Source of the DNA: Sorangium cellulosum
GTDB lineage: Bacteria > Myxococcota_A > Polyangia > Polyangiales > Polyangiaceae
Assembly (NCBI GenBank): GCA_020720045.1
Contig: DYPH01000013.1
Span: forward strand, 1 to 64,000
Length of the DNA stretch: 64,000 nt
Direction of reading: 5' to 3'
The position numbers were made by a program, and so were the translations under genes. Under the pieces are notes generated by a model. That model was not told the origin of the DNA and did no database searches. It worked only from the letters and a program-made list of their open reading frames with translations. This document shows, piece by piece, positions 1 through 64,000 of the stretch. The number at the start of each line of letters is the position of its first letter. Within the stretch, counting starts at the first letter, position 1.

Positions 1-61
1 TTTCGCGAGGACGTGTCGCACTCCGAAAAGGAGATTCCGAGCAGCTACCTAGGGTTTCTGG

Positions 62-979
62 ATGCGGCGGCGAGTTTGGTCCGAAACGTTACCCCATGCG
101 GCAGTGACGACCCGTGCGGTATGCACGCTTCTTCGCGACCACCGTCTCGAAGTCGCCCTTGCGGTTCGCCCGAGCGACCTCGACACGCTGGCGCGCACAG
201 CCGCGACCCTCGCCGACGCTGGCATCGCGACCTCGCTTTGGCCGATGGTCGACGACCGCGACGGACGCTGGTTTCACCGCGGGAGTCTTCGCCAACACCA
301 GGCCCTTGTCGCTGCGATTTCCAAAGAAATACCGAGGTGTCATCGCGGTGAACTCGTCCTTGACCACGAGCCGTATTTCCCTCTTGTTCAGGCGCTCTGC
401 TCGCCGTCCCCGTCGATGAGCGCCCTTGCCGAAGCCTTCCGCGAGCAGGTGCGCCGTGGCCGTGAGAACACCGCAGCGAGGACCGAACAAGTGTATAATG
501 CATGGGTTTTGGCCCTTGAGGCCGACCACTTTTCCGTCGGCGGAGCGCTTGCGCCTACCGTGCTTGCCGGTCGCGGCGCCCCAAGATCGCCGCTCGGACT
601 GCGGGCATATGTCGTTGAACGTATGGAAAGGGCAGCAGGTCTCCTCCCGCCCGCTGGCAGTGGGCGTCAGAGCACGATGCTCTACCGTTCGCTGGCCGAG
701 GGCTGGTCGCGCGGGCTGATCAAACCGTCTTCTTGGCCAAAAATTCTGGAGGAAACGAGTCGGCGAGCCCTCGCACGATTTGGGGCGAACGCAGATATTT
801 CCCTTGGTCTCGTTGGTCCTGGGGCCCTGGAGACGGAACCGATCTACAGGGATGAAACTGCGTTTGCAGAGGACCTTTCGATTCTCAAGAAGGTCGGCAT
901 CTCCAACTTTACGCTATTTGACTTAGGTGGTCTTTTGCGACGCGGCGCGGCGAAACGCTGGCTCTCCGTTCTTGAATAG
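62..979 (+). CDS. Conserved hypothetical protein, TIM-barrel-like
   Basis: This 305-aa soluble protein matches no family I can name. Its N-terminal half alternates predicted strands and helices, with a WPMVDDRDGRW segment near residue 60 and an LDHEP segment near residue 99. That pattern is reminiscent of TIM-barrel proteins that place acidic residues at strand ends, but this is only a resemblance. No signal peptide or membrane segment is visible. The ATG follows an in-frame stop at 50-52, so the start cannot lie further upstream except at another start after 52. The codons for VYNA (residues about 144-147) contain one copy of the dispersed TGTATAATGCA word. Function unknown. Confidence 0.7.
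   Translation: MRRRVWSETLPHAAVTTRAVCTLLRDHRLEVALAVRPSDLDTLARTAATLADAGIATSLWPMVDDRDGRWFHRGSLRQHQALVAAISKEIPRCHRGELVLDHEPYFPLVQALCSPSPSMSALAEAFREQVRRGRENTAARTEQVYNAWVLALEADHFSVGGALAPTVLAGRGAPRSPLGLRAYVVERMERAAGLLPPAGSGRQSTMLYRSLAEGWSRGLIKPSSWPKILEETSRRALARFGANADISLGLVGPGALETEPIYRDETAFAEDLSILKKVGISNFTLFDLGGLLRRGAAKRWLSVLE
492..502 (+). repeat. Dispersed word TGTATAATGCA, exact copy 1
   Basis: One of three identical 11-mers and of about 25 TGYA-N3-TRCA sites in the window. It lies inside the hypothetical gene at 62-979, in the VYNA codons, with GCA used for Ala. Confidence 0.8.
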
Positions 980-1041
980 GACGTCATGTTGCAGATCTCC
1001 CCCTTGCAACGGCCGCGTCTTGGATAAGAGTGCGCGCCTCT

Positions 1042-2292
1042 ATGCGCCGCTTGCTTTCCGCACTCCCCGCCGTCGCTCCGCTCTTCCTCCTCCCCTGCTT
1101 CGTGCCGCTCCTTGGCGGGTGCGCGATGGACACCGGGACGCAGACGGACGTGGGGGAGACGCGCGCACCCATCATCAAGGGGAGCGACTCCGACGAGTCC
1201 CAAGACGGCGTCGTGCTCATTGTCGATGAAGGCTCCGGCGGTCAATGCACCGGTGCGTTCATCACGCCGCAACTCATCCTGACGGCGCGTCACTGCGTCT
1301 CGCGTACCGACGCCGGGTCGGTCTGCACAACGGACGGCCGCGCCGTGCAGGGGGGGCGCGCGGGCGCCGACAACGACGCGAAAAAGATGGGAATTGTGGT
1401 GGGACCGAAGGTCGGGCGTGGAAGCTCCTACGCGGCCCGCGGCTCCCGCGTCCTGCACCCCGCTAGCAACGTGATCTGCAATGCAGATATTGCCATTATC
1501 GAGCTCGCCCAGCCGGTGCCAGGAGCCAAGGTGATGCCGCTTCGCCTTGACGCGCCCGCCGAAGCTGGGGCGAAGATCACGGCGATCGGTTGGGGCGTGA
1601 CCGACAAGACGGAGCAAACGTCAACACGGCAAACGCGCACCGACATTCCGATTCTCGCCGTCGGTCCCAAGGAGGACCAGAAGGCCGGCAACCTCTCCAT
1701 CGGCATCGCCGACAAGGAGTTCGAGGTTGGCGAATCGATCTGTTCCGGCGACAGCGGTGGGCCCGCCGTCGATGTCGACTCGGGCGCGATCCTCGGGACG
1801 GTCTCTCGCGGCGGCAACGGCAGTCAGTCGTCGGCGCCGGCGGCGGCCTGTATCGGCTCGAGTACACGGAATATTTACACGGCGGTTGCCGGCTTTGGCG
1901 ACTTCATTCGCGGCGCTGCCGACGACTTGGGTCAGCCGCTCTGGATCGAAGGGCAGGAGAACCCGTACAACAAGGGATTCGGTGCGGTATGCAACGATGC
2001 CCTCTCCTGCGGTTCAAGCCTGTGCACCGAGCAGCCGGGCGGCACGAAGACCTGCAGCCAGACTTGCGACGACGCGAACGCCTGTCCCGATGGGTTCTCG
2101 TGCAACGACGTCGAAGGCAAGAACCTTTGCATTTCTAACCTCCCCCTCGATGCCGACGGCAATCAGATCGTCACGAAGAAGAGCTGCGCAGTCACGCCGG
2201 CGCCGGTCGGTGGTTCAAGCGCCAGTCTTGCCGGGATCGCCGCCGCCTTGGGCCTCGTCGTCGCTCGGGTTCTCCGGAAGAAATCGGCGTAG
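1042..2292 (+). CDS. Secreted trypsin-like serine protease with MYXO-CTERM-like tail
   Basis: An S1-family endopeptidase of 416 aa. A hydrophobic signal segment ends in a lipobox-like LGGC (Cys27). The catalytic triad is visible as His84 (LTARHC, where TAAHC is usual), Asp149 (NADIAII) and Ser238 (SGDSGGP). A Cys-rich stretch follows the protease domain at about residues 320-370. The C-terminus is a Cys-containing linker, a hydrophobic helix and a basic end (VLRKKSA), the layout of MYXO-CTERM sorting tails of Myxococcota, so display on the outer surface or trimming is likely. The ATG at 1042 gives the better signal peptide; a GTG lies at 1030. Its last 78 bp overlap the convergent GNAT gene. 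Substrate unknown. Confidence 0.88.
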   Translation: MRRLLSALPAVAPLFLLPCFVPLLGGCAMDTGTQTDVGETRAPIIKGSDSDESQDGVVLIVDEGSGGQCTGAFITPQLILTARHCVSRTDAGSVCTTDGRAVQGGRAGADNDAKKMGIVVGPKVGRGSSYAARGSRVLHPASNVICNADIAIIELAQPVPGAKVMPLRLDAPAEAGAKITAIGWGVTDKTEQTSTRQTRTDIPILAVGPKEDQKAGNLSIGIADKEFEVGESICSGDSGGPAVDVDSGAILGTVSRGGNGSQSSAPAAACIGSSTRNIYTAVAGFGDFIRGAADDLGQPLWIEGQENPYNKGFGAVCNDALSCGSSLCTEQPGGTKTCSQTCDDANACPDGFSCNDVEGKNLCISNLPLDADGNQIVTKKSCAVTPAPVGGSSASLAGIAAALGLVVARVLRKKSA

Positions 2293-2931
2293 AGCGACGG
2301 TCACGCTTCGCGCCGCTTCGCCAAGCAATTCGACGAGGTTGCGCGTGCTCTGAGGCCCTTCCCCATCGAGGGGGACGTCATACACAAGGACGTCCCCCTC
2401 TTCGCGTACGAGCGTCGCGCCACTTGCGTCGAGGATCCGTCGGACGCCCTCGTTTTCGCGAAGGACCTCCGCACGAAAGTTCTGAATTCCGCGAGCGACT
2501 GCGAGCTCGGCGAGCGGCTCCAAGAGCGCTTTTCCGACCCCCTTCCGCTGCATCGCATCGACGACCGTGACCGCCGCCTCAGCCACGTGGGGAGCCCCCG
2601 GCAGAGTGACGTAGCGGGCGACGCCAACTCCTCGTTCTTCCTTTAGATCGAGGGACTCGACGATTGCGACCAGCGCGAGGTGCCGCTCGCCGTCGACGGC
2701 CACGAGCCGATCGAGGAAGGACTCGGTCGGTTCGGATGCACTATACATCATAAAGCGACGGTAGCGGGACTCGGGCGAAAGCGACAAAATGCCGGCCCGG
2801 AGCCCTTCGCGGTCTTCCCGGCGGAGGGCACGGACGACGACCTGGGAGCCATCCGCGAGCGTCACAACGCGCCGAAAGCGGAAGAATTCGCGCCTCAACG
2901 ACGGAGCGCCCAGCAAGTCACGCGTGCGCAC
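2215..2931 (-). CDS. GNAT-family N-acetyltransferase
   Basis: A 238-aa protein with a GNAT fold. After a beta-rich N-terminus (ADGSQVVVRALRRED) there is a typical start-of-domain helix (SPESRYRRFM), then the acetyl-CoA-binding region with the RKGVGKALL pattern (Q/R-x-x-G-x-G/A) near residue 134 and a GVRRILDASGA segment further on. The substrate cannot be told from sequence. The C-terminal 26 codons overlap the protease gene on the opposite strand, and a SthA-like gene diverges from its start. One copy of the dispersed word (TGCACTATACA, 2737-2747) lies in the MYSA codons. Confidence 0.85.
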   Translation of the reverse strand: MRTRDLLGAPSLRREFFRFRRVVTLADGSQVVVRALRREDREGLRAGILSLSPESRYRRFMMYSASEPTESFLDRLVAVDGERHLALVAIVESLDLKEERGVGVARYVTLPGAPHVAEAAVTVVDAMQRKGVGKALLEPLAELAVARGIQNFRAEVLRENEGVRRILDASGATLVREEGDVLVYDVPLDGEGPQSTRNLVELLGEAARSVTVALRRFLPENPSDDEAQGGGDPGKTGA

Positions 2932-2973
2932 GTGGCGAGGCTACCACGGTTGCTCTTGGTGTAGCGTGGGTCC

Positions 2974-4449
2974 ATGTCCGAGCACTTTGATGTGTGTGTA
3001 ATCGGGGCGGGGCCGGCCGGATTCGCAGCAGCGATGCGGGCCCACGACCTGGGTAAGCGCGTAGCTCTCGTTGAGCGGGGGCGCGTCGGCGGTGCCGGTA
3101 TGCACCACGGCGCCCTCTCCTCGAAGACGTTCTGGCACCTCTCGAACGACTACGCGCGCGCCTGCCGCAACGACCGCGGCTACGCAACGAGCTGTGTAGA
3201 TGTGTATTACAAGGATGTTCGCGCCGAGGTGGCGCGTGCGGTTCACGAGCGTGAGGCGATCTTCTCTCGCCAGCTCGCCGAACTCGCCGCGCCGGATGCG
3301 CGCGGCAGTTTCGTTGAACTCGTGCGCGGAACCGCGCGATTTACCGGGCCAAAAGTCGTTTGCGTACAAACGAATACCGGCGAGCGGACCCTTGAGGCCG
3401 ACGCCTTCGTCCTCGCAACCGGCTCCTCGCCGCGTCTCCCCGACGGCGTCCCTGTCGATGGCGTTCACGTTGTCACCAGCGACGGCATCGAAGACCTCGA
3501 GACCTTCCCTGAGAGCTTGCTCGTCGTCGGCGCCGGTGTCATCGGCTGCGAATACGCGACTATTTTCGCGAATTTTGGCCGTACAAAAGTATTTGTACTG
3601 GATCGGCAACCGCGCATCCTCCCCTTCGAGGACGAGGATGTTGCCGCCTGCATCGCCGAAAACTTCTCCCGCCTCGGCGTCACGGTCCATCAGGGGGCGA
3701 AGCTTCTCGACCTCGCAATCCGCGACGGGGGCGTCGACTACTCGGTCGGCTACGCGGACGGTCGCGTCGTGAAAAATCGCGTTGCGAAGGCACTCGTTTC
3801 GACGGGCCGCGCACCGGCCGTTCGCGGTCTCGGTCTCGAAGAGCTCGGCGTCGCCTTCGACAAAAGTGGCGGAATTGCTGTCGAAGATGGGCAATCGACG
3901 ACGACGCCCTGGCTCTGGGCCGTCGGTGACACGACGGCCGACGTCGCCCTCGCAAACGTAGCCGAACTCGAAGGGCGTCACGCCATCGAGCGCATCTACG
4001 GTCTCGCGTCGCGACCGCTCCGCTACGAGGCACTTTCTGCGATCATGTTCCTCCAGCCGGAAGTCGCGAGCTGCGGCATCAACGAGCAGACTGCGCGCGA
4101 GCGCAAGATCGCCCATCGGGTTGGTGTCGTCCAGAACCGACTCGTTGCCAGAAACGTAGCAATGCGGGCGACGGAAGGCTTCATCAAGCTTGTTGTGAGT
4201 GACGAGAAACCTCATCAAATTCTGGGGCTTCGCGTCGTCGGACCGCAGGCTTCCAGCGCGATCGCTGGCGTCGCCTTCCTCGTCGAGAAAGGGGGGACGC
4301 TCGAAGACCTTGACCGCCTCGTCCACCCGCACCCGGCGATCACGGAAGGGGTTCAAGAATGCGCGCGGCTTCTGCTTGGGCACTCCGTCCTCAAGCACGC
4401 CGTCTTCGGCGAAGACCTTCTCACCTTGCGCGCCTGGAAGCCGGATTGA
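2974..4449 (+). CDS. FAD-dependent pyridine-nucleotide oxidoreductase, SthA-like but lacking redox cysteines
   Basis: A 491-aa two-dinucleotide-binding flavoprotein of the dihydrolipoamide dehydrogenase/transhydrogenase family. It opens with the FAD-binding CVIGAGPAGFAAA, carries a second Rossmann motif (VVGAGVIGCEYA) near residue 187, an AVGDTT FAD motif near 311, and the C-terminal dimerisation domain with HPHPAITEG. At the position of the redox CxxxxC pair it reads GGAGMHHGALSSK, so it has neither disulfide cysteine. Soluble transhydrogenase (SthA) also lacks the pair but keeps one Cys, which is missing here too. The likely role is NAD(P)H oxidation or hydride transfer in the cytoplasm; the acceptor is unknown. 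Confidence 0.85.
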   Translation: MSEHFDVCVIGAGPAGFAAAMRAHDLGKRVALVERGRVGGAGMHHGALSSKTFWHLSNDYARACRNDRGYATSCVDVYYKDVRAEVARAVHEREAIFSRQLAELAAPDARGSFVELVRGTARFTGPKVVCVQTNTGERTLEADAFVLATGSSPRLPDGVPVDGVHVVTSDGIEDLETFPESLLVVGAGVIGCEYATIFANFGRTKVFVLDRQPRILPFEDEDVAACIAENFSRLGVTVHQGAKLLDLAIRDGGVDYSVGYADGRVVKNRVAKALVSTGRAPAVRGLGLEELGVAFDKSGGIAVEDGQSTTTPWLWAVGDTTADVALANVAELEGRHAIERIYGLASRPLRYEALSAIMFLQPEVASCGINEQTARERKIAHRVGVVQNRLVARNVAMRATEGFIKLVVSDEKPHQILGLRVVGPQASSAIAGVAFLVEKGGTLEDLDRLVHPHPAITEGVQECARLLLGHSVLKHAVFGEDLLTLRAWKPD

Positions 4450-4495
4450 AGTTTTCGGTGGATCGGCGCCGCCCCCCGTGCTCCGTCAGCGTGCG

Positions 4496-5062
4496 ATGGA
4501 CATTACTTTCAGCGATATCGCGGTCGACGGTGAGCTCCTCGTCGATCTCTCCGAGGAGCTCCTGGCGCCTTGGTCCTGGCTACCCTTGCCGGCAGGGGCG
4601 GTCGTTGTCGCCGCGTCGAAGGTCGGCGATCTCTTTTTTGAAGACGGGGAAGGCGTTGTGCATCGCCTCGATACTCACCTCGGGCTCATCGATCGCATTG
4701 CCGACAACGAGCAGGCTTTCTTTGAGGGACTGGAGGATAATCTCGTCCCCTGGTTTCGATGCGTAGTCGTCTTTCAGGCTCGCGAAATTGGGGCAAAACT
4801 TGAGGGAATGAACGTGTTTGCGCTCGGAAAGCCGGTTGCACTCGGTGGAGAATTCGATCTCGAAAATCTGGTTCATACCGATTTAAGGACTCACGTCCAT
4901 TTTCAAGCAGAACTCCTTCGGAAGCTTGCCGAATTGCCCCCGGGGGGGACCCTGGAAGTCGAGGTTGTCAACGGACGGAGCGTCCCGCCGACTCCCCAGG
5001 GGGGCGCCCTCGCGGCCGCCAAGCAGGCGGTCGCCGACGAAACCAAAGCGGCCGCCAAATAA
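4496..5062 (+). CDS. DUF1851 (T6SS immunity Tdi1 C-terminal-like) protein
   Basis: A 188-aa protein. Residues about 42-65 (GDLFFEDGEG, then HRLDT and IADN) and about 123-155 (LGGEFDLEN, VHFQAELL, LPPGG) match the pattern I know from DUF1851, the domain seen in type VI immunity proteins of the Tdi1 kind and in many stand-alone proteins. The last 25 residues are Ala/Lys-rich and look unstructured. The ATG at 4496 begins the recognisable fold 46 bp after the flavoprotein stop; upstream codons in frame belong to that gene's shadow. No effector or T6SS gene lies nearby, so an immunity role is only a possibility. Confidence 0.72.
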   Translation: MDITFSDIAVDGELLVDLSEELLAPWSWLPLPAGAVVVAASKVGDLFFEDGEGVVHRLDTHLGLIDRIADNEQAFFEGLEDNLVPWFRCVVVFQAREIGAKLEGMNVFALGKPVALGGEFDLENLVHTDLRTHVHFQAELLRKLAELPPGGTLEVEVVNGRSVPPTPQGGALAAAKQAVADETKAAAK

Positions 5063-5108
5063 GCGGGCGATGGTCTGCGTGCCGCAACCGAGGTAGCCTC
5101 CCGCGGCG

Positions 5109-6524
5109 ATGAGCGAGACCAGCCCCCAAACGACCGAAGAAGAACTCCGCGCCCTCGTCGATCGGATGAAGGTCGCCGCACGAAATGCGCCGAGCTACGA
5201 GCAGCGGCTTACCGCGCTGGAGAAGCTCGAAGACGTCATCTCCCGCAACAAGGAGCCGCTCGTCCAGGCGATTTCCGCCGACTTCGGCCACCGGTCCCGC
5301 CACGAGACGCTCTTTGGGGAGATCTACATCGTCCTCTCCGGCATCAAGTATGCGAAGGCGCACCTTGCCGAGTGGATGCAAATCGAGGAGCGGGATGTCG
5401 AATTGACGTTTTTCCCCGGGCGTGCCGAAGTTCGACCGCAGCCGCTAGGTGTCGTCGGCATCATGGCTCCGTGGAACTACCCGATGCAGCTCGCATTGGG
5501 GCCGCTTGTCGCAGCACTCGCAGCCGGCAATCGCGCCGTGATCAAACCCTCGGAACAGACGCCGAAGACGGCGGAACTGCTCGCGCGCATGATGAGCGAC
5601 GTGTTCGCGCGTGACGAGGTCGCTGTGATCCTTGGGGACGCTTCCCTCGGGCCGGTCTTCGCCAAGATGCCGTTCGACCACCTCCTCTTCACCGGCTCAA
5701 CCCGCGTCGGAAAGCTCGTGATGCAGGCGGCGTCGGAGAACTTGGTCCCGGTAACGCTCGAGCTCGGCGGCAAATCGCCCGTCATTGTTGGCGACGACTA
5801 CAAGCTCGACCGCGCAGCCCTTCAGATCCTCTCTGGGAAGCTCTTTAACGCCGGACAGACGTGCATCGCGCCTGACTACGTCCTTGTCAAGAAAGGGAAC
5901 GCTGAAGCGCTTTCTGCCGCTTTCGAGGCGGCAGTTTCGGAGCTGTATCCCGGTATTCCCAACAACGCCGACTATACGAGCATCATTGCTGCCAATCAGT
6001 GGAAGCGCCTTCAAGGCTACCTTGCCGAAGTCGAAGAAAAAGGCGGCGTTGTGAAGCGCCTCGGCGGAGAGGATGACGAAGAAAATCGGAAGTTTGCCCC
6101 GCGTATTCTCCGGAATGTACCGGAGGATGCTAAGGTTCTCGACGACGAGATCTTCGGCCCGATCCTCCCAATTGTTGAGGTTGAAAATCTCGACGCGGCC
6201 ATCGCCTACATCAATGACCGCCCTCGTCCGCTCGCCCTCTACGTCTTTTCCTACGACGACGCCACGGTTGAAAAAGTGCTCGATGGCACCACGAGTGGGG
6301 GCGTTACCGTGAATGAAACGCTCCTTCACATCGCCCAGGACGACCTCCCGTTCGGCGGCGTCGGCCCGAGTGGGATGGGGCACTATCACGGCCGCGAGGG
6401 CTTCTTCACCTTCTCAAAGGTGAAGCCGGTCTTCTACCAGCCGCGATTGAACGCGACGGGGATCATGCGCCCGCCCTATGGCAAAGCGATCGACACGGTC
6501 CTACGCGTGCTCGTTGGTAAGTAA
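5109..6524 (+). CDS. Aldehyde dehydrogenase, coniferyl-aldehyde dehydrogenase type
   Basis: A 471-aa NAD(P)-dependent aldehyde dehydrogenase. The family motifs are in order: MAPWNYPMQLAL near residue 120, the FTGSTRVGKLV nucleotide loop near 196, LELGGKSPV with the catalytic Glu near 218, and NAGQTCIAPDYV with the catalytic Cys near 252. The short length without the usual N-terminal extension and the LPFGGVGPSGMGHYHG end resemble the coniferyl-aldehyde (CalB) and fatty-aldehyde clade. It oxidises aldehydes to acids; the natural substrate is not determined. An intrinsic terminator follows at 6546-6583. Confidence 0.9.
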   Translation: MSETSPQTTEEELRALVDRMKVAARNAPSYEQRLTALEKLEDVISRNKEPLVQAISADFGHRSRHETLFGEIYIVLSGIKYAKAHLAEWMQIEERDVELTFFPGRAEVRPQPLGVVGIMAPWNYPMQLALGPLVAALAAGNRAVIKPSEQTPKTAELLARMMSDVFARDEVAVILGDASLGPVFAKMPFDHLLFTGSTRVGKLVMQAASENLVPVTLELGGKSPVIVGDDYKLDRAALQILSGKLFNAGQTCIAPDYVLVKKGNAEALSAAFEAAVSELYPGIPNNADYTSIIAANQWKRLQGYLAEVEEKGGVVKRLGGEDDEENRKFAPRILRNVPEDAKVLDDEIFGPILPIVEVENLDAAIAYINDRPRPLALYVFSYDDATVEKVLDGTTSGGVTVNETLLHIAQDDLPFGGVGPSGMGHYHGREGFFTFSKVKPVFYQPRLNATGIMRPPYGKAIDTVLRVLVGK

Positions 6525-6545
6525 CATTCGTGCGGAAACGAAAAG

Positions 6546-6583
6546 GCCCGATGCATCGAAAGATGCACCGGGCGATTTTCTTT
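6546..6583 (+). terminator. Intrinsic terminator after the aldehyde dehydrogenase gene
   Basis: A 12-bp stem (6546-6557 with 6562-6573, one mismatch) closed by a GAAA tetraloop is followed by a T-rich tract (ttttcttt). It lies 22 bp past the dehydrogenase stop and faces the convergent YkvA gene. Confidence 0.85.
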
Positions 6584-6615
6584 GAAGTTGTATTTGAGCG
6601 GTGACCGAGATCTCG

Positions 6616-6906
6616 CTAGATCAACTCGCCGGTATGGCTCTGCTCATGGGGAAGAGCGGGGAGTTCCCTGTACTTAACGACGACGCGCGCCGTGAACGCC
6701 GTCGCGAAGGCGATGAGGCCGATGTCGTCGAGCCACCCGAGGACCGGGATCACGTCCGGAATTGCGTCGACCGGAGAGAGAGTATAGACCGCCGCGGAGA
6801 CCATCGAGAGGACGACGAGTCCTTTCCCAAACACGGATGCGTTCGGGTCTTTGAAGTAGCGGTGAACGGCCCGAAACCAGCCGACCTTTTCGCCGAGTTG
6901 CTTCAT
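6616..6906 (-). CDS. YkvA-family (DUF1232) small membrane protein
   Basis: A 96-aa protein with the DUF1232 signature: a hydrophobic stretch leading into LSPVDAIPDVIPVLGWLDD (about residues 43-61), followed by a second hydrophobic segment. Proteins of this family are small inner-membrane proteins of unknown function. It lies 53 bp downstream of the DUF5924 gene in the same direction and is probably cotranscribed with it. Confidence 0.88.
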   Translation of the reverse strand: MKQLGEKVGWFRAVHRYFKDPNASVFGKGLVVLSMVSAAVYTLSPVDAIPDVIPVLGWLDDIGLIAFATAFTARVVVKYRELPALPHEQSHTGELI

Positions 6907-6959
6907 AGCAAAGACGGTAAGTCGGTGTGCCCGCCTGGCAAGCGGTGTGGGAAAAATAG

Positions 6960-8162
6960 CTACTCAATGACCTGAAACGCGGTCCGCCCGACGAGCTGTC
7001 CGTCTTCGGTTTCCACATCGACGGACCACGAGCCGGCGAGTTTTCCGCCCAAATCCCGGGCATCGAGCGTTGACCGGAGTCGAACCTGGCCGTCTGGTCC
7101 AGGCACGCGTGCTGTCGCTTCCGTGCTCCGATGTGCGACCTCGCCATCGTGGCGCCAGATGTGGACGAGCGCGTCCCCTTTGCCGCCGGGGATGACAACG
7201 TCGGTGACGGCGAAGACCTGCTTCACGACCGACGTATGCAGGGTGCCTGCCTCCATGCTCAGGCGCCCGTCGTCGAGGACGGCAGGGCCGACGGCGCCGT
7301 GGGCGAGGTACATCGGAACGGGGGGCAAGAAACGTCGCCCTGCGTAGGCAGCCCCCGAGCCTGCGACCGACGCGGCTGCGAGAAGGCTGAAGAACCACGG
7401 GCGGTTGAGTGCCTTCGCGCGCACGTGGATGGTGAAAAAGGCGACGACGCTGGTGAACGACGCCACGAGCAAAGACACGAGGCTCCTCGTCTCCGGAAAC
7501 AAAGCCGGGAACACGAGGTTGAGGCACGCAAAGAGGGTTACGCCGTAGAACACCGATGCCGCGATCCGGAATCGCATCAGGAAACGGTCAAATACGACGT
7601 CCAACGTCGACAGTAGGGCGCAGGCCCCGAGCACCAACACAAGGGGGAAATTGCGGGTGCCGTAGGTGGAACTCTTCCAATAGTAGGGGAGGAGGAAGAA
7701 AAGCATCCCCTGGTAAAGATTCTTTAATACGTAGGTGACTGCAAAGAAACCGAGCTTCGTCTTGGCCGGTGCGCCCTCGGTAGAAAGTTGATTTTTCCCT
7801 TCGCCAAAGAGGCGGAAGAAGAGAATCAAGAGCAGCCAGACTGCCCCCAAAGAAATGGCAAGAAAGCGCGCGTGATCGAAGCCTTTGTTGGCAAAGAGGA
7901 CGACCGACGTACCGAGCCCGAGCGCATAGACCGAATGGAGCCACCAGAGCTTCTTCTCGTGGCGCTTGAGGAACGCACGAGTGTGAGCGACCACTTTCGG
8001 GACCTTCCGCGCGGGCGGTGGGACGACATCCTCGACGCGAAGCGGCTTGGATTCCCTGAGATTTTCGGCAACGCGTGGCGGAGGCGTCGACCCGGAAAAT
8101 CGTACGTTCGGCGGCGGTGAGCTGCCGTCGACAGATCCTGTTTTTGGGGGGGCCGCGCTCAC
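6960..8162 (-). CDS. DUF5924/DUF2914 multi-pass membrane protein
   Basis: A 400-aa protein. The first 70 residues are Pro-rich and probably disordered in the cytoplasm. Seven or so hydrophobic segments follow (about residues 72-275), broken by short basic loops. The last 110 residues form a soluble beta-rich domain with VHIWRHDGEVAHRS and GSWSVDVETEDGQLVGRTAF, matching the DUF2914 pattern. The combination is known as DUF5924 plus DUF2914; its function is not established. The 257 bp upstream of its start (8163-8419) hold no gene I can support. Confidence 0.8.
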   Translation of the reverse strand: MSAAPPKTGSVDGSSPPPNVRFSGSTPPPRVAENLRESKPLRVEDVVPPPARKVPKVVAHTRAFLKRHEKKLWWLHSVYALGLGTSVVLFANKGFDHARFLAISLGAVWLLLILFFRLFGEGKNQLSTEGAPAKTKLGFFAVTYVLKNLYQGMLFFLLPYYWKSSTYGTRNFPLVLVLGACALLSTLDVVFDRFLMRFRIAASVFYGVTLFACLNLVFPALFPETRSLVSLLVASFTSVVAFFTIHVRAKALNRPWFFSLLAAASVAGSGAAYAGRRFLPPVPMYLAHGAVGPAVLDDGRLSMEAGTLHTSVVKQVFAVTDVVIPGGKGDALVHIWRHDGEVAHRSTEATARVPGPDGQVRLRSTLDARDLGGKLAGSWSVDVETEDGQLVGRTAFQVIE

Positions 8163-8419
8163 AGCCCGAAGCTAGCCGCTCTCGACCGCTGCGCCAAATG
8201 AACGGCAGGTCCTTTCGCGCGAAGCGCTTGCGGCATCGGTCGTCGTCGCAATGGTTCGTGAAATTCGAGAGATGCGCCTACCGCGAGCAGTCGTGTCGTC
8301 GGGACGCCAATGCGTGCATATTGCACAAAGATGCGCGCACGTGCCTCCGTTGTGCGCAGTTACACTCCTGCGCGCCGGTTCCTCACCGCCTCCGGTGGTT
8401 CCGGGCGGACGCGCGCGAT

Positions 8420-9610
8420 TCATGCCTCCCTGCAAACCTCACGTAAGAGAATCGGAGTCGCATATTCGAACGTGGAAGGGGGCGTAAGCAGCGACACAAC
8501 GACCAGGGATCCTTCATCATGATCAAAGAAGGATCCCGGATGGACGACGATGCCGCAGGTGCGGAGGAGCCTGACGCAAAAGTCCTCCTCGTCGACGTGG
8601 ATCGGCAGGCGAAGCGTCGCATACCAGCCCCCTTCGAGGTCGCGGAGGGAGATTGGTGCGCCCCGCAAACAATCTCGTAAATATTGAAGATTCCTTGCAC
8701 AGCGCCCGCGGATGGCCGATTCCTGGACGTCTCTACTCGCGAGCAGCGCCGGTAGAGCACGCTGGACGGGGGTGCTTACCGAAAGGAACGTATCGGCGAT
8801 CCACTCAAGGCGTTCCAGCGTCTCTGTCACCGCTGGAGCCGCACCATCAACGACGATCCAGCCGCACTTCATTTGTGGAAGCGCCGCGAGCTTTGACAGA
8901 CCCGATAAGGCGAAAACGAGACCGCGCTTCTCGTGGCCCGCCACCGAAGTGACCCTGGTTGCGTCATCTCGGAGCGGATAACGCGCAAAAACTTCGTCCG
9001 ATACAATCGGTAGATCGAGGGACAGAAGTTGCTCTCGCTCGGTCTCCTTCAAATAGTGCCCGGTTGGATTGTTGGGAGAGACGACGAGAATCGCTCGCGT
9101 TCGATCCGTCTTCCTTTCTTCAAGATCTCGGACATCGATGTAGTGAGCTCCGTCGTAACGTACCGGATACGGAATCAGCTCAACACCGGAGAATTTCGCG
9201 AGAAAGTCGAAGAGCGGATAGGAGGGGGCCGGGACAAGAACGGCGTCGCCGGGGTCACAAAGGAGCGTAAAGAGCCAACTGTACGCCTCGCTAGTGCTGG
9301 CCGTCAGTACTACTTGTTCGGCAGCGACATTCGTCCCGTGGGCGCGCAGATCCGCTGCAACTGCTTCGCGCGCGGAAGGGAGCCCAAAGGGGAGCGGCTC
9401 GTAGCGCAGATTCTCTGATTGTTGGAAGGCACCAAGAATCGCCGCCGCATCGTAGGGAATGCCGGCGTCGGTCGGATTGGCCACCGTGAGGTCATACACC
9501 GGGCCGCTTGCGGCGCGTTCCGCGTGGGCCTGTGTGAGGCGGTTGGTCGCGGCGCCGACGGCAGTCCGCGCCGAAAACCGCGGGGAACGGGCGGCGTCGA
9601 AGGATTCCAT
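8420..9610 (-). CDS. PLP-dependent class I/II aminotransferase
   Basis: A 396-aa fold-type I aminotransferase. Visible features are the cofactor-ring region TASTSEAYSW near residue 104, VSPNNPTGHY near 178 with the conserved Asn-Pro, SDEVFARY near 206 with the Asp that pairs with the pyridine nitrogen, and the Schiff-base Lys in SGLSKLAALPQMKCGW near 240. Substrate specificity cannot be read from the sequence. It stands alone on the minus strand, divergent from the tRNA-dihydrouridine synthase with a 187-bp gap. Confidence 0.88.
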   Translation of the reverse strand: MESFDAARSPRFSARTAVGAATNRLTQAHAERAASGPVYDLTVANPTDAGIPYDAAAILGAFQQSENLRYEPLPFGLPSAREAVAADLRAHGTNVAAEQVVLTASTSEAYSWLFTLLCDPGDAVLVPAPSYPLFDFLAKFSGVELIPYPVRYDGAHYIDVRDLEERKTDRTRAILVVSPNNPTGHYLKETEREQLLSLDLPIVSDEVFARYPLRDDATRVTSVAGHEKRGLVFALSGLSKLAALPQMKCGWIVVDGAAPAVTETLERLEWIADTFLSVSTPVQRALPALLASRDVQESAIRGRCARNLQYLRDCLRGAPISLRDLEGGWYATLRLPIHVDEEDFCVRLLRTCGIVVHPGSFFDHDEGSLVVVSLLTPPSTFEYATPILLREVCREA

Positions 9611-9797
9611 GCGAGCCCTCTACAAAGGGGGCGCGGAAACGGCGAGGGGGATGAACACGTTGCGCAGGCGGCCCATGGCGTCGAGGCCCCTTCACGCGAG
9701 CGATAGATGAGGTTGACTATTGTTTTCAATAAGGGCGCTCGACGGTTGGCGCAACAAACCGGTGGGGGGGCGCGGGGAGTTGCGCTAAGCGGCCCGC

Positions 9798-10802
9798 GTG
9801 GCGACCCATCAGGAACTTCGTGCTCTTTTCGCGCAAAAACCGGCCATCCTCGCCCCCCTTGAGGACGTGAGCGACGAGGTGTTCCGCCGCCTTTGCCGCA
9901 AGTACGGGGCGACGATCTGCGTGACCGAGTTCGTCAACGTCGAAGGGCTCCTTCGCGGGTGCACGAAGGCGCGCCGAAAGTTAAACCTTTCGACCGACGA
10001 CGCCCTCACCGCCATTCAAATCTACGGCGCAGACCCGGGGCGACTCGCCGAGGCTGCGGAGATCGCTGAAGAGGCGAACCCGCTCTACCTCGATATCAAT
10101 TGCGGGTGTTGGGTGCCCAAAATCGCCGGACGTGGCGCCGGTGCCGGGTGGCTTAGAGAGCCTGCCGCGATGGTCGCGATGGCGAAAATGGTCGTCGAGC
10201 GCGTGAAGCTTCCGGTAACCGTGAAGACGCGGATTGGCTGGGGACCCGAGAGCGATATGCCGATTGTGGAATTGGCAAAACGCTTGGAAGATGCAGGGGT
10301 TGCTGCGCTCACGCTCCACTGCCGCACGGCGCAAATGGGGCACTCGGGGAAGGCCGATTGGAGTTGGGCGAAGAAGGCACGCGAGGTCGTCTCAATTCCG
10401 GTGATCGTCAATGGGGACGTGAAGAGCGCGGAAGATGCGCGACGTGCCCTCGACGAGACCGGTTGCGAAGGGGTGATGATCGGTCGTCGCGCCATTGAGC
10501 ATCCGTGGATCTTTCGTGAAGTCCGGAGCTACGTTGACAAGGATATTCTGCTGGAGATGCCGACCTTTGACGAGCGGATTGAGCTCTGCAAAGAGCATTT
10601 GATTGCCAACGTCGCGGCGCGCGGCGAGGTTCACGGAGTGCGCGTCACACGCCGCCACCTCGCCGGCTACCTCTCCGGCATGCACGGCGCCGCCCAGCTC
10701 CGCAACCGCCTGAACACCTGCGACACCCTCGAAGGGTGCCTCGAAATTCTCGGCGAGGCACAACGCCCGCGCCCCCTCGGCGACTCGCCGCACGCGGCAT
10801 GA
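9798..10802 (+). CDS. dus: tRNA-dihydrouridine synthase (DusB-like)
   Basis: A 334-aa flavoenzyme that reduces uridines in tRNA to dihydrouridine. The FMN barrel motifs are present: APLEDVSDEVFRRLCR near the N-terminus, the QIYGADP segment, DINCGCWVPK (the family usually has DINxGCP), VTVKTRIGW, LHCRTAQMGHSGKADW, PVIVNGDV, and GCEGVMIGRRAIEHPWIF. The C-terminal helical domain follows. The Pro usually after GC is replaced by Trp. Its stop overlaps the start of the PLD-like gene by 4 bp (ATGA), so the two are translationally coupled. Confidence 0.88.
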   Translation: MATHQELRALFAQKPAILAPLEDVSDEVFRRLCRKYGATICVTEFVNVEGLLRGCTKARRKLNLSTDDALTAIQIYGADPGRLAEAAEIAEEANPLYLDINCGCWVPKIAGRGAGAGWLREPAAMVAMAKMVVERVKLPVTVKTRIGWGPESDMPIVELAKRLEDAGVAALTLHCRTAQMGHSGKADWSWAKKAREVVSIPVIVNGDVKSAEDARRALDETGCEGVMIGRRAIEHPWIFREVRSYVDKDILLEMPTFDERIELCKEHLIANVAARGEVHGVRVTRRHLAGYLSGMHGAAQLRNRLNTCDTLEGCLEILGEAQRPRPLGDSPHAA

Positions 10803-11449
10803 CTGATGCCCCGCGCCGGGTCGCGCTTTCGCTGGTGGAGGACGGCGCCCACTACGACGACGTCCTCGAACGCCTGCTCCGGGAGGCGCGGGTTTCCGTC
10901 TGGATCTCGACGGCGAATGTAAAAGATGTGCGTGTCGAGGCGCCGATCGGTACCCGAGATCGGGCGGCCGGGCGCTGGACGACGTTCCTTGCGCGCCTCT
11001 GGGATCTTTCGCAGAACGGCATCGACGTGCGGCTCTTGCATGGCGGGAAGCCGTCGCGCGCGTTCGCGGCCACCGAGCGGGCCCTGCTCGCCGAGCGCGG
11101 GAACGCGGTTACTGTTCGCCGTCCCACAGCCCACCACTGCATGCGGGTGCATCTGAAGTTGGTGCTCGTCGATGGGCGTTGGGCCTACTTTGGCAGCGCG
11201 AACCTCACCGGCGCAGGACTGGGCGGGAAGGGGGACGGGCGGCGAAACTTCGAGTTAGGAGCCATCGTCGACGACGACGTGATCCTCGATCGCCTTCAAG
11301 AGCGCTTTGATCGGATCTTTCGAGGGGAAGAATGTGCATCCTGCACGCTTCGGCGCGAATGCCCGGCCCCGCTCGACATCCCTAAAAAAACATCAGTGGC
11401 TCTATCGGCCACTCGCACGCGTCGTCCGAGAAAAACCGCCCCGAAGTGA
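10799..11449 (+). CDS. Phospholipase D-like domain protein with Cys-rich tail
   Basis: A 216-aa protein with a single HKD motif: HLKLVLVDGRWAYFGSANLTGAG near residue 120. PLD-superfamily enzymes need two HKD motifs, so it probably acts as a homodimer, as in Nuc-type nucleases and some phospholipases. After the domain come four cysteines (CASCTLRREC and a flanking Cys) that could bind metal, and a basic tail (TRTRRPRKTAPK), which fits nucleic-acid binding. The start is the ATG overlapping the dus stop; a longer upstream reading frame is a dus shadow. Confidence 0.78.
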   Translation: MTDAPRRVALSLVEDGAHYDDVLERLLREARVSVWISTANVKDVRVEAPIGTRDRAAGRWTTFLARLWDLSQNGIDVRLLHGGKPSRAFAATERALLAERGNAVTVRRPTAHHCMRVHLKLVLVDGRWAYFGSANLTGAGLGGKGDGRRNFELGAIVDDDVILDRLQERFDRIFRGEECASCTLRRECPAPLDIPKKTSVALSATRTRRPRKTAPK

Positions 11450-11460
11450 CCTCCGGGGCG
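11430..11460 (-). terminator. Intrinsic terminator for the minus-strand hydrolase gene
   Basis: A 7-bp GC stem (11437-11443 with 11454-11460) is followed on the minus strand by a run of T (complement of aaaaa at 11431-11435). It serves the gene ending at 11510 and overlaps the last codons of the convergent PLD-like gene. Confidence 0.75.
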
Positions 11461-11509
11461 TCGCGAGAGACGGCGGGCCCAATTGGATAGGGGCCGCGTC
11501 TGCGACGGA

Positions 11510-12397
11510 TCATGCGGCCTTGGCGGCCCGCGCCCCTTCTTGGCGCTTCATGTACCATGCACGCGTTTCGGCGATGCGGATGTCGTCCCCTGCCTCGCCG
11601 GGGGTAAAGCTCGGCTTGAGGTAATCGACGACCGCCTTGCCAAGCTTCCGCCAAGGGATCATTTTGTAGGGATTTGTCCCGGTTTTTGAGCGGAGATCGT
11701 CGATGGAGCGCGCCTTGGTGCCGATCAGGTAGAGGCTCCCGCCGAGCCAGAAGGGAAAGACCATGAGTCCGGCGAAGGCGAGCCCGGCGCCGCGAAGGGC
11801 GAGGGAAGGGTTCACCCGCTGGAGGACGTCGAAGGCGACGTCTTGGTGCTCGATTTCCTCGAGCGCGTGCCAGCGAAGGAGGTCCGCCATGGCTGGATCC
11901 ATGCGCGTGAGAACGTCGGTGTCGAGGGCGACGCGACCGAGGGTAGCCGTGAAGTGTTCCACCCCGGCCGTCGTCGCGAGGCGGAGCGCGTGGGGGGACT
12001 TTTTTTCGATAAATTCGAAGGCAAATCCTTTAAATACCTTGAGAAAAGAGTCTACGGGGTATCCCTGCTCGCGCATCTTCGCAAACACGCGCTCGTGCTC
12101 GTAGCCGTGCCGCCCTTCTTGGCCAGCGAAGTCGCGGATTGCCTTCACGAGCTCGGCGTCGTCGCCGACGCTGCCCTTGTAGTGATTCACCGAGCGGATA
12201 AAGAAACGCTCGCCGTCCGGGAAGAGCAGGTGAAGCGCATTGACGATGGAGGTCGCTACGAGGCTGTCAGCAAACCATCGATCGGGGAGCGAATCGAAGT
12301 TGAAGTTGGGGGTACGCAGAGGAATTTTGCGCTCTTGGGGTACTCCCGCGCTTGCAGCCACCGTCGTCTCCACGCCTGCATCCTGGGAAATTTTCAT
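11510..12397 (-). CDS. Metal-dependent hydrolase, ferritin-like (PF10118 type)
   Basis: A 295-aa protein whose acidic/His pattern (GQEGRHGYEHERV, AGVEHFTA, WHALEEIEHQDVAFDV) is typical of the family annotated as metal-dependent hydrolase (PF10118), which has a helical di-metal ferritin-like core. A hydrophobic segment (GLAFAGLMVFPFWLGGSLYLIG, split here by its length of about 22) suggests membrane association. The ATG at 12397 is preceded by GGAGG and is preferred over an upstream in-frame start. It is divergent from a TetR regulator, which likely controls it. The chemical reaction is not established. Confidence 0.8.
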   Translation of the reverse strand: MKISQDAGVETTVAASAGVPQERKIPLRTPNFNFDSLPDRWFADSLVATSIVNALHLLFPDGERFFIRSVNHYKGSVGDDAELVKAIRDFAGQEGRHGYEHERVFAKMREQGYPVDSFLKVFKGFAFEFIEKKSPHALRLATTAGVEHFTATLGRVALDTDVLTRMDPAMADLLRWHALEEIEHQDVAFDVLQRVNPSLALRGAGLAFAGLMVFPFWLGGSLYLIGTKARSIDDLRSKTGTNPYKMIPWRKLGKAVVDYLKPSFTPGEAGDDIRIAETRAWYMKRQEGARAAKAA

Positions 12398-12426
12398 CGT
12401 TCTCAAGCCTCCGTTCGGCACGAAAG

Positions 12427-12440
12427 AAACATAGGTGTTT
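12427..12440. promoter_or_regulatory. Candidate TetR operator
   Basis: A perfect inverted repeat, AAACA-TAGG-TGTTT, lies in the 45-bp gap between the divergent hydrolase and TetR genes, just 2 bp before the regulator's ATG. Position and symmetry fit an autoregulatory operator. The arms are short, so this is a candidate only. Confidence 0.4.
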
Positions 12441-12442
12441 TT

Positions 12443-13096
12443 ATGGCAACGTCAAGACGTCGAAGCAATGCGGCCGCTAGCCCGGGCACCGGCAAGTGGG
12501 ACCGCTCCCACACGACGCCCGAGCGTCGGAGCGAACAGCGTGCAAAAATCCTCGCCGCGACCACGAGCGTTGTGGCGAGTCGCGGCCTCTCAAAGACGAC
12601 GGTCCAGCACGTGATTGACCTCGCCGGCGTCGGGCGGAGGACCTTCTACGAGCACTTCGACGACCTCCCGTCGGCGGTGCTGACGCTCCACACTGAAACC
12701 GGTCGGCTGCTTTTTCAGGCGGTTGAGAGCGCGGTTGCCGCGGCGCCGCCGGGCCCGGTGGAGAAGATTCGAGCGGGCGTCCACGCGATTTTGGCGATGA
12801 TCGCCGCTGACGAAGACCTCGCGCGCGTCCTTTTCGTGGAAGTGCGGTCTCTCGGGCCGGAGCACGAAGTCCGTCGCGAGGCGGTCATCCAGCGCTTTTC
12901 GGCGTTCCTGCTGGAAGGGCTCGCCCGTGCCCACGCGAGCGGCGACGTCTCCCGTCCACCGGATGAACTGACTGTATTTGCGTTGGTTTCCGCTGTTGAG
13001 GCGGTCGCGCTTCGCTACGTCTATCGCCAGGAAGCGTCGCGTGCCGTGGAGGCGACGCAGGCGCTCGTGGAGCTCGTGCTGCGTGCGTTCCGTTGA
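12443..13096 (+). CDS. TetR-family transcriptional regulator
   Basis: A 217-aa one-component repressor. A basic, low-complexity N-terminus of about 25 residues precedes the TetR helix-turn-helix (RAKILAATTSVVASRGLSKTTVQHVIDLAGVGRRTFYEHF, residues about 33-70). The remaining 145 residues are the all-helical ligand and dimer domain; the ligand is unknown. It is transcribed away from the ferritin-like hydrolase and probably regulates that gene and itself. Confidence 0.9.
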   Translation: MATSRRRSNAAASPGTGKWDRSHTTPERRSEQRAKILAATTSVVASRGLSKTTVQHVIDLAGVGRRTFYEHFDDLPSAVLTLHTETGRLLFQAVESAVAAAPPGPVEKIRAGVHAILAMIAADEDLARVLFVEVRSLGPEHEVRREAVIQRFSAFLLEGLARAHASGDVSRPPDELTVFALVSAVEAVALRYVYRQEASRAVEATQALVELVLRAFR

Positions 13097-13195
13097 GGGG
13101 CATCGGCCGTTCCGTGCAGATTTCCCGGCAGCGGGAATCCCGCGTTCGTCGGCCGGCCTTCGACAGTCCCAGCGGTTCTGTGTAGAGAGCAACCA

Positions 13196-13741
13196 ATGCT
13201 GCCGTCGCCGCCTCCGTCGCGCCTCGACCTCTCGCGCCCCTTTCATCCGCTCCGGATTGCGGTCGTTACCGTCTCCGACACCCGCACTCCGAAAGATGAC
13301 CGCTCGGGAGATTTGCTTGCGGAATACATTGTTCGCGACGGTCACGAGCTTGCGCGGCGGCTCCTCGTAAAAGACGATCGCGAGGCTATCGGCGCGTGCC
13401 TACGTGCCCTCGCAAACGACGATGCCATCGATGTCGTCGTCACGACCGGCGGCACAGGGGTGACCGGGCGCGACGTCACCCCCGAGGCCTTTCGAGACGT
13501 CTGCGAGAAGGAAATTCCAGGGTTTGGCGAACTCTTCCGTTGGCTGAGCTATGCAACGATCGGAACGGCGACGATTCAGTCCCGCGCGACTGCCGGTCTC
13601 CTCCGCGGGACCTACCTGTTCGCGCTCCCCGGATCGCCGAGCGCGTGCCGCGACGGCTGGGATCTCATCCTCCGCCAGCAGCTCGACTCCCGGCATCGCC
13701 CCTGCAACTTCGCCGAGTTGATTTCGCGCCTGCGTGAGTGA
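13196..13741 (+). CDS. moaB: Molybdopterin adenylyltransferase-family protein MoaB
   Basis: A 181-aa MoaB/Mog-type protein. The MPT-binding motifs are clear: AVVTVSDTR near residue 23, VVVTTGGTGVTGRDVTPEA near 82, and ALPGSPSACRDGWDLILRQQL near the C-terminus. The family adenylylates molybdopterin before molybdenum insertion; MoaB members in organisms that also have MogA can have a lesser or unclear role. No other molybdenum cofactor gene is in the window. The ATG lies 99 bp after the TetR stop. Confidence 0.9.
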   Translation: MLPSPPPSRLDLSRPFHPLRIAVVTVSDTRTPKDDRSGDLLAEYIVRDGHELARRLLVKDDREAIGACLRALANDDAIDVVVTTGGTGVTGRDVTPEAFRDVCEKEIPGFGELFRWLSYATIGTATIQSRATAGLLRGTYLFALPGSPSACRDGWDLILRQQLDSRHRPCNFAELISRLRE

Positions 13742-13792
13742 GGTTCGCCATCCCACACCCCACGGCGAACCTATGATACGCGTTCCGATCCA

Positions 13793-14215
13793 ATGGCACC
13801 GAAAAGCCCTCCCGAATGGGAAACGCTGTTCGCGACTCTTCGCACGTTTCGCCGGGAATTCCCCGCGCGCGGCTGGTCTTGGGATGGTCGATTTCAGTGC
13901 ATGACGTCGTCGTTGCCGGGCGAGTACGCGCCAAACGCGGAAGCCATCGCGAGGCGCACCTTTCGAGACGTGTATAATGCACGGACTCTTGTTCATGCGC
14001 CCGCAAATATTGTTGATCTCTGCGAGCGGACGGGGGGCCTCCGAGGCAACCAACACTGTTTCACCCTCGGTCCCATCGGCGGAGTGATCGTGTTCGGGCT
14101 TTGGTGGCCGTGGAACGACCAGGAGACCGTCAGTCTCCGTGTTGGTCTCCTCGACCTTGAGGCAAACGACGAGCCCTACGACACTGTCCGCGATATCTTT
14201 GGCGTTTCGTTCTGA
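13793..14215 (+). CDS. Hypothetical protein
   Basis: A 140-aa protein with no family I recognise. It is rich in aromatic residues, with a hydrophobic central stretch (GPIGGVIVFGLWWPW, about residues 92-106) that may be a buried strand rather than a membrane helix. No signal peptide. The VYNAR codons carry the second exact TGTATAATGCA word (13971-13981). It sits between moaB and the potassium channel on the same strand. Confidence 0.6.
   Translation: MAPKSPPEWETLFATLRTFRREFPARGWSWDGRFQCMTSSLPGEYAPNAEAIARRTFRDVYNARTLVHAPANIVDLCERTGGLRGNQHCFTLGPIGGVIVFGLWWPWNDQETVSLRVGLLDLEANDEPYDTVRDIFGVSF
13971..13981 (+). repeat. Dispersed word TGTATAATGCA, exact copy 2
   Basis: Identical to the copies at 492 and 30163, inside the hypothetical gene at 13793-14215 (VYNAR codons). 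The match extends to GTGTATAATGCA in all three. Confidence 0.8.
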
Positions 14216-14279
14216 GCGCCGCTCCGTGAACGAAGGAGATCGTCCGGGGCCGGTCCGTCTCGACCGAAAGAAGGGGGCG

Positions 14280-15128
14280 ATGGCCCCGCTTCGCGCCATC
14301 GGGAAGCAGGACGCCCCCTGGGAAGATTTCTACCATTGGATTCTGTACATCCGATGGTCGTATTTCTTTTTGTTTGTGGCCGGCGCCTTCCTGGCAATCA
14401 ATGTGGTTTTTGGATTCTTGTACCACCTGGATGCGCAAGGAATAGCCGGGGCGCGTCCGGGCTCCTTTGAAGACGCCTTCTACTTCAGCGTGCAGACGAT
14501 GGCGACGATCGGGTACGGCGGGATGTCGCCGGCGACCCGATACACCCATCTTCTTGTCACCGCGGAAGCGCTCCTCGGAATCGTCACGACGGCGCTCCTT
14601 ACCGGAGTCACGTTTGCCAAGTTCGCTCGCCCGAGCGCGCGCGTGCTCTTCTCCGAGAAGCTCGTGATCGGCAAGCGCGATGGAGTGCCGCAGCTTTCAA
14701 TGCGTATGGCGAATTTCCGCGGGAACAACGTCGCAGAAGCGCAATTGAAGTTCCTTCTCTTGAGGAACGTTGTCACTGCAGAGGGGGAGCGCTTTCGACG
14801 CCCTACGGAGGTTCCACTTGTGCGAAATACTACAGCAGTATTCACACTCTCGTGGACCGCCTACCACGTCATTGACGAGAACAGTCCCTTCTATGGCGAG
14901 GGGGCGCTTCAGCGTCTTCGGGACGAGGGGGTTGACTTGCTAGTGGTCTTTTCTGGGCACGACGAGACCCTCGGGCAGACCATTTTTGCCCGCTACCGCT
15001 ACCGGATCGACGACGTCGTGGTGAACGCGCGCTTCGTCGACACTGTCGGCGTCGATGACGATGGCGCCCGGACGATCGACTTCAGTCGCTTTCATGACGT
15101 TGAGCCGGAGCCGAGGACGCTGTCGTGA
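14280..15128 (+). CDS. Inward-rectifier potassium channel, KirBac family
   Basis: A 282-aa KirBac-type channel. A slide helix (DFYHWILYIRW) leads to TM1, a pore helix, and the selectivity filter TIGYG (residues 76-80), then TM2 ending in the FAKFARPSARVLFS gate and linker. The C-terminal half is the immunoglobulin-like cytoplasmic domain (MRMANFRGNNVAEAQ; AYHVIDENSPFYG), ending in IDFSRFHDVEP, all very close to KirBac1.1 as I recall it. It would form a tetramer passing potassium. The ATG has AAGAAGG upstream; a GTG at 14226 would add 18 residues. It overlaps the next gene by 4 bp. Confidence 0.92.
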   Translation: MAPLRAIGKQDAPWEDFYHWILYIRWSYFFLFVAGAFLAINVVFGFLYHLDAQGIAGARPGSFEDAFYFSVQTMATIGYGGMSPATRYTHLLVTAEALLGIVTTALLTGVTFAKFARPSARVLFSEKLVIGKRDGVPQLSMRMANFRGNNVAEAQLKFLLLRNVVTAEGERFRRPTEVPLVRNTTAVFTLSWTAYHVIDENSPFYGEGALQRLRDEGVDLLVVFSGHDETLGQTIFARYRYRIDDVVVNARFVDTVGVDDDGARTIDFSRFHDVEPEPRTLS

Positions 15129-16288
15129 GCGACCGAACTCGCCTGCGCTCGGCGGCGCGCTTCTATCTCGAAACTGCCCTCCTTTTTATGCTGGGGAAAG
15201 GTCTCTTCCTGATCTTTCTCTACGCCATAGTGATGACATTTCCGAATGCCCATCAGGGGCAGACTCCGGAGTATGTCTATTACCGTCACAGCGCATTTGG
15301 AAATGCCCTGATGAGTTGGGATGGTGGCTGGTATCGCCGGATTATCTTGGACGGCTATGCCGAAGACGGGCGTGCGGCGTTCTTTCCCGTTTTCCCCTAT
15401 CTCGTCCGCGCACTCGCATCCATTACCCACGCTCGGTGGACGACGGGGGTGGTGCTAAATAACGTCCTTACGGTCGGCGGCGCGCTCTTCCTAAGTGGTT
15501 GGATCGCCGAGAAGACCAAAGAATCGAAAGCAACATTCGTCCTTACGCGCAAGCGTGCTCGCGCCGGAGCGCTGCTTTTCTTGGTCGCTCCTGGGGCGGT
15601 ATTTTTCACAGCGCTCTACACGGAAGCGACCTTCTTCTTTTTTGTAAGTGGTTTCTTCTTCTTCGTTGCACGACGGAACTATTGGGCAGCGGCGCTGTTT
15701 GGCGCCCTTGCAAGCGCAACGCGAAGCACCGGCATTTTTTTGGCCCCTGCGCTTTTTATGGCCACGGCAGTGGAGGTGATTCGACTTCGCACTGTCACGT
15801 TAGAGTCGCTCAAAAAAATTGCCATTGTGGCTGCAGTTCCTCTGGGGCTTCTGGCATTCATGTACGTCTTGCATGCCCAGTTGAATGACCCGCTCGCGTT
15901 TGTGAAGGCACAGGTCGGTTGGGGGCGAACGTCTGGCCACATGCCCTGGGACACTGTCCTGAAAGAATTGAAGGAGCCATCCTACGGGGATGCGCTTTAC
16001 CGCGTCGACGCGCTTGCCGCCGTGGCGGCAGTCGGCCTCGCGATCTGGTCGTGCGCGAGTGGCGACGTGCTCGGTGGTATCTTCGTCGCCCTTTGCGCAA
16101 TCGCACCACTCACGACGGGAACGTCGATGTCGATGTCCCGATTCCTCGTCGTCGTGCCGAGCCTCTTTCGTGCGATCAGCCATTTCGTGGTGGGGCATCC
16201 GCGCCGTGGCAACGTCGCGTTCTTCGGGATGGCCCTTGCCGCCGCCTATTTTGGAACGACCTTCGTCCTCGGCTACTGGGCTGGGTGA
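15125..16288 (+). CDS. PIG-V-like mannosyltransferase family membrane protein
   Basis: A 387-aa polytopic membrane protein with about nine hydrophobic segments. An early luminal or periplasmic loop holds FGNALMSWDGGWYRRI and YAEDGRAAFFPVFPY, the WDGxWY and FFPxFP pattern of GPI-mannosyltransferase II (PIG-V) and its bacterial relatives, GT-C glycosyltransferases that use polyprenyl-phosphate sugars. The GTG start overlaps the channel stop by 4 bp, so the two are cotranslated. The glycan acceptor is unknown. Confidence 0.75.
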   Translation: MSDRTRLRSAARFYLETALLFMLGKGLFLIFLYAIVMTFPNAHQGQTPEYVYYRHSAFGNALMSWDGGWYRRIILDGYAEDGRAAFFPVFPYLVRALASITHARWTTGVVLNNVLTVGGALFLSGWIAEKTKESKATFVLTRKRARAGALLFLVAPGAVFFTALYTEATFFFFVSGFFFFVARRNYWAAALFGALASATRSTGIFLAPALFMATAVEVIRLRTVTLESLKKIAIVAAVPLGLLAFMYVLHAQLNDPLAFVKAQVGWGRTSGHMPWDTVLKELKEPSYGDALYRVDALAAVAAVGLAIWSCASGDVLGGIFVALCAIAPLTTGTSMSMSRFLVVVPSLFRAISHFVVGHPRRGNVAFFGMALAAAYFGTTFVLGYWAG

Positions 16289-16372
16289 CGCGGGCCTTCC
16301 GCTCCGTCGCCATCTGCGGTAGGTGCCGCCGCCATGCACCACCGCCAAAAGCGGCATGCTTAAGGAAAATCG

Positions 16373-17233
16373 ATGTCTTCCGCACCCAAAGATCGAGTCC
16401 TCCGCGCGCTTACTACCGATGGCGGTTTCCGCGTCATCGCGGCATCCACAACGCGAACTGTCCAAGGGGCAATTGCTGCCCAAAAGGCGCCGTTCCCCGC
16501 CGCCGAGACCTTCGCCGACCTCCTCACATCGGCGATTCTTTTCCGCGAGAGCATGTCGCCGGAGTTTCGCGTTCAGGTGATCATGCAGGCGAGCGACCAA
16601 CGGTCCCGCCTTGTCGCCGATGCACTGCCGGGGGGAATCACGCGCGGCCTCGTTACGCTTCCCGAGGGGCTTCGCGCGATGCCGGTCGGTCCGAATGGCG
16701 TGCTGCAAGTTCAGCGCACCATGGCGAACGGTGAAGTCCATACCGGTGTTGTGAGCGTCCCGGAAGACGGTGATGTCTCGCGCGCGATGATGCGTTACAT
16801 GCACGAATCCGAGCAGATCGTGACGATGGTGACCGTCGGCTGTCACATCGAAAATGGCGTCGTCGTTTCTGCGGGGGGGCTTCTCCTTCAGCTCCTGCCG
16901 GAGGTCGAGCGTCAAAAGCTGATGGTCATGACCGAGCGCATGGAAGACTTTCGGGATATCCACCCGCTGCTTGCACAAGGCAAGGCGGACCCGAAGACGC
17001 TCATTGACGAGACGTTCTGGGGTATGGAGTACGTTCAAACGTCCGAAAGTGAGCTCGATTTTGGCTGCCACTGCAGCCCTGCTCGTCTCGCGGCGAGCTT
17101 GTCGACCCTTCCAAAGTCGGAAATCGAAGATATGATTGCCGCCGGTGCACCGCTTGAAATTACCTGTCAATTTTGCGGTACCGAGTACAAGTTTCATCCG
17201 GAGCAGCTCCGCGGGATGCTTGTCTCTCACTGA
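16373..17233 (+). CDS. hslO: Redox-regulated molecular chaperone Hsp33
   Basis: A 286-aa holdase chaperone activated by oxidative unfolding. The N-terminal domain has the Hsp33 order (RVLRALTTDGGFRVIAA, VQVIMQASDQRSRLVADA), and the C-terminal zinc-binding switch has CHC near residue 228 and CQFC near 265, the CxC/CxxC arrangement that binds zinc when reduced and forms disulfides when oxidised. It lies 21 bp upstream of the adenine methylase on the same strand. Confidence 0.93.
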   Translation: MSSAPKDRVLRALTTDGGFRVIAASTTRTVQGAIAAQKAPFPAAETFADLLTSAILFRESMSPEFRVQVIMQASDQRSRLVADALPGGITRGLVTLPEGLRAMPVGPNGVLQVQRTMANGEVHTGVVSVPEDGDVSRAMMRYMHESEQIVTMVTVGCHIENGVVVSAGGLLLQLLPEVERQKLMVMTERMEDFRDIHPLLAQGKADPKTLIDETFWGMEYVQTSESELDFGCHCSPARLAASLSTLPKSEIEDMIAAGAPLEITCQFCGTEYKFHPEQLRGMLVSH

Positions 17234-17254
17234 ATATCCTCCAGGAAATAGCCA

Positions 17255-18307
17255 TTGATTAAATACCTCGGATCGAAGCGGACGCTGCTCCCTGCGATCC
17301 TTGAGGTCTTTGCCTCCCTCGAAGGGGCGACGCGGGTTCTCGATCTCTTTTCGGGGACCGCCCGCGTCGGCCATGCGGCAAAGAAGGCCGGCTATCAGGT
17401 CATTTCCAACGACCACAACGCCTACGCGCACACGCTCGCGACCTGCTACGTCGAAGCCGATCGGGAAGCGATCGAGGTCGATGCGCTTCGCCTGATTGAG
17501 GAGTTTAACGCGCTTCCTGGGCGTCCCGGATATGTCACGAAGACATTCTGTGAGGATGCTCGGTTTTTTCAGCCAAAGAATGGTGAAAGAATCGACGCGA
17601 TCCGCGAGGAAATTGCTCGAAAGAGCCTCCCCCGTGATCTCGAAGCGGTGCTCCTCGTGGCCCTGATGGAAGCGGCCGACCGCGTCGACTCGACGACGGG
17701 CCTACAGATGGCCTACCTCAAGCAGTGGGCAACCCGATCCAACCGGGATTTAACCCTTCGCCTCCCCGATGTACTCCCGCGCGCTGCCCATGGTGGTGGC
17801 GAGGCGCTCGGGCTCGACGCCCTCGAGGCGGCGGCGTCCCGCGAAGTCGATATCGCCTACCTCGATCCGCCCTACAATCATCATTCATACTTGGCGAATT
17901 ATCACATCTGGGAATCGCTGGTTCGCTGGGACAAACCGGAGGCTTTTGGGATCGCTCAGAAGCGCATCGATGTGCGGTCGCGCCCGAGCCGCTTCAATCG
18001 GAAACGGGAGTGTCGGGAGGCGCTTGCCGCGGTCGTTGGTGCCGTTCGCGCGCGCTTTCTCGTCGTGTCGTTCTCTGATGAGGGGTTCCTCACGCGCGCC
18101 GAGATCGAGGCGATCCTCGCCACGCGTGGGGAAGTCTCAGTGATTGAACACGATTTTGCTCGCTACGTCGGCGCTCGAATCGGCATTTTCAACCGGCAGG
18201 GCGAGAAGGTCGGTGCGGTCGGCAAACTGCGGAATACCGAGTATCTCTTCGTCGTTCGCATCGCCGACGTCGGCAGAAAATCCTCACGGCGCCGCAAGAA
18301 ACCCTGA
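17255..18307 (+). CDS. D12-class DNA adenine N6-methyltransferase, solitary
   Basis: A 350-aa Dam-like methyltransferase. It starts with the class-D12 N-terminus (IKYLGSKRTLLP), then motif I for AdoMet (VLDLFSGTARVGHAAK) near residue 28 and catalytic motif IV DPPYN near 206. The basic C-terminus (RKSSRRRKKP) may contact DNA. It starts with TTG, preceded by AGGA 8-12 bp upstream. No restriction endonuclease gene lies beside it, so it may be an orphan epigenetic methylase. The recognition sequence cannot be inferred. Confidence 0.88.
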   Translation: MIKYLGSKRTLLPAILEVFASLEGATRVLDLFSGTARVGHAAKKAGYQVISNDHNAYAHTLATCYVEADREAIEVDALRLIEEFNALPGRPGYVTKTFCEDARFFQPKNGERIDAIREEIARKSLPRDLEAVLLVALMEAADRVDSTTGLQMAYLKQWATRSNRDLTLRLPDVLPRAAHGGGEALGLDALEAAASREVDIAYLDPPYNHHSYLANYHIWESLVRWDKPEAFGIAQKRIDVRSRPSRFNRKRECREALAAVVGAVRARFLVVSFSDEGFLTRAEIEAILATRGEVSVIEHDFARYVGARIGIFNRQGEKVGAVGKLRNTEYLFVVRIADVGRKSSRRRKKP

Positions 18308-18375
18308 AGATTTCTTCAAAAGTGGGGAACGTGAGCCCTCGACGACGAGTGATTTCTGGGTAAGTGTGCGCCGCC

Positions 18376-19815
18376 ATGCGCCCGCAGCTCCTCCGCGCCA
18401 CCCGCGCCTTTTCCGTTTGCCTCGCTATCGCCGCCCCCGCCCTGGCCTGCTCCTCGGTCGACGACGGCGTCGATCTAGGGAACTCCGCGGCGCCGATCAT
18501 CAACGGCAAGGCAGACACGGCCCACCCAGGGGTCGTCTTCATCGGGATCGACTCGGCCGACGGTTTCGGAGGCTGCTCCGGTTCCATCGTAGACGTCGAT
18601 ACGGCGTCCGGGGTCGGGCTCGTCCTCACGGCGGGCCATTGTGTCACGCCGGGCAAGCCTACCATTGTGCTCATGGGCAATGATATCAGTTCGCCTACCG
18701 CGAAGCGCTTTGAGGTACTCGACTACGCCCATCATTCGAAGTACCCGGCCGACCTACGCTACGATTTCGGTATGATTCGTATTCTCGGTGTGGACGCATC
18801 GACGCCGAAACTCACGATGGTTCCGTCGACGACGGACGGCGTTGCTGCCGGCGTTCGCGTTACGAACGTGGGATACGGACTCACCCACCGTCCGAGCCAG
18901 TCGGGGGCCGACAATAGCGTTCGCAACACGACGACGGTCTCGATTTCGAGCGTCCAACAGATTGATATTCATTATTCGTTTGGCGGGACCGGCACCTGCT
19001 CTGGCGACAGCGGCGGCCCCGCGATCATCACCACCGGCGGCAGCGAAAAGATCGTGGGCGTCGTTTCGCGCGGCGACCAAGATTGCGCTGGTGACAGCAT
19101 TGATGCTCGTCTCTCTTACGGCTTTGACTTCATCAACCAGCAGCTCGCGCTTCCCGCACCGGCCGAGACTTGCGACATCTGTGCGCGCCGAGCCGGCTCA
19201 GGAAATAACGTTTGTGCGAAGCGGCTCGATAGCTGTTTCGGGGATGCCGATTGCAAGGGCCTCTACGACTGCCTCGTCGGATGTTCTGGCATTTCCTGCC
19301 AGATCGCGTGCTCCAAGAAGTTTCCGGCGGGAAACGGGCCGCTCCTCGCCTGGCAAGCGTGCTCCTGCGCAGAAGCATGCACGACGAAGTGTGCCGGGAG
19401 CAGCGCCTGCGCCTCGATCCCAGCGTGCGTCGGAGACACCGGGTCTGGCGCGTGCGGGACGTGCACGAAATCGAGCTGCTGTGCGGAGACCGCAAACGCG
19501 GCTCGCGACAAGATCGGCAATCAATGCCTCACGAATCCGGCGATGGTCGGCTGCAGCACCAACCGCGCGTACCAGGCGCTCGTGAGCTGCAAAGCGACCA
19601 AGTGCAACTCGGACTGTACCGCGCCGACCGACCCAGGCACCGATCCCGATCCCGGCACAGATCCCGGCACCGAACCCGGCGAGACCGTTACGACCACGAC
19701 GACAGGCTGCAGCGTCGTCGCCAGCGGACGATCTGCGTCCACAAACTCCCTCTTCGCGACGCTCGCCGTCGCGATCGGTCTCGTCGCCGTAGCCCGTCGC
19801 CGAGCTCGCCCATGA
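18376..19815 (+). CDS. Secreted trypsin-like serine protease, Cys-rich, MYXO-CTERM-like tail
   Basis: A 479-aa S1 protease. A signal segment ends in the lipobox-like LACS. The propeptide junction PIINGK resembles the activation site of trypsins. The triad is His88 (LTAGHC), Asp130 (RYDFGMIRI) and Ser212 (SGDSGGP). Residues about 255-420 hold a dense Cys-rich region, then a Pro/Asp/Gly repeat linker, and a Cys-hydrophobic-basic tail (VARRRARP) of the MYXO-CTERM type. The ATG at 18376 is preferred to a GTG at 18364. It overlaps the next gene by 4 bp. It is a second, differently built relative of the protease at 1042. Confidence 0.88.
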   Translation: MRPQLLRATRAFSVCLAIAAPALACSSVDDGVDLGNSAAPIINGKADTAHPGVVFIGIDSADGFGGCSGSIVDVDTASGVGLVLTAGHCVTPGKPTIVLMGNDISSPTAKRFEVLDYAHHSKYPADLRYDFGMIRILGVDASTPKLTMVPSTTDGVAAGVRVTNVGYGLTHRPSQSGADNSVRNTTTVSISSVQQIDIHYSFGGTGTCSGDSGGPAIITTGGSEKIVGVVSRGDQDCAGDSIDARLSYGFDFINQQLALPAPAETCDICARRAGSGNNVCAKRLDSCFGDADCKGLYDCLVGCSGISCQIACSKKFPAGNGPLLAWQACSCAEACTTKCAGSSACASIPACVGDTGSGACGTCTKSSCCAETANAARDKIGNQCLTNPAMVGCSTNRAYQALVSCKATKCNSDCTAPTDPGTDPDPGTDPGTEPGETVTTTTTGCSVVASGRSASTNSLFATLAVAIGLVAVARRRARP

Positions 19816-20192
19816 CGGACGTGCGCACACTCCGAGGGCTCGGCGCTTCGCCGGGCGTCGCCAAGGGGCGTCTGAAGCTGCTGGCCCGCGGGGAGTCGCT
19901 AACCGGTGCGGCGCTTGCCGGGACGTATGTACTCTGCACGGAAGATTCCACCTTTTGCGAGCTTGCATCGATCCAGTCGGCAGCGGCGTTGGTGCTCCTC
20001 CGCGCAGGTGCGACGGCAGAGGGGGCCATCGTCGCACGCAGCTTCGGCAAGCCCTGTGTTGTCGGGTTTCCTGAGCTTCACGTCGTCGTCACGGCGACGG
20101 GAAAATCCCTCGTGATGCGCGATGGAATCGCGTTTCCGGATGGCACCGAGGTGCACATCGACGCTGCCCGTGGTCTGCTCCTTCTCGGCTAG
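19812..20192 (+). CDS. Stand-alone PEP-utiliser swivelling domain, catalytic His replaced
   Basis: A 126-aa single-domain protein resembling the phosphohistidine swivelling domain of PEP synthase and pyruvate phosphate dikinase. The conserved block reads GATAEGAIVARSFGKPCVVG (residues about 65-84); in active domains the corresponding segment is close to GGxTSHAAIxARxxGIPxVVG, so the phosphorylated His is a Glu here and phosphotransfer is unlikely. It may act as a structural or binding domain. It overlaps the protease stop by 4 bp and lies 56 bp upstream of the Ser/Thr kinase. Confidence 0.7.
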   Translation: MTDVRTLRGLGASPGVAKGRLKLLARGESLTGAALAGTYVLCTEDSTFCELASIQSAAALVLLRAGATAEGAIVARSFGKPCVVGFPELHVVVTATGKSLVMRDGIAFPDGTEVHIDAARGLLLLG

Positions 20193-20248
20193 CACCGGAC
20201 GACAAACGATCCGCGCGCGGGCCGTTGAGCGCGTGGTAGCTTCATCCC

Positions 20249-21733
20249 ATGAGCGGCGTCCCTCTCCGCGACCGCGCAAAGCAGCGCATCGGTACCGTCC
20301 TCAAGGACAAGTGGCGCCTCGACGCGCTCCTCGGCGTCGGCGGAACGGCGGCCGTCTATGCTGGCACGCATCGGAATGGCAAAGTCGCCGCCGTTAAGGT
20401 GCTTCGCCCCGAACTTGCCGGACACGAAGAGATCGTTACGCGGTTTCTTCGCGAAGGGTACGTCGCCAACAAAATCAATCACCGCGGCGTCGTTGAGGTG
20501 ATTGATGACGATCGTGCTGACGACGGTTCCGTCTTCCTCGTGATGGAACTCCTCCAGGGGACTTCCCTGGAAAATTACTCGCGGGGCGGGGAGAGGCTAC
20601 CGATCGCCGAGTCGTTGCGCGTCGTAGATGAATTGCTGGATGTGCTTACGCACGCACATCCGCTTGGCATCGTTCATCGTGACATCAAGCCGGCCAACAT
20701 TTTTCTGACGACTGCCGGTCAGGTGAAGGTTCTCGATTTTGGAATCGCGCGTCTCGTTGAGAGCGCCGATCATGCCCACACGCAAACCGGGACGGCGATT
20801 GGGACGCCTGGGTACATGCCGCCGGAACAGGCGCGTGGTCGATGGAACCTCGTCGACGGACGCACCGATCTTTGGGCCGCCGGGGCGACGCTCTACGCGC
20901 TTCTTGCTGGCCATCGCCCGCGGCGCGCCGAGACGGTGCAGGAGGAACTGCTCCTCGCGATGACGCAGCCGATCCCTTCGATCGCCCTTGCGGTTCCGTC
21001 CTTGCATCCTGCACTGATCGCGTTTGTCGACAAATCTATCTCCTTTGAGATGGACGCACGCTTCCCAGACGCCGCTGCAATGCAGGCGGCTCTTGAGGAG
21101 GTTCGTGCTCAACTTCGTGAAGGAAATCCTACGTCTGCAGGGGGATGGGACACCGGTCGCGAAGTCTTCAACGGCCATTCTTTTCCACCACCGGCCCCCT
21201 CACGCCCGTCGCTCCCTGGCAGTTCCTCGGGCGCATTCCCCGCCCGCGAAGCAGAACCAGGTTCGATTTCGGGGGCCAGCGGCCCCGGGTCGATTTCGAT
21301 TTCTCACGTGGGTCCTCCGTCTTTCGCGACCGGGGGCCCGATGATGGTCAGTCAGCCACCCCCGGACGCTGCGCCGCGATCGGGCAACGGAATTCTGATT
21401 GCTGTCGGCCTCGGCGCCCTGCTGGTCGTCGGGGTTGGCGGGACGATCCTCGTGCGCGCCCTCGCCGCGACTCCGACGACCGGCGCCGCTTCCGCAACCG
21501 CGTCGGCGCCGCCAGCCGCGTCGTTGACCTCCCCGGCGCCGACGGCGGCGCTGTCGGCGGTGCCACCGCCGTCGGTTCCCGCGGCGCCGCCAGCGCTACT
21601 GCCCTCGGTCGCGTCGTCGACGGCGGCTCCCGTCCCTGGCACGCAGGCTCCCGCCACGCCAACCAAGAAGCCGCCGACGAACTCCGGAAAGCCGACGAAG
21701 CCGGTCGATCCCCTCGACATGGGCCCGCACTGA
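20249..21733 (+). CDS. PknB-type Ser/Thr protein kinase, single-pass
   Basis: A 494-aa eukaryotic-like kinase. The kinase domain (about residues 22-290) has the glycine loop GVGGTAAVYAG, the ATP-anchoring Lys in VAAVKVLR, the catalytic HRDIKPAN, DFGIARL and the GTPGYMPPEQARG activation segment. A Pro/Ser-rich juxtamembrane linker follows, then a hydrophobic helix (about residues 378-400), and a Pro/Ala/Thr-rich extracytoplasmic tail with no recognised sensor domain. The next gene encodes a secreted/membrane TPR protein, a frequent neighbour of such kinases in Myxococcota. Confidence 0.93.
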   Translation: MSGVPLRDRAKQRIGTVLKDKWRLDALLGVGGTAAVYAGTHRNGKVAAVKVLRPELAGHEEIVTRFLREGYVANKINHRGVVEVIDDDRADDGSVFLVMELLQGTSLENYSRGGERLPIAESLRVVDELLDVLTHAHPLGIVHRDIKPANIFLTTAGQVKVLDFGIARLVESADHAHTQTGTAIGTPGYMPPEQARGRWNLVDGRTDLWAAGATLYALLAGHRPRRAETVQEELLLAMTQPIPSIALAVPSLHPALIAFVDKSISFEMDARFPDAAAMQAALEEVRAQLREGNPTSAGGWDTGREVFNGHSFPPPAPSRPSLPGSSSGAFPAREAEPGSISGASGPGSISISHVGPPSFATGGPMMVSQPPPDAAPRSGNGILIAVGLGALLVVGVGGTILVRALAATPTTGAASATASAPPAASLTSPAPTAALSAVPPPSVPAAPPALLPSVASSTAAPVPGTQAPATPTKKPPTNSGKPTKPVDPLDMGPH

Positions 21734-21760
21734 GCAGCCGCTCTTTTACCGAGAATATAC

Positions 21761-22783
21761 ATGCAGTTTCGCGCCCGTCTGTTCGCTGCGGTCTCCGCTT
21801 CGGTTGTTTCGATCGTCCTTCTCGGCGCACCGGTCGCGGGCGCCGAAGATGCAACGAGTCTCTTCAACGATGGGCGCGCTGCTGCGAAGTCAGGAAATTA
21901 TCTGGTCGCGCGCCAGAAATTCGAAGCGGCCTTCAAGCTCGATCCGGCGCCAGGGACGCTGCTCAACCTCGCCGATTGCGACGAGCACCTCGGGCACGTT
22001 CTTGAGGCGGTAAAGAGCTATCGGCTCGCGGCGGCCGCCTTCCCGGCGAAGGACCCTCGGCGGCCCTACGCGGTAAAGAAAGTCGCCGAGACGGAGAAGA
22101 AGATCGCGCATTTGTCGCTCGCTCTCCCCGCTGAGCTCCCCGCCGACGCGACCATCGTTCGCGACGGTGCCGTCCTTCCACGTGCCACTGCGACCGATAG
22201 CGTGGAGGTCGATCCGGGGCCCCACGAGGCGAAGATCGTCGCTGCCGGCCATAAGGAAGCACCCGCGACCGTCGTCCTCGGCGAGGGGGAATCAAAGACG
22301 CTTTCGCTCACCCTCGGTCCTGCGGAAATCGCGGTTTCTACAAAGGTGGAACCTCCGAAGAATACCTACGAAGATGTTCGTCCGCCGCCAGGAAATTCCC
22401 AAAAAACAGCCGCTTACGGTGCGATCGGTGTCGGTGCTGCCGGCATTGTTCTTGGTGCTGTTACCGGGATTGTCGCATTGTCGGCGGCAAGTACCTACAA
22501 AGAGGGGAAAGACTCGGGCGACTGCGTCGTCCCCGCTGGGGGCACGGCGGCGCGCTGCGCGAGTTCCCGTTACGTCGATGCCTACAACCGGGCAGGTACC
22601 TTTTCGACGGTGAGCACCATCGCGTGGATTGCCGGTGCTGTCGTTGGGGCCGGGGGCGTCGTGCTCCTCGTGACCGCGCCGCGCTCGGATGTACCGTCGA
22701 AAACAGGGGCGTCGCCCACCCTCGGTGTCACCCCCGTCGTTGGACCGGGGCTCGCCGGCGCAAGCTTTTCGGGCTCCTTCTAG
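21761..22783 (+). CDS. TPR and PEGA-like membrane protein
   Basis: A 340-aa exported protein. The signal peptide ends at AGAED. Residues about 28-105 look like tetratricopeptide repeats (FNDGRAAAKSGNYLVARQKFEAAFKLDP; LNLADCDEHLGHVLEAVKSYRLA). A beta-rich segment follows, with DPGPHEAKIVAAGHKEAPATVVLGEGE, like a PEGA domain that projects from the envelope. Two C-terminal hydrophobic helices (about 220-245 and 285-308) flank a Cys-containing loop. It lies 28 bp after the kinase stop. The role is probably structural or in signalling at the envelope; this is inference. Confidence 0.75.
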   Translation: MQFRARLFAAVSASVVSIVLLGAPVAGAEDATSLFNDGRAAAKSGNYLVARQKFEAAFKLDPAPGTLLNLADCDEHLGHVLEAVKSYRLAAAAFPAKDPRRPYAVKKVAETEKKIAHLSLALPAELPADATIVRDGAVLPRATATDSVEVDPGPHEAKIVAAGHKEAPATVVLGEGESKTLSLTLGPAEIAVSTKVEPPKNTYEDVRPPPGNSQKTAAYGAIGVGAAGIVLGAVTGIVALSAASTYKEGKDSGDCVVPAGGTAARCASSRYVDAYNRAGTFSTVSTIAWIAGAVVGAGGVVLLVTAPRSDVPSKTGASPTLGVTPVVGPGLAGASFSGSF

Positions 22784-22807
22784 CGGGACCTGTATTAGAG
22801 CCGCGCC

Positions 22808-23506
22808 ATGGAATCGTTCCGCGAAGCGCTCGGCTTTCTCTTCCAGGCTCACCCGTGGCACGGCGTCCCCGTCGGCGAAGACGCGCCGGATGTCGTGACT
22901 TCTTATGTAGAAATCGTCCCGACGGACACCGTCAAGTACGAGCTCGACAAGCGCACCGGCCTCCTCAAGATCGATCGCCCCCAGAAGTTTTCGAACATCT
23001 GCCCGACCGTCTACGGCTTCGTCCCGCAGACCCTCTGCGGCCCGAAGGTGGCTGCACTCTGCATGGAATCGACTGGGCGCGTTGGGATCGTCGGCGACGA
23101 CGACCCGCTCGATATCTGCATCCTGACCGAGCGCCACATCCCCCACGGCAACATCCTCGTCCGCGTCGTTCCGATCGGCGGCCTCCGCATGATCGACCAC
23201 AATGAGGCCGACGACAAAATCATCGCCGTCCTGGAAGGGGATGCCGTCTTCGGGGGCATTCGCGACATCGCCGCCTGCCCGCCGGCTCTCGTCGAGCGCT
23301 TGAAGCACTACTTCCTCACCTACAAGCAGGCGCCGAATGGTCCGCGCCCCTGCGAGATCGTAGAGACCTACGGTCGCGCGGAAGCGATTGAAGTCATTCG
23401 GCAAAGCCGCGCCGACTATGAGGCCGAGTACGGCGATCTCGAAGCGGCCCTCGATGACTACGGCCGCAAAGGGCTTCGTTCGGTCCTCCCCCGGTTCATC
23501 AAGTAA
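22808..23506 (+). CDS. ppa: Inorganic pyrophosphatase, family I
   Basis: A 232-aa cytoplasmic enzyme hydrolysing pyrophosphate to two phosphates with magnesium. Family I features include KYELDKRTGLLKIDRP near residue 47, the CPTVYGFVPQT region, and the metal-binding signature DDDPLDICIL near 98, followed by DDKIIAV. It is longer than the approximately 175-aa E. coli enzyme because of an N-terminal extension and a helical end. The last 8 bp overlap the convergent decarboxylase gene. Confidence 0.93.
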   Translation: MESFREALGFLFQAHPWHGVPVGEDAPDVVTSYVEIVPTDTVKYELDKRTGLLKIDRPQKFSNICPTVYGFVPQTLCGPKVAALCMESTGRVGIVGDDDPLDICILTERHIPHGNILVRVVPIGGLRMIDHNEADDKIIAVLEGDAVFGGIRDIAACPPALVERLKHYFLTYKQAPNGPRPCEIVETYGRAEAIEVIRQSRADYEAEYGDLEAALDDYGRKGLRSVLPRFIK

Positions 23507-24731
23507 GTTTTCTGTAGAATGCACCGATCGCAACGGCGAGCCCTTCGAGGGCGTCGTCGGGGATCGCGTGGTCAAAGAGCCCGATGCGCACCCCCAGCTT
23601 CCCGCTGGCGAAGCGTACCGGGCTCGTTCGGTATTTGCAGGATGCAAGCGCTTCGCCGAGGGCCGCCGCCCCGCCGCGGCCGGTTTCGGCAAGGGTGACG
23701 ATCGGGAGCGGGGCATCGGCGATGGCGACCCCTTCGCGGCGGAGCGCCGCACGCAAACGCTCCGCCCGGCGGAACGCATCACCCACGAGCGTCGCGAAGC
23801 CGCTGGCTCCGAGCGCGGCAAGAAGGGCCACGAGCGGGAGGGCGATCGCCCCTCGCGACCAGGGAATTCCCTGGGCCCAGGGCGGATCGTCCTCCTTCGG
23901 CACGTAGGCGGCGTCGACGCGGAGGGCGTTCCCACGAGGACGTTCTGTGTAGAGTACACCGAGGCCGAGCGGGCAGTGGAAGGTCTTGTGGGGGTCGACG
24001 GAGACCGACGAACAGCGGCGGAAACGGGCGCGCCACGCGTCGCCGTCGGGGCCGAAGGGGAGGATTCCGCCCCAGGCTGCGTCGGCGTGGAGCCAGAGGC
24101 GCCGGCTCGCGGCAATGGTGGCGAGGCGGTCGAGATCGTCGAGGGCGCCGTCAACGGTCGTCCCGACCGTCGCGACGATCGCGAGCGGCGTGAACCCGGC
24201 CGCCAGATCCTTTCCGATGCGGTCGGTGAGGTCGTTCGGATCGATGGCGCCGTCGTCGCGGAGGCGGACGCGGACGATCGCGTCGTCGCCAAGGCCGAGG
24301 AGCCGCGCCGCTTTCGCCACGGCGGCGTGCCCCTCCTGCGAAAGGTAAATCCTTACTTTTGCCGAAGAAATACCGCGCGTTCGGTAGTCAGGAATCGCGG
24401 CGTCGAGGGCATAGAAGAGGGCGACGAGGAGCGCCTCGGCGCCGCCGGAGGTCGGGAGAGCGCCCTTGGCGTCGGTCCCGAGGAGTTCGCCGAGCTGCGC
24501 GAGCACCTGTCGCTCTTCGGTGAGCCAGACGCCCGCCGAGCGAACAGTTGCATGCTGCACATTGTTTTCGACGGCGAGCCGCGCCCCGAAGAGGGCCGCC
24601 GGATGGGGCGTCGTCCGGCCGAGGGCGAAATCGAAGCCGTCCTGGGGGCGCCCGGAAGTGAGCCGCGCGGCGAGGCGTTCCAAGGGATTCTCCACGAACA
24701 AGCTCTCGTCTTTCGCGCCGTTTGCCGTCAT
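23499..24731 (-). CDS. PLP-dependent group II decarboxylase-like enzyme
   Basis: A 410-aa fold-type I enzyme of the aromatic amino-acid/glutamate decarboxylase group. Visible: PTSGGAEALLVALFYA near residue 94, the HADAAWGG motif near 214 (Asp pairing with the pyridine nitrogen), and the PLP Lys in SVDPHKTFHCPLGLG near 245. Substrate unknown; some members are cysteine or tyrosine decarboxylases. The ATG at 24731 has AAGGGA upstream and is preferred over 24752. It is divergent from the SUMF1-like gene. Confidence 0.85.
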   Translation of the reverse strand: MTANGAKDESLFVENPLERLAARLTSGRPQDGFDFALGRTTPHPAALFGARLAVENNVQHATVRSAGVWLTEERQVLAQLGELLGTDAKGALPTSGGAEALLVALFYALDAAIPDYRTRGISSAKVRIYLSQEGHAAVAKAARLLGLGDDAIVRVRLRDDGAIDPNDLTDRIGKDLAAGFTPLAIVATVGTTVDGALDDLDRLATIAASRRLWLHADAAWGGILPFGPDGDAWRARFRRCSSVSVDPHKTFHCPLGLGVLYTERPRGNALRVDAAYVPKEDDPPWAQGIPWSRGAIALPLVALLAALGASGFATLVGDAFRRAERLRAALRREGVAIADAPLPIVTLAETGRGGAAALGEALASCKYRTSPVRFASGKLGVRIGLFDHAIPDDALEGLAVAIGAFYRKLT

Positions 24732-24772
24732 GGTTCCCTTCTTACCGGACACCGACCCACGAGGAGTGCAGC

Positions 24773-26125
24773 TTGACTTCCCCCCGCGACCCCAACGACG
24801 AGCGCTACATCCCGCCGAGCCATCCGCCCGTCACAAATCGCGAAGATCCTAGGGAAATTCGCTTTCGTCGTCGTCGGCGCCGCATCGCGCTCGTGACGAC
24901 GGTCACGCTCGCGAGCCTCGCCGCCTACGGCACCTTCCGCGCGGCAAAAAGGTACCTCCTCGCCGACGGGGACATCGGCGCCGTCATCGCCGGCGAAGAA
25001 CGGGAAGCGCCCGATTTTCAATCGGTCGACAAGAAGCATTGGCAGGCGAAGAGTTCCACCCCTTCTGTGCCGACCGCGGTGACCGACGCGCGCGAAAAAA
25101 CGGCCGGCCGTTGCGCGCCGGGGATGGTTGCCGTCCGCGGAAAGATGATCACGGATCCCTACGGGAAGCAGAGCGAGGAGGTCGAGTCGCTGCAAAACGC
25201 CACCTGCGTTGACTGGATTTCGAAGGAATTCCCAGCGCGTTGCGCGAAGTTCGACAAAGACAAGTGGGCGGCGACCACCGCAAAGCTCCCCCGCAAGGAA
25301 CTTGCATTCTGCATTGACCGCTACGAGTACCCGAACGTCGAAGGGGAGAACCCGATGATCGTCGTCTCGTGGAACGAGGCGAAGGCGGTCTGCAAAAAGG
25401 GCGGAAAGCGCCTTTGTACCGAGGCGGAATGGACGTTTGCTTGCGAGGGTGAGGAAGGGCTCCCGTACCCCTACGGCTACGAGCGTGATGGGGAGGCGTG
25501 CGTGCTCGATCGCCCGTGGCACCCCTTCAAGCCAGATGCGCTTGCGCCTCGCGACGGCGAGCGTGCCCGCGAGGAGCTGGAGCGCCTCTGGGAGGCCGAT
25601 CCCTCGGGAAGCCACGCCAAATGCAAGAGCCCCTTTGGCGTCTACGACCTCACCGGCAACGTCGACGAGTGGACGACCTCCGTGCAGACTGCACCAAAAT
25701 ACAAATCGGTCCTCAAGGGGGGCTACTGGGGGCCGGTCCGCGCACGTTGCCGCCCGGCGACGCGGGCTCACGACGAGAATTTTGTAGCGTATCAGCAGAG
25801 TTTCCGCTGTTGCGCCGACGAACCGACCGGCGGTGCCGAGGTGGTCGCTGCCCCCGAGCCGTCGGTTGGCCGTGAGCCGCCGCTGCCGGTGCCGGCCGAC
25901 AGCGCCGCCCCGGTCGCATCGGCGCTTGTCGCCCCGGCGGCGGCAGGGGCCCCGGCGATTGCTGCCCGTGACGACGACGAAGAGGCCGCAATCGCGAAGA
26001 ACCCGCCCGTCAAGCTCCCGGCCGCCTGTAAGAACGAAATGGCGCCGAGCGATGCCGCCCCATTTACGCCGTTTGTATTTCTCGCAGCGGCGGCACTGTT
26101 AGGCCGCCTACGCCGGGAAAAATAG
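24773..26125 (+). CDS. SUMF1/formylglycine-generating-enzyme-like membrane-anchored protein
   Basis: A 450-aa protein with a short cytoplasmic, basic N-terminus, a TM helix (about residues 36-55), and a SUMF1-type domain at about 110-370: CIDRYEYPNVEGENP, VSWNEAKAVCKKGGKRLCTEAEW, CKSPFGVYDLTGNVDEW, KGGYWGPVRARCRPATRAH and the final SFRCC. A Pro/Ala-rich linker and a C-terminal hydrophobic helix with a basic end (LGRLRREK) follow. It is not clear that it has formylglycine activity rather than a binding role. A TTG start is chosen because GAGGAG lies at the ideal distance upstream (24761-24766) and no ATG or GTG fits. Confidence 0.82.
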   Translation: MTSPRDPNDERYIPPSHPPVTNREDPREIRFRRRRRRIALVTTVTLASLAAYGTFRAAKRYLLADGDIGAVIAGEEREAPDFQSVDKKHWQAKSSTPSVPTAVTDAREKTAGRCAPGMVAVRGKMITDPYGKQSEEVESLQNATCVDWISKEFPARCAKFDKDKWAATTAKLPRKELAFCIDRYEYPNVEGENPMIVVSWNEAKAVCKKGGKRLCTEAEWTFACEGEEGLPYPYGYERDGEACVLDRPWHPFKPDALAPRDGERAREELERLWEADPSGSHAKCKSPFGVYDLTGNVDEWTTSVQTAPKYKSVLKGGYWGPVRARCRPATRAHDENFVAYQQSFRCCADEPTGGAEVVAAPEPSVGREPPLPVPADSAAPVASALVAPAAAGAPAIAARDDDEEAAIAKNPPVKLPAACKNEMAPSDAAPFTPFVFLAAAALLGRLRREK

Positions 26126-26134
26126 CTGATAGAG

Positions 26135-28690
26135 TCAACGCAGCACGCGGAGGCTCCCGCGGACGACGCCGTAGCCGCCTTCCGTCCGCAGCTCGCGGAG
26201 AACGGTCGTTGCGTCGGCTTCGCCGCTCAGGAGCCGCGTGTAGCTTGCAAGGAGCTGCTTCACTTGCGCCGCGTCCTCGCGGACGAGCTCAATCCGGAAG
26301 CGGGTGACGCCGCGGGCGAGGAGCTTGGTGGCGAGTGGCGCCGCGCTCTGCGACTTTCCGTGGAATACCGTATTCCTACAGCCGACGTCGGCGGCGACCG
26401 GGTGTTCCATGCCGGCGCGGTCCTTGAGGGCGAGCGTGTGGTGGTCGCAGGGGCGGCCGCACGTCCGATGGTCTTTCCCTTCCGAGAGGAGCGCTGCAAA
26501 GAGGCAATGCTCGTTGTGGAAGAGCGGCATCGGGTGGTGGAGCACGACCTCTGCGCGGCGCGCGAGCTCAGGATCGTCGAGGAGGGCAGGGAGCTGTTCT
26601 TCGTCGAGATCAAAGCTCGGAACGAACGCATCCAGGCCGCGACTCAATACCTCATAAGCGGCGATCCGATTGGCGACGTTGAGCGAAAAGTCGCCAATGC
26701 GAAGCGACGTGTTTACGTCGGTCTGTCGTGACCCGAGCTCGTAAAGAGCGCCAAGGCCCCGAACGAGGTAGCCATCGGCCTTCAAGTCCTCGAGGTACTT
26801 GTCGATTTTTTCCTCGCCTGGCTTACGGATGCGCGGCGGCGCCAGCGCGATCGGCGTCGAACCGCCCCGGGAATCGCGTGCATGCTGCAACTTTCGCAGC
26901 AAGGGACCGGTCCCGGTGAGCTCCAGGAGATCGAGATAAATGCCGGCCGCGCCGGCCTCAATCGCGGCGAGCGCTTGCGCTTCGTTGCGTGCGAGCACCC
27001 AAAGGCCCGGCTTTCCGTCGCCCTTGCCCCCCGGGTTTCCCGGCAGCGCCGGGCGGAGGTTGGCCAGCACCGAGGCGGCCGTTGCGTCGGTCGTGGAATG
27101 GCTCCGTTCGGCGCCACGATCGAGCGCTTCGGTAAGGGCGCGGCGGAGGCGCTTGAGTTCTCCAACGGGTACAAAAAGACCGGTACTTGAAAGGTTTACG
27201 ACCAGCGAATGCAGGCGGTAGCTCGTGTCCCCGAAGCCGCCGAGCTTGTCGCGGAGGAGCGCTTCGTCGAGCCCCTTTGTGGCGGCACGGGCGAGCGGCA
27301 TCGTACTCGTGGCGGTGGCGATCCGGCCGTCGTCGGTGCGTGCGTGGACGGTGAGCGGCGCCCCTTCCTCCCCTTCCACAACGAGCGTCAGCGGCTCCCG
27401 GGCGGCGTTCCCTTCGTTCTCCGTACGGACGTCGTCTTTGGCCTTCGGGAGCGCGGTGAGGAAGGCGCGCCGACCGGCCGGGATATCGGGGATTTCGACG
27501 TCCGGCCCGAGCCAGACGAGCGCCTCTCCGCCTGCAATTTCAGGGTGATCGACGCCCGCCTGCTCCACGAACCAGATGCGGCCACCGACTTCCCCAGCGC
27601 CGGCGAAGCCCCCTTCGATGAGGAGACCGTCGCCGCGACCGACGGAATGTGTGAAGGTTACACGCAATAGCCGCTTCCGCCCGCGCGCGACTACCTCTTC
27701 GAAGGTCCCGGCGGTGAGGCCGCGGTGGTCGCAGTGGCGCCCTTCGACGAGCGTCTGGTGGTTGATCCCCTGCAAAAAGCCCAGCCCCGAGCCACGTGTG
27801 TAGGTTGCAAGTGCCCGTTCACGCGCCACCTCGGAAGGGGCATCCCCCTCGCCGTAGGCGGCCGCGACCGACTGGCGGTAGAGGCGCGTCGTCGCCGCGA
27901 CGTACTCGGGCCCCTTCAGGCGCCCTTCGATTTTGAGCGATGAGATGCCATGCGCCACGAGCGCTTCCACGGCGTCGACGGCGAACAAATCCTGCGGCGA
28001 CAGCAGGTAGGCCCGGTCGCCAAGCGGTTGAATTTCCCCGTCAACGACCAGCTCGTAGGGGAGGCGGCACGCTTGAGCACAGGCGCCGCGGTTGGCGCTC
28101 CGTCCGCCGATCGCTTCCGATGTGAGGCATTGCCCCGAGTAGGCGACGCAGAGGGCGCCATGGACGAATATCTCGTACTCGACCTCGGGGACCGCCGCCG
28201 CGATGGCGCCGATTTCCTCGACGGAGAGCTCGCGTGCGAGGACGACGCGGGTGGCGCCCAAGGAACGTGCAAACTGCACCGAGCCCGCATCGGTGCACGT
28301 CATCTGCGTCGAGGCGTGGATCGGGAGCGTCGGCGCGATTTCCCGGACGAGGCGGGCGACGCCGAGATCCTGCACAATGACCGCGTCAGCACCGGCGGCC
28401 GCAACCGCCCGAACGGTCTCTTCGAAGCGGGGCCATTCCTCCTCAAATACAAGTGTATTTAAGGTGATATACCCCTTCACTCCATGGCGATGGAGGTGGT
28501 TGAAGGTCGCAGAGAGGCCGGCGAGCGTGAAGTTCTTCGCCCGGTCGCGGGCATTGAAGCCGTGGACCCCGAAGTAGATCGCATCGGCGCCGGCAGCGAC
28601 GGCCGCCTCCAGCGCCTCTTGCGTCCCCGCCGGTGCCAACACCTCCGTGCGCCGCCCCTGCCGAAGCCCGCCATCGCCAGCCTGGCCCAT
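26135..28690 (-). CDS. Peptidase U32 family protein, RlhA-like
   Basis: An 851-aa U32-family protein. The N-terminal barrel has VLAPAGTQEALEAAVAAGADAIYFG, the HASTQMTCTDAGSVQFARSLGATRVVLAREL block and the Cys-rich U32 motif (VHGALCVAYSGQCLTSEAIGGRSANRGACAQACRLPY, residues about 172-210). A second domain of DUF3656 type follows, and the C-terminal part repeats a barrel with Cys. RlhA of E. coli, which hydroxylates C2501 of 23S rRNA, is the best studied member with this layout, so an RNA-hydroxylation role is plausible. Its start overlaps the fabI stop by 1 bp. It carries two TGTA-N3-TGCA words and one TGCA-N3-TGCA word. Confidence 0.85.
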   Translation of the reverse strand: MGQAGDGGLRQGRRTEVLAPAGTQEALEAAVAAGADAIYFGVHGFNARDRAKNFTLAGLSATFNHLHRHGVKGYITLNTLVFEEEWPRFEETVRAVAAAGADAVIVQDLGVARLVREIAPTLPIHASTQMTCTDAGSVQFARSLGATRVVLARELSVEEIGAIAAAVPEVEYEIFVHGALCVAYSGQCLTSEAIGGRSANRGACAQACRLPYELVVDGEIQPLGDRAYLLSPQDLFAVDAVEALVAHGISSLKIEGRLKGPEYVAATTRLYRQSVAAAYGEGDAPSEVARERALATYTRGSGLGFLQGINHQTLVEGRHCDHRGLTAGTFEEVVARGRKRLLRVTFTHSVGRGDGLLIEGGFAGAGEVGGRIWFVEQAGVDHPEIAGGEALVWLGPDVEIPDIPAGRRAFLTALPKAKDDVRTENEGNAAREPLTLVVEGEEGAPLTVHARTDDGRIATATSTMPLARAATKGLDEALLRDKLGGFGDTSYRLHSLVVNLSSTGLFVPVGELKRLRRALTEALDRGAERSHSTTDATAASVLANLRPALPGNPGGKGDGKPGLWVLARNEAQALAAIEAGAAGIYLDLLELTGTGPLLRKLQHARDSRGGSTPIALAPPRIRKPGEEKIDKYLEDLKADGYLVRGLGALYELGSRQTDVNTSLRIGDFSLNVANRIAAYEVLSRGLDAFVPSFDLDEEQLPALLDDPELARRAEVVLHHPMPLFHNEHCLFAALLSEGKDHRTCGRPCDHHTLALKDRAGMEHPVAADVGCRNTVFHGKSQSAAPLATKLLARGVTRFRIELVREDAAQVKQLLASYTRLLSGEADATTVLRELRTEGGYGVVRGSLRVLR

Positions 28691-29574
28691 CAGAGCGCCT
28701 TGCCCATCACGTGGTAGCCCTTGTCGACGTAGATCGTCGACCCCGTGATCCCCGAGGCGAGCGGGCTCGACAAAAATGCTGCCGTATCACCGACTTCGCG
28801 TGCTTCCAGCTCTTGCGGGAGTGGCGAGTTCGTCTTTGCGTAGGCGATCATGTCGGCGATGAAGCCGATCGCGCTTGCGGCGCGCGACGCGTGGGGGCCG
28901 GCGCTGATCGTGTTGACGCGCACGCCCCACTTTCTGCCCGCCTCAAAAGCGAGGACCTTCGTGTCGCTCTCGAGGGCCGCTTTCGCAGTGCTCATCCCGC
29001 CGCCGTAGCCGGGGATCACGCGTTCTGCCGCGAGGTAGCTGAGCGAAACGACGGAGCCCCCCTCGCGGAGGAGCGGCCCGAATCGCTGCACCATGGAGAT
29101 GTTCGAGTAGGCGCTCGTGCCGATCGCGGAGAGGTAGCCCTTTCGGCTCGTCTCGAGGAGCGGGTTCTTCACCTCGGGACCGTTCGCCAGCGAATGGACG
29201 AGAATGTCGAGGGGGCGCTCGCCAAACTTAGCGACGATCGCGTCGGCGGCCCCTTGGATGGATACGTGGGAAAGTTCCCGGTAACGCTTGCTTTCCCGGA
29301 GTTCCGTCGGCACGTCCTCCTCCACGTCGAAGTCGGCGTCGAGGGGGAGGATCTCTTCGAAGGTCATCTTCTCGCCGGTCGAAAGCGTGAGGGATGCATC
29401 GAGTTTGCCGCGCGCGAGAATCGTCCGAAAAATCCCGAGCGCCGGCGGCCAGGTCCCGACGATGACCGTCGCCCCCGCTTCGACGAGCGCTTTGGCGATG
29501 GCGAAGCCGAAGCCGCCGTCATCCGCAACCCCGGCCACGAACGCACGTTTCCCACGAAGATCGATGGAGAGCAT
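28690..29574 (-). CDS. fabI: Enoyl-ACP reductase FabI, plant-chloroplast-like
   Basis: A 294-aa NADH-dependent short-chain reductase completing the last step of fatty-acid elongation. It has [19 protein letters not shown] for [16 protein letters not shown], the catalytic Tyr/Lys in [26 protein letters not shown], and [16 protein letters not shown] near the end. The VADDxGxG loop and the extra segment between strands (about residues 45-95) match the plant and chlamydial ENR type from memory, not the shorter E. coli form. The ATG at 29574 is chosen; in-frame starts at 29586 and 29601 are alternatives. It is coupled to the U32 gene. Confidence 0.92.
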
Positions 29575-29729
29575 GGTCGCCCTCATCCCCCCTTTCGACA
29601 CCCAACGTCAAGCCTGCGGGAAGAAGGGGAGGGGGTCGACGGTTGCCGGCTCACGCGTTACGAGGGGTCTCGTTCGCCGAAAACGCCCAATGCCCGGTCT
29701 CGATCGGGCCTCTTCTTGCGGAATTCCCA

Positions 29730-30908
29730 ATGAACCAACGCCGAATCGGTGCCTCCTTCGCCGCCGCGCTGCTTCTCTCCTCGGCCTCGCTCGTTACGCT
29801 TTCCGCCTGCAAATCGACGGCAGGCCCTTCCGAACGGGCCGTCCCCGTCAAGGACGCTGCCGAGGAGCTGAAAAAGGCGGGGGTGGACGACCGCGCGATC
29901 GCACCACTCACCGCCGGTTCCCGCATTGAAGACGAAAAGAATACGATTTCTGTCTTCCGAAATGCGGCCGATGCGACCGTCTTCGTGACCCAAAAAGCCC
30001 GCATGGTCGTCGACTACTACGGGAATACCGAAGAAGTCGCTGCAGGCTCCGGATCTGGATTTGTGTGGGACAAGGAAGGGCACATCGTCACGAACTACCA
30101 CGTCGTGGCCGACGGGCTCGGGAACCGCGGCTCCTTCACCGTCACCTTCCAGAATCAGAAGGTGTATAATGCAAAGGTCGTCGGCGTTGAGCCCCGGAAA
30201 GACATCGCCGTTCTCAAGATCGAAGCCCCGGCCGAAGCGCTGCAACCGGTGAAAGTCCCAAGTGATTTTCATCTCGAGGTCGGTCAGAAGACGATCGCCA
30301 TCGGAAACCCCTTCGGTCTCGACCACTCGCTGACCACCGGCGTCATCTCTGCGCTCGGTCGCCAGGTGATGGGGGCGGGGAACGTCACGATTCGTGACAT
30401 GGTGCAGACCGATGCTGCGATCAATCCTGGAAACTCGGGCGGTCCTCTTCTTGATTCTTCCGGTCAGCTCATCGGGATGAATACGATGATCTTCTCGAAA
30501 TCGGGGAGTTCAGCCGGCATTGGGTTTGCCGTCCCCGTATCGACGATCGCGAAGATCGTCCCCCAGATTGTGAAGAGCGGGAAGGCGGAGCAGGTCGGCA
30601 TCGGTGTCGCCCTCTTTCCTTCGGGCTTCGAGCGCCGCCTCGGCATCGAAGGGGTGCTGATCAAGAACGTCTCTCCGAACGGACCGGCGGCGAAAGCGGG
30701 GCTCCGCGGCACCAAAAAGGGCAACGACGGCGAGATCATTTTGGGGGACGTGATTACGGCGGTCGATGGACAAAAAGTGAAAGATTTTGACGATCTGTAC
30801 AACTCCATCGATAAGCATTCGGCCGGCGAGAAGGTCGACGTGACCGTCAAGCGTGGCGAGGAGACGCTGGTCCTCAAGGGCATCGACCTCGTCGTGCTCG
30901 ACCTCTGA
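29730..30908 (+). CDS. HtrA/DegP-type serine protease, lipoprotein
   Basis: A 392-aa S1C protease for envelope protein quality control. The signal peptide ends in the lipobox LSAC (Cys27). The triad is His124 (TNYHVV), Asp158 (KDIAVLK) and Ser236 (NPGNSGGPL). One PDZ domain follows (about residues 295-385), with GVLIKNVSPNGPAAKAGL and GDVITAVDGQKV. The ATG at 29730 starts the signal peptide. The VYNAK codons carry the third exact TGTATAATGCA word (30163-30173). Confidence 0.92.
   Translation: MNQRRIGASFAAALLLSSASLVTLSACKSTAGPSERAVPVKDAAEELKKAGVDDRAIAPLTAGSRIEDEKNTISVFRNAADATVFVTQKARMVVDYYGNTEEVAAGSGSGFVWDKEGHIVTNYHVVADGLGNRGSFTVTFQNQKVYNAKVVGVEPRKDIAVLKIEAPAEALQPVKVPSDFHLEVGQKTIAIGNPFGLDHSLTTGVISALGRQVMGAGNVTIRDMVQTDAAINPGNSGGPLLDSSGQLIGMNTMIFSKSGSSAGIGFAVPVSTIAKIVPQIVKSGKAEQVGIGVALFPSGFERRLGIEGVLIKNVSPNGPAAKAGLRGTKKGNDGEIILGDVITAVDGQKVKDFDDLYNSIDKHSAGEKVDVTVKRGEETLVLKGIDLVVLDL
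30163..30173 (+). repeat. Dispersed word TGTATAATGCA, exact copy 3
   Basis: Third identical copy, inside the HtrA-type protease gene (VYNAK codons). The three host proteins are unrelated, so shared ancestry of the coding sequence does not explain the identity. Confidence 0.8.
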
Positions 30909-30913
30909 CCGCA

Positions 30914-31516
30914 ATGTGTGGCCGCGTCCGCATCGACGACGACGGCGCGGCCATCGCTGCCGCCATCGGGGCCGCCCTCGGCGAAGGGGCGGCCTCGTTT
31001 TCTGCGGGGGAGATGCATCCCGGCGGGCGATGTCTCGTTGCAATTTCGACCCCTTCCGGACTGCGACTCGGTCCGCTCCGTTGGGGGCTTGCACGCGCGC
31101 CCAGCCCGGCAGCCTCGCGGGAACTTGTGTATCATGCACGCGTTGAGACCCTTCACCGGCAGCCGCTGTTCCGCAAAGCAGCCGCGCGACGTCGGGGATT
31201 TCTCCCGGTCCACCGCTTCGACGAGTGGAACTCGTCACGGGTCCGCTTCGGGACCGCCGTTGACCACGGGGCGCTCGTGCGACTTGGCATCGTGTGGAAT
31301 GGCGATGGCTTCGCGGTTGTGACGCGCGACGCCTACGGCCCACACATTGCGATACATCCCCGTATTCCTTTGGTGATTTCTGAAGTGCTCGTTGACCGTT
31401 GGTGCAGCGCGACGCCGCTGGAGACCTTCCTTCCCGAGCTTCTCCTGCCGGTATCCGGCCTCGTCACTACGCAAGTTCCCGCGAGCGTCGATCCCCGTCA
31501 GCGGACGCTTTTCTGA
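30914..31516 (+). CDS. SRAP-domain abasic-site protector (HMCES/YedK)
   Basis: A 200-aa SOS-response-associated peptidase. It begins MCGR, and the initiator Met is removed so that Cys2 can form a thiazolidine crosslink with abasic sites in single-stranded DNA. Other active-site motifs are present: ARVETL near residue 75, RGFLPVHRFDEW with its Glu, and HPRIPLVI with the His near residue 145. It lies 5 bp after the protease stop. It shields stalled forks from abasic-site breakage. A TGTATCATGCA word lies in the VYHAR codons. Confidence 0.9.
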   Translation: MCGRVRIDDDGAAIAAAIGAALGEGAASFSAGEMHPGGRCLVAISTPSGLRLGPLRWGLARAPSPAASRELVYHARVETLHRQPLFRKAAARRRGFLPVHRFDEWNSSRVRFGTAVDHGALVRLGIVWNGDGFAVVTRDAYGPHIAIHPRIPLVISEVLVDRWCSATPLETFLPELLLPVSGLVTTQVPASVDPRQRTLF

Positions 31517-31591
31517 GTGTCCGTCACGAAAAAAGAACGTGAGCCTCCGCCCGGCGAGACACCCGATCGGAGAACGCGCTAACCGAGCGGC

Positions 31592-32674
31592 GTGTCTGAC
31601 GAACTGCCCTCGACGACCCGGCTGAGCCCCTTTGCGCTTGCCCCCGAAGACCTCGCGACGCGCCACCCGCCGAACGACCCCGCCTATCTTTTTCGGAGGC
31701 TCCTCCGCGTGCGAACGTGGCGTGACGGCCTGCCCGACCTCGGTACCGAAGGGCGCGCCCACGTCGCCGCCCACTACGATCTCGCGCTACCCGAAGTTAT
31801 TTCCCAATCTTCTTCGGATGATGGCTCGACGAAGCTCCTCCTCAAACTCGCCGACGGGGCCGAGATCGAAGTCGTCCACATGCCGCGCGCCGTGAAGAAC
31901 CCGCGCGTGACGCTCTGCATTTCGAGCCAGGTCGGCTGTGGAATGGGCTGCCGCTTCTGCGCCACCGCAACGATGGGCTTCCGTCGGCAGCTGACCGCCG
32001 CCGAAATCGTCGCCCAGGTCCTTGTCGCGATCCGGGAACTTGGGCCGGCAGACAGCACCCGAATTACGATTGTTTTCATGGGGATGGGGGAGCCACTCCA
32101 GAACCTCCCCGAGGTCTCCAAAGCGATCGCCATTCTCGCCGACGAGCGCGGTCTCGGCATCCCGGTCGGCCGGATTACGGTGTCCACGTCCGGACTTGTC
32201 CCGCAGATCGACGCCCTCGCTCAGCTCGCTGTGCGCCCCTGTCTCGCCCTCAGCCTCAATGCGACGACCGACGCGATCCGGTCGTCGATCATGCCAGTTG
32301 GAAAAACGTGGAATCTGCAAGCACTGCGCGAAGCATTGCTCCGATTCCCCCTCCGGTCTCATGAGAAAATTACGCTGGAATATGTGCTTCTTGCGGGGGT
32401 GAACGACAGCGACGAAGACGCCACCCGCCTTGCCGCGTTCGCGACGGGCTTCCGCCATGTGGTGAACGTCATTCCGTGGAACGCTTGGGAAGGTGTGCCC
32501 TACACGGAAACGTCCGAAGAGCGCCTCCAGGCCTTTGTGAAAAGGATGCAGGATGCAGGCGTGCTTGTGACCGTGCGCCGCTCGCGGGGGCGTGACGTGG
32601 CGGCCGCGTGCGGGCAGCTCGTGCGCGCCCAGGAAAAGAACCGGCGTTCGCCGCGACTTCCAGTGATGCTCTGA
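31592..32674 (+). CDS. rlmN: 23S rRNA (adenine2503-C2)-methyltransferase RlmN
   Basis: A 360-aa radical-SAM enzyme that methylates A2503 of 23S rRNA and A37 of some tRNAs. The [4Fe-4S] motif CGMGCRFC lies near residue 115 (CxxxCxxC). The substrate-binding VGRITVSTSGLVPQI, GxGEP (MGMGEPLQNL), LSLNATTDAIRSSIMP and the C-terminal region around VTVRRSRGRDVAAACGQL with the second catalytic Cys are present. The stop overlaps the next start by 1 bp (TGATG). Confidence 0.94.
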   Translation: MSDELPSTTRLSPFALAPEDLATRHPPNDPAYLFRRLLRVRTWRDGLPDLGTEGRAHVAAHYDLALPEVISQSSSDDGSTKLLLKLADGAEIEVVHMPRAVKNPRVTLCISSQVGCGMGCRFCATATMGFRRQLTAAEIVAQVLVAIRELGPADSTRITIVFMGMGEPLQNLPEVSKAIAILADERGLGIPVGRITVSTSGLVPQIDALAQLAVRPCLALSLNATTDAIRSSIMPVGKTWNLQALREALLRFPLRSHEKITLEYVLLAGVNDSDEDATRLAAFATGFRHVVNVIPWNAWEGVPYTETSEERLQAFVKRMQDAGVLVTVRRSRGRDVAAACGQLVRAQEKNRRSPRLPVML

Positions 32675-33465
32675 TGGTGGTCGTCCTCGATGGACCGTTG
32701 GGCAGCGAGCTGACCCGTCGCGGCGTCGCTACCGGAGGAATTGCCTGGAGCGCCGACGCGAACCTAAGCGCCCCCGACGTGGTCGCGTGCATTCATCGGG
32801 AGCATGTCGCCGTCGGCTGCGACCTCATCCGCGCCAATACCTTTCGCGCGCGCCCCGAGCGCCTCGCCGAATGGGAAGCATCTCTCGATGCCGCGGTCGT
32901 CCTCGCCAAAGATTCCGCGGGAACGTTGCCCGTTTACGGATCGGTGGCCCCCTTTGGCGACTGCTACGAGCCGGCGACGCCCGACCTTTCAGCCGCCCGA
33001 CGGTCCCACGAAGCGGTCATCGACCGTCTCCTGCGTGCCGGCGTCGATGGGCTCGCCTTCGAGACGTTTCCAAACGCAGAAGAAGCGTGCATGGTGCACA
33101 AAATTGCGCAGCAGGCGGGGCTCCCGTTCTGGATTTCGCTCACCGCGGGGCCGAGTGGGAATGGGACTTCCCCCGCGGAACTGGCAGAAACTGCGCGGCA
33201 AATTGCACCGGGGGCGCGGTGGGTTGGGGTCAATTGCATCGCTGCCTCGCTCATCGCGCCGTTTGTCGATGCGATCGCGGAAACGTCGGTTCCGGTTGCC
33301 GCCTATCCGAACGCGTCCCGCTGGAATGAGCCACCGCTCGGGCCGGCCCCGTTTCTCGCCGCGATCGCCGCACTCCCGCTCGTCGCGGTGGGGGCGTGCT
33401 GCGGAGCGTCCCTCGAGCACCTTAGGGCGCTTCGCGCCGCTTTCTGGCCGCCTTCAACGCGGTAG
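32674..33465 (+). CDS. Homocysteine S-methyltransferase family protein
   Basis: A 263-aa TIM-barrel zinc enzyme transferring a methyl group to homocysteine. The N-terminus LDGPLGSELTRRG matches the family, IRANTF is the substrate motif, and the zinc ligands are Cys in WVGVNC near residue 188 and the pair in AVGACCGAS near the C-terminus (usually GGCCG). The methyl donor (S-methylmethionine or AdoMet) is unknown. It starts by overlap with the rlmN stop. Its last 44 bp overlap the convergent SET gene. Confidence 0.85.
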   Translation: MVVVLDGPLGSELTRRGVATGGIAWSADANLSAPDVVACIHREHVAVGCDLIRANTFRARPERLAEWEASLDAAVVLAKDSAGTLPVYGSVAPFGDCYEPATPDLSAARRSHEAVIDRLLRAGVDGLAFETFPNAEEACMVHKIAQQAGLPFWISLTAGPSGNGTSPAELAETARQIAPGARWVGVNCIAASLIAPFVDAIAETSVPVAAYPNASRWNEPPLGPAPFLAAIAALPLVAVGACCGASLEHLRALRAAFWPPSTR

Positions 33466-34279
33466 TTGGGCGCTTCCCGGTCGGTTCTTGAGGCACCTGT
33501 GCCGGGGCACTCGACTTTTTTGCCGCGACTTTCTTCGCTGGTTTCGCAGGGATTGAGGGGGACGGCTTCTTCGGGGGGGCCGTCGTTTCGGCAGCATTCT
33601 TTCGAACTGCCGCTCGCTCTGCACGAGCTTTCTTTCGTGCCTCTTCGTGGGCAATAGCCTCAGCAACCAACTTTGGAGCGAGAAGAGTCCCACGACATAG
33701 CTCGCTGCTGCAGCAGCATGCGTATCGCTTGACGTCGGCCATGGTAATGGGGCCTTCAAGCTCGTAGGCATAGTCGTAGAAAAGCTCTTCCCCCGCATCG
33801 ATCGTCCGTAGCGCGTGGATAAAGATACGCTTTCGGACGTTACGTGCTTCGCAATTGGGGGCACACCCGTGATTGATGTACCGTGCGTCGTTGCCGATTT
33901 TTCCGCCGTCAATGCAGGTGTCGGCGTCGACGGCGAACAGGTACGTATGATGGCGCTCCATCGCTTCATCATCGTACCGGCGCCCGGCCTCTACGTGCCC
34001 GATCCGTTCCCCGGTGTACTCAAGGATCCGTTCCCCCTTCCGTAGTCGCCGCGCGGCGAACACTCCCCGGCCTTGAATGGGGGACTTGCGAACGACCCAT
34101 GAGACCTCACTCGCGCGTTCTGCGACGACATTTGTCGGGAGGACTTTTGTTACGGCTGCCGCTCGTTTCGACGGGACTTTCGCGCCCGTTCGATGGGCGG
34201 TCTTCGCCGTTTCGGAACGCCCGTGGGGAACTTGCGCAGCCGGCTCCTTTGCCGGCCGTACACGGGGCGTCGTCTTCAT
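33422..34279 (-). CDS. SET-domain lysine methyltransferase-like protein with basic tails
   Basis: A 285-aa protein. A Lys/Arg/Ala-rich N-terminus (about 55 residues) precedes a complete SET domain (about residues 60-180): IQGRGVFAARRLRKGERILEYTGE, the pseudoknot NHGCAPNCEA, and GEELFYDYAYE. A post-SET Cys cluster (CCCSSELC, a zinc site) follows. The C-terminal 85 residues are Ala/Lys/Pro-rich like histone H1 tails. The architecture is that of eukaryotic histone-lysine methyltransferases, also known in some bacteria. The substrate is unknown; a nucleoid protein is a guess. Confidence 0.85.
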   Translation of the reverse strand: MKTTPRVRPAKEPAAQVPHGRSETAKTAHRTGAKVPSKRAAAVTKVLPTNVVAERASEVSWVVRKSPIQGRGVFAARRLRKGERILEYTGERIGHVEAGRRYDDEAMERHHTYLFAVDADTCIDGGKIGNDARYINHGCAPNCEARNVRKRIFIHALRTIDAGEELFYDYAYELEGPITMADVKRYACCCSSELCRGTLLAPKLVAEAIAHEEARKKARAERAAVRKNAAETTAPPKKPSPSIPAKPAKKVAAKKSSAPAQVPQEPTGKRPTTALKAARKRREAP

Positions 34280-34654
34280 GAACTGTAACCGGCGGCCTGC
34301 AAAGTGTAGTGCGGAAGCAGCATCGAATCGGCCACCTTAAATTGCATAGCTGAGAGGTGCATCAAACTTGACGGCGGGCGGTAGTACCATTGAAAGTACA
34401 CGTCCGTTGGAGATTTGTTGTCGTGTAGGGGAACCGTCGACTAAGTGGGGACCGTCGATGGTTCGGCACGCGGAGTGCTCAGCCGCTTGCGACCCTGCAT
34501 CGGGGGTATCCCCCGGCTCGCCCGCACCCGACCCGATTGTTGCAGTTGCAACGACCCGGGGCGGCCGGCCCCAGGGCCCAGAGCCACTACTTTTCTCTTT
34601 TCGAATTCTCGACTTCGACGACCGAGCCCGCTTCATCGAGACCAGGACCGGATA
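34280..34654. other. Divergent intergenic region upstream of the OmpA/TSP3 gene
   Basis: A 375-bp gap between the SET gene and the OmpA-like gene, with no open frame I support. It holds a direct repeat sharing ACCGTCGA (34428-34440 and 34447-34458), a 6-bp hairpin CGGGGG-TAT-CCCCCG at 34501-34515, and a TTGACG hexamer at 34368. The abundant, codon-biased downstream gene suggests a strong promoter here, but I cannot fix its boxes. Confidence 0.5.
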
Positions 34655-36529
34655 ATGAACGCAAAACGACTGATCACGAGTTTCGCTTTCCTCGCAGCGA
34701 CCGGCATTGTGCCGACCGCCTTCGCCCAGACCGCCAGCAACACAGGCTTTGCGGTCAACCGCTTCGAGCCTTCGGAGCGCGGCAGCGAGTGGTTCGCCCT
34801 TGAGTCGCTCGACTTCCGCGGCAAGGCGCGCCCCGCCGTCGGTATCGTCGCCGACTACCAGTACCGCCCGCTCGTCATCTACGGGTCGGACGGCGAAGTG
34901 AAGCGCAGCGTTGTCCGCAACGTCCTCACGACGAACGTCGGCGCCAGCTTCGTCCTCGCTGAGCGCCTCCGCGTCAGCGCAAACCTCCCGGTCGTCGTCT
35001 TCCAAGACGGCCATCAAGGCACCCTCGGCGGCCAGACCTACGCGGCTCCGAAGAACCAGCAGTCGATCGGCGACCTCCGCTTCGGCCTCGATCTCCGCCT
35101 CCTCGGCAAGTACCAGGGCCCCTTCAGCCTCGCCGTCGGCGCCCAACTCTGGGCCCCGACCGGCTCCCGCAACGACTACACTTCTGACGGCAAGATCCGC
35201 ATCGCCCCGCGCGTGTTGGTTGCCGGCGAAGTCGGCTCCTTCGCCTACGCTGGTCGTGTAAGCTACATCTATCGTGGCACGGACGCGAATAACTACGCAA
35301 ACGGCCCCCTCGGCAGCGAGCTCGGCTACGCCGCCTCGATCGGCTTCCGCGTCGCCGACAAGAAGCTCGTCGTCGGTCCCGAAATCTTCGGCTCGACGGT
35401 CGTCACCTCCAAGGACCCGGTCGACCTCTTCGCGAAGAAGACCTCCCCCCTCGAAGGCATCATCGGCGCCCACTACACGCTCCCCGGTGATTTCCGCATC
35501 GGCGGCGGCGTCGGCACCGGGTTGACCCGCGGCTACGGTTCGCCGGAAGTCCGCGCGCTCCTCAACCTCGAGTTCGCGCCGCAGGTGAGCGGTGCGGTTG
35601 CCATCGCCGACCGCGACGGTGACGGCATCTCCGACAAGCTCGACGCCTGCGCCGAAATCCCCGGCGTCGCGAACAGCGACCCGGCCAAGAACGGCTGCCC
35701 GCCCGACACCGACGGCGACGGCGTCTACGACAAGGACGACGCTTGCATGAGCGTCCCCGGCGTTGCGACGAACGACCCCGCCACGAACGGCTGCCCCGCC
35801 GACAAGGACGGCGACAAGATCTACGACAAGGACGACGCCTGCATCGACGTCCCCGGCGTCGCGAGCGCCGACCCGAAGAAGAACGGCTGCCCCGCCGACA
35901 CCGATGGCGACGGCATCCTCGACAAGGAAGACGCCTGCGTCGACAAGCCGGGCCCCAAGACCAACGACCCGAAGACCAACGGTTGCCCCGATCCCGATCG
36001 GGACAAGGATGGCATCGCGAACGACACCGACGCCTGCCCGGACGAAGCCGGCAAGGCCGACAAGGATCCGAAGCGCAACGGCTGCCCGAAGGCGTTCGTC
36101 GTCGGCAACCAGATCCGGATCCTCGACCAGGTCAAGTTCAAGACCGGCTCGGCGGTCATCGACAAGAGCGACCTCGGCGAAGGCGTTGTGAACGCCGTCA
36201 TCGAAGTGCTCAAGAAGCACCCGGACATCAAGCACTTGCGCATCGAAGGCCACACCGACAACAAGGGTGTCCCGGCCAGCAACAAGAAGCTCTCCCAGCA
36301 GCGCGCCCAGGCCGTCGTTGACTTCATGGTCAAGGCTGGCTTCGCGAAGGACATGTTCGTCGCGAACGGCTTCGGTCAGGAGAAGCCGATCGACGACAAC
36401 AAGACCGAGCAGGGCCGCACCAACAACCGCCGCGTCGAGTTCCACATCATGACCGACGACGAGGCGAAGGCATTCGCTCCGACCCTCAAGCCGACGAAGG
36501 TCGTGCCGCCGGCGAAGCCGAAGAAGTGA
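34655..36529 (+). CDS. OmpA-family outer-membrane protein with thrombospondin type-3 repeats
   Basis: A 624-aa outer-membrane protein. The signal peptide ends PTAFAQ. Residues about 30-310 form a beta-rich, probably barrel domain. Residues about 317-480 hold five or six thrombospondin type-3 calcium repeats of the DxDGDGxxDxxDAC type with regular NGCP spacers. The C-terminal OmpA domain (about 485-600) has LRIEGHTDNKG, SQQRAQAVVDF and NRRVEFH, which bind peptidoglycan. Codon choice is strongly C- and G-ending (AAG, GAC, CTC), more so than in its neighbours, so it is probably very abundant. A strong terminator follows. Confidence 0.93.
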   Translation: MNAKRLITSFAFLAATGIVPTAFAQTASNTGFAVNRFEPSERGSEWFALESLDFRGKARPAVGIVADYQYRPLVIYGSDGEVKRSVVRNVLTTNVGASFVLAERLRVSANLPVVVFQDGHQGTLGGQTYAAPKNQQSIGDLRFGLDLRLLGKYQGPFSLAVGAQLWAPTGSRNDYTSDGKIRIAPRVLVAGEVGSFAYAGRVSYIYRGTDANNYANGPLGSELGYAASIGFRVADKKLVVGPEIFGSTVVTSKDPVDLFAKKTSPLEGIIGAHYTLPGDFRIGGGVGTGLTRGYGSPEVRALLNLEFAPQVSGAVAIADRDGDGISDKLDACAEIPGVANSDPAKNGCPPDTDGDGVYDKDDACMSVPGVATNDPATNGCPADKDGDKIYDKDDACIDVPGVASADPKKNGCPADTDGDGILDKEDACVDKPGPKTNDPKTNGCPDPDRDKDGIANDTDACPDEAGKADKDPKRNGCPKAFVVGNQIRILDQVKFKTGSAVIDKSDLGEGVVNAVIEVLKKHPDIKHLRIEGHTDNKGVPASNKKLSQQRAQAVVDFMVKAGFAKDMFVANGFGQEKPIDDNKTEQGRTNNRRVEFHIMTDDEAKAFAPTLKPTKVVPPAKPKK

Positions 36530-36559
36530 TGCAAGGGGCGTAATGCCCTGATTGACGCA

Positions 36560-36596
36560 AAGGCCGCCCCTGGAAACAGGTGGCGGCCTTTTCTGT
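36560..36596 (+). terminator. Intrinsic terminator after the OmpA/TSP3 gene
   Basis: A 9-bp outer stem (AAGGCCGCC with GGCGGCCTT) continues into a CCTG-GAAA-CAGG inner hairpin with one bulged T, followed by ttttctgttt. It lies 30 bp after the stop. Confidence 0.92.
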
Positions 36597-36617
36597 TTGT
36601 ATCCCGCCCGCCGTGCC

Positions 36618-38213
36618 TCAGCGCTCGGTGCTGGCCGGAAGGACGACGAGCGCCATCGTGCCGACGTTGAGTTGGGAAACGATCGTCAGATCTCCCCCAT
36701 GTTCTAGAAGAATTCGGCGTGCGATCGACAGGCCCAGGCCGGTCCCCTCGCCACGCGGCTTGGTCGTGAAAAAGGCGTCGAAGATACGGGGAAGGACCTC
36801 CTCCGGAATTCCACTGCCGTCATCGGTTACCTCGACGATCACCCGATCCCCTTCGTTGGCGACCCGTAGCCGCACGGTCCCCCGACGGTCCCCCGGAAAC
36901 GCGTGCGCGGCGTTGATGAGGAGGTTCAGAAAGACCTGCGTAAGGCGACCGTCCGACCCACGCACCCAGGGCGCGTCGGAGGCGGCGCCGGACGCGTCGT
37001 CCAGAGCGACTGCAACGTCGCGCGTGGCGGGGTAATCGTGAATAATATCAGCATTTTGACGAAGTTCGTGACCGGCGAGTGCGAGGGCGCGTTCCAGGGG
37101 GCCGCGGACGTCGAGGAGCGTGTTGGCCTTCGGGTCTTCGGCGCGCGAAAGGAGCCGGAGTTCGCGCACAATGTCGCGAATCCGTTGGGCGCCGTCCTCG
37201 GCGTCGGCGAGCATCACGAGCCCTTCGTCGAGCGCTTCACGGTGCGGCGGCATCTCTCGGAACGCCTCGAACGTTTCCCGCAAGAGTTCGAGATTTGTAA
37301 TTACAAACGCGAGGGGATTGTTGATCTCGTGGCCGACGCCGGCCGCGAGTGTGCCGATGGCGACGAGTCGATCGAGCTCCATTAGCTGCGCAAGAAGGAC
37401 GCGCTTTTGGGTCACATCTTTGTTGAAGACGGTGACACCGATGCATTGATTCGTTGCATCGCGAAGCGGAAGCATCTGGACCTCAAGATGGCGAACCTCG
37501 GCCGGTCCCCCATTTCGAGGAAGCGGGTAAGAGAATTCAAAGCCGAATGCTTCGCCCGCAAGTGCTCGTTCGTAGAACGGAGCGACGCGGGAGAATCGTT
37601 CCCCAAGAATCTCAGGCACGCTCATTCCGATTCGGGGACGCACACCGGTAGCCTCAAACGTTTCTTCGATAAAACGAGTGTTTAGCGTGCGTACGCGAAG
37701 CTGTGCATCAACGGACCAGATGGCGTCACTCGAGCTTTCAAGGACGGCAGTGATCTCTTGCTTTGTCTGCTCGAGGTCTTGCTTGAGATCGTACAGCGCG
37801 GAGACATCTCGCGAAACGACCGTAACTCCTTCGACGACGCCGTCTACGACACTCGGCACGAGGCGAATGTCGAAGGTGTGAATTTTGTCGCCGATAGTCT
37901 CGTGAAAGAGAAACGCATTTTCTGTCCCGCGAAATGCGACGTCGTAGTGGAGGGCCCAGAGGGCGGCGACCGGTTCCGGAAGTCCCGCCAGTGCGGACAT
38001 TCCGGGGACGAGCTCGATGCCGTAGACCGCCTTATAGCTCGCCAAAAACCGAGGGTTGCCGTCGACGAAGCGGCGCGCGGGGTCGACGTAAAAGGTCGCA
38101 TCCGGCATCGGATCGACGAGGCGACGAAGGCGTTCTTCGGCCAAGCGTCGCGCGCTTTCCGACCGGGCAAGCGCCGCCTCGAGTACCGCGAATTCTTGCG
38201 AGGTATCGCTCAC
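36618..38213 (-). CDS. PAS-containing sensor histidine kinase
   Basis: A 531-aa cytoplasmic kinase. Two PAS-like sensor domains (about residues 30-140 and 150-270) are joined by a coiled-coil segment. The phosphoacceptor His lies in GVGHEINNPLAFVITNLELL near 293, the N box in FLNLLINAAHAF near 415, and the G boxes in VTDDGSGIPEEV and GEGTGLGLSIARRIL. No membrane segment and no receiver domain is present; no response regulator is adjacent, so its partner is elsewhere. Confidence 0.92.
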   Translation of the reverse strand: MSDTSQEFAVLEAALARSESARRLAEERLRRLVDPMPDATFYVDPARRFVDGNPRFLASYKAVYGIELVPGMSALAGLPEPVAALWALHYDVAFRGTENAFLFHETIGDKIHTFDIRLVPSVVDGVVEGVTVVSRDVSALYDLKQDLEQTKQEITAVLESSSDAIWSVDAQLRVRTLNTRFIEETFEATGVRPRIGMSVPEILGERFSRVAPFYERALAGEAFGFEFSYPLPRNGGPAEVRHLEVQMLPLRDATNQCIGVTVFNKDVTQKRVLLAQLMELDRLVAIGTLAAGVGHEINNPLAFVITNLELLRETFEAFREMPPHREALDEGLVMLADAEDGAQRIRDIVRELRLLSRAEDPKANTLLDVRGPLERALALAGHELRQNADIIHDYPATRDVAVALDDASGAASDAPWVRGSDGRLTQVFLNLLINAAHAFPGDRRGTVRLRVANEGDRVIVEVTDDGSGIPEEVLPRIFDAFFTTKPRGEGTGLGLSIARRILLEHGGDLTIVSQLNVGTMALVVLPASTER

Positions 38214-38263
38214 CGTGCTCCGTCCATCCTGAGGCGTCTGCTGCTCGGGGCCCCTGTGGAAGT

Positions 38264-38381
38264 GGGCCCGCCGTCTCTCGCGACGCCGCTCCCCGCAAAT
38301 TCGCTGGCGTTCGCGAACGGACGGGCCCGCCGTCTCTCACGACGGTGCTTCGAGGGTATTCGCCGGCGTTCGCGAACGGAC
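38264..38381. repeat. Two tandem 59-bp direct repeats with internal palindromes
   Basis: Copies at 38264-38322 and 38323-38381 match at 49 of 59 positions. Each ends with GGCGTTCGCGAACGGAC, which contains the perfect 12-bp palindrome CGTTCGCGAACG. They lie in the 194-bp gap between the divergent histidine-kinase and photolyase genes. A duplicated operator is one possible reading. Confidence 0.85.
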
Positions 38382-38407
38382 GCACCCTGGGCGGCATCGC
38401 AGGCCCC

Positions 38408-39973
38408 ATGGGATTTTTCGACGAGCTTGCCGCACGAAATCCGACCGCTTCTCCAACAAAACGCTGGATCTACGCCCCCTACGACCAGCTCACCGCCTCG
38501 GTCGGGCCGCTCGCCGAGCAGTCGCCCGGCGACGCGTGCCTGCTCCTCGTCGAGAATCCTGCAAAGGCCGCGCGGCGAAATTATCACAAGCAAAAGCTCC
38601 TCCTTGTTCTGGCAAATCAACGCAATTTCGCCCTCGAACAGGCGGAGCGCGGGGTCCACGTTCGGTACGTCATCGCCGACGACTACGCGTCCGCCGTGGC
38701 GGAAACGGCCGCGAAGTACGGCCCGCTCGTTGCGATGGAGCCGGCAGAACGCGAACTTCATCTCGACCTTGCACCCGCCGTCGCTGCGGGCGCTCTCCAC
38801 CTTGTGCCCCACGCCGGCTTCCTCTCCACCGCGGACGACTTGCAACAGAGCGCGGGCGTCTACCGGATGGATGCATTCTACAAGCGGATAAGACGTCGAA
38901 CCGGAGTCCTCATGGACGGGGGCAAACCGATCGGCGGGAGATTCTCGTTTGACGGAGAGAACCGCCTCCCGTGGCGCCCCGAAAGAGGGGACCCGGCCGC
39001 GCCGAAGCCGCTGCAATTTGCATCCAACGCCGTGAAGGATGAGGTCGTTGAACTGATCGAGCGCCGCTTCGCCGGTCATCTGGGAACGCTCCGTGCCGAA
39101 CTCGCCCCAACAACCGCCGTGGAGGCGACCGCTGTCCTCGAGCACGCGACCGCAAACTTGGCGAATTTCGGCCCCTTTGAAGACGCAATGAGTACGGCGA
39201 GCGGACAGCTCTTCCATAGCAAGCTGTCGGCATTGATGAACCTCCATCGAGTCCTCCCCCGGGACGCCCTAGCACGCGCGCTCTCCGCCCCTGTCCCGAT
39301 CGCTTCCAAGGAGGGATTTGTACGGCAAATTCTTGGATGGCGCGAGTTCGTTTGGCGTGTGCACCGCGCAACGGATGGCTTTCGTTCTGTCCCGACGACA
39401 AACGCGCTTTCCGCCGAGCTCCCACTGCCGAGAGCCTACTGGGGCACTCGGTCAGGGCTCGTCTGCCTCGATCACTGCGTCGGGCAAGTCCTCGCGACGG
39501 GATACACGCATCACATTCCGCGCCTGATGGTCCTCTCAAACCTCGCAACCCTCCTCGGAATCTCTCCCCGCGAGCTCACGGATTGGTTCTGGGTCGCCTT
39601 CGAAGATGCGTTTGATTGGGTTGTCGAGCCGAACGTGCTTGCAATGGGGACCTACGCGGTCGGCGACGTGATGACGACGAAGCCCTACGTGAGCGGCGCC
39701 GCCTACATTTCGAAGATGAGCAATTTCTGCGAGGGCTGCGCCTTCGACCCGAAGTCGACGTGCCCGATCACCCGCTTCTACTGGAACTTTCTCGAGCGAA
39801 ATCGAGAGGCTTTGAGGGACAATGTGCGCGTCAAACTGCCGCTCGCAGCGGCGGCGAAGCGGAGCGCGGCCGACAGGGAGGAAGACGGGCGCGTCGTTGG
39901 GATTGCCCGCGCGAAACTCGCGGCAGGAGTAACGATGGTGCCGCGCGATTTCTCAACGAAGACATTATTTTAG
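38408..39973 (+). CDS. Cryptochrome/photolyase of the iron-sulfur (FeS-BCP, PhrB) type
   Basis: A 521-aa flavoprotein of the bacterial (6-4) photolyase/cryptochrome branch. The N-terminal Rossmann domain is followed by the helical FAD domain with GWREFVWRVHR, a MVLSNLATLLGISPRELTDWFW block, and VEPNVLAMGTYAVGD. The iron-sulfur ligands are suggested by Cys in LVCLDHCVGQ and by CEGCAFDPKSTC. It repairs (6-4) photoproducts or senses light. The ATG at 38408 is chosen; upstream codons in frame lie inside the repeats and the kinase gene. Its last 9 bp overlap the convergent second photolyase gene. Confidence 0.9.
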   Translation: MGFFDELAARNPTASPTKRWIYAPYDQLTASVGPLAEQSPGDACLLLVENPAKAARRNYHKQKLLLVLANQRNFALEQAERGVHVRYVIADDYASAVAETAAKYGPLVAMEPAERELHLDLAPAVAAGALHLVPHAGFLSTADDLQQSAGVYRMDAFYKRIRRRTGVLMDGGKPIGGRFSFDGENRLPWRPERGDPAAPKPLQFASNAVKDEVVELIERRFAGHLGTLRAELAPTTAVEATAVLEHATANLANFGPFEDAMSTASGQLFHSKLSALMNLHRVLPRDALARALSAPVPIASKEGFVRQILGWREFVWRVHRATDGFRSVPTTNALSAELPLPRAYWGTRSGLVCLDHCVGQVLATGYTHHIPRLMVLSNLATLLGISPRELTDWFWVAFEDAFDWVVEPNVLAMGTYAVGDVMTTKPYVSGAAYISKMSNFCEGCAFDPKSTCPITRFYWNFLERNREALRDNVRVKLPLAAAAKRSAADREEDGRVVGIARAKLAAGVTMVPRDFSTKTLF

Positions 39974-41512
39974 CGGCCCGCGGCGGCGCCCGAACGTCCG
40001 AGCGTCCCGCGCCTCAGAGGCGAGCCGACTGCCGTGGCGTCGCTGGACGGCCCGCGCTTCGTCGCGCGCCTCGGGACGGTTCCGGAGCGGATAGAACGCG
40101 CGTTTCGCGAAGGCGATCGCCGCGTCGTGATTGACGATCGGTTCCGGGTAGTCGCGCCCCAGCACGAAACCGTACTGGAGCCGGAGGAGCGGAGGCATCG
40201 TCCACGGGGCGGCGAGGTATTCGGTGGGGAGGTGTGCAAGCTCCGGAATCCATTGACGAACAAAGCGCCCATCGCCGTCCTGGTCCTGCTGCTGCTTCAC
40301 CGGCGAGTACATGCGAAGCGTATTTATGCCCATCGTCCCTGCCTGCATCTGGAACTGAGAGAAGTGGATGCCCGGTTCAAAATCGAGAAACAAACGAGCC
40401 AAGTGGATGGCAGGCCGCCGCCAATGAAGCCATAAATCGAAGCTGCAGAAGGAAGCGAGCATTGCTCGCATGCGGAAGTTGATCCACCCGGTGCGTGCCA
40501 AGCAACGGAGGCACGCATCGATAAAGGGGTAGCCAGTCTCGGCACGTACAAAGCGTTGAAAACGTGCGTCGGCGCTGGCATCAAATTGGAGTCTTCGGAG
40601 GCTATCGGTCACGCGTTGACCATTGAGAAACTCCAGCGAAGGCTCGCTCTCGAGCTTCTGGATGAAGTGGCAGCGCCAGGCGAGGCGTGCCTCGTAGGCG
40701 GCAAGCGATTGGAGGTGGGGGCGGCTGTCCCGCCCCGGTTGCCCGTGAAGGGCTCGTTGGACAGCCCGGGTCGCGCCGACGACTTCACGAAGAGATACAG
40801 TGCCGTAGGCTAGATGAGGGGACATTCGGCTGCATCCCTCCCAGCCGCTGACCGGACTCGATAAGGAACTTGCGTAGTGCACGCTTCGTTCGCGAAGGAA
40901 GCTGCGGAGAGTCGCGCGCCCCGCTTCCCAGCCGCCCGGTTGGACGTCGAGCATTTCATGGCGGTCGAGGCCGAATTGAGAACCATCAAGGATTCCCGTA
41001 GAAGCGAGTTCCTTCGTGAGTCCGGAGAGCTGTGCAGGGACGCGAGGAACAAATGAGGCCAGAAATTCTTCGCGACGATGGGCCCAGCCATCACGGTTGG
41101 CAAGGCGCCTTACGACGGCATCCTGCCGGTACTCGCGCCACAGAACTCCCTTTGATCGACACCATTCCGCGACGCGCAAATCGCGTGCAAATGTGACGGC
41201 GTTACCCGTTTCCTGATGGCTCCAGACCCCCGCAATCTCAAACTCTCGTGCAAGTTCTTCGAAGACCTGTGGGAGCCGCCCGACGCGCAACGTCAGCGCC
41301 ACTCCCTTTGATTTCAGGGATTTATCAAGGGCGGTCAGCGACTCGTTCACAAACGCGAGGTGTGCCGGGTGGTGCTCCTCCTGCGCGAGCAACTCCGGTT
41401 CGTAGACGTAGAGCGCGACGATGCGCCCCGCCGATGCCGCATGCGCAAGCGGGGCGTGATCGGAGGTCCGTAGGTCGCGCTTGAACCAGACGATGTGTGC
41501 CCGCTCCTTCAC
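39965..41512 (-). CDS. Deoxyribodipyrimidine photolyase/cryptochrome family protein
   Basis: A 515-aa flavoprotein of a different branch from its convergent neighbour. It starts HIVWFKRDLRTSDHAPLAHAA, the classic N-terminal photolyase motif, and the FAD-binding region reads ETGYPFIDACLRCLARTGWINFRMRAMLASFCSFDLWLHWR, followed by GIHFSQFQMQAGTMGIN and a VNHDAAIAFAKRAFYPLR end. The unusual QMQAGTMG segment, where classical enzymes have WQWxAGTG, makes the activity uncertain: CPD repair or signalling. A GTG start at 41512 is chosen just before the conserved domain; the frame is open further upstream. Confidence 0.87.
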   Translation of the reverse strand: MKERAHIVWFKRDLRTSDHAPLAHAASAGRIVALYVYEPELLAQEEHHPAHLAFVNESLTALDKSLKSKGVALTLRVGRLPQVFEELAREFEIAGVWSHQETGNAVTFARDLRVAEWCRSKGVLWREYRQDAVVRRLANRDGWAHRREEFLASFVPRVPAQLSGLTKELASTGILDGSQFGLDRHEMLDVQPGGWEAGRATLRSFLRERSVHYASSLSSPVSGWEGCSRMSPHLAYGTVSLREVVGATRAVQRALHGQPGRDSRPHLQSLAAYEARLAWRCHFIQKLESEPSLEFLNGQRVTDSLRRLQFDASADARFQRFVRAETGYPFIDACLRCLARTGWINFRMRAMLASFCSFDLWLHWRRPAIHLARLFLDFEPGIHFSQFQMQAGTMGINTLRMYSPVKQQQDQDGDGRFVRQWIPELAHLPTEYLAAPWTMPPLLRLQYGFVLGRDYPEPIVNHDAAIAFAKRAFYPLRNRPEARDEARAVQRRHGSRLASEARDARTFGRRRGPLK

Positions 41513-41580
41513 GACGGCCTCTGATGCAGGGCCCTGCGTGGCGTCGCGGAGGCCGTGACGTCGGGACCGCGCGACGCGTG

Positions 41581-41607
41581 AATTGTAGACTTGTATGGTG
41601 TACAATT
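41581..41607. promoter_or_regulatory. Inverted repeat AATTGTA-N13-TACAATT upstream of cysK and phr
   Basis: Two perfect 7-bp AT-rich arms separated by 13 bp lie in the 264-bp gap between the divergent photolyase and cysK starts. A second, nested pair TTGTA-N5-TACAA shares the right arm. Regulator-binding is plausible for either gene; I cannot name the protein. Confidence 0.4.
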
Positions 41608-41776
41608 TGTGCGGGCGTTCAGAAAAATTCGCGGGGGATCTTGCCAGCTCGCGGAAGTTGTCGCATCGTGGGGTCAACAAATTGCGCCGCGCCGAGGATC
41701 GCTTCGGAAGGCGCCTGTGCCTCGTCGCGAACCGCTCGCGGCATTTCATCGGTCCCGCTTGGGAGTCGGATTTTTT

Positions 41777-42757
41777 ATGCCTATCTACGACGACAACTCG
41801 CTTTCCATTGGTCACACACCGCTCGTTCGTCTTCGTCGGGTGACGGCGGGGCTTCGCGCGACGGTCTTGGCGAAGATTGAGGGGCGGAATCCTGCCTATT
41901 CGGTCAAATGCAGGATCGGGGCCGCCATGGTTTGGGACGCCGAAAAACGCGGCGTCCTGAAACCGGGTAAAGCGATCCTCGAGGCGACGAGCGGCAATAC
42001 CGGAATCGCCCTTGCATTCGCGGCGGCCTCGCGCGGCTATGAGTGCGTATTGGTCATGCCGGAGACGATGAGCCTCGAGCGCCGAAAAGTGCTCATCGCG
42101 TTCGGCGCGAAGCTCATTTTGACGGAAGGGGCGAAGGGGATGAAGGGGGCGATCGCGAAAGCCGAAGAGCTAGCGACCACCGAGCCGGAGCGCTACGTGC
42201 TCCTTCGTCAATTCGAGAATCCTGCGAATCCCCAAATTCACGAAGACACGACCGGTCCCGAAATCTGGGACGACACTCAGGGGGCCATCGATGCCTTCGT
42301 CGCCGGCGTGGGCACCGGGGGGACTCTCACGGGAGTCTCAAGATTCATGAAGAAAACGAAGGGGAAGGCGATCGTTACCGTCGCGGTTGAGCCTTCTCAC
42401 TCGCCGGTCATCACGCAGACTCGCGCTGGCCAGGACGTCGTCCCCGGTCCGCACAAAATTCAGGGAATCGGCGCCGGCTTCGTCCCGAAAAACCTCGATC
42501 TTTCCTTGATTGACCGCGTGGAACTCGTCTCCAATGACGAGGCGATTGCAGTCGCGCGGAGGCTGGCACGCGAAGAAGGAATCCTCTGCGGAATCTCCTG
42601 CGGCGCCGCGACCGCTGCGGCATTGCGCTTGGCCGAAGAGCCTGCGTACGCGGGGAAGACGATCGTCGTCGTGCTTCCCGATTCGGGAGAGCGCTACCTG
42701 ACGAGTGCGCTCTTCGATGGAATGTTTGACGAAGTCGTTCAACAGCGCGCCGTTTGA
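41777..42757 (+). CDS. cysK: Cysteine synthase A
   Basis: A 326-aa PLP enzyme that makes cysteine from O-acetylserine and sulfide. It follows E. coli CysK closely: the Schiff-base Lys44 in [36 protein letters not shown], the phosphate-binding [10 protein letters not shown], and [12 protein letters not shown]. The serine acetyltransferase gene is next on the same strand, 260 bp away, so the two-step pathway is together. A long hairpin lies between them. Confidence 0.95.
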
Positions 42758-42910
42758 GCGCCGAGAAGACGCTTCGTAAGAGTGTGGTCCTGAGGTTCTC
42801 TCCTCCCTTCGGGGCCTCGTCGTGGGTTCTCTCTTTCGTGTCGGTCGGGGGCTCTCGAAGTCGTGACTTGGCAGCGCCCGGTCTTTCGTGGTTTCTCTCC
42901 TCCTCGTGAT

Positions 42911-42957
42911 GGATGGCGGCGTACCGGGTGGCTTTCGCCCGACGCCGCCATCCGCTT
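42911..42957 (+). terminator. Long hairpin between cysK and cysE (terminator or attenuator)
   Basis: A perfect 12-bp stem (42911-42922 with 42942-42953) has an inner CGGG/CCCG stem within its loop and is followed by gcttttgg. The T run is short, so it may end cysK transcripts only partly. Upstream in the same gap are three imperfect copies of GGTTCTCTC (42794, 42825, 42889). Confidence 0.6.
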
Positions 42958-43017
42958 TTGGCGCACTCGGCGTCGGTGCGAGGCACGTCGCGCGCGCCTC
43001 GCACCGCGATCTGCGCT

Positions 43018-44076
43018 ATGCCAGCCCAGGTGGTGGTTCAGAAAATGCCTTCGTTTCGACCGTTGAACGACGACGGGGAGTCGCGCGGCGAAGTTCGTCG
43101 CGAGCCGCCGTTGGATGCGCTCGTTGATACCCTCGTCGCTTCCTATGCGGACGATGCTTGCGGGCAGCATCTCAATCGTCGCTATTTGCCGTCGCGCGAG
43201 GAAATTGTCGCGATCTTACAACTGTGTTTCCAGGTTTTTTATCCCGGCTATCACGGTCGACAGGACCTTACAGACCAGAACATTCGCTTCCACGTCGGGA
43301 TGCTCCTCTCGGAGCTCCGGGAGCGCCTCGGCCGGCAAATCGAAATCTGTATTGCCTACGGAGGCGAATGCGAGCAGTCACGTAATGCCGCGGAATCACG
43401 CGCAATTCCTCCGTGTTCCAAGCTCTGCTCCGAGCTTACCGGGCGTTTCTTGGAGGCTTTGCCCGAGCTTCGCGGCCGCCTCATTGAAGACGCTCGCGCC
43501 GCCTATGATGGCGACCCTGCTGCCCGTTCCTACGACGAGATTGTCCTTGCGTATCCGGGGTTTCTCGCGCTTACCGTTCACCGTGTCGCCCATGAATTGT
43601 ATGTCCTCGGCGTCCCGCTGATGCCGCGTATGATGGCGGAGTGGGCCCACGCGCAGACGGGGGCCGATATCCACCCCGGCGCCGAGATCGGTCCCCGCTT
43701 CTTTCTCGACCACGCGACGGGCGCCGTGGTTGGCGAGACGGCGACCATTGGTGCTGATGTTAAGCTTTATCAGGGGGTTACCTTGGGAGCGCTTTCGTTC
43801 CCCCGCGACGCACGTGGCCGCGTGATCCGCGGGACGAAACGACACCCCACCGTCGAGGACAAGGTCACCATCTATGCGAACGCGACCGTTCTCGGAGGGG
43901 CGACGGTCGTCGGGGAGGGGAGCGTCATTGGCGGGTCTGTCTTCGTGACGCGTTCGGTCCCGTCGCGTTCCCAAGTTGCATTGAAACCGCCGGAGCTTGC
44001 GACCCGTAAGGTTGCAGGAACTGAGAGTGCTTCAACCATTGACAGCGACAGCTGGGTCCTCGATTTCACGATTTGA
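43018..44076 (+). CDS. cysE: Serine O-acetyltransferase
   Basis: A 352-aa enzyme that acetylates serine for CysK. A helical N-terminal domain (residues about 20-190) precedes the left-handed beta-helix with GADIHPGAEIGPRFFLDHATGAVVGETATIG, LYQGVTLGAL and HPTVEDKVTIYANATVLGGATVVGEGSVIGGSVFV. The protein ends in Ile, the residue that in known CysE proteins inserts into the CysK active site to form the cysteine synthase complex. The start is uncertain; an ATG at 43045 has a better ribosome site (AGGTGG). Its stop overlaps the next gene's ATG by 1 bp. Confidence 0.92.
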   Translation: MPAQVVVQKMPSFRPLNDDGESRGEVRREPPLDALVDTLVASYADDACGQHLNRRYLPSREEIVAILQLCFQVFYPGYHGRQDLTDQNIRFHVGMLLSELRERLGRQIEICIAYGGECEQSRNAAESRAIPPCSKLCSELTGRFLEALPELRGRLIEDARAAYDGDPAARSYDEIVLAYPGFLALTVHRVAHELYVLGVPLMPRMMAEWAHAQTGADIHPGAEIGPRFFLDHATGAVVGETATIGADVKLYQGVTLGALSFPRDARGRVIRGTKRHPTVEDKVTIYANATVLGGATVVGEGSVIGGSVFVTRSVPSRSQVALKPPELATRKVAGTESASTIDSDSWVLDFTI

Positions 44077-46400
44077 TGAAGCTACCAGCCAAGCCTCCTG
44101 CCTCCCCCACTGCCGGGGGAAGTACGCCCGAAACAGGGGGGCACGCTGCGTTAACTGGCGAAAATCACATCGTTATTTCGGGTGAGCAATCGTCCCTCGG
44201 TGAGTCGGGTTTACGCCCGTCGTTGCCCGCACGACGCCGCGCACCGTTCTCTGCGCTTTTTGCTGAAGACGACGACGCAGGTCCCGCCGACGCAGAGGAC
44301 ACTGCCGCCCAGCGAATGATCGGACCGAGTCTGGTCATCTTCGCCACCTATGGAATCATTCGTGCCGTTTCCCTGGTCGGGGAAGCGCGCCCCTTCATCC
44401 CCGCCTCATTTCTCGCCGGTTCTTTAATTCTGTATGCGCTGGCGCTCGCCCACCGGGCCGGCTGGCGACACACCGGCACCGCAACAGTCGCGTTTGCAAG
44501 CATCGCGGTACCTCTCCTCCAGCCCCACCTGGGCACGTTCCCCTTCGCGCCGTTGTCGCTCTCGCTGCCACCGCTCGCCGCGATTGTGTTTGCCTCCCGT
44601 CGCGCGATTGTTTTGTCGTTCCTCCTTGAAGTGCTCGTCCTCGAGGTTCGGCTTCGTGCCGGCGGACAAACGCTTCCGCGCTGGTTCTTCTTCAATATTC
44701 TGGGGTTCTCCGCGGCGCTTTGGTTCGTTCGGACGGTTCTTGCCATGCAGCGTCGGGAACGCCGCGATCGCATCGAAGCGCTCCAGGAAGTGAACGCCGT
44801 GCTTCGTCAGCGCGACGAACGCCTCCAAGAGACCAACGACGAACTGCAGCGAAAGACGACCGAACTCCAAAAGGTTGAAGCCAACTTCAAACGGATGAGT
44901 GACTCGACGAACGATCTCATCAGTATCGTCGACTACCGCGGAATTTACATCTACGTCAGCCCGGGATTTCTGAGCACAAGTGCCCGTCCCGTGACAGATT
45001 TTGTCGGTAGACCGGCCTCTGAAAATCTTCATCCAGAGGACGTTCGGCGCTTTGAGGACGAGTTTCGCCGCAACCCAAAGTTTGCCGGAAAGATCCTTCA
45101 TCGCTTTCGAGTCGGCGATGGGATTTACCGATGGTTTGAATCGATGGTCACTCCCTATGAGGAGACGAACGGCGAAAAGCTCCGCTTGATCGTTTCCCGC
45201 GATGTGACCGAGCGGATCGACCTTGAAGCAGAACTCCACCATGCCCAACGCATGGAGGGAATTGGTCGGTTGGCGGGGGGAATTGCTCACGATTTCAATA
45301 ACCTGGCCATGGCGATTCAGAGCTACAGTGAGCTCGCTGCGAGCCGATTGCCGACCGACCATCCCGTCTACGAAGACCTCGTTGAAATTCGTCGGGCGAC
45401 GGAGCGCGCCGGCTCCCTGACTCGCCAGCTGCTCGCCTTTGCGCGCAAGCAGCTACTCACCGCCAAACGAAGCTCCCCTCCCGAAATCGTGGCCGGGATG
45501 GAGCGCCTTCTCCTCCGCGTGCTCCCGGCGCGTGTCTCCATGCACCTCCGAATTGACGGGGCCGTTGGGGATGTTGTCGTCGACGGCGCTCAAATCGAGC
45601 AGGTGTTGATGAACTTGGCCATCAACGCCAACGACGCGATGCCCGATGGCGGCGAGCTGACCTTCTTTGTCTGTGACGAGGAGATCCTCGGCGACCAGGC
45701 GCGTCACCTGGCGATCCCCGAAGCGACGTACGTCGCATTTTCCGTGCAAGATACAGGCTTAGGGATGACCGACATCCAGAAGCAGCGCGCCTTCGAGCCG
45801 TTCTTCACCACGAAGCCGGTCGGCAAGGGGACGGGGCTCGGGCTCGCGACCTGCTACGGGATCGCCCGCCAGCACGGAGGGGCGATGCGCCTGGCGAGCA
45901 CGGTCGGGGAGGGGACGACGATCACCTTGCTGCTTCCGAGGGCGCCAGCGGCCGACCCAGACGCGCCCAGCTCGGGACTCGAGAAAGCGCGCCGCTCGAC
46001 GCGCCACCTGAACAGCGCGCCGCCCTCACCGAAGGCGGAAATCTCTCTACTTCTTGTGGAAGATGAGGATGCCGTCCGCCGTGCCTTCACACGCCAGCTC
46101 CGTGATGCGGGCTACCGCGTGGTCGCAGCGGCGTCCGGCGAAGAGGCGCTTGAGCACGTTGCGAAGGAGGAGTTTGCCCTCGTCGTCACCGACGTCGTCA
46201 TGCCCGGGGTCGGCGGCCGCGTCGTCGTAGAGAGGCTCCAAGAGCGCTCGCCAAACGCCCGGGTCATTTTCATGAGCGGCTACGTCGACGACGAAGTCTT
46301 CCAGCGCGAGGGAATCCCCGCCGACGCCTGTTTCCTCCAGAAGCCGTTCCCGGCGGCCGTCCTACTCCGCGCGATTCGCGACCAGCTCGCCGAAGACTGA
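44076..46400 (+). CDS. Hybrid sensor histidine kinase with PAS and receiver domains
   Basis: A 774-aa protein. About five membrane helices (residues 85-225) form a sensor-like N-terminal module. A coiled coil (about 228-270) and a PAS domain (about 275-395) follow. The kinase core has GGIAHDFNNLAMAIQSYSEL with the phosphoacceptor His, NLAINANDAMP, VQDTGLGM and GKGTGLGLATCYGIARQHGG. The receiver domain (about 650-770) has LLLVEDED and the phospho-Asp in VVTDVVMPG. It could relay phosphate to a separate output protein. The coupling to cysE is notable but may be chance. Confidence 0.92.
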   Translation: MKLPAKPPASPTAGGSTPETGGHAALTGENHIVISGEQSSLGESGLRPSLPARRRAPFSALFAEDDDAGPADAEDTAAQRMIGPSLVIFATYGIIRAVSLVGEARPFIPASFLAGSLILYALALAHRAGWRHTGTATVAFASIAVPLLQPHLGTFPFAPLSLSLPPLAAIVFASRRAIVLSFLLEVLVLEVRLRAGGQTLPRWFFFNILGFSAALWFVRTVLAMQRRERRDRIEALQEVNAVLRQRDERLQETNDELQRKTTELQKVEANFKRMSDSTNDLISIVDYRGIYIYVSPGFLSTSARPVTDFVGRPASENLHPEDVRRFEDEFRRNPKFAGKILHRFRVGDGIYRWFESMVTPYEETNGEKLRLIVSRDVTERIDLEAELHHAQRMEGIGRLAGGIAHDFNNLAMAIQSYSELAASRLPTDHPVYEDLVEIRRATERAGSLTRQLLAFARKQLLTAKRSSPPEIVAGMERLLLRVLPARVSMHLRIDGAVGDVVVDGAQIEQVLMNLAINANDAMPDGGELTFFVCDEEILGDQARHLAIPEATYVAFSVQDTGLGMTDIQKQRAFEPFFTTKPVGKGTGLGLATCYGIARQHGGAMRLASTVGEGTTITLLLPRAPAADPDAPSSGLEKARRSTRHLNSAPPSPKAEISLLLVEDEDAVRRAFTRQLRDAGYRVVAAASGEEALEHVAKEEFALVVTDVVMPGVGGRVVVERLQERSPNARVIFMSGYVDDEVFQREGIPADACFLQKPFPAAVLLRAIRDQLAED

Positions 46401-46508
46401 CGGCCCCCCGGCGGTCGCGCAAAATCGGCAAGTGTCGATGGTGTGACCGCAGGATTTGCAGGATTGTTTCGGTGGAAAACGCGCCATTCTTCGGCTACTT
46501 CGGGGCCC

Positions 46509-47615
46509 ATGTCCGTGACCGCCCAGATCCCGACCTGCGACCTCGAAGACCTCCAATCGACCGACCCGGCCCGTGTCGCAGCCGCGTCATCCGCCATCCG
46601 CGAAGGCTTTGGCCGTTACGGCCTTGTCTATGTAAAAAACCATGGCGTAGACGCGGCTGCCCTCGACCGTTTCTACGATTCGTTCCGCGCATTTGTCGCG
46701 CTTCCTGAGGCGGCCAAGGCGCCGTACGGCCGCGGGGACCTCTGGTACCAGCGAGGGTGGACGCCCCCGAATACGGAGGTCGCCGTCGCGAGCGGTGGCC
46801 AGCCCGACTTCAAAGAGTGCTTCTTCGTTGCCCCCTACGACAACGACAAAGATCTTGAGGCTCAATACCCGGAACTCTACCCGCCGAATGTCTGGCCCGC
46901 CGAGACCGACGCGGAATTCCGTGAAGGATACATTCGCCTGGGACGCGCCCTTCATGAGGCCGGGCTCCGCCTCCTCGAAGGGGCCGCCCGCGCGCTTGAA
47001 CTCCCGCCGAGCACCTTCACGGGGCTCCTTGAGAATGGTCCCCACGTTACACGCGTCCTCAATTACCTCCCGCTCGCCGAGGGGCAGCTCGACCAGGGAA
47101 TCCTCTGGGGGGAAGAGCACACCGACTTCAACTTGCTAACGCTCCTCCCCGGCGGTCGCTTCTTTGATCCGGCGGGCGTGCCAGCGGCCGCCCCGGATTC
47201 GAAGTCGGGGCTCTTCTTGCGCACCCGTGCCACCGCCGAGAATCCCGCCGGCACGCTCGTGCGAGGCGCCGCGCCGCCCGGCTGCATCACCGTTCAGGTT
47301 GGACAACAGCTTGAAATTCTTACCGGTGGTGAGTTCCTCGCGACACCCCACGTGATCACCGCGCCGGGGACTGCCGGCTGGACCCGCCTCTCGTCCGCTC
47401 ACTTCATGCACCTCCAGTCAAACCAGGTGCTCTACCCGCTTGGCCGCTTCCGGACGACGACCGCCATGCGCAATTACGGTCCCCCGGTCCTCGCCGGCAC
47501 GTACAGCATCAAGACGCTTGTCGACATCGGCCTCGCGCCGAAGGCTGCCCTCGAGAAGCTCGGTTACCGTCACTACGACCGCCTCGATACGCAGCGTGCC
47601 GAGACGAAGGACTGA
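46509..47615 (+). CDS. 2-oxoglutarate/Fe(II)-dependent dioxygenase, isopenicillin N synthase-like
   Basis: A 368-aa oxygenase. It has an N-terminal DIOX_N-type region (IPTCDLEDL, FGRYGLVYVKNHGVD) and a C-terminal jelly roll with iron ligands in HTDFNLLTLL (His-x-Asp) near residue 205 and in ATPHVI near 280; the oxoglutarate-binding Arg lies in the following WTRLSSAHF. Such enzymes hydroxylate or close rings on small molecules or amino-acid derivatives. The substrate is unknown and no biosynthetic cluster is beside it. The ATG at 46509 starts the domain. Confidence 0.88.
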   Translation: MSVTAQIPTCDLEDLQSTDPARVAAASSAIREGFGRYGLVYVKNHGVDAAALDRFYDSFRAFVALPEAAKAPYGRGDLWYQRGWTPPNTEVAVASGGQPDFKECFFVAPYDNDKDLEAQYPELYPPNVWPAETDAEFREGYIRLGRALHEAGLRLLEGAARALELPPSTFTGLLENGPHVTRVLNYLPLAEGQLDQGILWGEEHTDFNLLTLLPGGRFFDPAGVPAAAPDSKSGLFLRTRATAENPAGTLVRGAAPPGCITVQVGQQLEILTGGEFLATPHVITAPGTAGWTRLSSAHFMHLQSNQVLYPLGRFRTTTAMRNYGPPVLAGTYSIKTLVDIGLAPKAALEKLGYRHYDRLDTQRAETKD

Positions 47616-47631
47616 GCGCAGACCAACGTGA

Positions 47632-47673
47632 AAAGACGCGGTTCTCTTATCGAGAATCGCGTCTTTTTCTTTG
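47632..47673. terminator. Bidirectional intrinsic terminator between convergent genes
   Basis: A 16-bp stem (AAAAGACGCGGTTCTC paired with GAGAATCGCGTCTTTT, one G-T pair) with a TTATC loop is flanked by A4 on the left and a T-rich tract on the right. It can end both the dioxygenase and the EEP-family transcripts. Confidence 0.92.
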
Positions 47674-47690
47674 CGAGCTTCTGGGGGGAC

Positions 47691-48752
47691 TCAGGGACAA
47701 TCGACGGCGAAGTCGCGAATCACTGCCATATGCTGCATGTTCGACGCCGCGCTCTCGCTGCCCGTCAATGCATCGGGACCCCCGGCGGTATTCAGACTGG
47801 AGATCGGCGAAAACACGCGGCTGTCGAAGACGGCGCCGTTTGGGTGTCCGACGGAACCGAGCTGCGTGTTTACGCGACGTGCTTGAAGCGACGGAGAAAC
47901 AATCAGCCAATCGTAAGGCTTCGTTCGCCCTGTATTGGTGCTGTCGTTCCCCTTCTGGTCGGCGGGGTACGGGCTGCCAGTGCTCAAAATTGCTGAGAAA
48001 TTGTTCAGCGCAGTTTCGCTACGGGAGTCGGTATTGAAATCGCCGCCTACGGCGATGAAGGAGCCGTCGGTGACGTTTGCCTGGAGGTAGCCCTTGAGTT
48101 GATTCGCCTCGGTGGCCCGATTGCTGCTCGACGACGTCAGGAGGTGAACGCTCACTGCCACCAAATCCCGCGGACCCGGGAGATCGATTTTCGCCCAGGT
48201 AAATGCACGGTTTGAGACCGAGGAGTCGACCCATTCACCGGACGCGAGGATCGGGAACCGGGAAATGACGCCGTTGGGAATCTGGCCGGAACCCCGCGTG
48301 TACGAGTAGTCGGCGCCGAAGTATCGGGTGACGAAGCCACGAATGTCCGCTTCGCTGTTCGAATTGTAATTGAACTCCTGAATCATCACGACGTCCCCCT
48401 TGAGCGCCTTGAAGATCCGGCCACCGTCGCCGGGCGCGTAGCTCTGGAGATTGCCGCTCGTGATATTTCCCGCCACCAGTCGTGCCGTGATCGGCGCCCC
48501 GCTGTCGCACACGAGGGGGGCCGGCGGACCGGCATCGAAGGGGGAACCGCCATCGCGGGGCCCGCCATCCGCGGTCGCGTCGGTCCCGGCGTCGGTCGGC
48601 CCGCCCCCACCGTCGGTACTCCCACCGTCGACGGCGGTGCCGCCGTCCGGGAGCGCCGGCAGAGGATCGGTCTGGTCGCCGCAGCCGGTGAGGGGGGCCG
48701 AGACGCTAAGCAAGGCGAGGAGGATGACGTGGGATAATGTGCGCAAGTGCAT
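47691..48752 (-). CDS. Endonuclease/exonuclease/phosphatase-family lipoprotein
   Basis: A 353-aa exported protein. The signal peptide ends in a lipobox LTGC near residue 24, followed by a Gly/Asp-rich linker of about 45 residues, a common spacer in Myxococcota lipoproteins. The EEP fold has VMIQEFNYNS near residue 122 (metal Glu), FIAVGGDFNTDSRS near 233 (Asp/Asn), and MQHMAVIRDF at the end (catalytic His). It may be an extracellular nuclease or phosphodiesterase. The ATG at 48752 starts the signal peptide; the frame is open upstream. Confidence 0.85.
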   Translation of the reverse strand: MHLRTLSHVILLALLSVSAPLTGCGDQTDPLPALPDGGTAVDGGSTDGGGGPTDAGTDATADGGPRDGGSPFDAGPPAPLVCDSGAPITARLVAGNITSGNLQSYAPGDGGRIFKALKGDVVMIQEFNYNSNSEADIRGFVTRYFGADYSYTRGSGQIPNGVISRFPILASGEWVDSSVSNRAFTWAKIDLPGPRDLVAVSVHLLTSSSSNRATEANQLKGYLQANVTDGSFIAVGGDFNTDSRSETALNNFSAILSTGSPYPADQKGNDSTNTGRTKPYDWLIVSPSLQARRVNTQLGSVGHPNGAVFDSRVFSPISSLNTAGGPDALTGSESAASNMQHMAVIRDFAVDCP

Positions 48753-48931
48753 GAAAGTCTTCTTAAAAAACGGCTGACTATGGCGGTGCTCTCGATGGCA
48801 CGCAAGGCGCAAGTCACGCAAACATAACCGGGACGAAGCATTTTCGTCGCCAACTGGCCGCCCCGGGGGCGCTCCTGGCGGCAAACAATCGGAAGCGGCG
48901 TCCCGAGAAGCATTGCGTCATGCATCGCGTT

Positions 48932-48945
48932 CGCATAGGTATGCG
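48932..48945. promoter_or_regulatory. Candidate ARG box in front of argC
   Basis: A perfect 14-bp palindrome, CGCATAGGTATGCG, lies 6 bp before the argC GTG at 48951. ARG boxes of GC-rich bacteria are AT-centred palindromes around GCAT/ATGC, and argR is in the same operon. Nearby TGCAT words (48920 and 48952) could be a second half-site pair. Confidence 0.55.
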
Positions 48946-48950
48946 CCACT

Positions 48951-49988
48951 GTGCATATTGCGTCATCCTCCTCGCCGGTGCCTGTCACGATTTTTGGCGC
49001 ATCCGGCTATGCCGGGCTGGAACTTGCGACTCTTCTCGCGAGCCATCCGGCCGTCGCCGTGATCGGCCACGCGAGCGATAATTTTGCCGGAAAATCGGTC
49101 GGAAATTTTGCACGTGGCCCTATCGGCGCCGCGGTCTTTGAGCGCGTAGAGGCGGTCTTGGAGGCGCCCGCGAAGGTCGCGTTCCTCGCCACGCCGAACG
49201 AAGCCTCGTATGCGCTCGCGCGCAAATTGGTCGATCGCGGGGTGCGTGTGATCGACCTTTCCGGCGCCCATCGCCTCCGCGACGCCACCGCTCAGACGCA
49301 CTTCTACGGCCTCGACCTCCCCTCCTATCCGGAGGGGGCGCTCGCCTACTCACTTCCGGAAGTGGTTCGTCTTGATCGCGACGCGTTTTCGGCGCTGTCG
49401 GTCATCGCCAACCCGGGCTGCTACGCGACTGCCATCGCCCTCGCGCTCGCGCCGGTGGTGGCCGCCGGTCTTGTCGTCGGCGCGCCAATTGTCGATGCCG
49501 CGTCCGGCGTTTCGGGTGCCGGCAGGAAGGCGACGGAAGCCTACTCCTTCACGGAGCTTGCCAGCGACTTTCGAAGCTACCGCGCGTTACGCCATCAGCA
49601 TGTTCCGGAAGTTCAGCAATTGATCGGTCTCGAACAGCCGATTCACTTCGTGCCGCACTTGCTCCCGGTCCCGCGCGGGATTCTGGCGACCGCGCACGTC
49701 ACGCTCGCCACGCCCCTTACGAGTGCCGCAATCAGTTCCTTGTATACTGCACGTTATGTGGGTGAACCATTTGTGAAGTATGTCGAGGACCCCGAAGAGG
49801 TACGGCTCTCCCGGGTCGTCGGGACCAACCGCTGCCGCTTGAGTGCCGTTCTCGACGAGACCGGGACTCACCTTACGATTTTCTCCGCGATCGATAACCT
49901 CCTCAAAGGTGCATCGGGACAGGCGGTTCAAAACTTGAATCTTCTTCTCGGTCTCCCGGAAACGACCGGGCTTGAGGCGCTTTCATGA
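48951..49988 (+). CDS. argC: N-acetyl-gamma-glutamyl-phosphate reductase
   Basis: A 345-aa NADPH enzyme, the third step of arginine synthesis. The Rossmann motif IFGASGYAGLE begins near residue 14, and the catalytic Cys157 is in NPGCYATA. The HFVPHLLPVPRGILATAHV segment is typical. It starts with GTG at 48951; a GTG at 48978 would give the usual short N-terminus. I see no Shine-Dalgarno for either. It begins a seven-gene operon and overlaps the fused argJB gene by 4 bp. Confidence 0.95.
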   Translation: MHIASSSSPVPVTIFGASGYAGLELATLLASHPAVAVIGHASDNFAGKSVGNFARGPIGAAVFERVEAVLEAPAKVAFLATPNEASYALARKLVDRGVRVIDLSGAHRLRDATAQTHFYGLDLPSYPEGALAYSLPEVVRLDRDAFSALSVIANPGCYATAIALALAPVVAAGLVVGAPIVDAASGVSGAGRKATEAYSFTELASDFRSYRALRHQHVPEVQQLIGLEQPIHFVPHLLPVPRGILATAHVTLATPLTSAAISSLYTARYVGEPFVKYVEDPEEVRLSRVVGTNRCRLSAVLDETGTHLTIFSAIDNLLKGASGQAVQNLNLLLGLPETTGLEALS

Positions 49989-52123
49989 TCGCCGTACCCC
50001 GCGGTTTTTCCTTCTCCGGCGTCTCGGCCGGCATCAAGCCGGTCCGACGAGACATTGGCATTGTCGTCTCCGATCGACCGGCGCTCGCGATCGGGCGATT
50101 TACCGTCAACCGTGCCCGCGCCGCCTGCCTGAGCGACGCAGCCGCGCGCCTGCCCCGCGAGGATTTCCGTGCGCTCATCGTCAACTCGGGGAACGCCAAC
50201 GCGCTCACCGGCCCGGAGGGGGGGCGTGCCGTTGCCGACGTGCACCGCGCCGTCGAGACGACGTTTGAGCTCCCGCGGGATTCCGTGTATACTTCATCTA
50301 CTGGCGTCATCGGCGTGAAATTCCCGGTGGGGAAGGTGCTTGCCGCGCTGCCGAAGCTCGCCGACGAGCTTGAAGGGGCCCCCCACGCGCTCGCCGAGGC
50401 GATGCTCACCACCGACACGCGCACCAAGATGGGGAGCCGCGTCGTCCGATGCGGTGGCGTCAGCGGGACGGTCTTCGTCGTCGCCAAGGGCTCGGGGATG
50501 GTCGCCCCCGAGTTGGCGACCACCATCGTTGTCGTTGCGACCGACCTCGCCGTCACGCGGGCGGCCCTAGACAGCGCGCTGGACGGCGCCCTCGCCGACA
50601 GCTTGTCGATGCTCGTCGTCGACGGCGAAATGAGCACAAACGATGCGCTTTGGGCGATCGCAAACGGCGCCGCCGGCAATGCCCCCATCCTTGTGGAGAG
50701 TGCAGAGTACACACTGTTCGCCGCAGCGGTGCGTGAGCTCCTCATCGAAATGGCGAAGGATGTCGCTGCGGATGGGGAAGGGGCGACCAAGCGCCTCGAA
50801 ACGCGAGTGGGGGGCGCCCCGACGATCGGACTCGCCCGCGACCTTGCCCGCGCGGTGACCGCGTCTCCCCTCGTAAAGGCGTCGCTCTTCGGCGCCGATC
50901 CGAACTGGGGGCGCATTCTCGCTGCGATCGGCGCCCGCGCCGGCACCGCCGTCCAAACGGACCGGGCTGCCGACGCCATCGATCCGTCCCAGGCGAGCGT
51001 CACCCTCGCCGGCGTCCTCGTCTACGACCGCGCCCCGGTCGAGTTTGACCGCCGAACCCTCCGCGCAAAGCTCCGCGAACCGGAAGTGACCGTCGATGTC
51101 GATCTTCGTGCGGGCGCCTTCGAAGCGACCGCCTGGGGCTGCGACCTTTCCTACGACTACGTCAAAATCAATGCAGACTATACTTCTGCAATTGTCGCTG
51201 ACGAAGAGGGGGGCGTCCGGCGCGACGATCGTTTGTCGAACTACAGCCCCAAGTTCAAGGTCTCCCTCCTCGTCCAGGCCCTTCGGTACATTTCCAACTT
51301 CCGCGGCCAGCGCTGCGTCGTGAAGTTCGGCGGTGCCTCGTTGGCGCGGCAGGTTAATGTGGAGTCTTTTTGCGAAGATATCTTGCTTCTTCGAAGCGTC
51401 GGTCTCTGCCCGATCGTCGTCCACGGGGCTGGCAAAGAGATCGCTAAGGCCTTCGACCGTATCGGCGATCAAGGGAAATACATCGACGATATCCGCATCA
51501 ATGATGAGGCCGATCTGACCCTTGTAGAAATGGTTCTTTCCGGCAAGATCAATGGGGATTTGGTCACCTCCTTGAACCGCGCCGGAGGCAATGCTGTCGG
51601 TGTGTCTGGCAAAGATGCGGGGCTGCTCCGCGCGAAAAAGGCGGTGCGCGACGATGGTCAAGACCTCGGCCGCTTCGGGGAACTCACCGCCGTGAACAAA
51701 GGCTATTTGGAGCTCCTCCTCGCCCAGGGGTATGTGCCGGTGGTTTCGCCGATGGCGCTCGGCGAGGACGGCGAGAGCTACAGCCTCTCCGGGGACGACG
51801 TTGCCGCCGGAATCGCCGCCGCCCTCGGGGCGCAGAAACTGATTCTCCTCGCGGATGCCCCCGGAATCGTTGAAAATGGCGAACTCGTCTCCGAGCTTTC
51901 GCCCCAGGAACTTCAACTCAAGATGGACCGCGGCGTCATCTCGGGAGGCATGGCGGCCAAGGGGCGGGCGGCACTCAAAGCGCTCGCGGCCGGGGTCCCA
52001 AGCATCCACGTGCTCGACGGGCGCACCCCCCACGGCGTCATCGCCGAACTCTTCACCGACAACGGCGTAGGCACCTGGATCCAGGAAAATGGCCGAGAGC
52101 GGCGCGTGGAGGGGCAGTCATGA
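49985..52123 (+). CDS. argJB: Fused ornithine acetyltransferase (ArgJ) - N-acetylglutamate kinase (ArgB)
   Basis: A single 712-aa frame. Residues 1-400 are ArgJ: GFSFSGVSAGIK, VNSGNANALTG, STGVIGVKFPVG, TTDTRTKMG, the autocleavage site KGSGMVAPELA-T (between Ala178 and Thr179), GEGATKRLE, DPNWGR and the typical end GCDLSYDYVKINADYT. A 25-residue linker leads to ArgB (about 425-712): VVKFGGASL with Lys447, VVHGAGKEI, GGNAVGVSGKD, SLSGDDVAAG, ADAPGIV and GMAAKGRAAL. If ArgJ self-cleaves as usual, its beta chain would stay joined to the kinase. ArgJ recycles the acetyl group from acetylornithine to glutamate, and ArgB phosphorylates acetylglutamate. Confidence 0.93.
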   Translation: MIAVPRGFSFSGVSAGIKPVRRDIGIVVSDRPALAIGRFTVNRARAACLSDAAARLPREDFRALIVNSGNANALTGPEGGRAVADVHRAVETTFELPRDSVYTSSTGVIGVKFPVGKVLAALPKLADELEGAPHALAEAMLTTDTRTKMGSRVVRCGGVSGTVFVVAKGSGMVAPELATTIVVVATDLAVTRAALDSALDGALADSLSMLVVDGEMSTNDALWAIANGAAGNAPILVESAEYTLFAAAVRELLIEMAKDVAADGEGATKRLETRVGGAPTIGLARDLARAVTASPLVKASLFGADPNWGRILAAIGARAGTAVQTDRAADAIDPSQASVTLAGVLVYDRAPVEFDRRTLRAKLREPEVTVDVDLRAGAFEATAWGCDLSYDYVKINADYTSAIVADEEGGVRRDDRLSNYSPKFKVSLLVQALRYISNFRGQRCVVKFGGASLARQVNVESFCEDILLLRSVGLCPIVVHGAGKEIAKAFDRIGDQGKYIDDIRINDEADLTLVEMVLSGKINGDLVTSLNRAGGNAVGVSGKDAGLLRAKKAVRDDGQDLGRFGELTAVNKGYLELLLAQGYVPVVSPMALGEDGESYSLSGDDVAAGIAAALGAQKLILLADAPGIVENGELVSELSPQELQLKMDRGVISGGMAAKGRAALKALAAGVPSIHVLDGRTPHGVIAELFTDNGVGTWIQENGRERRVEGQS

Positions 52124-52584
52124 GCGACGACGTCCGCCAGCGACGGGCCCTCGTCCGCCGCCTCCTTGCCGATGGTGGGGTAGGCACACAGGAGGAGCTC
52201 CGCGTCGCCCTCGCGGCCGCCGGCATCCACGTGACGCAGGCGACGCTTTCGCGGGATCTTGCAAGCATCGGCGCCCGCCGCGTCCACAACCCGGCGGGGG
52301 GCACGAGCTACGAGCTCCCCGACGCCCAGGCGACCCCCTCGGAGGACGAACTCGCCGTCGCCCGAAACCTGATCGCTGGGCTCACGCCGAGCCTCGCCCT
52401 GGTCGTCGTTCACACCGCCCCCGGTGCCGCTTCCGCCATCGCAGCGCTCCTCGATCGCTCGCGTCTCGCGGAGGTCGCGGGGACGATCGCCGGCGATGAC
52501 ACCATCTTCGTCGCCCCCCGGCGAAACGCCTCCGCCGACGCCCTCCACCAGCGTCTCGCGTCGGTTTGGTCGCTCCCGCTGTAA
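52120..52584 (+). CDS. argR: Arginine repressor
   Basis: A 154-aa regulator. The N-terminal winged helix has VGTQEELRVALAAAGIHVTQATLSRDLASIGARRV, and the C-terminal arginine-sensing hexamer domain has VVVHTAPGAASAIAALLD and GTIAGDDTIFV. It represses arginine genes when arginine binds. It overlaps the argJB stop by 4 bp, so it sits inside the operon it probably controls. Confidence 0.94.
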   Translation: MSDDVRQRRALVRRLLADGGVGTQEELRVALAAAGIHVTQATLSRDLASIGARRVHNPAGGTSYELPDAQATPSEDELAVARNLIAGLTPSLALVVVHTAPGAASAIAALLDRSRLAEVAGTIAGDDTIFVAPRRNASADALHQRLASVWSLPL

Positions 52585-52655
52585 TTCGTTTGCGTCCCAA
52601 GCAATCGGCCCGAACGCGGGCTTTTTCCGGTCTCTTAGGAGGCCTTTAGGCACCC

Positions 52656-54101
52656 ATGGCTCTCGCAAAGACGGCCGCTTCCGGCGGCGCGACGATTCTC
52701 CCCGAGGTCCTCGCATTTGGCAGTTCGCTCGCCGACGACCTCCATCTTTTTCACGAAGACGTTGTCGGAAGTCTCGCCCACGTCGTGATGCTTGGACGCA
52801 CCGGGATCGTCCCGAGCGACACTGCTGTAACCTTGGGGCGCGCGTTGGTCGCCCTTGCCGAGGAGCACCGCGCTGGCACGCTGGCTCTGCCCGACGAAGA
52901 AGATGTCCACATGGCCATCGAGACGGTGCTCTTTGAGCGCCTTGGCGTCGCCTCCAAGATGCTGCACTCGGCGCGCTCCCGGAACGACCAGGTCGCGACG
53001 ATGGTCACCCTCCACGTCCGCGACCGCGCGCGGACCCTTGGCCTCCTGGCGACCGAGCTCGCGACGCTGCTCCTCGACCGTGCTGAGCAAGAAAAAAACG
53101 TCGTTCTGCCGAGTTATACCCATCGCCAGCGCGCCCAGCCAATCGCGCTCGGGTTCCTTTTTGGCGCATGGGCTTCGATGCTCCTGCGCGATGCTCAGGG
53201 GTACCTTGCCCTCGCGAACAGCCTGCGATCGCCCCTCGGCGCTGGCGCGATCGCCGGTAGCACGCTCCCCGTCGACCGCCCCCTGACGGCACGCCTCCTC
53301 GGCTTCCCGGGGCCGACCTGGAACGCCCTCGACACCGTCGGCGACCGCGACTTCGTCCTCGACTACCTCTACTCCGCAGCGAAATTCGGCATCCACGCGA
53401 GCCGAATCGCGACCGATTTCGTCGATTTTTCAACCAGTGAATTCCGCTTCTGCCTCCTCGACGGCGCCATCGCCTCCGGATCGTCGATGATGCCGCAGAA
53501 GAAGAACCCGGACGTCTTCGAGCTGATTCGCGGCAAAGCGGGCCCCGCCCTCGGAAACCTCGTTTCGCTCTTCACGACGATGAAGGGGCTGCCTTCAGGC
53601 TACAATCGAGATCAGCAAGAAGATCGGACTGTTCTCATCGAGGCTGGCCGCCGCGCCGAGAGCGTCTTCCGCATGCTGCTCCTCGCGATTCCGAAGGTCG
53701 TTTTCGACGCTGACCGCTGTGCCGCTGCCCTCGCAGAAGACTACACAACGGCGACCGACCTCGCCGAGGCGCTCGTGAAAAGCGGGATTCCCTTTCGCGA
53801 AGCTTACGGCATTGTAGGCCGCGTCGTCCTGCGAATGAAGGACGCAGGCATCCCCCTCGCGAAGGTTGAAGCCTCGTTGGTCGCCGACATCGATCCGCGA
53901 TTGACCAGCGACGTCCTTGGCGCCTGCAGCATCGACGGCTTCGCCGATAGGAAGCAGACGTTCGGCTCGACGGGGACCGCCCCGCTCGCCGCTCAGAGGG
54001 CCGACCTCCGTCAGGAAATTTCCAAGGTCGCAGGCCCCCTGGCTGCCATCCCGACTCTCGACCAGCTCCTCTCCACCCTCGCCGCCGAGCTTCCGCAATG
54101 A
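52656..54101 (+). CDS. argH: Argininosuccinate lyase
   Basis: A 481-aa fumarase-superfamily enzyme that splits argininosuccinate into arginine and fumarate. Signatures: EDVHMAIETVL, HSARSRNDQVATMV near residue 108, YTHRQRAQPI near 155 with the catalytic His, and the GSSMMPQKKNPDVFE loop near 278. It lies 71 bp after argR and overlaps argF by 4 bp. Confidence 0.95.
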   Translation: MALAKTAASGGATILPEVLAFGSSLADDLHLFHEDVVGSLAHVVMLGRTGIVPSDTAVTLGRALVALAEEHRAGTLALPDEEDVHMAIETVLFERLGVASKMLHSARSRNDQVATMVTLHVRDRARTLGLLATELATLLLDRAEQEKNVVLPSYTHRQRAQPIALGFLFGAWASMLLRDAQGYLALANSLRSPLGAGAIAGSTLPVDRPLTARLLGFPGPTWNALDTVGDRDFVLDYLYSAAKFGIHASRIATDFVDFSTSEFRFCLLDGAIASGSSMMPQKKNPDVFELIRGKAGPALGNLVSLFTTMKGLPSGYNRDQQEDRTVLIEAGRRAESVFRMLLLAIPKVVFDADRCAAALAEDYTTATDLAEALVKSGIPFREAYGIVGRVVLRMKDAGIPLAKVEASLVADIDPRLTSDVLGACSIDGFADRKQTFGSTGTAPLAAQRADLRQEISKVAGPLAAIPTLDQLLSTLAAELPQ

Positions 54102-55000
54102 TTCGTCATTTCCTCCGTCTTGCCGACCTGACTGCCACCGAGCATCAAACGCTCCGCACCCGCGCCAAGCTTCTCAAGAAGGAACGTGCGGCCGGTCTGC
54201 GCCACACGACGCTCGCCGGGAAGACGGTCGCTCTCGTGTTTGAAAAGTCGTCGACGCGGACGCGTGCCTCCTTCGAAGCGGGGATCAAGCAGCTGGGCGG
54301 CGACGTCCTCGTCCTCGACGCGCAAGGATCTCAGCTCGGCCGCGGGGAGCCCATCGAGGACACCGCCCGCGTCCTTTCAAGCTACGTCGACGCCATCATG
54401 CTGCGGACCTTCGGTGACGAACGCCTCGAAGCCTTTGCAAAATTCAGTCGCGTCCCGGTCATCAACGGCCTCTCCGACGGCGCCCATCCCGTGCAGCTCC
54501 TCGCCGACCTCCAGACCGTCGACGAGAACTTCGGCACCATCGACGTCCCGATGGCCTTCGTCGGCGACGGGTCGTCCAACATGGCCCGCTCCTTCGTCGA
54601 GGCTGCACGACTCTTCGGCTTCCTGCTGACGATCGCGTGTCCGGAAGGCTACGAGCCGCCCGCCGACGAGATCGCCGCTGCTGGCGGCAAGGTCCGGATC
54701 GTGCGCGACCCCCGCGAAGCCGTAAAGGGCGTTTCCGTTGTGAATACAGACGTATGGACGAGCATGGGCCAGGAGGCGGAGAGCAAGAAGCGCCTTGCGG
54801 CGTTTGCCGGGTTCACCGTCGACGGCTCGATGATGGCCCTCGCAGCGCCGGACGCGATCGTCCTTCACTGCCTGCCTGCCCACCGCGGCGAAGAAATCAG
54901 CGCCGAGGTTCTTGAGGGGGCGCAATCGCGGGTCTGGCAGCAGGCCGAAAACCGGATGCATGCCCAGAAGGCGCTCCTCGAGATCCTCCTCCCGACCTGA
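54098..55000 (+). CDS. argF: Ornithine carbamoyltransferase
   Basis: A 300-aa enzyme that makes citrulline from ornithine and carbamoyl phosphate. It has the carbamoyl-phosphate motif EKSSTRTRASFE near residue 49, DAIMLRTFGDERLEAFAKFSRVPVINGLSDGAHPVQLLAD, DVWTSMGQE, and the ornithine-loop HCLPAHRGEEIS near 257. The gene is just before carB, so the donor and the consumer are encoded together. Confidence 0.95.
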   Translation: MIRHFLRLADLTATEHQTLRTRAKLLKKERAAGLRHTTLAGKTVALVFEKSSTRTRASFEAGIKQLGGDVLVLDAQGSQLGRGEPIEDTARVLSSYVDAIMLRTFGDERLEAFAKFSRVPVINGLSDGAHPVQLLADLQTVDENFGTIDVPMAFVGDGSSNMARSFVEAARLFGFLLTIACPEGYEPPADEIAAAGGKVRIVRDPREAVKGVSVVNTDVWTSMGQEAESKKRLAAFAGFTVDGSMMALAAPDAIVLHCLPAHRGEEISAEVLEGAQSRVWQQAENRMHAQKALLEILLPT

Positions 55001-55042
55001 AGCATTCACTTTTGCAGGCAGGCCTGCTCTACGAGAACTCCC

Positions 55043-58000
55043 ATGCCGCGTGACGCAAATCTAAAGAAAATTCTTGTCCTTGGCTCTGGTCCGATCGTCA
55101 TCGGACAGGCTGCTGAGTTCGACTATTCGGGCACTCAGGCAGTGAAGGCTCTCCGGGAAGAGGGAATTGAGGTCGTCCTCTGGAACAGCAATCCAGCGAC
55201 GATCATGACCGACCCGACGTTCGCCGACCGCACCTACATCGAGCCGATGACGCCCGAGGTCGGTGAAGCGATTCTCGCCCGCGAGAAGCCGGACGCGATC
55301 CTCCCGACGATGGGCGGGCAGACGGCATTGAATCTTGCAAAAGCCCTCGCGGAGAGCGGCGCCTTGGAGCGCCACGGTGTTCGCCTTTTGGGGGCCAACT
55401 TGGAGGCGATCAATAAGGCGGAAGACCGCCTTCTCTTCAAGGCGGCAATGGCGAAGATCGGTATTCCGACGCCGAAGAGTGGCTTCGCAACAAACATCGA
55501 TGAAGCACTCGGTTTTTGCGAGGAGATCGGCTTCCCGGCGATCATTCGCCCGTCTTTCACCCTCGGGGGGACTGGCGGCGGCATCGCCTATAACCGGGAG
55601 GAATACGAAGAGATTTGCCGTGGTGGCCTCGATGCGAGCCCCACGTCGACCATCCTCGTCGAGCAGAGCGTGCTCGGGTGGAAAGAGTACGAACTCGAGG
55701 TCGTTCGGGACCGGAATGACAACGCAATTATCGTTTGTTCGATCGAGAATCTCGACCCGATGGGCGTTCACACCGGGGATTCGATCACCGTCGCCCCGGC
55801 CATGACGCTCACCGATCGCGAGTACCAGGTCCTCCGCGACTACTCGATTCGAATCCTTCGCGAGATCGGCGTCGATACCGGCGGATCGAACGTCCAATTC
55901 GGGGTGAACCCGGCCGACGGCGGTATCGTCGTGATCGAAATGAACCCGCGTGTTTCGCGCTCCTCGGCGCTCGCATCGAAGGCGACTGGCTATCCGATTG
56001 CGAAGATCGCGACGAAGCTCGCCATCGGCTACACGCTCGACGAACTCCCGAATGACATCACGCAGACGACGAAGGCGGCCTTCGAACCGGCCATCGACTA
56101 CGTCGTTACAAAAATTCCTCGTTTTGCCTTTGAAAAATTTCCCCATGCCGACCGCACGCTCACGACGATGATGCGAAGCGTGGGGGAGGTCATGGCGATC
56201 GGCCGTACCTTCCGTGAGAGCTTCCTGAAGGCGCTCCGCTCGATGGACCAGGGGGCTCTCCCCCTCGCGGCTCCTCCGCTCCCGGAGGACAAACAGGAGC
56301 GAAAGCGGGCCCTTGCCGACCTCATTCGCGTTCCGCGTCCCGATCGCGTAGCCGCCCTCTTCCAGGGCTTTCGCGAGGGGCTAACCGTGGAAGAGATCCA
56401 CGACCTTTCGAAGATCGATCCCTTCTTCCTCCACGAGATTCAGGCGATCGTGACGGAAGAGAATGCGATCTCTTCTGCCGGCTCTTTGTCGAAATTTGCC
56501 GATGCTCCGCTCGCAGCAGCGAAGCGAAATGGCTTCTCGGACGCCGACTTGGCTCGTCTGCTCGGGGCGAGCGAGGGGGATGTCCGGCGGAGGCGCCTCG
56601 CGGCCGGGATCGTGCCGACGATGAAGCGCGTCGACACGTGCGCCGGGGAATTTCCCGCATTTACCCCCTATTTGTACGGCACCTACGAGTCCGACGATGA
56701 GGCCCCGCCGACCGATCGCGAGAAGGTCATCGTCCTCGGCTCTGGTCCGATCCGCATCGGGCAGGGGATCGAGTTTGATTATTGCTGCGTGCATGCATCG
56801 TTCGCGCTCGCCGAAGCGGGCTTCGAGACGATCATGCTCAATTGCAATCCGGAGACGGTTTCGACCGATTACGACACCTCCGATCGCCTCTACTTCGAGC
56901 CGGTGACGCTCGAAGACGTACTGACGATCTGTCGGCGCGAGAAGCCGCTCGGGGTCATCGTTCAATTCGGTGGCCAGACGCCCCTCAAACTCGCAAAGGC
57001 GTTGGAGGCGGAGGGCGTTCCGATCCTCGGTACACCGCCCGACGCCATCGATCGCGCCGAAGACCGCGAGCGCTTCTCTGCCGTCGTCGAGAAGCTTGGT
57101 CTCCTTCAACCCCAGAACGGGCTCGCGCGCACCGAGGACGAAGCGCAGACGATCGCTGCGCGAATCGGTTTTCCGGTCGTCGTTCGCCCGAGCTACGTGC
57201 TCGGCGGGCGCGCAATGGAAGTGGTTGGAAGTGCAAAAGAACTTGCCCGCTACATGCGCGAAGCGGTCCACGTCTCGCCGGACCACCCGATCCTCATTGA
57301 TCGCTTCCTCGATCACGCCATCGAGGTCGACGTCGATGCCGTCGTCGATCGCACCGGTGCCGTGCAGGTTGCCGGCATTCTCGAGCACATCGAGGAGGCG
57401 GGCATTCACTCGGGGGATGCCGCCTGCGTGCTTCCGCCCCATTCGCTCGGGAGTGACGTCATTGAACGGATGAAGGATCAGGTGCTCGCCCTGGCCCGTG
57501 AACTCGGTGTCGTCGGATTGATCAACGTCCAGTTCGCGATTCAGGGGAAGAGCGTCTACCTCCTTGAGGTCAATCCTCGTGCTTCGCGAACGGTCCCCTT
57601 TGTGGCAAAGGCGACTGGCTTTCCGCTTGCCAAGGTGGCCGCGTTGGCGATGGCCGGAAAGACCTTTGAAGAGCTCGGTGCAATCGCCATCCTGCCCGAA
57701 GCTCCGCCCCATTTTGCGGTCAAGGAGAGCGTCTTCCCGTTCGCACGCTTCGACAAGACCGACGTCGTGCTTGGGCCGGAGATGCGCTCGACCGGCGAGG
57801 TGATGGGCATCGCGCGCGACGCGGAAACCGCCTTTTTGAAAGCACAAATCGGCGCCGGAGCACGCTTCCCGACGGCGGGAAATGTCCTTCTTTCCGTCGC
57901 TGACGACGACAAGCCGGGCGTTGTGGAGGTCGCGCGAAAGCTCGCCGTCCTCGGCTACAGCCTCTTCGGCACCGGCGGCACCGCCAGCTACCTCCGCGGG

Positions 58001-58333
58001 AAAGGCCTCGCCGTCGCTTCGGTCCCGAAGGCCGATGAGGGGCGCCCCCACGTCGTCGACCAGCTCCGTTCCGGTCGCTACGCCTTCGTCGTCAACACGC
58101 GGAGCCGCAGTGGTGCTTCCGACGGAACGGGGAGCTACGGCCTCCGTCGGGAGGCACTCGTACGTGGCGTCCCGTTTTTTACGACGGTGGAAGCAGCACG
58201 TATGTTGGCTGGAGGATTGACGAAAGCAGCAGCGGTCCGCGCAGGCGGCGAGCCGCTCGGCTTCTCGATTTCCCCTCTCCAAGAACTTCTCGGTATCTCC
58301 GCATCCATCGCGACGAAGGCAGGTGAGGCATGA
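55043..58333 (+). CDS. carB: Carbamoyl-phosphate synthase large subunit
   Basis: A 1096-aa enzyme with two homologous ATP-grasp halves. Each half opens with [22 protein letters not shown]-like sequence (residues about 9-30, and [20 protein letters not shown] near 562), and carries the ATP-grasp loop and NPRVSRSS or [10 protein letters not shown] metal-binding motifs. The C-terminal allosteric domain starts near 955 ([14 protein letters not shown]). It makes carbamoyl phosphate from ammonia, bicarbonate and two ATP. It precedes carA, the reverse of the common carAB order, and overlaps it by 4 bp. Confidence 0.96.
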
Positions 58334-59442
58334 AGGCGCGTCTCGTTCTCGAAACCGGCTTCACCCTTGAGGGGGAGGCGTTCGGCGCAACCTCCGTGGG
58401 GATCGGCGAGGTCGTGTTCAACACGGCCCCCTTCGGCTACCAGGAAATTCTCACCGATCCCTCCTACGCCGGGCAGATCGTGACGATGGCGGCGGTCCAG
58501 ATGGGGAACGTCGGCACGAACGCCGTCGACGCCGAAAGTGGTCAGCCCCAGGCCGTTGGAATGGTCGTTCGTACCTTGGGGAACTCCTCGAATTTCCGAG
58601 CAGAATCCTCGCTGAGCGACTACCTGGCTGCTGCCGGCGTCCCTGGGATCTCCGGCGTCGACACCCGAAAGTTGGTGCTCCAACTACGCACCCACGGGAG
58701 CTGTCGCGCGGTCCTTGCGACCGACGGAACGTCGGAGGCGGCGTGCCTCGATCTCGCCCGAAACGCGCCATCGATGGAAGGGCTCGACCTGGCGTCGAAG
58801 CTCAGCACCAAGGCGACTTATCGGTGGTCGCGCTCTTCCTTTGACGTCACGACGGGGCAACGAAGAGCTCCGAAAGAGCAACGTTTTCATGTGGTTGCCG
58901 TCGACTACGGCCTCAAGCACGCGATGCTTGAGTATCTCGTCGACGAGGGGTGCGCGGTGACGGTTGTCCCCGCGTCGACGTCCGCCACCGACATTCTCGC
59001 GTTGAATCCGGACGGGATTTTTCTCACCAACGGCCCCGGTGATCCGGCGGCGGTAGTCGGCGCGCGCGAGACGGTTGCGGCGCTCCTTGGCCAAAAGCCG
59101 ATCTTTGGCATTTGTTTGGGGCACCAAATCCTGGCCCTTGCCGCCGGTGGACGGACCTACAAGATGAAGTTCGGCCACCGGGGCGCGAACCAGCCTGTGC
59201 TCGATGCGACTACCGGGCGCGTGGAAATTACCTCGCAGAACCATGGCTTTGCCGTCGACCCGGTCTCCCTGCCGGCGGGCGTGCGTGTATCCCACACGAA
59301 TCTCAACGACGGCACCGTCGAGGGGCTTGAGTTGCCGGACGCACGGGCATTTTCTGTCCAGCATCACCCGGAGGCATCGCCGGGCCCCCACGACGCTCGC
59401 CACCTTTTCGGAAGGTTCGCGGGGCTGCTCGCTCGCGCCTAG
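58330..59442 (+). CDS. carA: Carbamoyl-phosphate synthase small subunit
   Basis: A 370-aa glutamine amidotransferase subunit supplying ammonia to CarB. The N-terminal domain ([40 protein letters not shown]) precedes a class I amidotransferase domain: [20 protein letters not shown], the nucleophile Cys in [13 protein letters not shown], and the His-x-Glu HHPEASPGP at the end. It closes the arginine operon; its last 4 bp overlap the convergent GGR gene. Confidence 0.95.
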
Positions 59443-60644
59443 CGGCGGCGTAGCTTGTATTCTGCAGCGGCCGCAGCCCCTCGAAGGAGGGCGGCTGCGG
59501 TCGCTGCGTATTCAAGGGGGAGTCCCGCGAAGTGGCGCGTCGCGGCATCAAGGAGCGTCGGGTCGGCGAGGAGGAGCGCCTCAACGGCATCTCGGGAGCG
59601 TCCGAAAAAGGGGGCGAGACCACCCGTACGGAGGCGAAGGTCGCGGCCGAGGCGCGAATGTGCAAAATGCATCGACCACCGCGCCGGTGACTGGCGTCCT
59701 GCTAGGAATTTCCCGGCGTCGAAGCCGCTTTCGAGCGCCTGTGCGATACCCTCTCCGGTGACCGGATCGATGCCGGCCGCTTCGCCGATCAGCAGCCTCC
59801 GAGCGGATGAAATGGTTGTGCCGGGGAGCCAACCGCGCTCGGCGAAGCGTTTTCGTTTCTTGGAAAGCGGACGCGCCCCAAGGCGTAGGAGGCGTTCTTC
59901 CAGGAGGGGGCCCGGATCGCGAACGCCGGCCTCGTCGCAGCCGTCCCACCGAACGACGTAGACGCCGCGACAGACGGCGGGGGCGCCGTCAACGAGGGTC
60001 GGGAAGTCCCAGGCGTAGCCGTGGTAGCGACGGTCCTCGACGTCGAAGTGGAGTTCGTCGCGAGGCCTGTCGTAGGGGGTCGGTTCCGTGTCGCATTCGA
60101 CGACCTGCGCGTAGGGGAGGCCGCGCCCAAGGCCGAGGCTTTTCCGGACGGTACTCCCGACGCCGTCGGCGCCGACGACGGTACGGAACTCCAGCGATTT
60201 CTCTAGCCCGGCGCGATCGGTGAAGGTTGCACGGATGTACTCTGCACGTTCTTCAAGGGCCAGAAGCGAGCATCCTTCCTCGATGCGAATGCCGCGTCGC
60301 TGGGCACATTCAGCGAGCGCCCCGTCGAAGGCTTCGCGACGCACGACGCGCCCAATCGTCCCGCCCGGCCAATTGCGTGCAGGTTCCACCCGTCGAAACC
60401 CAAATCGCCCTTGCAGCGACGCCGCGCTCACCGGGACAGCGGGGACGTCGGGCATCGCTCCGAGCGCGAAGAGAATCGCCTCACCCCGCCCCCCGAGGCC
60501 GCCGGCGCACGGTTTTTCTCTCGGATAGCGCGCGCGTTCGTAGACGACGATCGCACGCGGGTCTCCGCCGGCCGCGACGTAAGAAAGGGCACAGGAAAGA
60601 CCGGCGGGCCCACCGCCGATCACCGCGATCTCCGGGGTCTTCAA
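59439..60644 (-). CDS. FAD-dependent oxidoreductase, geranylgeranyl-reductase family
   Basis: A 401-aa flavoprotein. It starts [17 protein letters not shown] for FAD, then [11 protein letters not shown] near residue 40, [18 protein letters not shown] near 150, and [24 protein letters not shown] near 278, all standard for geranylgeranyl reductases and related lipid-saturating enzymes. It might reduce isoprenoid side chains, but halogenases and hydroxylases of the same superfamily cannot be excluded. It follows the TM2 gene by 10 bp. Three copies of the dispersed word lie within it (59456, 59661, 60236). Confidence 0.85.
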
Positions 60645-60654
60645 GCCGCTTCCG

Positions 60655-61047
60655 TCACTCGCGCAGGGGGCGCCCTTCGGAGTCGGTTACCTTCCCGGCA
60701 AACATGAGGATCGCATCGACCATCGGCCAAATGCCGCAGGTGAGCCACCCAAAGAGAAACTGGCAGACGCCAAGCCCGATGTGGCCGGTGTAGAATCGGC
60801 CGACGCCAAACAGGCCGAAAAAAATCTGGAGAAGTCCAGCAACGACTCGAGATTTATCGGAAAATGGGATCCCGGTGACGGGGTCGATTCCCCAGGGCGT
60901 CTGCCCCATTGTCGCGAGCGGAAGGCCGGGAGCGCCGAAGGGCGGGGGCGCTCCAAAGCCGCCCGGTGGCTGCATTTGCTGGGGAGGGGCGTAAGGCGAC
61001 GGAGGGGGAGGAGGGCCGTAGCCTCCAGGCGGGTAGCCGTTGTTCAT
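60655..61047 (-). CDS. TM2-domain membrane protein with Pro/Gly-rich N-terminus
   Basis: A 130-aa protein. Residues 1-45 are Pro/Gly/Tyr-rich and probably disordered; residues about 65-115 form the TM2 domain, two helices with VAGLLQIFFGLFGVGRFYTG and GLGVCQFLFGWLTCGIWPMVDAILM. The domain is widespread; its function is unknown. The ATG at 61047 starts the Pro-rich part and follows GAAGA. Confidence 0.88.
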   Translation of the reverse strand: MNNGYPPGGYGPPPPPSPYAPPQQMQPPGGFGAPPPFGAPGLPLATMGQTPWGIDPVTGIPFSDKSRVVAGLLQIFFGLFGVGRFYTGHIGLGVCQFLFGWLTCGIWPMVDAILMFAGKVTDSEGRPLRE

Positions 61048-61346
61048 CGATTCTTCACGATGCGGCGTCGCGCATCGGTGCTCCGGTCGGTCGAGACCTC
61101 TCGACGCGGAATCGAGCTTACTCGCAACGGTCGGGCGCGGCGATCGCAAACTCCGCCTTGCGAGCGCTCGGCGCAGCTTCCTTCGGGACGGTACAGGCTT
61201 GTAGCATCGGCGAAGATGCCGATAGATTCAGAAAAGATGGGAGAGGGTGTGCCCCCAATTCGTTGAGGCGGATCGGTCGGCACGGCGTCGAGCACAGAGC
61301 AGCGTGGCTCATGGTCGGCGCGACGAGGGACGGCGGGGGGGCGAAA

Positions 61347-63362
61347 ATGATGGCGATGAACGACTCCGATGGACGCGGGCGGGAATGGGAAGTGGCGGCG
61401 CAAGCGCTTGTTCGCCTGCTGCCAAGGCTCGAACGTGGCGACCTGACCGCCGGCGGACTCCTCTACATTTTGCATCGCGTCGGGTGGGTCGCGAACGTTG
61501 CTACCGAAGCGTCGGAGGACGGCTGGACGACCGAGCGTCTTGCAAATGCCGACATCGAAGCGCTGCGCTCAGTTCTGTCGTTTCATGCCGCTCGCGAGCG
61601 CAACCATCCGGGGGAGTTGGAGCGTTTGATTCAAGACGGTCGACTCCGCGCGGTACTTACGCGCCTTGACGAACTTCAGACGCGGGTGAGTCCCCACGAA
61701 CCGACTCATGCTGTACGAACGAGCTTTACCCATCCCATTGAAGTGGGGTGGATCGCGCAGCTACGTGGGCGAATTGGTCTCACATTTGCGCCGGGAAAGA
61801 AGACGGCGAAGTCGGCAAGAGCGACGGCAAACTCGCCGCCCGGTCCGCCGTGGAGTCGTGACCTTCAGGCCGATCTTCTTGAACTCGTTGGGACGCACAA
61901 GGCCCACGTGCTCGTCTGCCTCCTTCAGGATGCCGAGTTCGAAGAACTCCAAATTCCTGATTATTTTGAGGCGTGCCGCAAGTATGGGCTCGTCGTCGAG
62001 CGGCTCGCGATCCCAGATGGTTCGATTCCATCAAGCCTCTCCGAGGTCGCATCACTCATTGCTCGCATCGTGCGTAGGGCAAACGATGGAGAAACCGTCG
62101 TAATCCATTGCCGCGGTGGCCTTGGCCGGGCCGGAACGATTGGTGCGTGTGCGCTTATTGCGCTCGGGAAGACCCCAGACGAAGCGCTCGATGCGGTCCG
62201 TGAGGCGCGTGGTGCTCATGCTCCGGAGAATGAGGAACAGCGGGCGTTTGTTCGCGCGTTTTCGCAATGGATGAGTGTCCAACGGCCGACGTTGGACGGC
62301 TTCATCACCGCCGCTCGAAACGTGTCTTCGGTACAACCGAAGGCGAGCGTCCCTGGCCCTGTCCCGCGCCCATCCGCGATGGTGATCGCCCTCCCGACGG
62401 CGATGGCACCCGCCCTCGCCGATGGCATTCGCGGCGCGGTGCTCGGCGCCGCCGTGGGCGACGCCATGGGGGCACCGACGGAGTTTCTGCGCACGATGGA
62501 GGAGATTCATACGGCCTTCGGACCGCAGGGCATCGAGCGGTATGTCACTTATCGCGAGGCGGATGGGAAGCGGTTCGCTGCGTATACCGACGATACGCAA
62601 ATGGCTGAAATCGTTCTCCGAGTGCTCGTCGAGGCCCGTCGGGCGTCTTTCGACCTTGAGCGGACAATGCAGCGTATCGCGGACGGGTTTGTTGGGTGGG
62701 CGAAGAATCCGCAAGGGGGTCACCGCGCACCGGGAAACGCATGCCTCGCCGGCTGCCGGAACTTGGAGAAGGGGGTCCACTGGTCGCAGGCGGGCGGCGC
62801 AACGGCAGGCGGATGCGGCTCGGTCATGCGCGCCTACCCGTTTGGACTCGTCTTCCACGATGACATCGCCCGGGCGGAAGAGTGGTCGGTTGCCCACTCC
62901 CAGCTTACCCACCGCGACCCAGTGGCGCTTGCTGCCTGCGCTGCGATGGCTGTCGGAACCGCGCACGCACTCGCCAAGCGTGAACCCCGCTATGTTGTGA
63001 CCGAAATGGCCGCGGCGGCGGGCCGCTACAGCGTGGCGACGGCGAAGATGCTGCTCGACGCCATGAAAGACGTTGAAGACGGCCAGGCACCGGCGGTGAC
63101 GCTCACGCGCCTCGAAGGTTGGGCCGCCCACGAGTGCATTGCAGCCGCTGCCTACATCTTCCTCCGACACCCCGACGACCCTCGAGGAGCCATTCTGGAA
63201 GGGGCTAATACCATTGGTGATTCAGACAGCATTGCGACGTGCGCGGCGGCGCTTGTCGGGGCGAGAGCCGGTGCGAAAAAATTGCCCCCCTCGTGGGTCT
63301 CGGAGCTTGAGCGTTCAGACGAGCTTGCGGCGCTCGCCGAGCAAGCGATAAATGGTCGCTGA
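61347..63362 (+). CDS. DUF6508-like / dual-specificity phosphatase / ADP-ribosylglycohydrolase fusion
   Basis: A 671-aa cytoplasmic protein with three parts. Residues about 10-115 resemble DUF6508 (LLPRLERGDLTAGGLLYILHRVGWV; LANADIEALRSVL). Residues about 135-305 are a CDKN3-like phosphatase with IGLTFAPGK, a general-acid loop and the P-loop HCRGGLGRAG (Cys255, Arg261). Residues about 360-671 are an ADP-ribosylglycohydrolase with RGAVLGAAVGDAMGAPTEF, the metal-site YTDDTQM, GGCGSVMRAYP and GDSDSIATC. It could remove both phosphate and ADP-ribose from a common target. The ATG at 61347 follows a G-run at a normal distance. It overlaps the next gene by 1 bp. Confidence 0.9.
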   Translation: MMAMNDSDGRGREWEVAAQALVRLLPRLERGDLTAGGLLYILHRVGWVANVATEASEDGWTTERLANADIEALRSVLSFHAARERNHPGELERLIQDGRLRAVLTRLDELQTRVSPHEPTHAVRTSFTHPIEVGWIAQLRGRIGLTFAPGKKTAKSARATANSPPGPPWSRDLQADLLELVGTHKAHVLVCLLQDAEFEELQIPDYFEACRKYGLVVERLAIPDGSIPSSLSEVASLIARIVRRANDGETVVIHCRGGLGRAGTIGACALIALGKTPDEALDAVREARGAHAPENEEQRAFVRAFSQWMSVQRPTLDGFITAARNVSSVQPKASVPGPVPRPSAMVIALPTAMAPALADGIRGAVLGAAVGDAMGAPTEFLRTMEEIHTAFGPQGIERYVTYREADGKRFAAYTDDTQMAEIVLRVLVEARRASFDLERTMQRIADGFVGWAKNPQGGHRAPGNACLAGCRNLEKGVHWSQAGGATAGGCGSVMRAYPFGLVFHDDIARAEEWSVAHSQLTHRDPVALAACAAMAVGTAHALAKREPRYVVTEMAAAAGRYSVATAKMLLDAMKDVEDGQAPAVTLTRLEGWAAHECIAAAAYIFLRHPDDPRGAILEGANTIGDSDSIATCAAALVGARAGAKKLPPSWVSELERSDELAALAEQAINGR

Positions 63363-64000
63363 TGGCGATCACGAAGCGGCGTTCCGATGCAGTCACACGG
63401 CACGCGCCGTCCCCTTTCCGTGGATTCAGCTCGGAGGCGGAGCGTGCGGAGGTCGAGGGGCTTCTTCGGAAGCTCCCCGATTTGGAAGACGGGACGCTCG
63501 GCGCCGCGCGGCTTTCGCTTCTACTCCAGCGCTTCGGAATGGTGGATGGGACGTTTGATTGGCGTCCCTTCCTCGAGCCCTTCGATGCGCTTTCGAGGAA
63601 TGAAGAGGCGCTCGCGGACGCGGACGTCGTCACCCTCCGCCGAATGTTCACCGTCCACGTGCGCCTCGATCATGAAGGGCCCGGCCACCTTGCCCGTGCG
63701 ATTGCCGATGGTCGAATCCTTCGTCTTTTCAACCGCCTCGCCGATCTGCGATTCGCCGCCCAGCTTCGGGAGTCGGGCGCCACTCGCCGCGCCGACCTCT
63801 CCCAAATGCCGCCGCGGACCAGCGATTCTGTCCCGCTCGACGTGGCATGGGTCTCCCGCGACCTATCGCGGATCGGTCTTACGTACGCCCCAGGGAAGCG
63901 AGCCCCCTCGCGCTCCGGGCCCGCCTGGGATCGGTCGCTGCGCGCCGATCTCGACCGCCTTGTCGATGAGCACCGCGTCGACCGTCTGATCGTCCTTCTC
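63362..64000 (+). CDS. DUF6508-like/phosphatase paralogue of the upstream gene (truncated by window end)
   Basis: The first 213 codons are open to the window edge. They repeat the N-terminal half of the upstream protein: a DUF6508-like part (LLRKLPDLEDGTLGAARLSLLLQRFGMV; LADADVVTLRRMFTVHVRLDHEGPGHLARAIADGRIL, residues about 34-120) and then RIGLTYAPGKRAPSRSGPAWDRSLRADLDRL, the start of the CDKN3-like phosphatase. Whether it reaches an active P-loop or an ADP-ribosylglycohydrolase cannot be seen. The ATG overlaps the preceding stop (TGATG), so the two proteins are made together. Confidence 0.85.
   Translation, partial: MAITKRRSDAVTRHAPSPFRGFSSEAERAEVEGLLRKLPDLEDGTLGAARLSLLLQRFGMVDGTFDWRPFLEPFDALSRNEEALADADVVTLRRMFTVHVRLDHEGPGHLARAIADGRILRLFNRLADLRFAAQLRESGATRRADLSQMPPRTSDSVPLDVAWVSRDLSRIGLTYAPGKRAPSRSGPAWDRSLRADLDRLVDEHRVDRLIVLL

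Follow-up and report, generated by a model that had tools for sequence, protein, structure and literature searches.

The window, by which we mean the whole stretch of 64,000 nucleotides from Sorangium cellulosum (contig DYPH01000013.1) analysed here, carries an arginine operon in the order argC-argJB-argR-argH-argF-carB, in which argJB, an uninterrupted frame of 712 codons and a stop, overlaps its neighbours by four bases on each side (Table 1). The frame joins an ArgJ to an amino-acid-kinase (AAK) domain of the acetylglutamate kinase (NAGK, ArgB) type, and argC adjoins the fusion gene at most loci across relatives.

Table 1. Genes and protein features of the argJB locus in window coordinates; E. 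coli NAGK numbering is given as the equivalent.
Feature	Position	Strand	Basis or remark
argC	48951..49988	+	overlaps argJB start by 4 bases; only argC above the curated cut-off in the genome
argJ-argB fusion gene (argJB), 712 aa	49985..52123	+	uninterrupted homologous frames in relatives
ArgJ (ornithine/glutamate N-acetyltransferase) part, residues 1-401	49985..51187	+	PF01960, NF003802 above cut-off; Foldseek
ArgJ oxyanion-hole pair T106-G107 (STGVIG)	50300..50305	+	invariant across all aligned fused and separate ArgJ
ArgJ self-cleavage site A178|T179, nucleophile Thr	50516..50521	+	sequence; Thr invariant in every fused protein
Linker, residues 402-421, conserved RDDRLxNYSP	51188..51247	+	near-constant length among fused proteins
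NAGK N-terminal helix, residues 422-439, arginine-site Tyr435	51248..51301	+	T. maritima NAGK alignment; AlphaFold helix 422-439
Amino-acid-kinase (NAGK) domain, residues 442-701	51308..52087	+	PF00696, TIGR00761; Foldseek
Catalytic Lys K447 (K8 equivalent)	51323..51325	+	kept here, lost from many relatives
Ala482 (G44 equivalent, phosphate-binding glycine)	51428..51430	+	alignment
Asp502 (G64 equivalent, acetylglutamate site)	51488..51490	+	alignment
Ser600, Ser602 (N158, N160 equivalents, acetylglutamate site)	51782..51790	+	alignment
Arginine-site Lys618	51836..51838	+	Lys in all full-length fused proteins, one K->R excepted
Arginine-site motif E688-L-F-T-D-N-G-V-G-T697	52046..52075	+	key positions invariant in all full-length fused proteins
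argR	52120..52584	+	overlaps argJB stop by 4 bases; family profile matches
argH	52656..54101	+	family profile matches
argF	54098..55000	+	family profile match
carB	55043..58333	+	part of the operon

By Pfam, ArgJ spans residues 10-401 (E 5.9e-113) and AA_kinase residues 443-678 (E 4.6e-38), and the NCBIfam models for ArgJ (NF003802, 372.7 bits against a cut-off of 351; TIGR00120, 327 against 298) and argB (TIGR00761, 195 bits against 151.3) are all exceeded. A kinase of the LysW-aminoadipate type was rejected (119.7 bits, far under the cut-off of 223), and the classical NAGS (ArgA) model TIGR01890 scores 130 bits on the window protein, below its 202.85, with no GNAT domain found by Pfam. The best PDB sequence matches are OAT 1vz6 for the first half and the arginine-inhibitable hexameric NAGKs 2buf and 2bty for the second. 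With an AlphaFold model of the 712-aa protein (mean pLDDT 86.6, pTM 0.67), Foldseek places the ArgJ part closest to S. clavuligerus OAT 1vz8 (TM by target 0.89) and the kinase half close to arginine-bound T. maritima NAGK 2bty (0.92) and P. aeruginosa 2BUF (0.91), at about 39% identity; the linker is modelled at low confidence, so the mutual placement of the ArgJ and AAK domains is not given by the model. As the initial annotation had it, ArgJ closes with its usual KINADY end, here KINADYTS at residue 401, and with the NAGK N-helix starting at about 422 the linker comes to some 20 residues (402-421) rather than the 25 first estimated. Its length hardly varies: from the Ile of INAD to the N-helix Tyr we count exactly 40 residues in 46 of the 55 fused proteins measured and 39 in six more.

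The ArgJ half keeps every residue on our checklist, namely the cleavage Ala-Thr, the oxyanion TG, the KGxGM lysine, the DGEGA Glu and the INAD Asn. The cleavage pair, described as intact from the outset, lies within KGSGMVAPELA|TT, and its preservation makes the product envisaged at the same time, an ArgJ alpha chain plus a beta-ArgB chain, plausible.

Could two genes have been joined by a sequencing or assembly artefact? Nothing was found in favour of this, and independent genomes at 43-98% identity share the frame and keep the length of the linker. A second species of the genus, separately assembled, has a frame of identical length (712 aa) at 98% identity, and among the 59 relatives searched first 14 further fusions align at 43-56% identity over nearly the full length of both domains. 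An error hiding a stop or frameshift at the junction, which the initial annotation had named as one finding that would refute its claim, is thereby practically excluded, and we consider the artefact reading to have negligible probability. The search across Myxococcota that it had proposed returned a match at E <=1e-80 in 40 of 184 genomes of the order, all confirmed as single frames except one (G127), which has an in-frame TGA inside the linker, and a phylum-wide sample added further fusion-bearing families, both from within the class and from other classes of Myxococcota; two of the phylum matches (G288, G331) were unfused on inspection and were set aside. Of 80 named GTDB loci among the matches listed, three carry the fusion (Archangium violaceum Cb vi76 and two Myxococcota MAGs), while the other 77, fusion-like in the tblastn table, turned out to have argJ and argB side by side as two genes. 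Outside Myxococcota, the matches listed contained no fusion, only neighbouring separate argJ and argB. Many relatives do carry separate argJ and argB genes, the observation that had been thought to speak against a fusion, yet in genomes with the fusion these are extra paralogues belonging to other clades. Judged from this distribution, the architecture is of old standing in Myxococcota and the idea that it is unique to the window genome can be dismissed. In the open-access literature, to which our search was confined (i.e. outside subscription papers and domain databases), we found no description of an ArgJ-ArgB fusion.

Trees were built of both halves (quick maximum likelihood, with SH-aLRT support only). 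On the ArgJ tree the fused proteins form a group (support 96) in which one unfused protein (G331) is nested; the separate ArgJ paralogues, among them the second ArgJ of the window genome, lie outside it. On the kinase tree all reasonably intact fused kinases belong to a single clade (99), and the separate NAGKs of hexameric type that many of these genomes also have fall elsewhere. With a single clade in both trees, one fusion event is the simplest account. The 'dead' kinase state requires five changes on the ArgJ tree, with at least three of them forced by well-supported branches.

To compare the catalytic and arginine sites of the kinase half, all fused proteins were aligned with separate NAGKs and with the NAGKs of T. 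maritima (taken from a structure-database sequence search) and E. coli; the E. coli reference sequence aligned consistently. Eight catalytic or substrate residues were scored (K8, G11, G44, G45, R66, N158, D162 and K217 in E. coli numbering), whose roles are known from earlier work (PMC3236213, PMC3329491, PMC2851564), and the arginine site was read as an N-helix Tyr, a beta-sheet Lys and the motif E-L-F-T-x-x-G-x-G-T (PMC4490483, PMC3236213). All eight catalytic residues are present in 25 of 58 fused proteins and the rest are intermediate or decayed; in 18 full-length proteins at most three remain, and in some of these none. No full-length fused protein departs from the complete arginine site, bar one Y->F and one K->R. 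As a control we took the 79 positions with >=95% invariance among 42 intact NAGKs; at these, the 18 pseudokinases kept 99% of arginine-site, 17% of catalytic and 51% of other residues, a contrast with permutation p values of ~1e-5 and ~1e-3 that are indicative, the sequences being related. Deletions in fused kinases fall mainly within the acetylglutamate-binding lobe (about 493-552) and spare the linker, N-helix and arginine loop, and family f16 has lost just this stretch and has the linker, N-helix and arginine loop at full length. In a pair of dead f16 copies dN/dS is 0.185 for the ArgJ half and 0.034 for the kinase half; in several other pairs the halves are alike or the kinase half is higher. 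The copy of Archangium violaceum, a culturable species, has K8R, N158D and K217R and has lost R66, and its arginine site is complete. From this alignment, the feature conserved phylum-wide is predicted arginine binding more than kinase chemistry.

Our window copy keeps K8, R66, D162 and K217, and its arginine site is whole (Y435, K618, E688-T697). Of the acetylglutamate- and phosphate-binding residues G44, G64, R66 and N158, however, only R66 remains (G44A, G64D, N158S), and it is N158 and R66 that set how tightly E. coli NAGK binds acetylglutamate (PMC2851564). Frame, length and fold thus bear out the initial description of a full ArgJ and a full ArgB in one polypeptide, and the kinase active site, with A, D, S and S in place of G44, G64, N158 and N160, does not. 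Altogether 12 of the 79 near-invariant positions have changed (these four and eight others), compared with 0-5 in the 25 fused copies that have all eight residues, a contrast somewhat flattered by those copies having helped to define the positions. Comparison of the two species of the genus (dS ~0.3-0.4) gives a dN/dS of 0.041 over ArgJ and of 0.007 over the kinase half, and a value this low points to strong selection on the domain rather than pseudogene decay. As a kinase it is probably weak or inactive, and to judge by these residues the window copy is an intermediate stage on a putative path from kinase to sensor.

What other ArgJ and NAGK genes accompany the fusion bears on its role, with the proviso that an 'only copy found' is bounded by completeness, some relative assemblies being incomplete. 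In the window genome, inventoried by family searches only, we found an unfused second ArgJ (C194), a stand-alone NAGK (C202) that has every catalytic residue but lacks the arginine site and, by family profile search, no classical ArgA above cut-off; phosphorylation in this organism probably depends on C202. In genus g14 (six genomes, 97-100% complete) no NAGK or ArgJ was found besides an intact fusion, which very probably does both jobs there; in G031, too, the only NAGK found is an intact fusion. Every genome searched that has a strongly decayed fused kinase has another NAGK, its catalytic residues complete wherever the sequence was read, and Archangium violaceum has two further NAGK-family genes besides the fusion. 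Decay and a second NAGK go together when species, which are not independent, are counted (p 0.0017), but not significantly by genus (2 genera vs 0 with approximate genus counts, p 0.48), a pattern consistent with, rather than proof of, a sensor. In family f16 (eight genomes) no ArgJ other than an ArgJ-pseudokinase was found, and the sole NAGK is without an arginine site, a division of labour like that of E. coli, which pairs an arginine-insensitive NAGK with an arginine-sensing acetyltransferase; f16 uses ArgJ where E. coli uses a GNAT enzyme. The suggestion that fusion ties acetylglutamate production to its phosphorylation therefore fits some relatives, g14 with its sole ArgJ and sole NAGK among them, and not the window copy, with its G44A, G64D, N158S and N160S changes and with C202 and C194 at hand; such coupling was probably what the fusion did ancestrally, without being its role in general.

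Catalytic residues lost several times while arginine-binding residues were all kept: this suggests a kinase turned into a built-in arginine gauge on ArgJ, and we think it rather likely that the C-terminal AAK domain equips ArgJ with a NAGK-derived arginine sensor. Its ancestor would have been an arginine-inhibitable, hexameric-type NAGK, with neighbouring argJ and argB joined once, in or before early Myxococcota, to give what was probably a true ArgJ-NAGK enzyme. Many lineages would then have lost the kinase site and retained the arginine-binding site, leaving a domain that may now serve mainly as arginine sensor for ArgJ. Cutting of the Ala-Thr bond would yield an alpha chain and a beta-AAK chain, and arginine bound to the AAK domain may move the N-helix, a movement that the linker would pass on to ArgJ. 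In classical NAGS, arginine binding shifts the N-helix and linker, and linker lengthening abolishes inhibition (PMC4490483), to which the nearly constant linker of the fused proteins is a direct parallel; the arginine site itself is conserved from NAGK to NAGS (PMC4490483). There is to our minds an even chance that Myxococcota thereby possess a second, independent arginine-regulated acetyltransferase, with feedback moved from the kinase to ArgJ and convergent with classical NAGS. The unfused second ArgJ of the window genome would escape such control, which counts against a sensor.

Alternatively, the window protein may be a working bifunctional ArgJ-NAGK that tolerates G44A, G64D, N158S and N160S, with co-regulation or acetylglutamate channelling as its benefit and arginine inhibiting the kinase. 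Its TIGR00761 score above cut-off and the kinase-half dN/dS of 0.007 agree with this, as do the intact fusions that are the only NAGK found in genus g14 and in G031, and the four retained residues K8, R66, D162 and K217 make some kinase activity possible, a point against the sensor model. We nonetheless consider full bifunctionality unlikely in the window copy, since its 12 changes at near-invariant positions, well outside the range of the intact copies, are concentrated at the acetylglutamate/phosphate site and the same genome holds in C202 a NAGK with all catalytic residues.

The same changes could be read differently, in that those at G64, N158 and N160 hit acyl-group and carboxylate recognition and might have given the kinase half another acylated amino acid as substrate, without any sensor; a succinylglutamate kinase variant of ArgB is indeed known (PMC7311316). 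With argC, argH and argF of a standard arginine operon around the window gene and the catalytic lysines gone altogether elsewhere in the clade, the odds of a changed substrate are slim. Hardly better are those of a mere scaffold that multimerises or stabilises ArgJ and whose arginine loop is structural. The N-helix interlaces hexameric NAGKs, and in yeast NAGK stabilises NAGS and has an inactive acetyltransferase domain that is itself stabilising (PMC3329491), yet the fused proteins retain the ligand-contacting Tyr, Lys and Glu along with the glycines, many equally conserved positions have been lost, and NAGKs that share the fold but are not controlled by arginine (E. coli) lack these Tyr, Lys and Glu residues. 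The arginine loop also serves fold and oligomer contacts, and its conservation may be partly structural, which again weakens the case for a sensor.

Among known systems, the predicted ArgJ with an arginine sensor resembles classical NAGS ArgA (AAK plus GNAT; N. gonorrhoeae 2R8V/3D2P), likewise an arginine-pathway acetyltransferase with a NAGK-like AAK domain, whose arginine site combines Tyr from the N-helix, Lys and Glu with the motif E-(L/I)-(F/M)-(T/S)-X-X-G-X-G-T (PMC4490483). It differs from ArgA in that the acetyltransferase is ArgJ (unrelated in fold and self-cleaving), the domain order is reversed and kinase residues were lost separately several times within the clade. Bifunctional NAGS/K of Xanthomonas and Maricaulis and the yeast NAGK/NAGS metabolon also join steps one and two under shared arginine control (PMC3236213, PMC3329491), albeit with a GNAT/DUF619 domain and as tetramers, whereas the Myxococcota fusion uses ArgJ and its kinase is often dead. 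Hexameric NAGKs (T. maritima 2BTY, P. aeruginosa 2BUF) are the closest structures to the kinase half and share the complete arginine site; the window kinase, in contrast, is joined to ArgJ and altered at the acetylglutamate site. OAT (S. clavuligerus 1VZ8, M. tuberculosis 3IT4) matches the first half in fold and in catalytic and self-cleavage residues, but the fusion runs beyond the usual C-terminus into linker and AAK domain. ArgH(A) of Moritella, likewise a fusion within the arginine pathway, adds glutamate acetylation to the operon (PMC1382215), with other partners and without an AAK sensor.

If our sensor reading is true, the fused proteins offer a natural gradation, with the intact bifunctional enzyme at one end and what looks like a pure sensor at the other, in which an enzyme domain becomes a regulatory one and all stages (active, partial, dead, lobe deleted) are still visible; classical and vertebrate NAGS appear to have changed similarly, too long ago to trace. 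It also predicts a new control point of arginine synthesis, with arginine acting on ArgJ, in culturable strains such as Archangium violaceum. As for annotation, family searches label many fused proteins 'acetylglutamate kinase', an activity that their residues predict should be absent.

Among the Myxococcota relatives, the ArgJ of genome G331 (loci L223 and L254) is placed within the clade of fused ArgJ halves yet stops at the usual ArgJ terminus, and may possibly have secondarily lost the sensor domain, the kinase half that we propose senses arginine for ArgJ. Instead of a fused kinase, this genome holds a PRK04531-family protein with an NAGK-type kinase and an acetyltransferase region. In the fusion copy of genome G127, a TGA is read in frame within the linker (L138:340-460 of the MAG sequence) and, if genuine there, would yield ArgJ and a degenerate kinase piece as separate products. 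The degenerate fused kinase of genome G108 is interrupted by a contig end, the rest apparently lying on another contig (L134 and L226), and this copy was counted as incomplete.

Away from the arg operon, the window genome encodes another ArgJ that is not fused (C194), with a PknB-type kinase gene nearby, and an NAGK without the arginine site (C202), with an M20 peptidase gene nearby (loci L002 and L003). In several distant families, too, argC-argJB is adjoined by argR.

Position of argR relative to the fusion gene argJB
Feature	Coordinates	Remark
argR	window:52120-52584	inside the arg operon, immediately 3' of argJB, 4-base overlap
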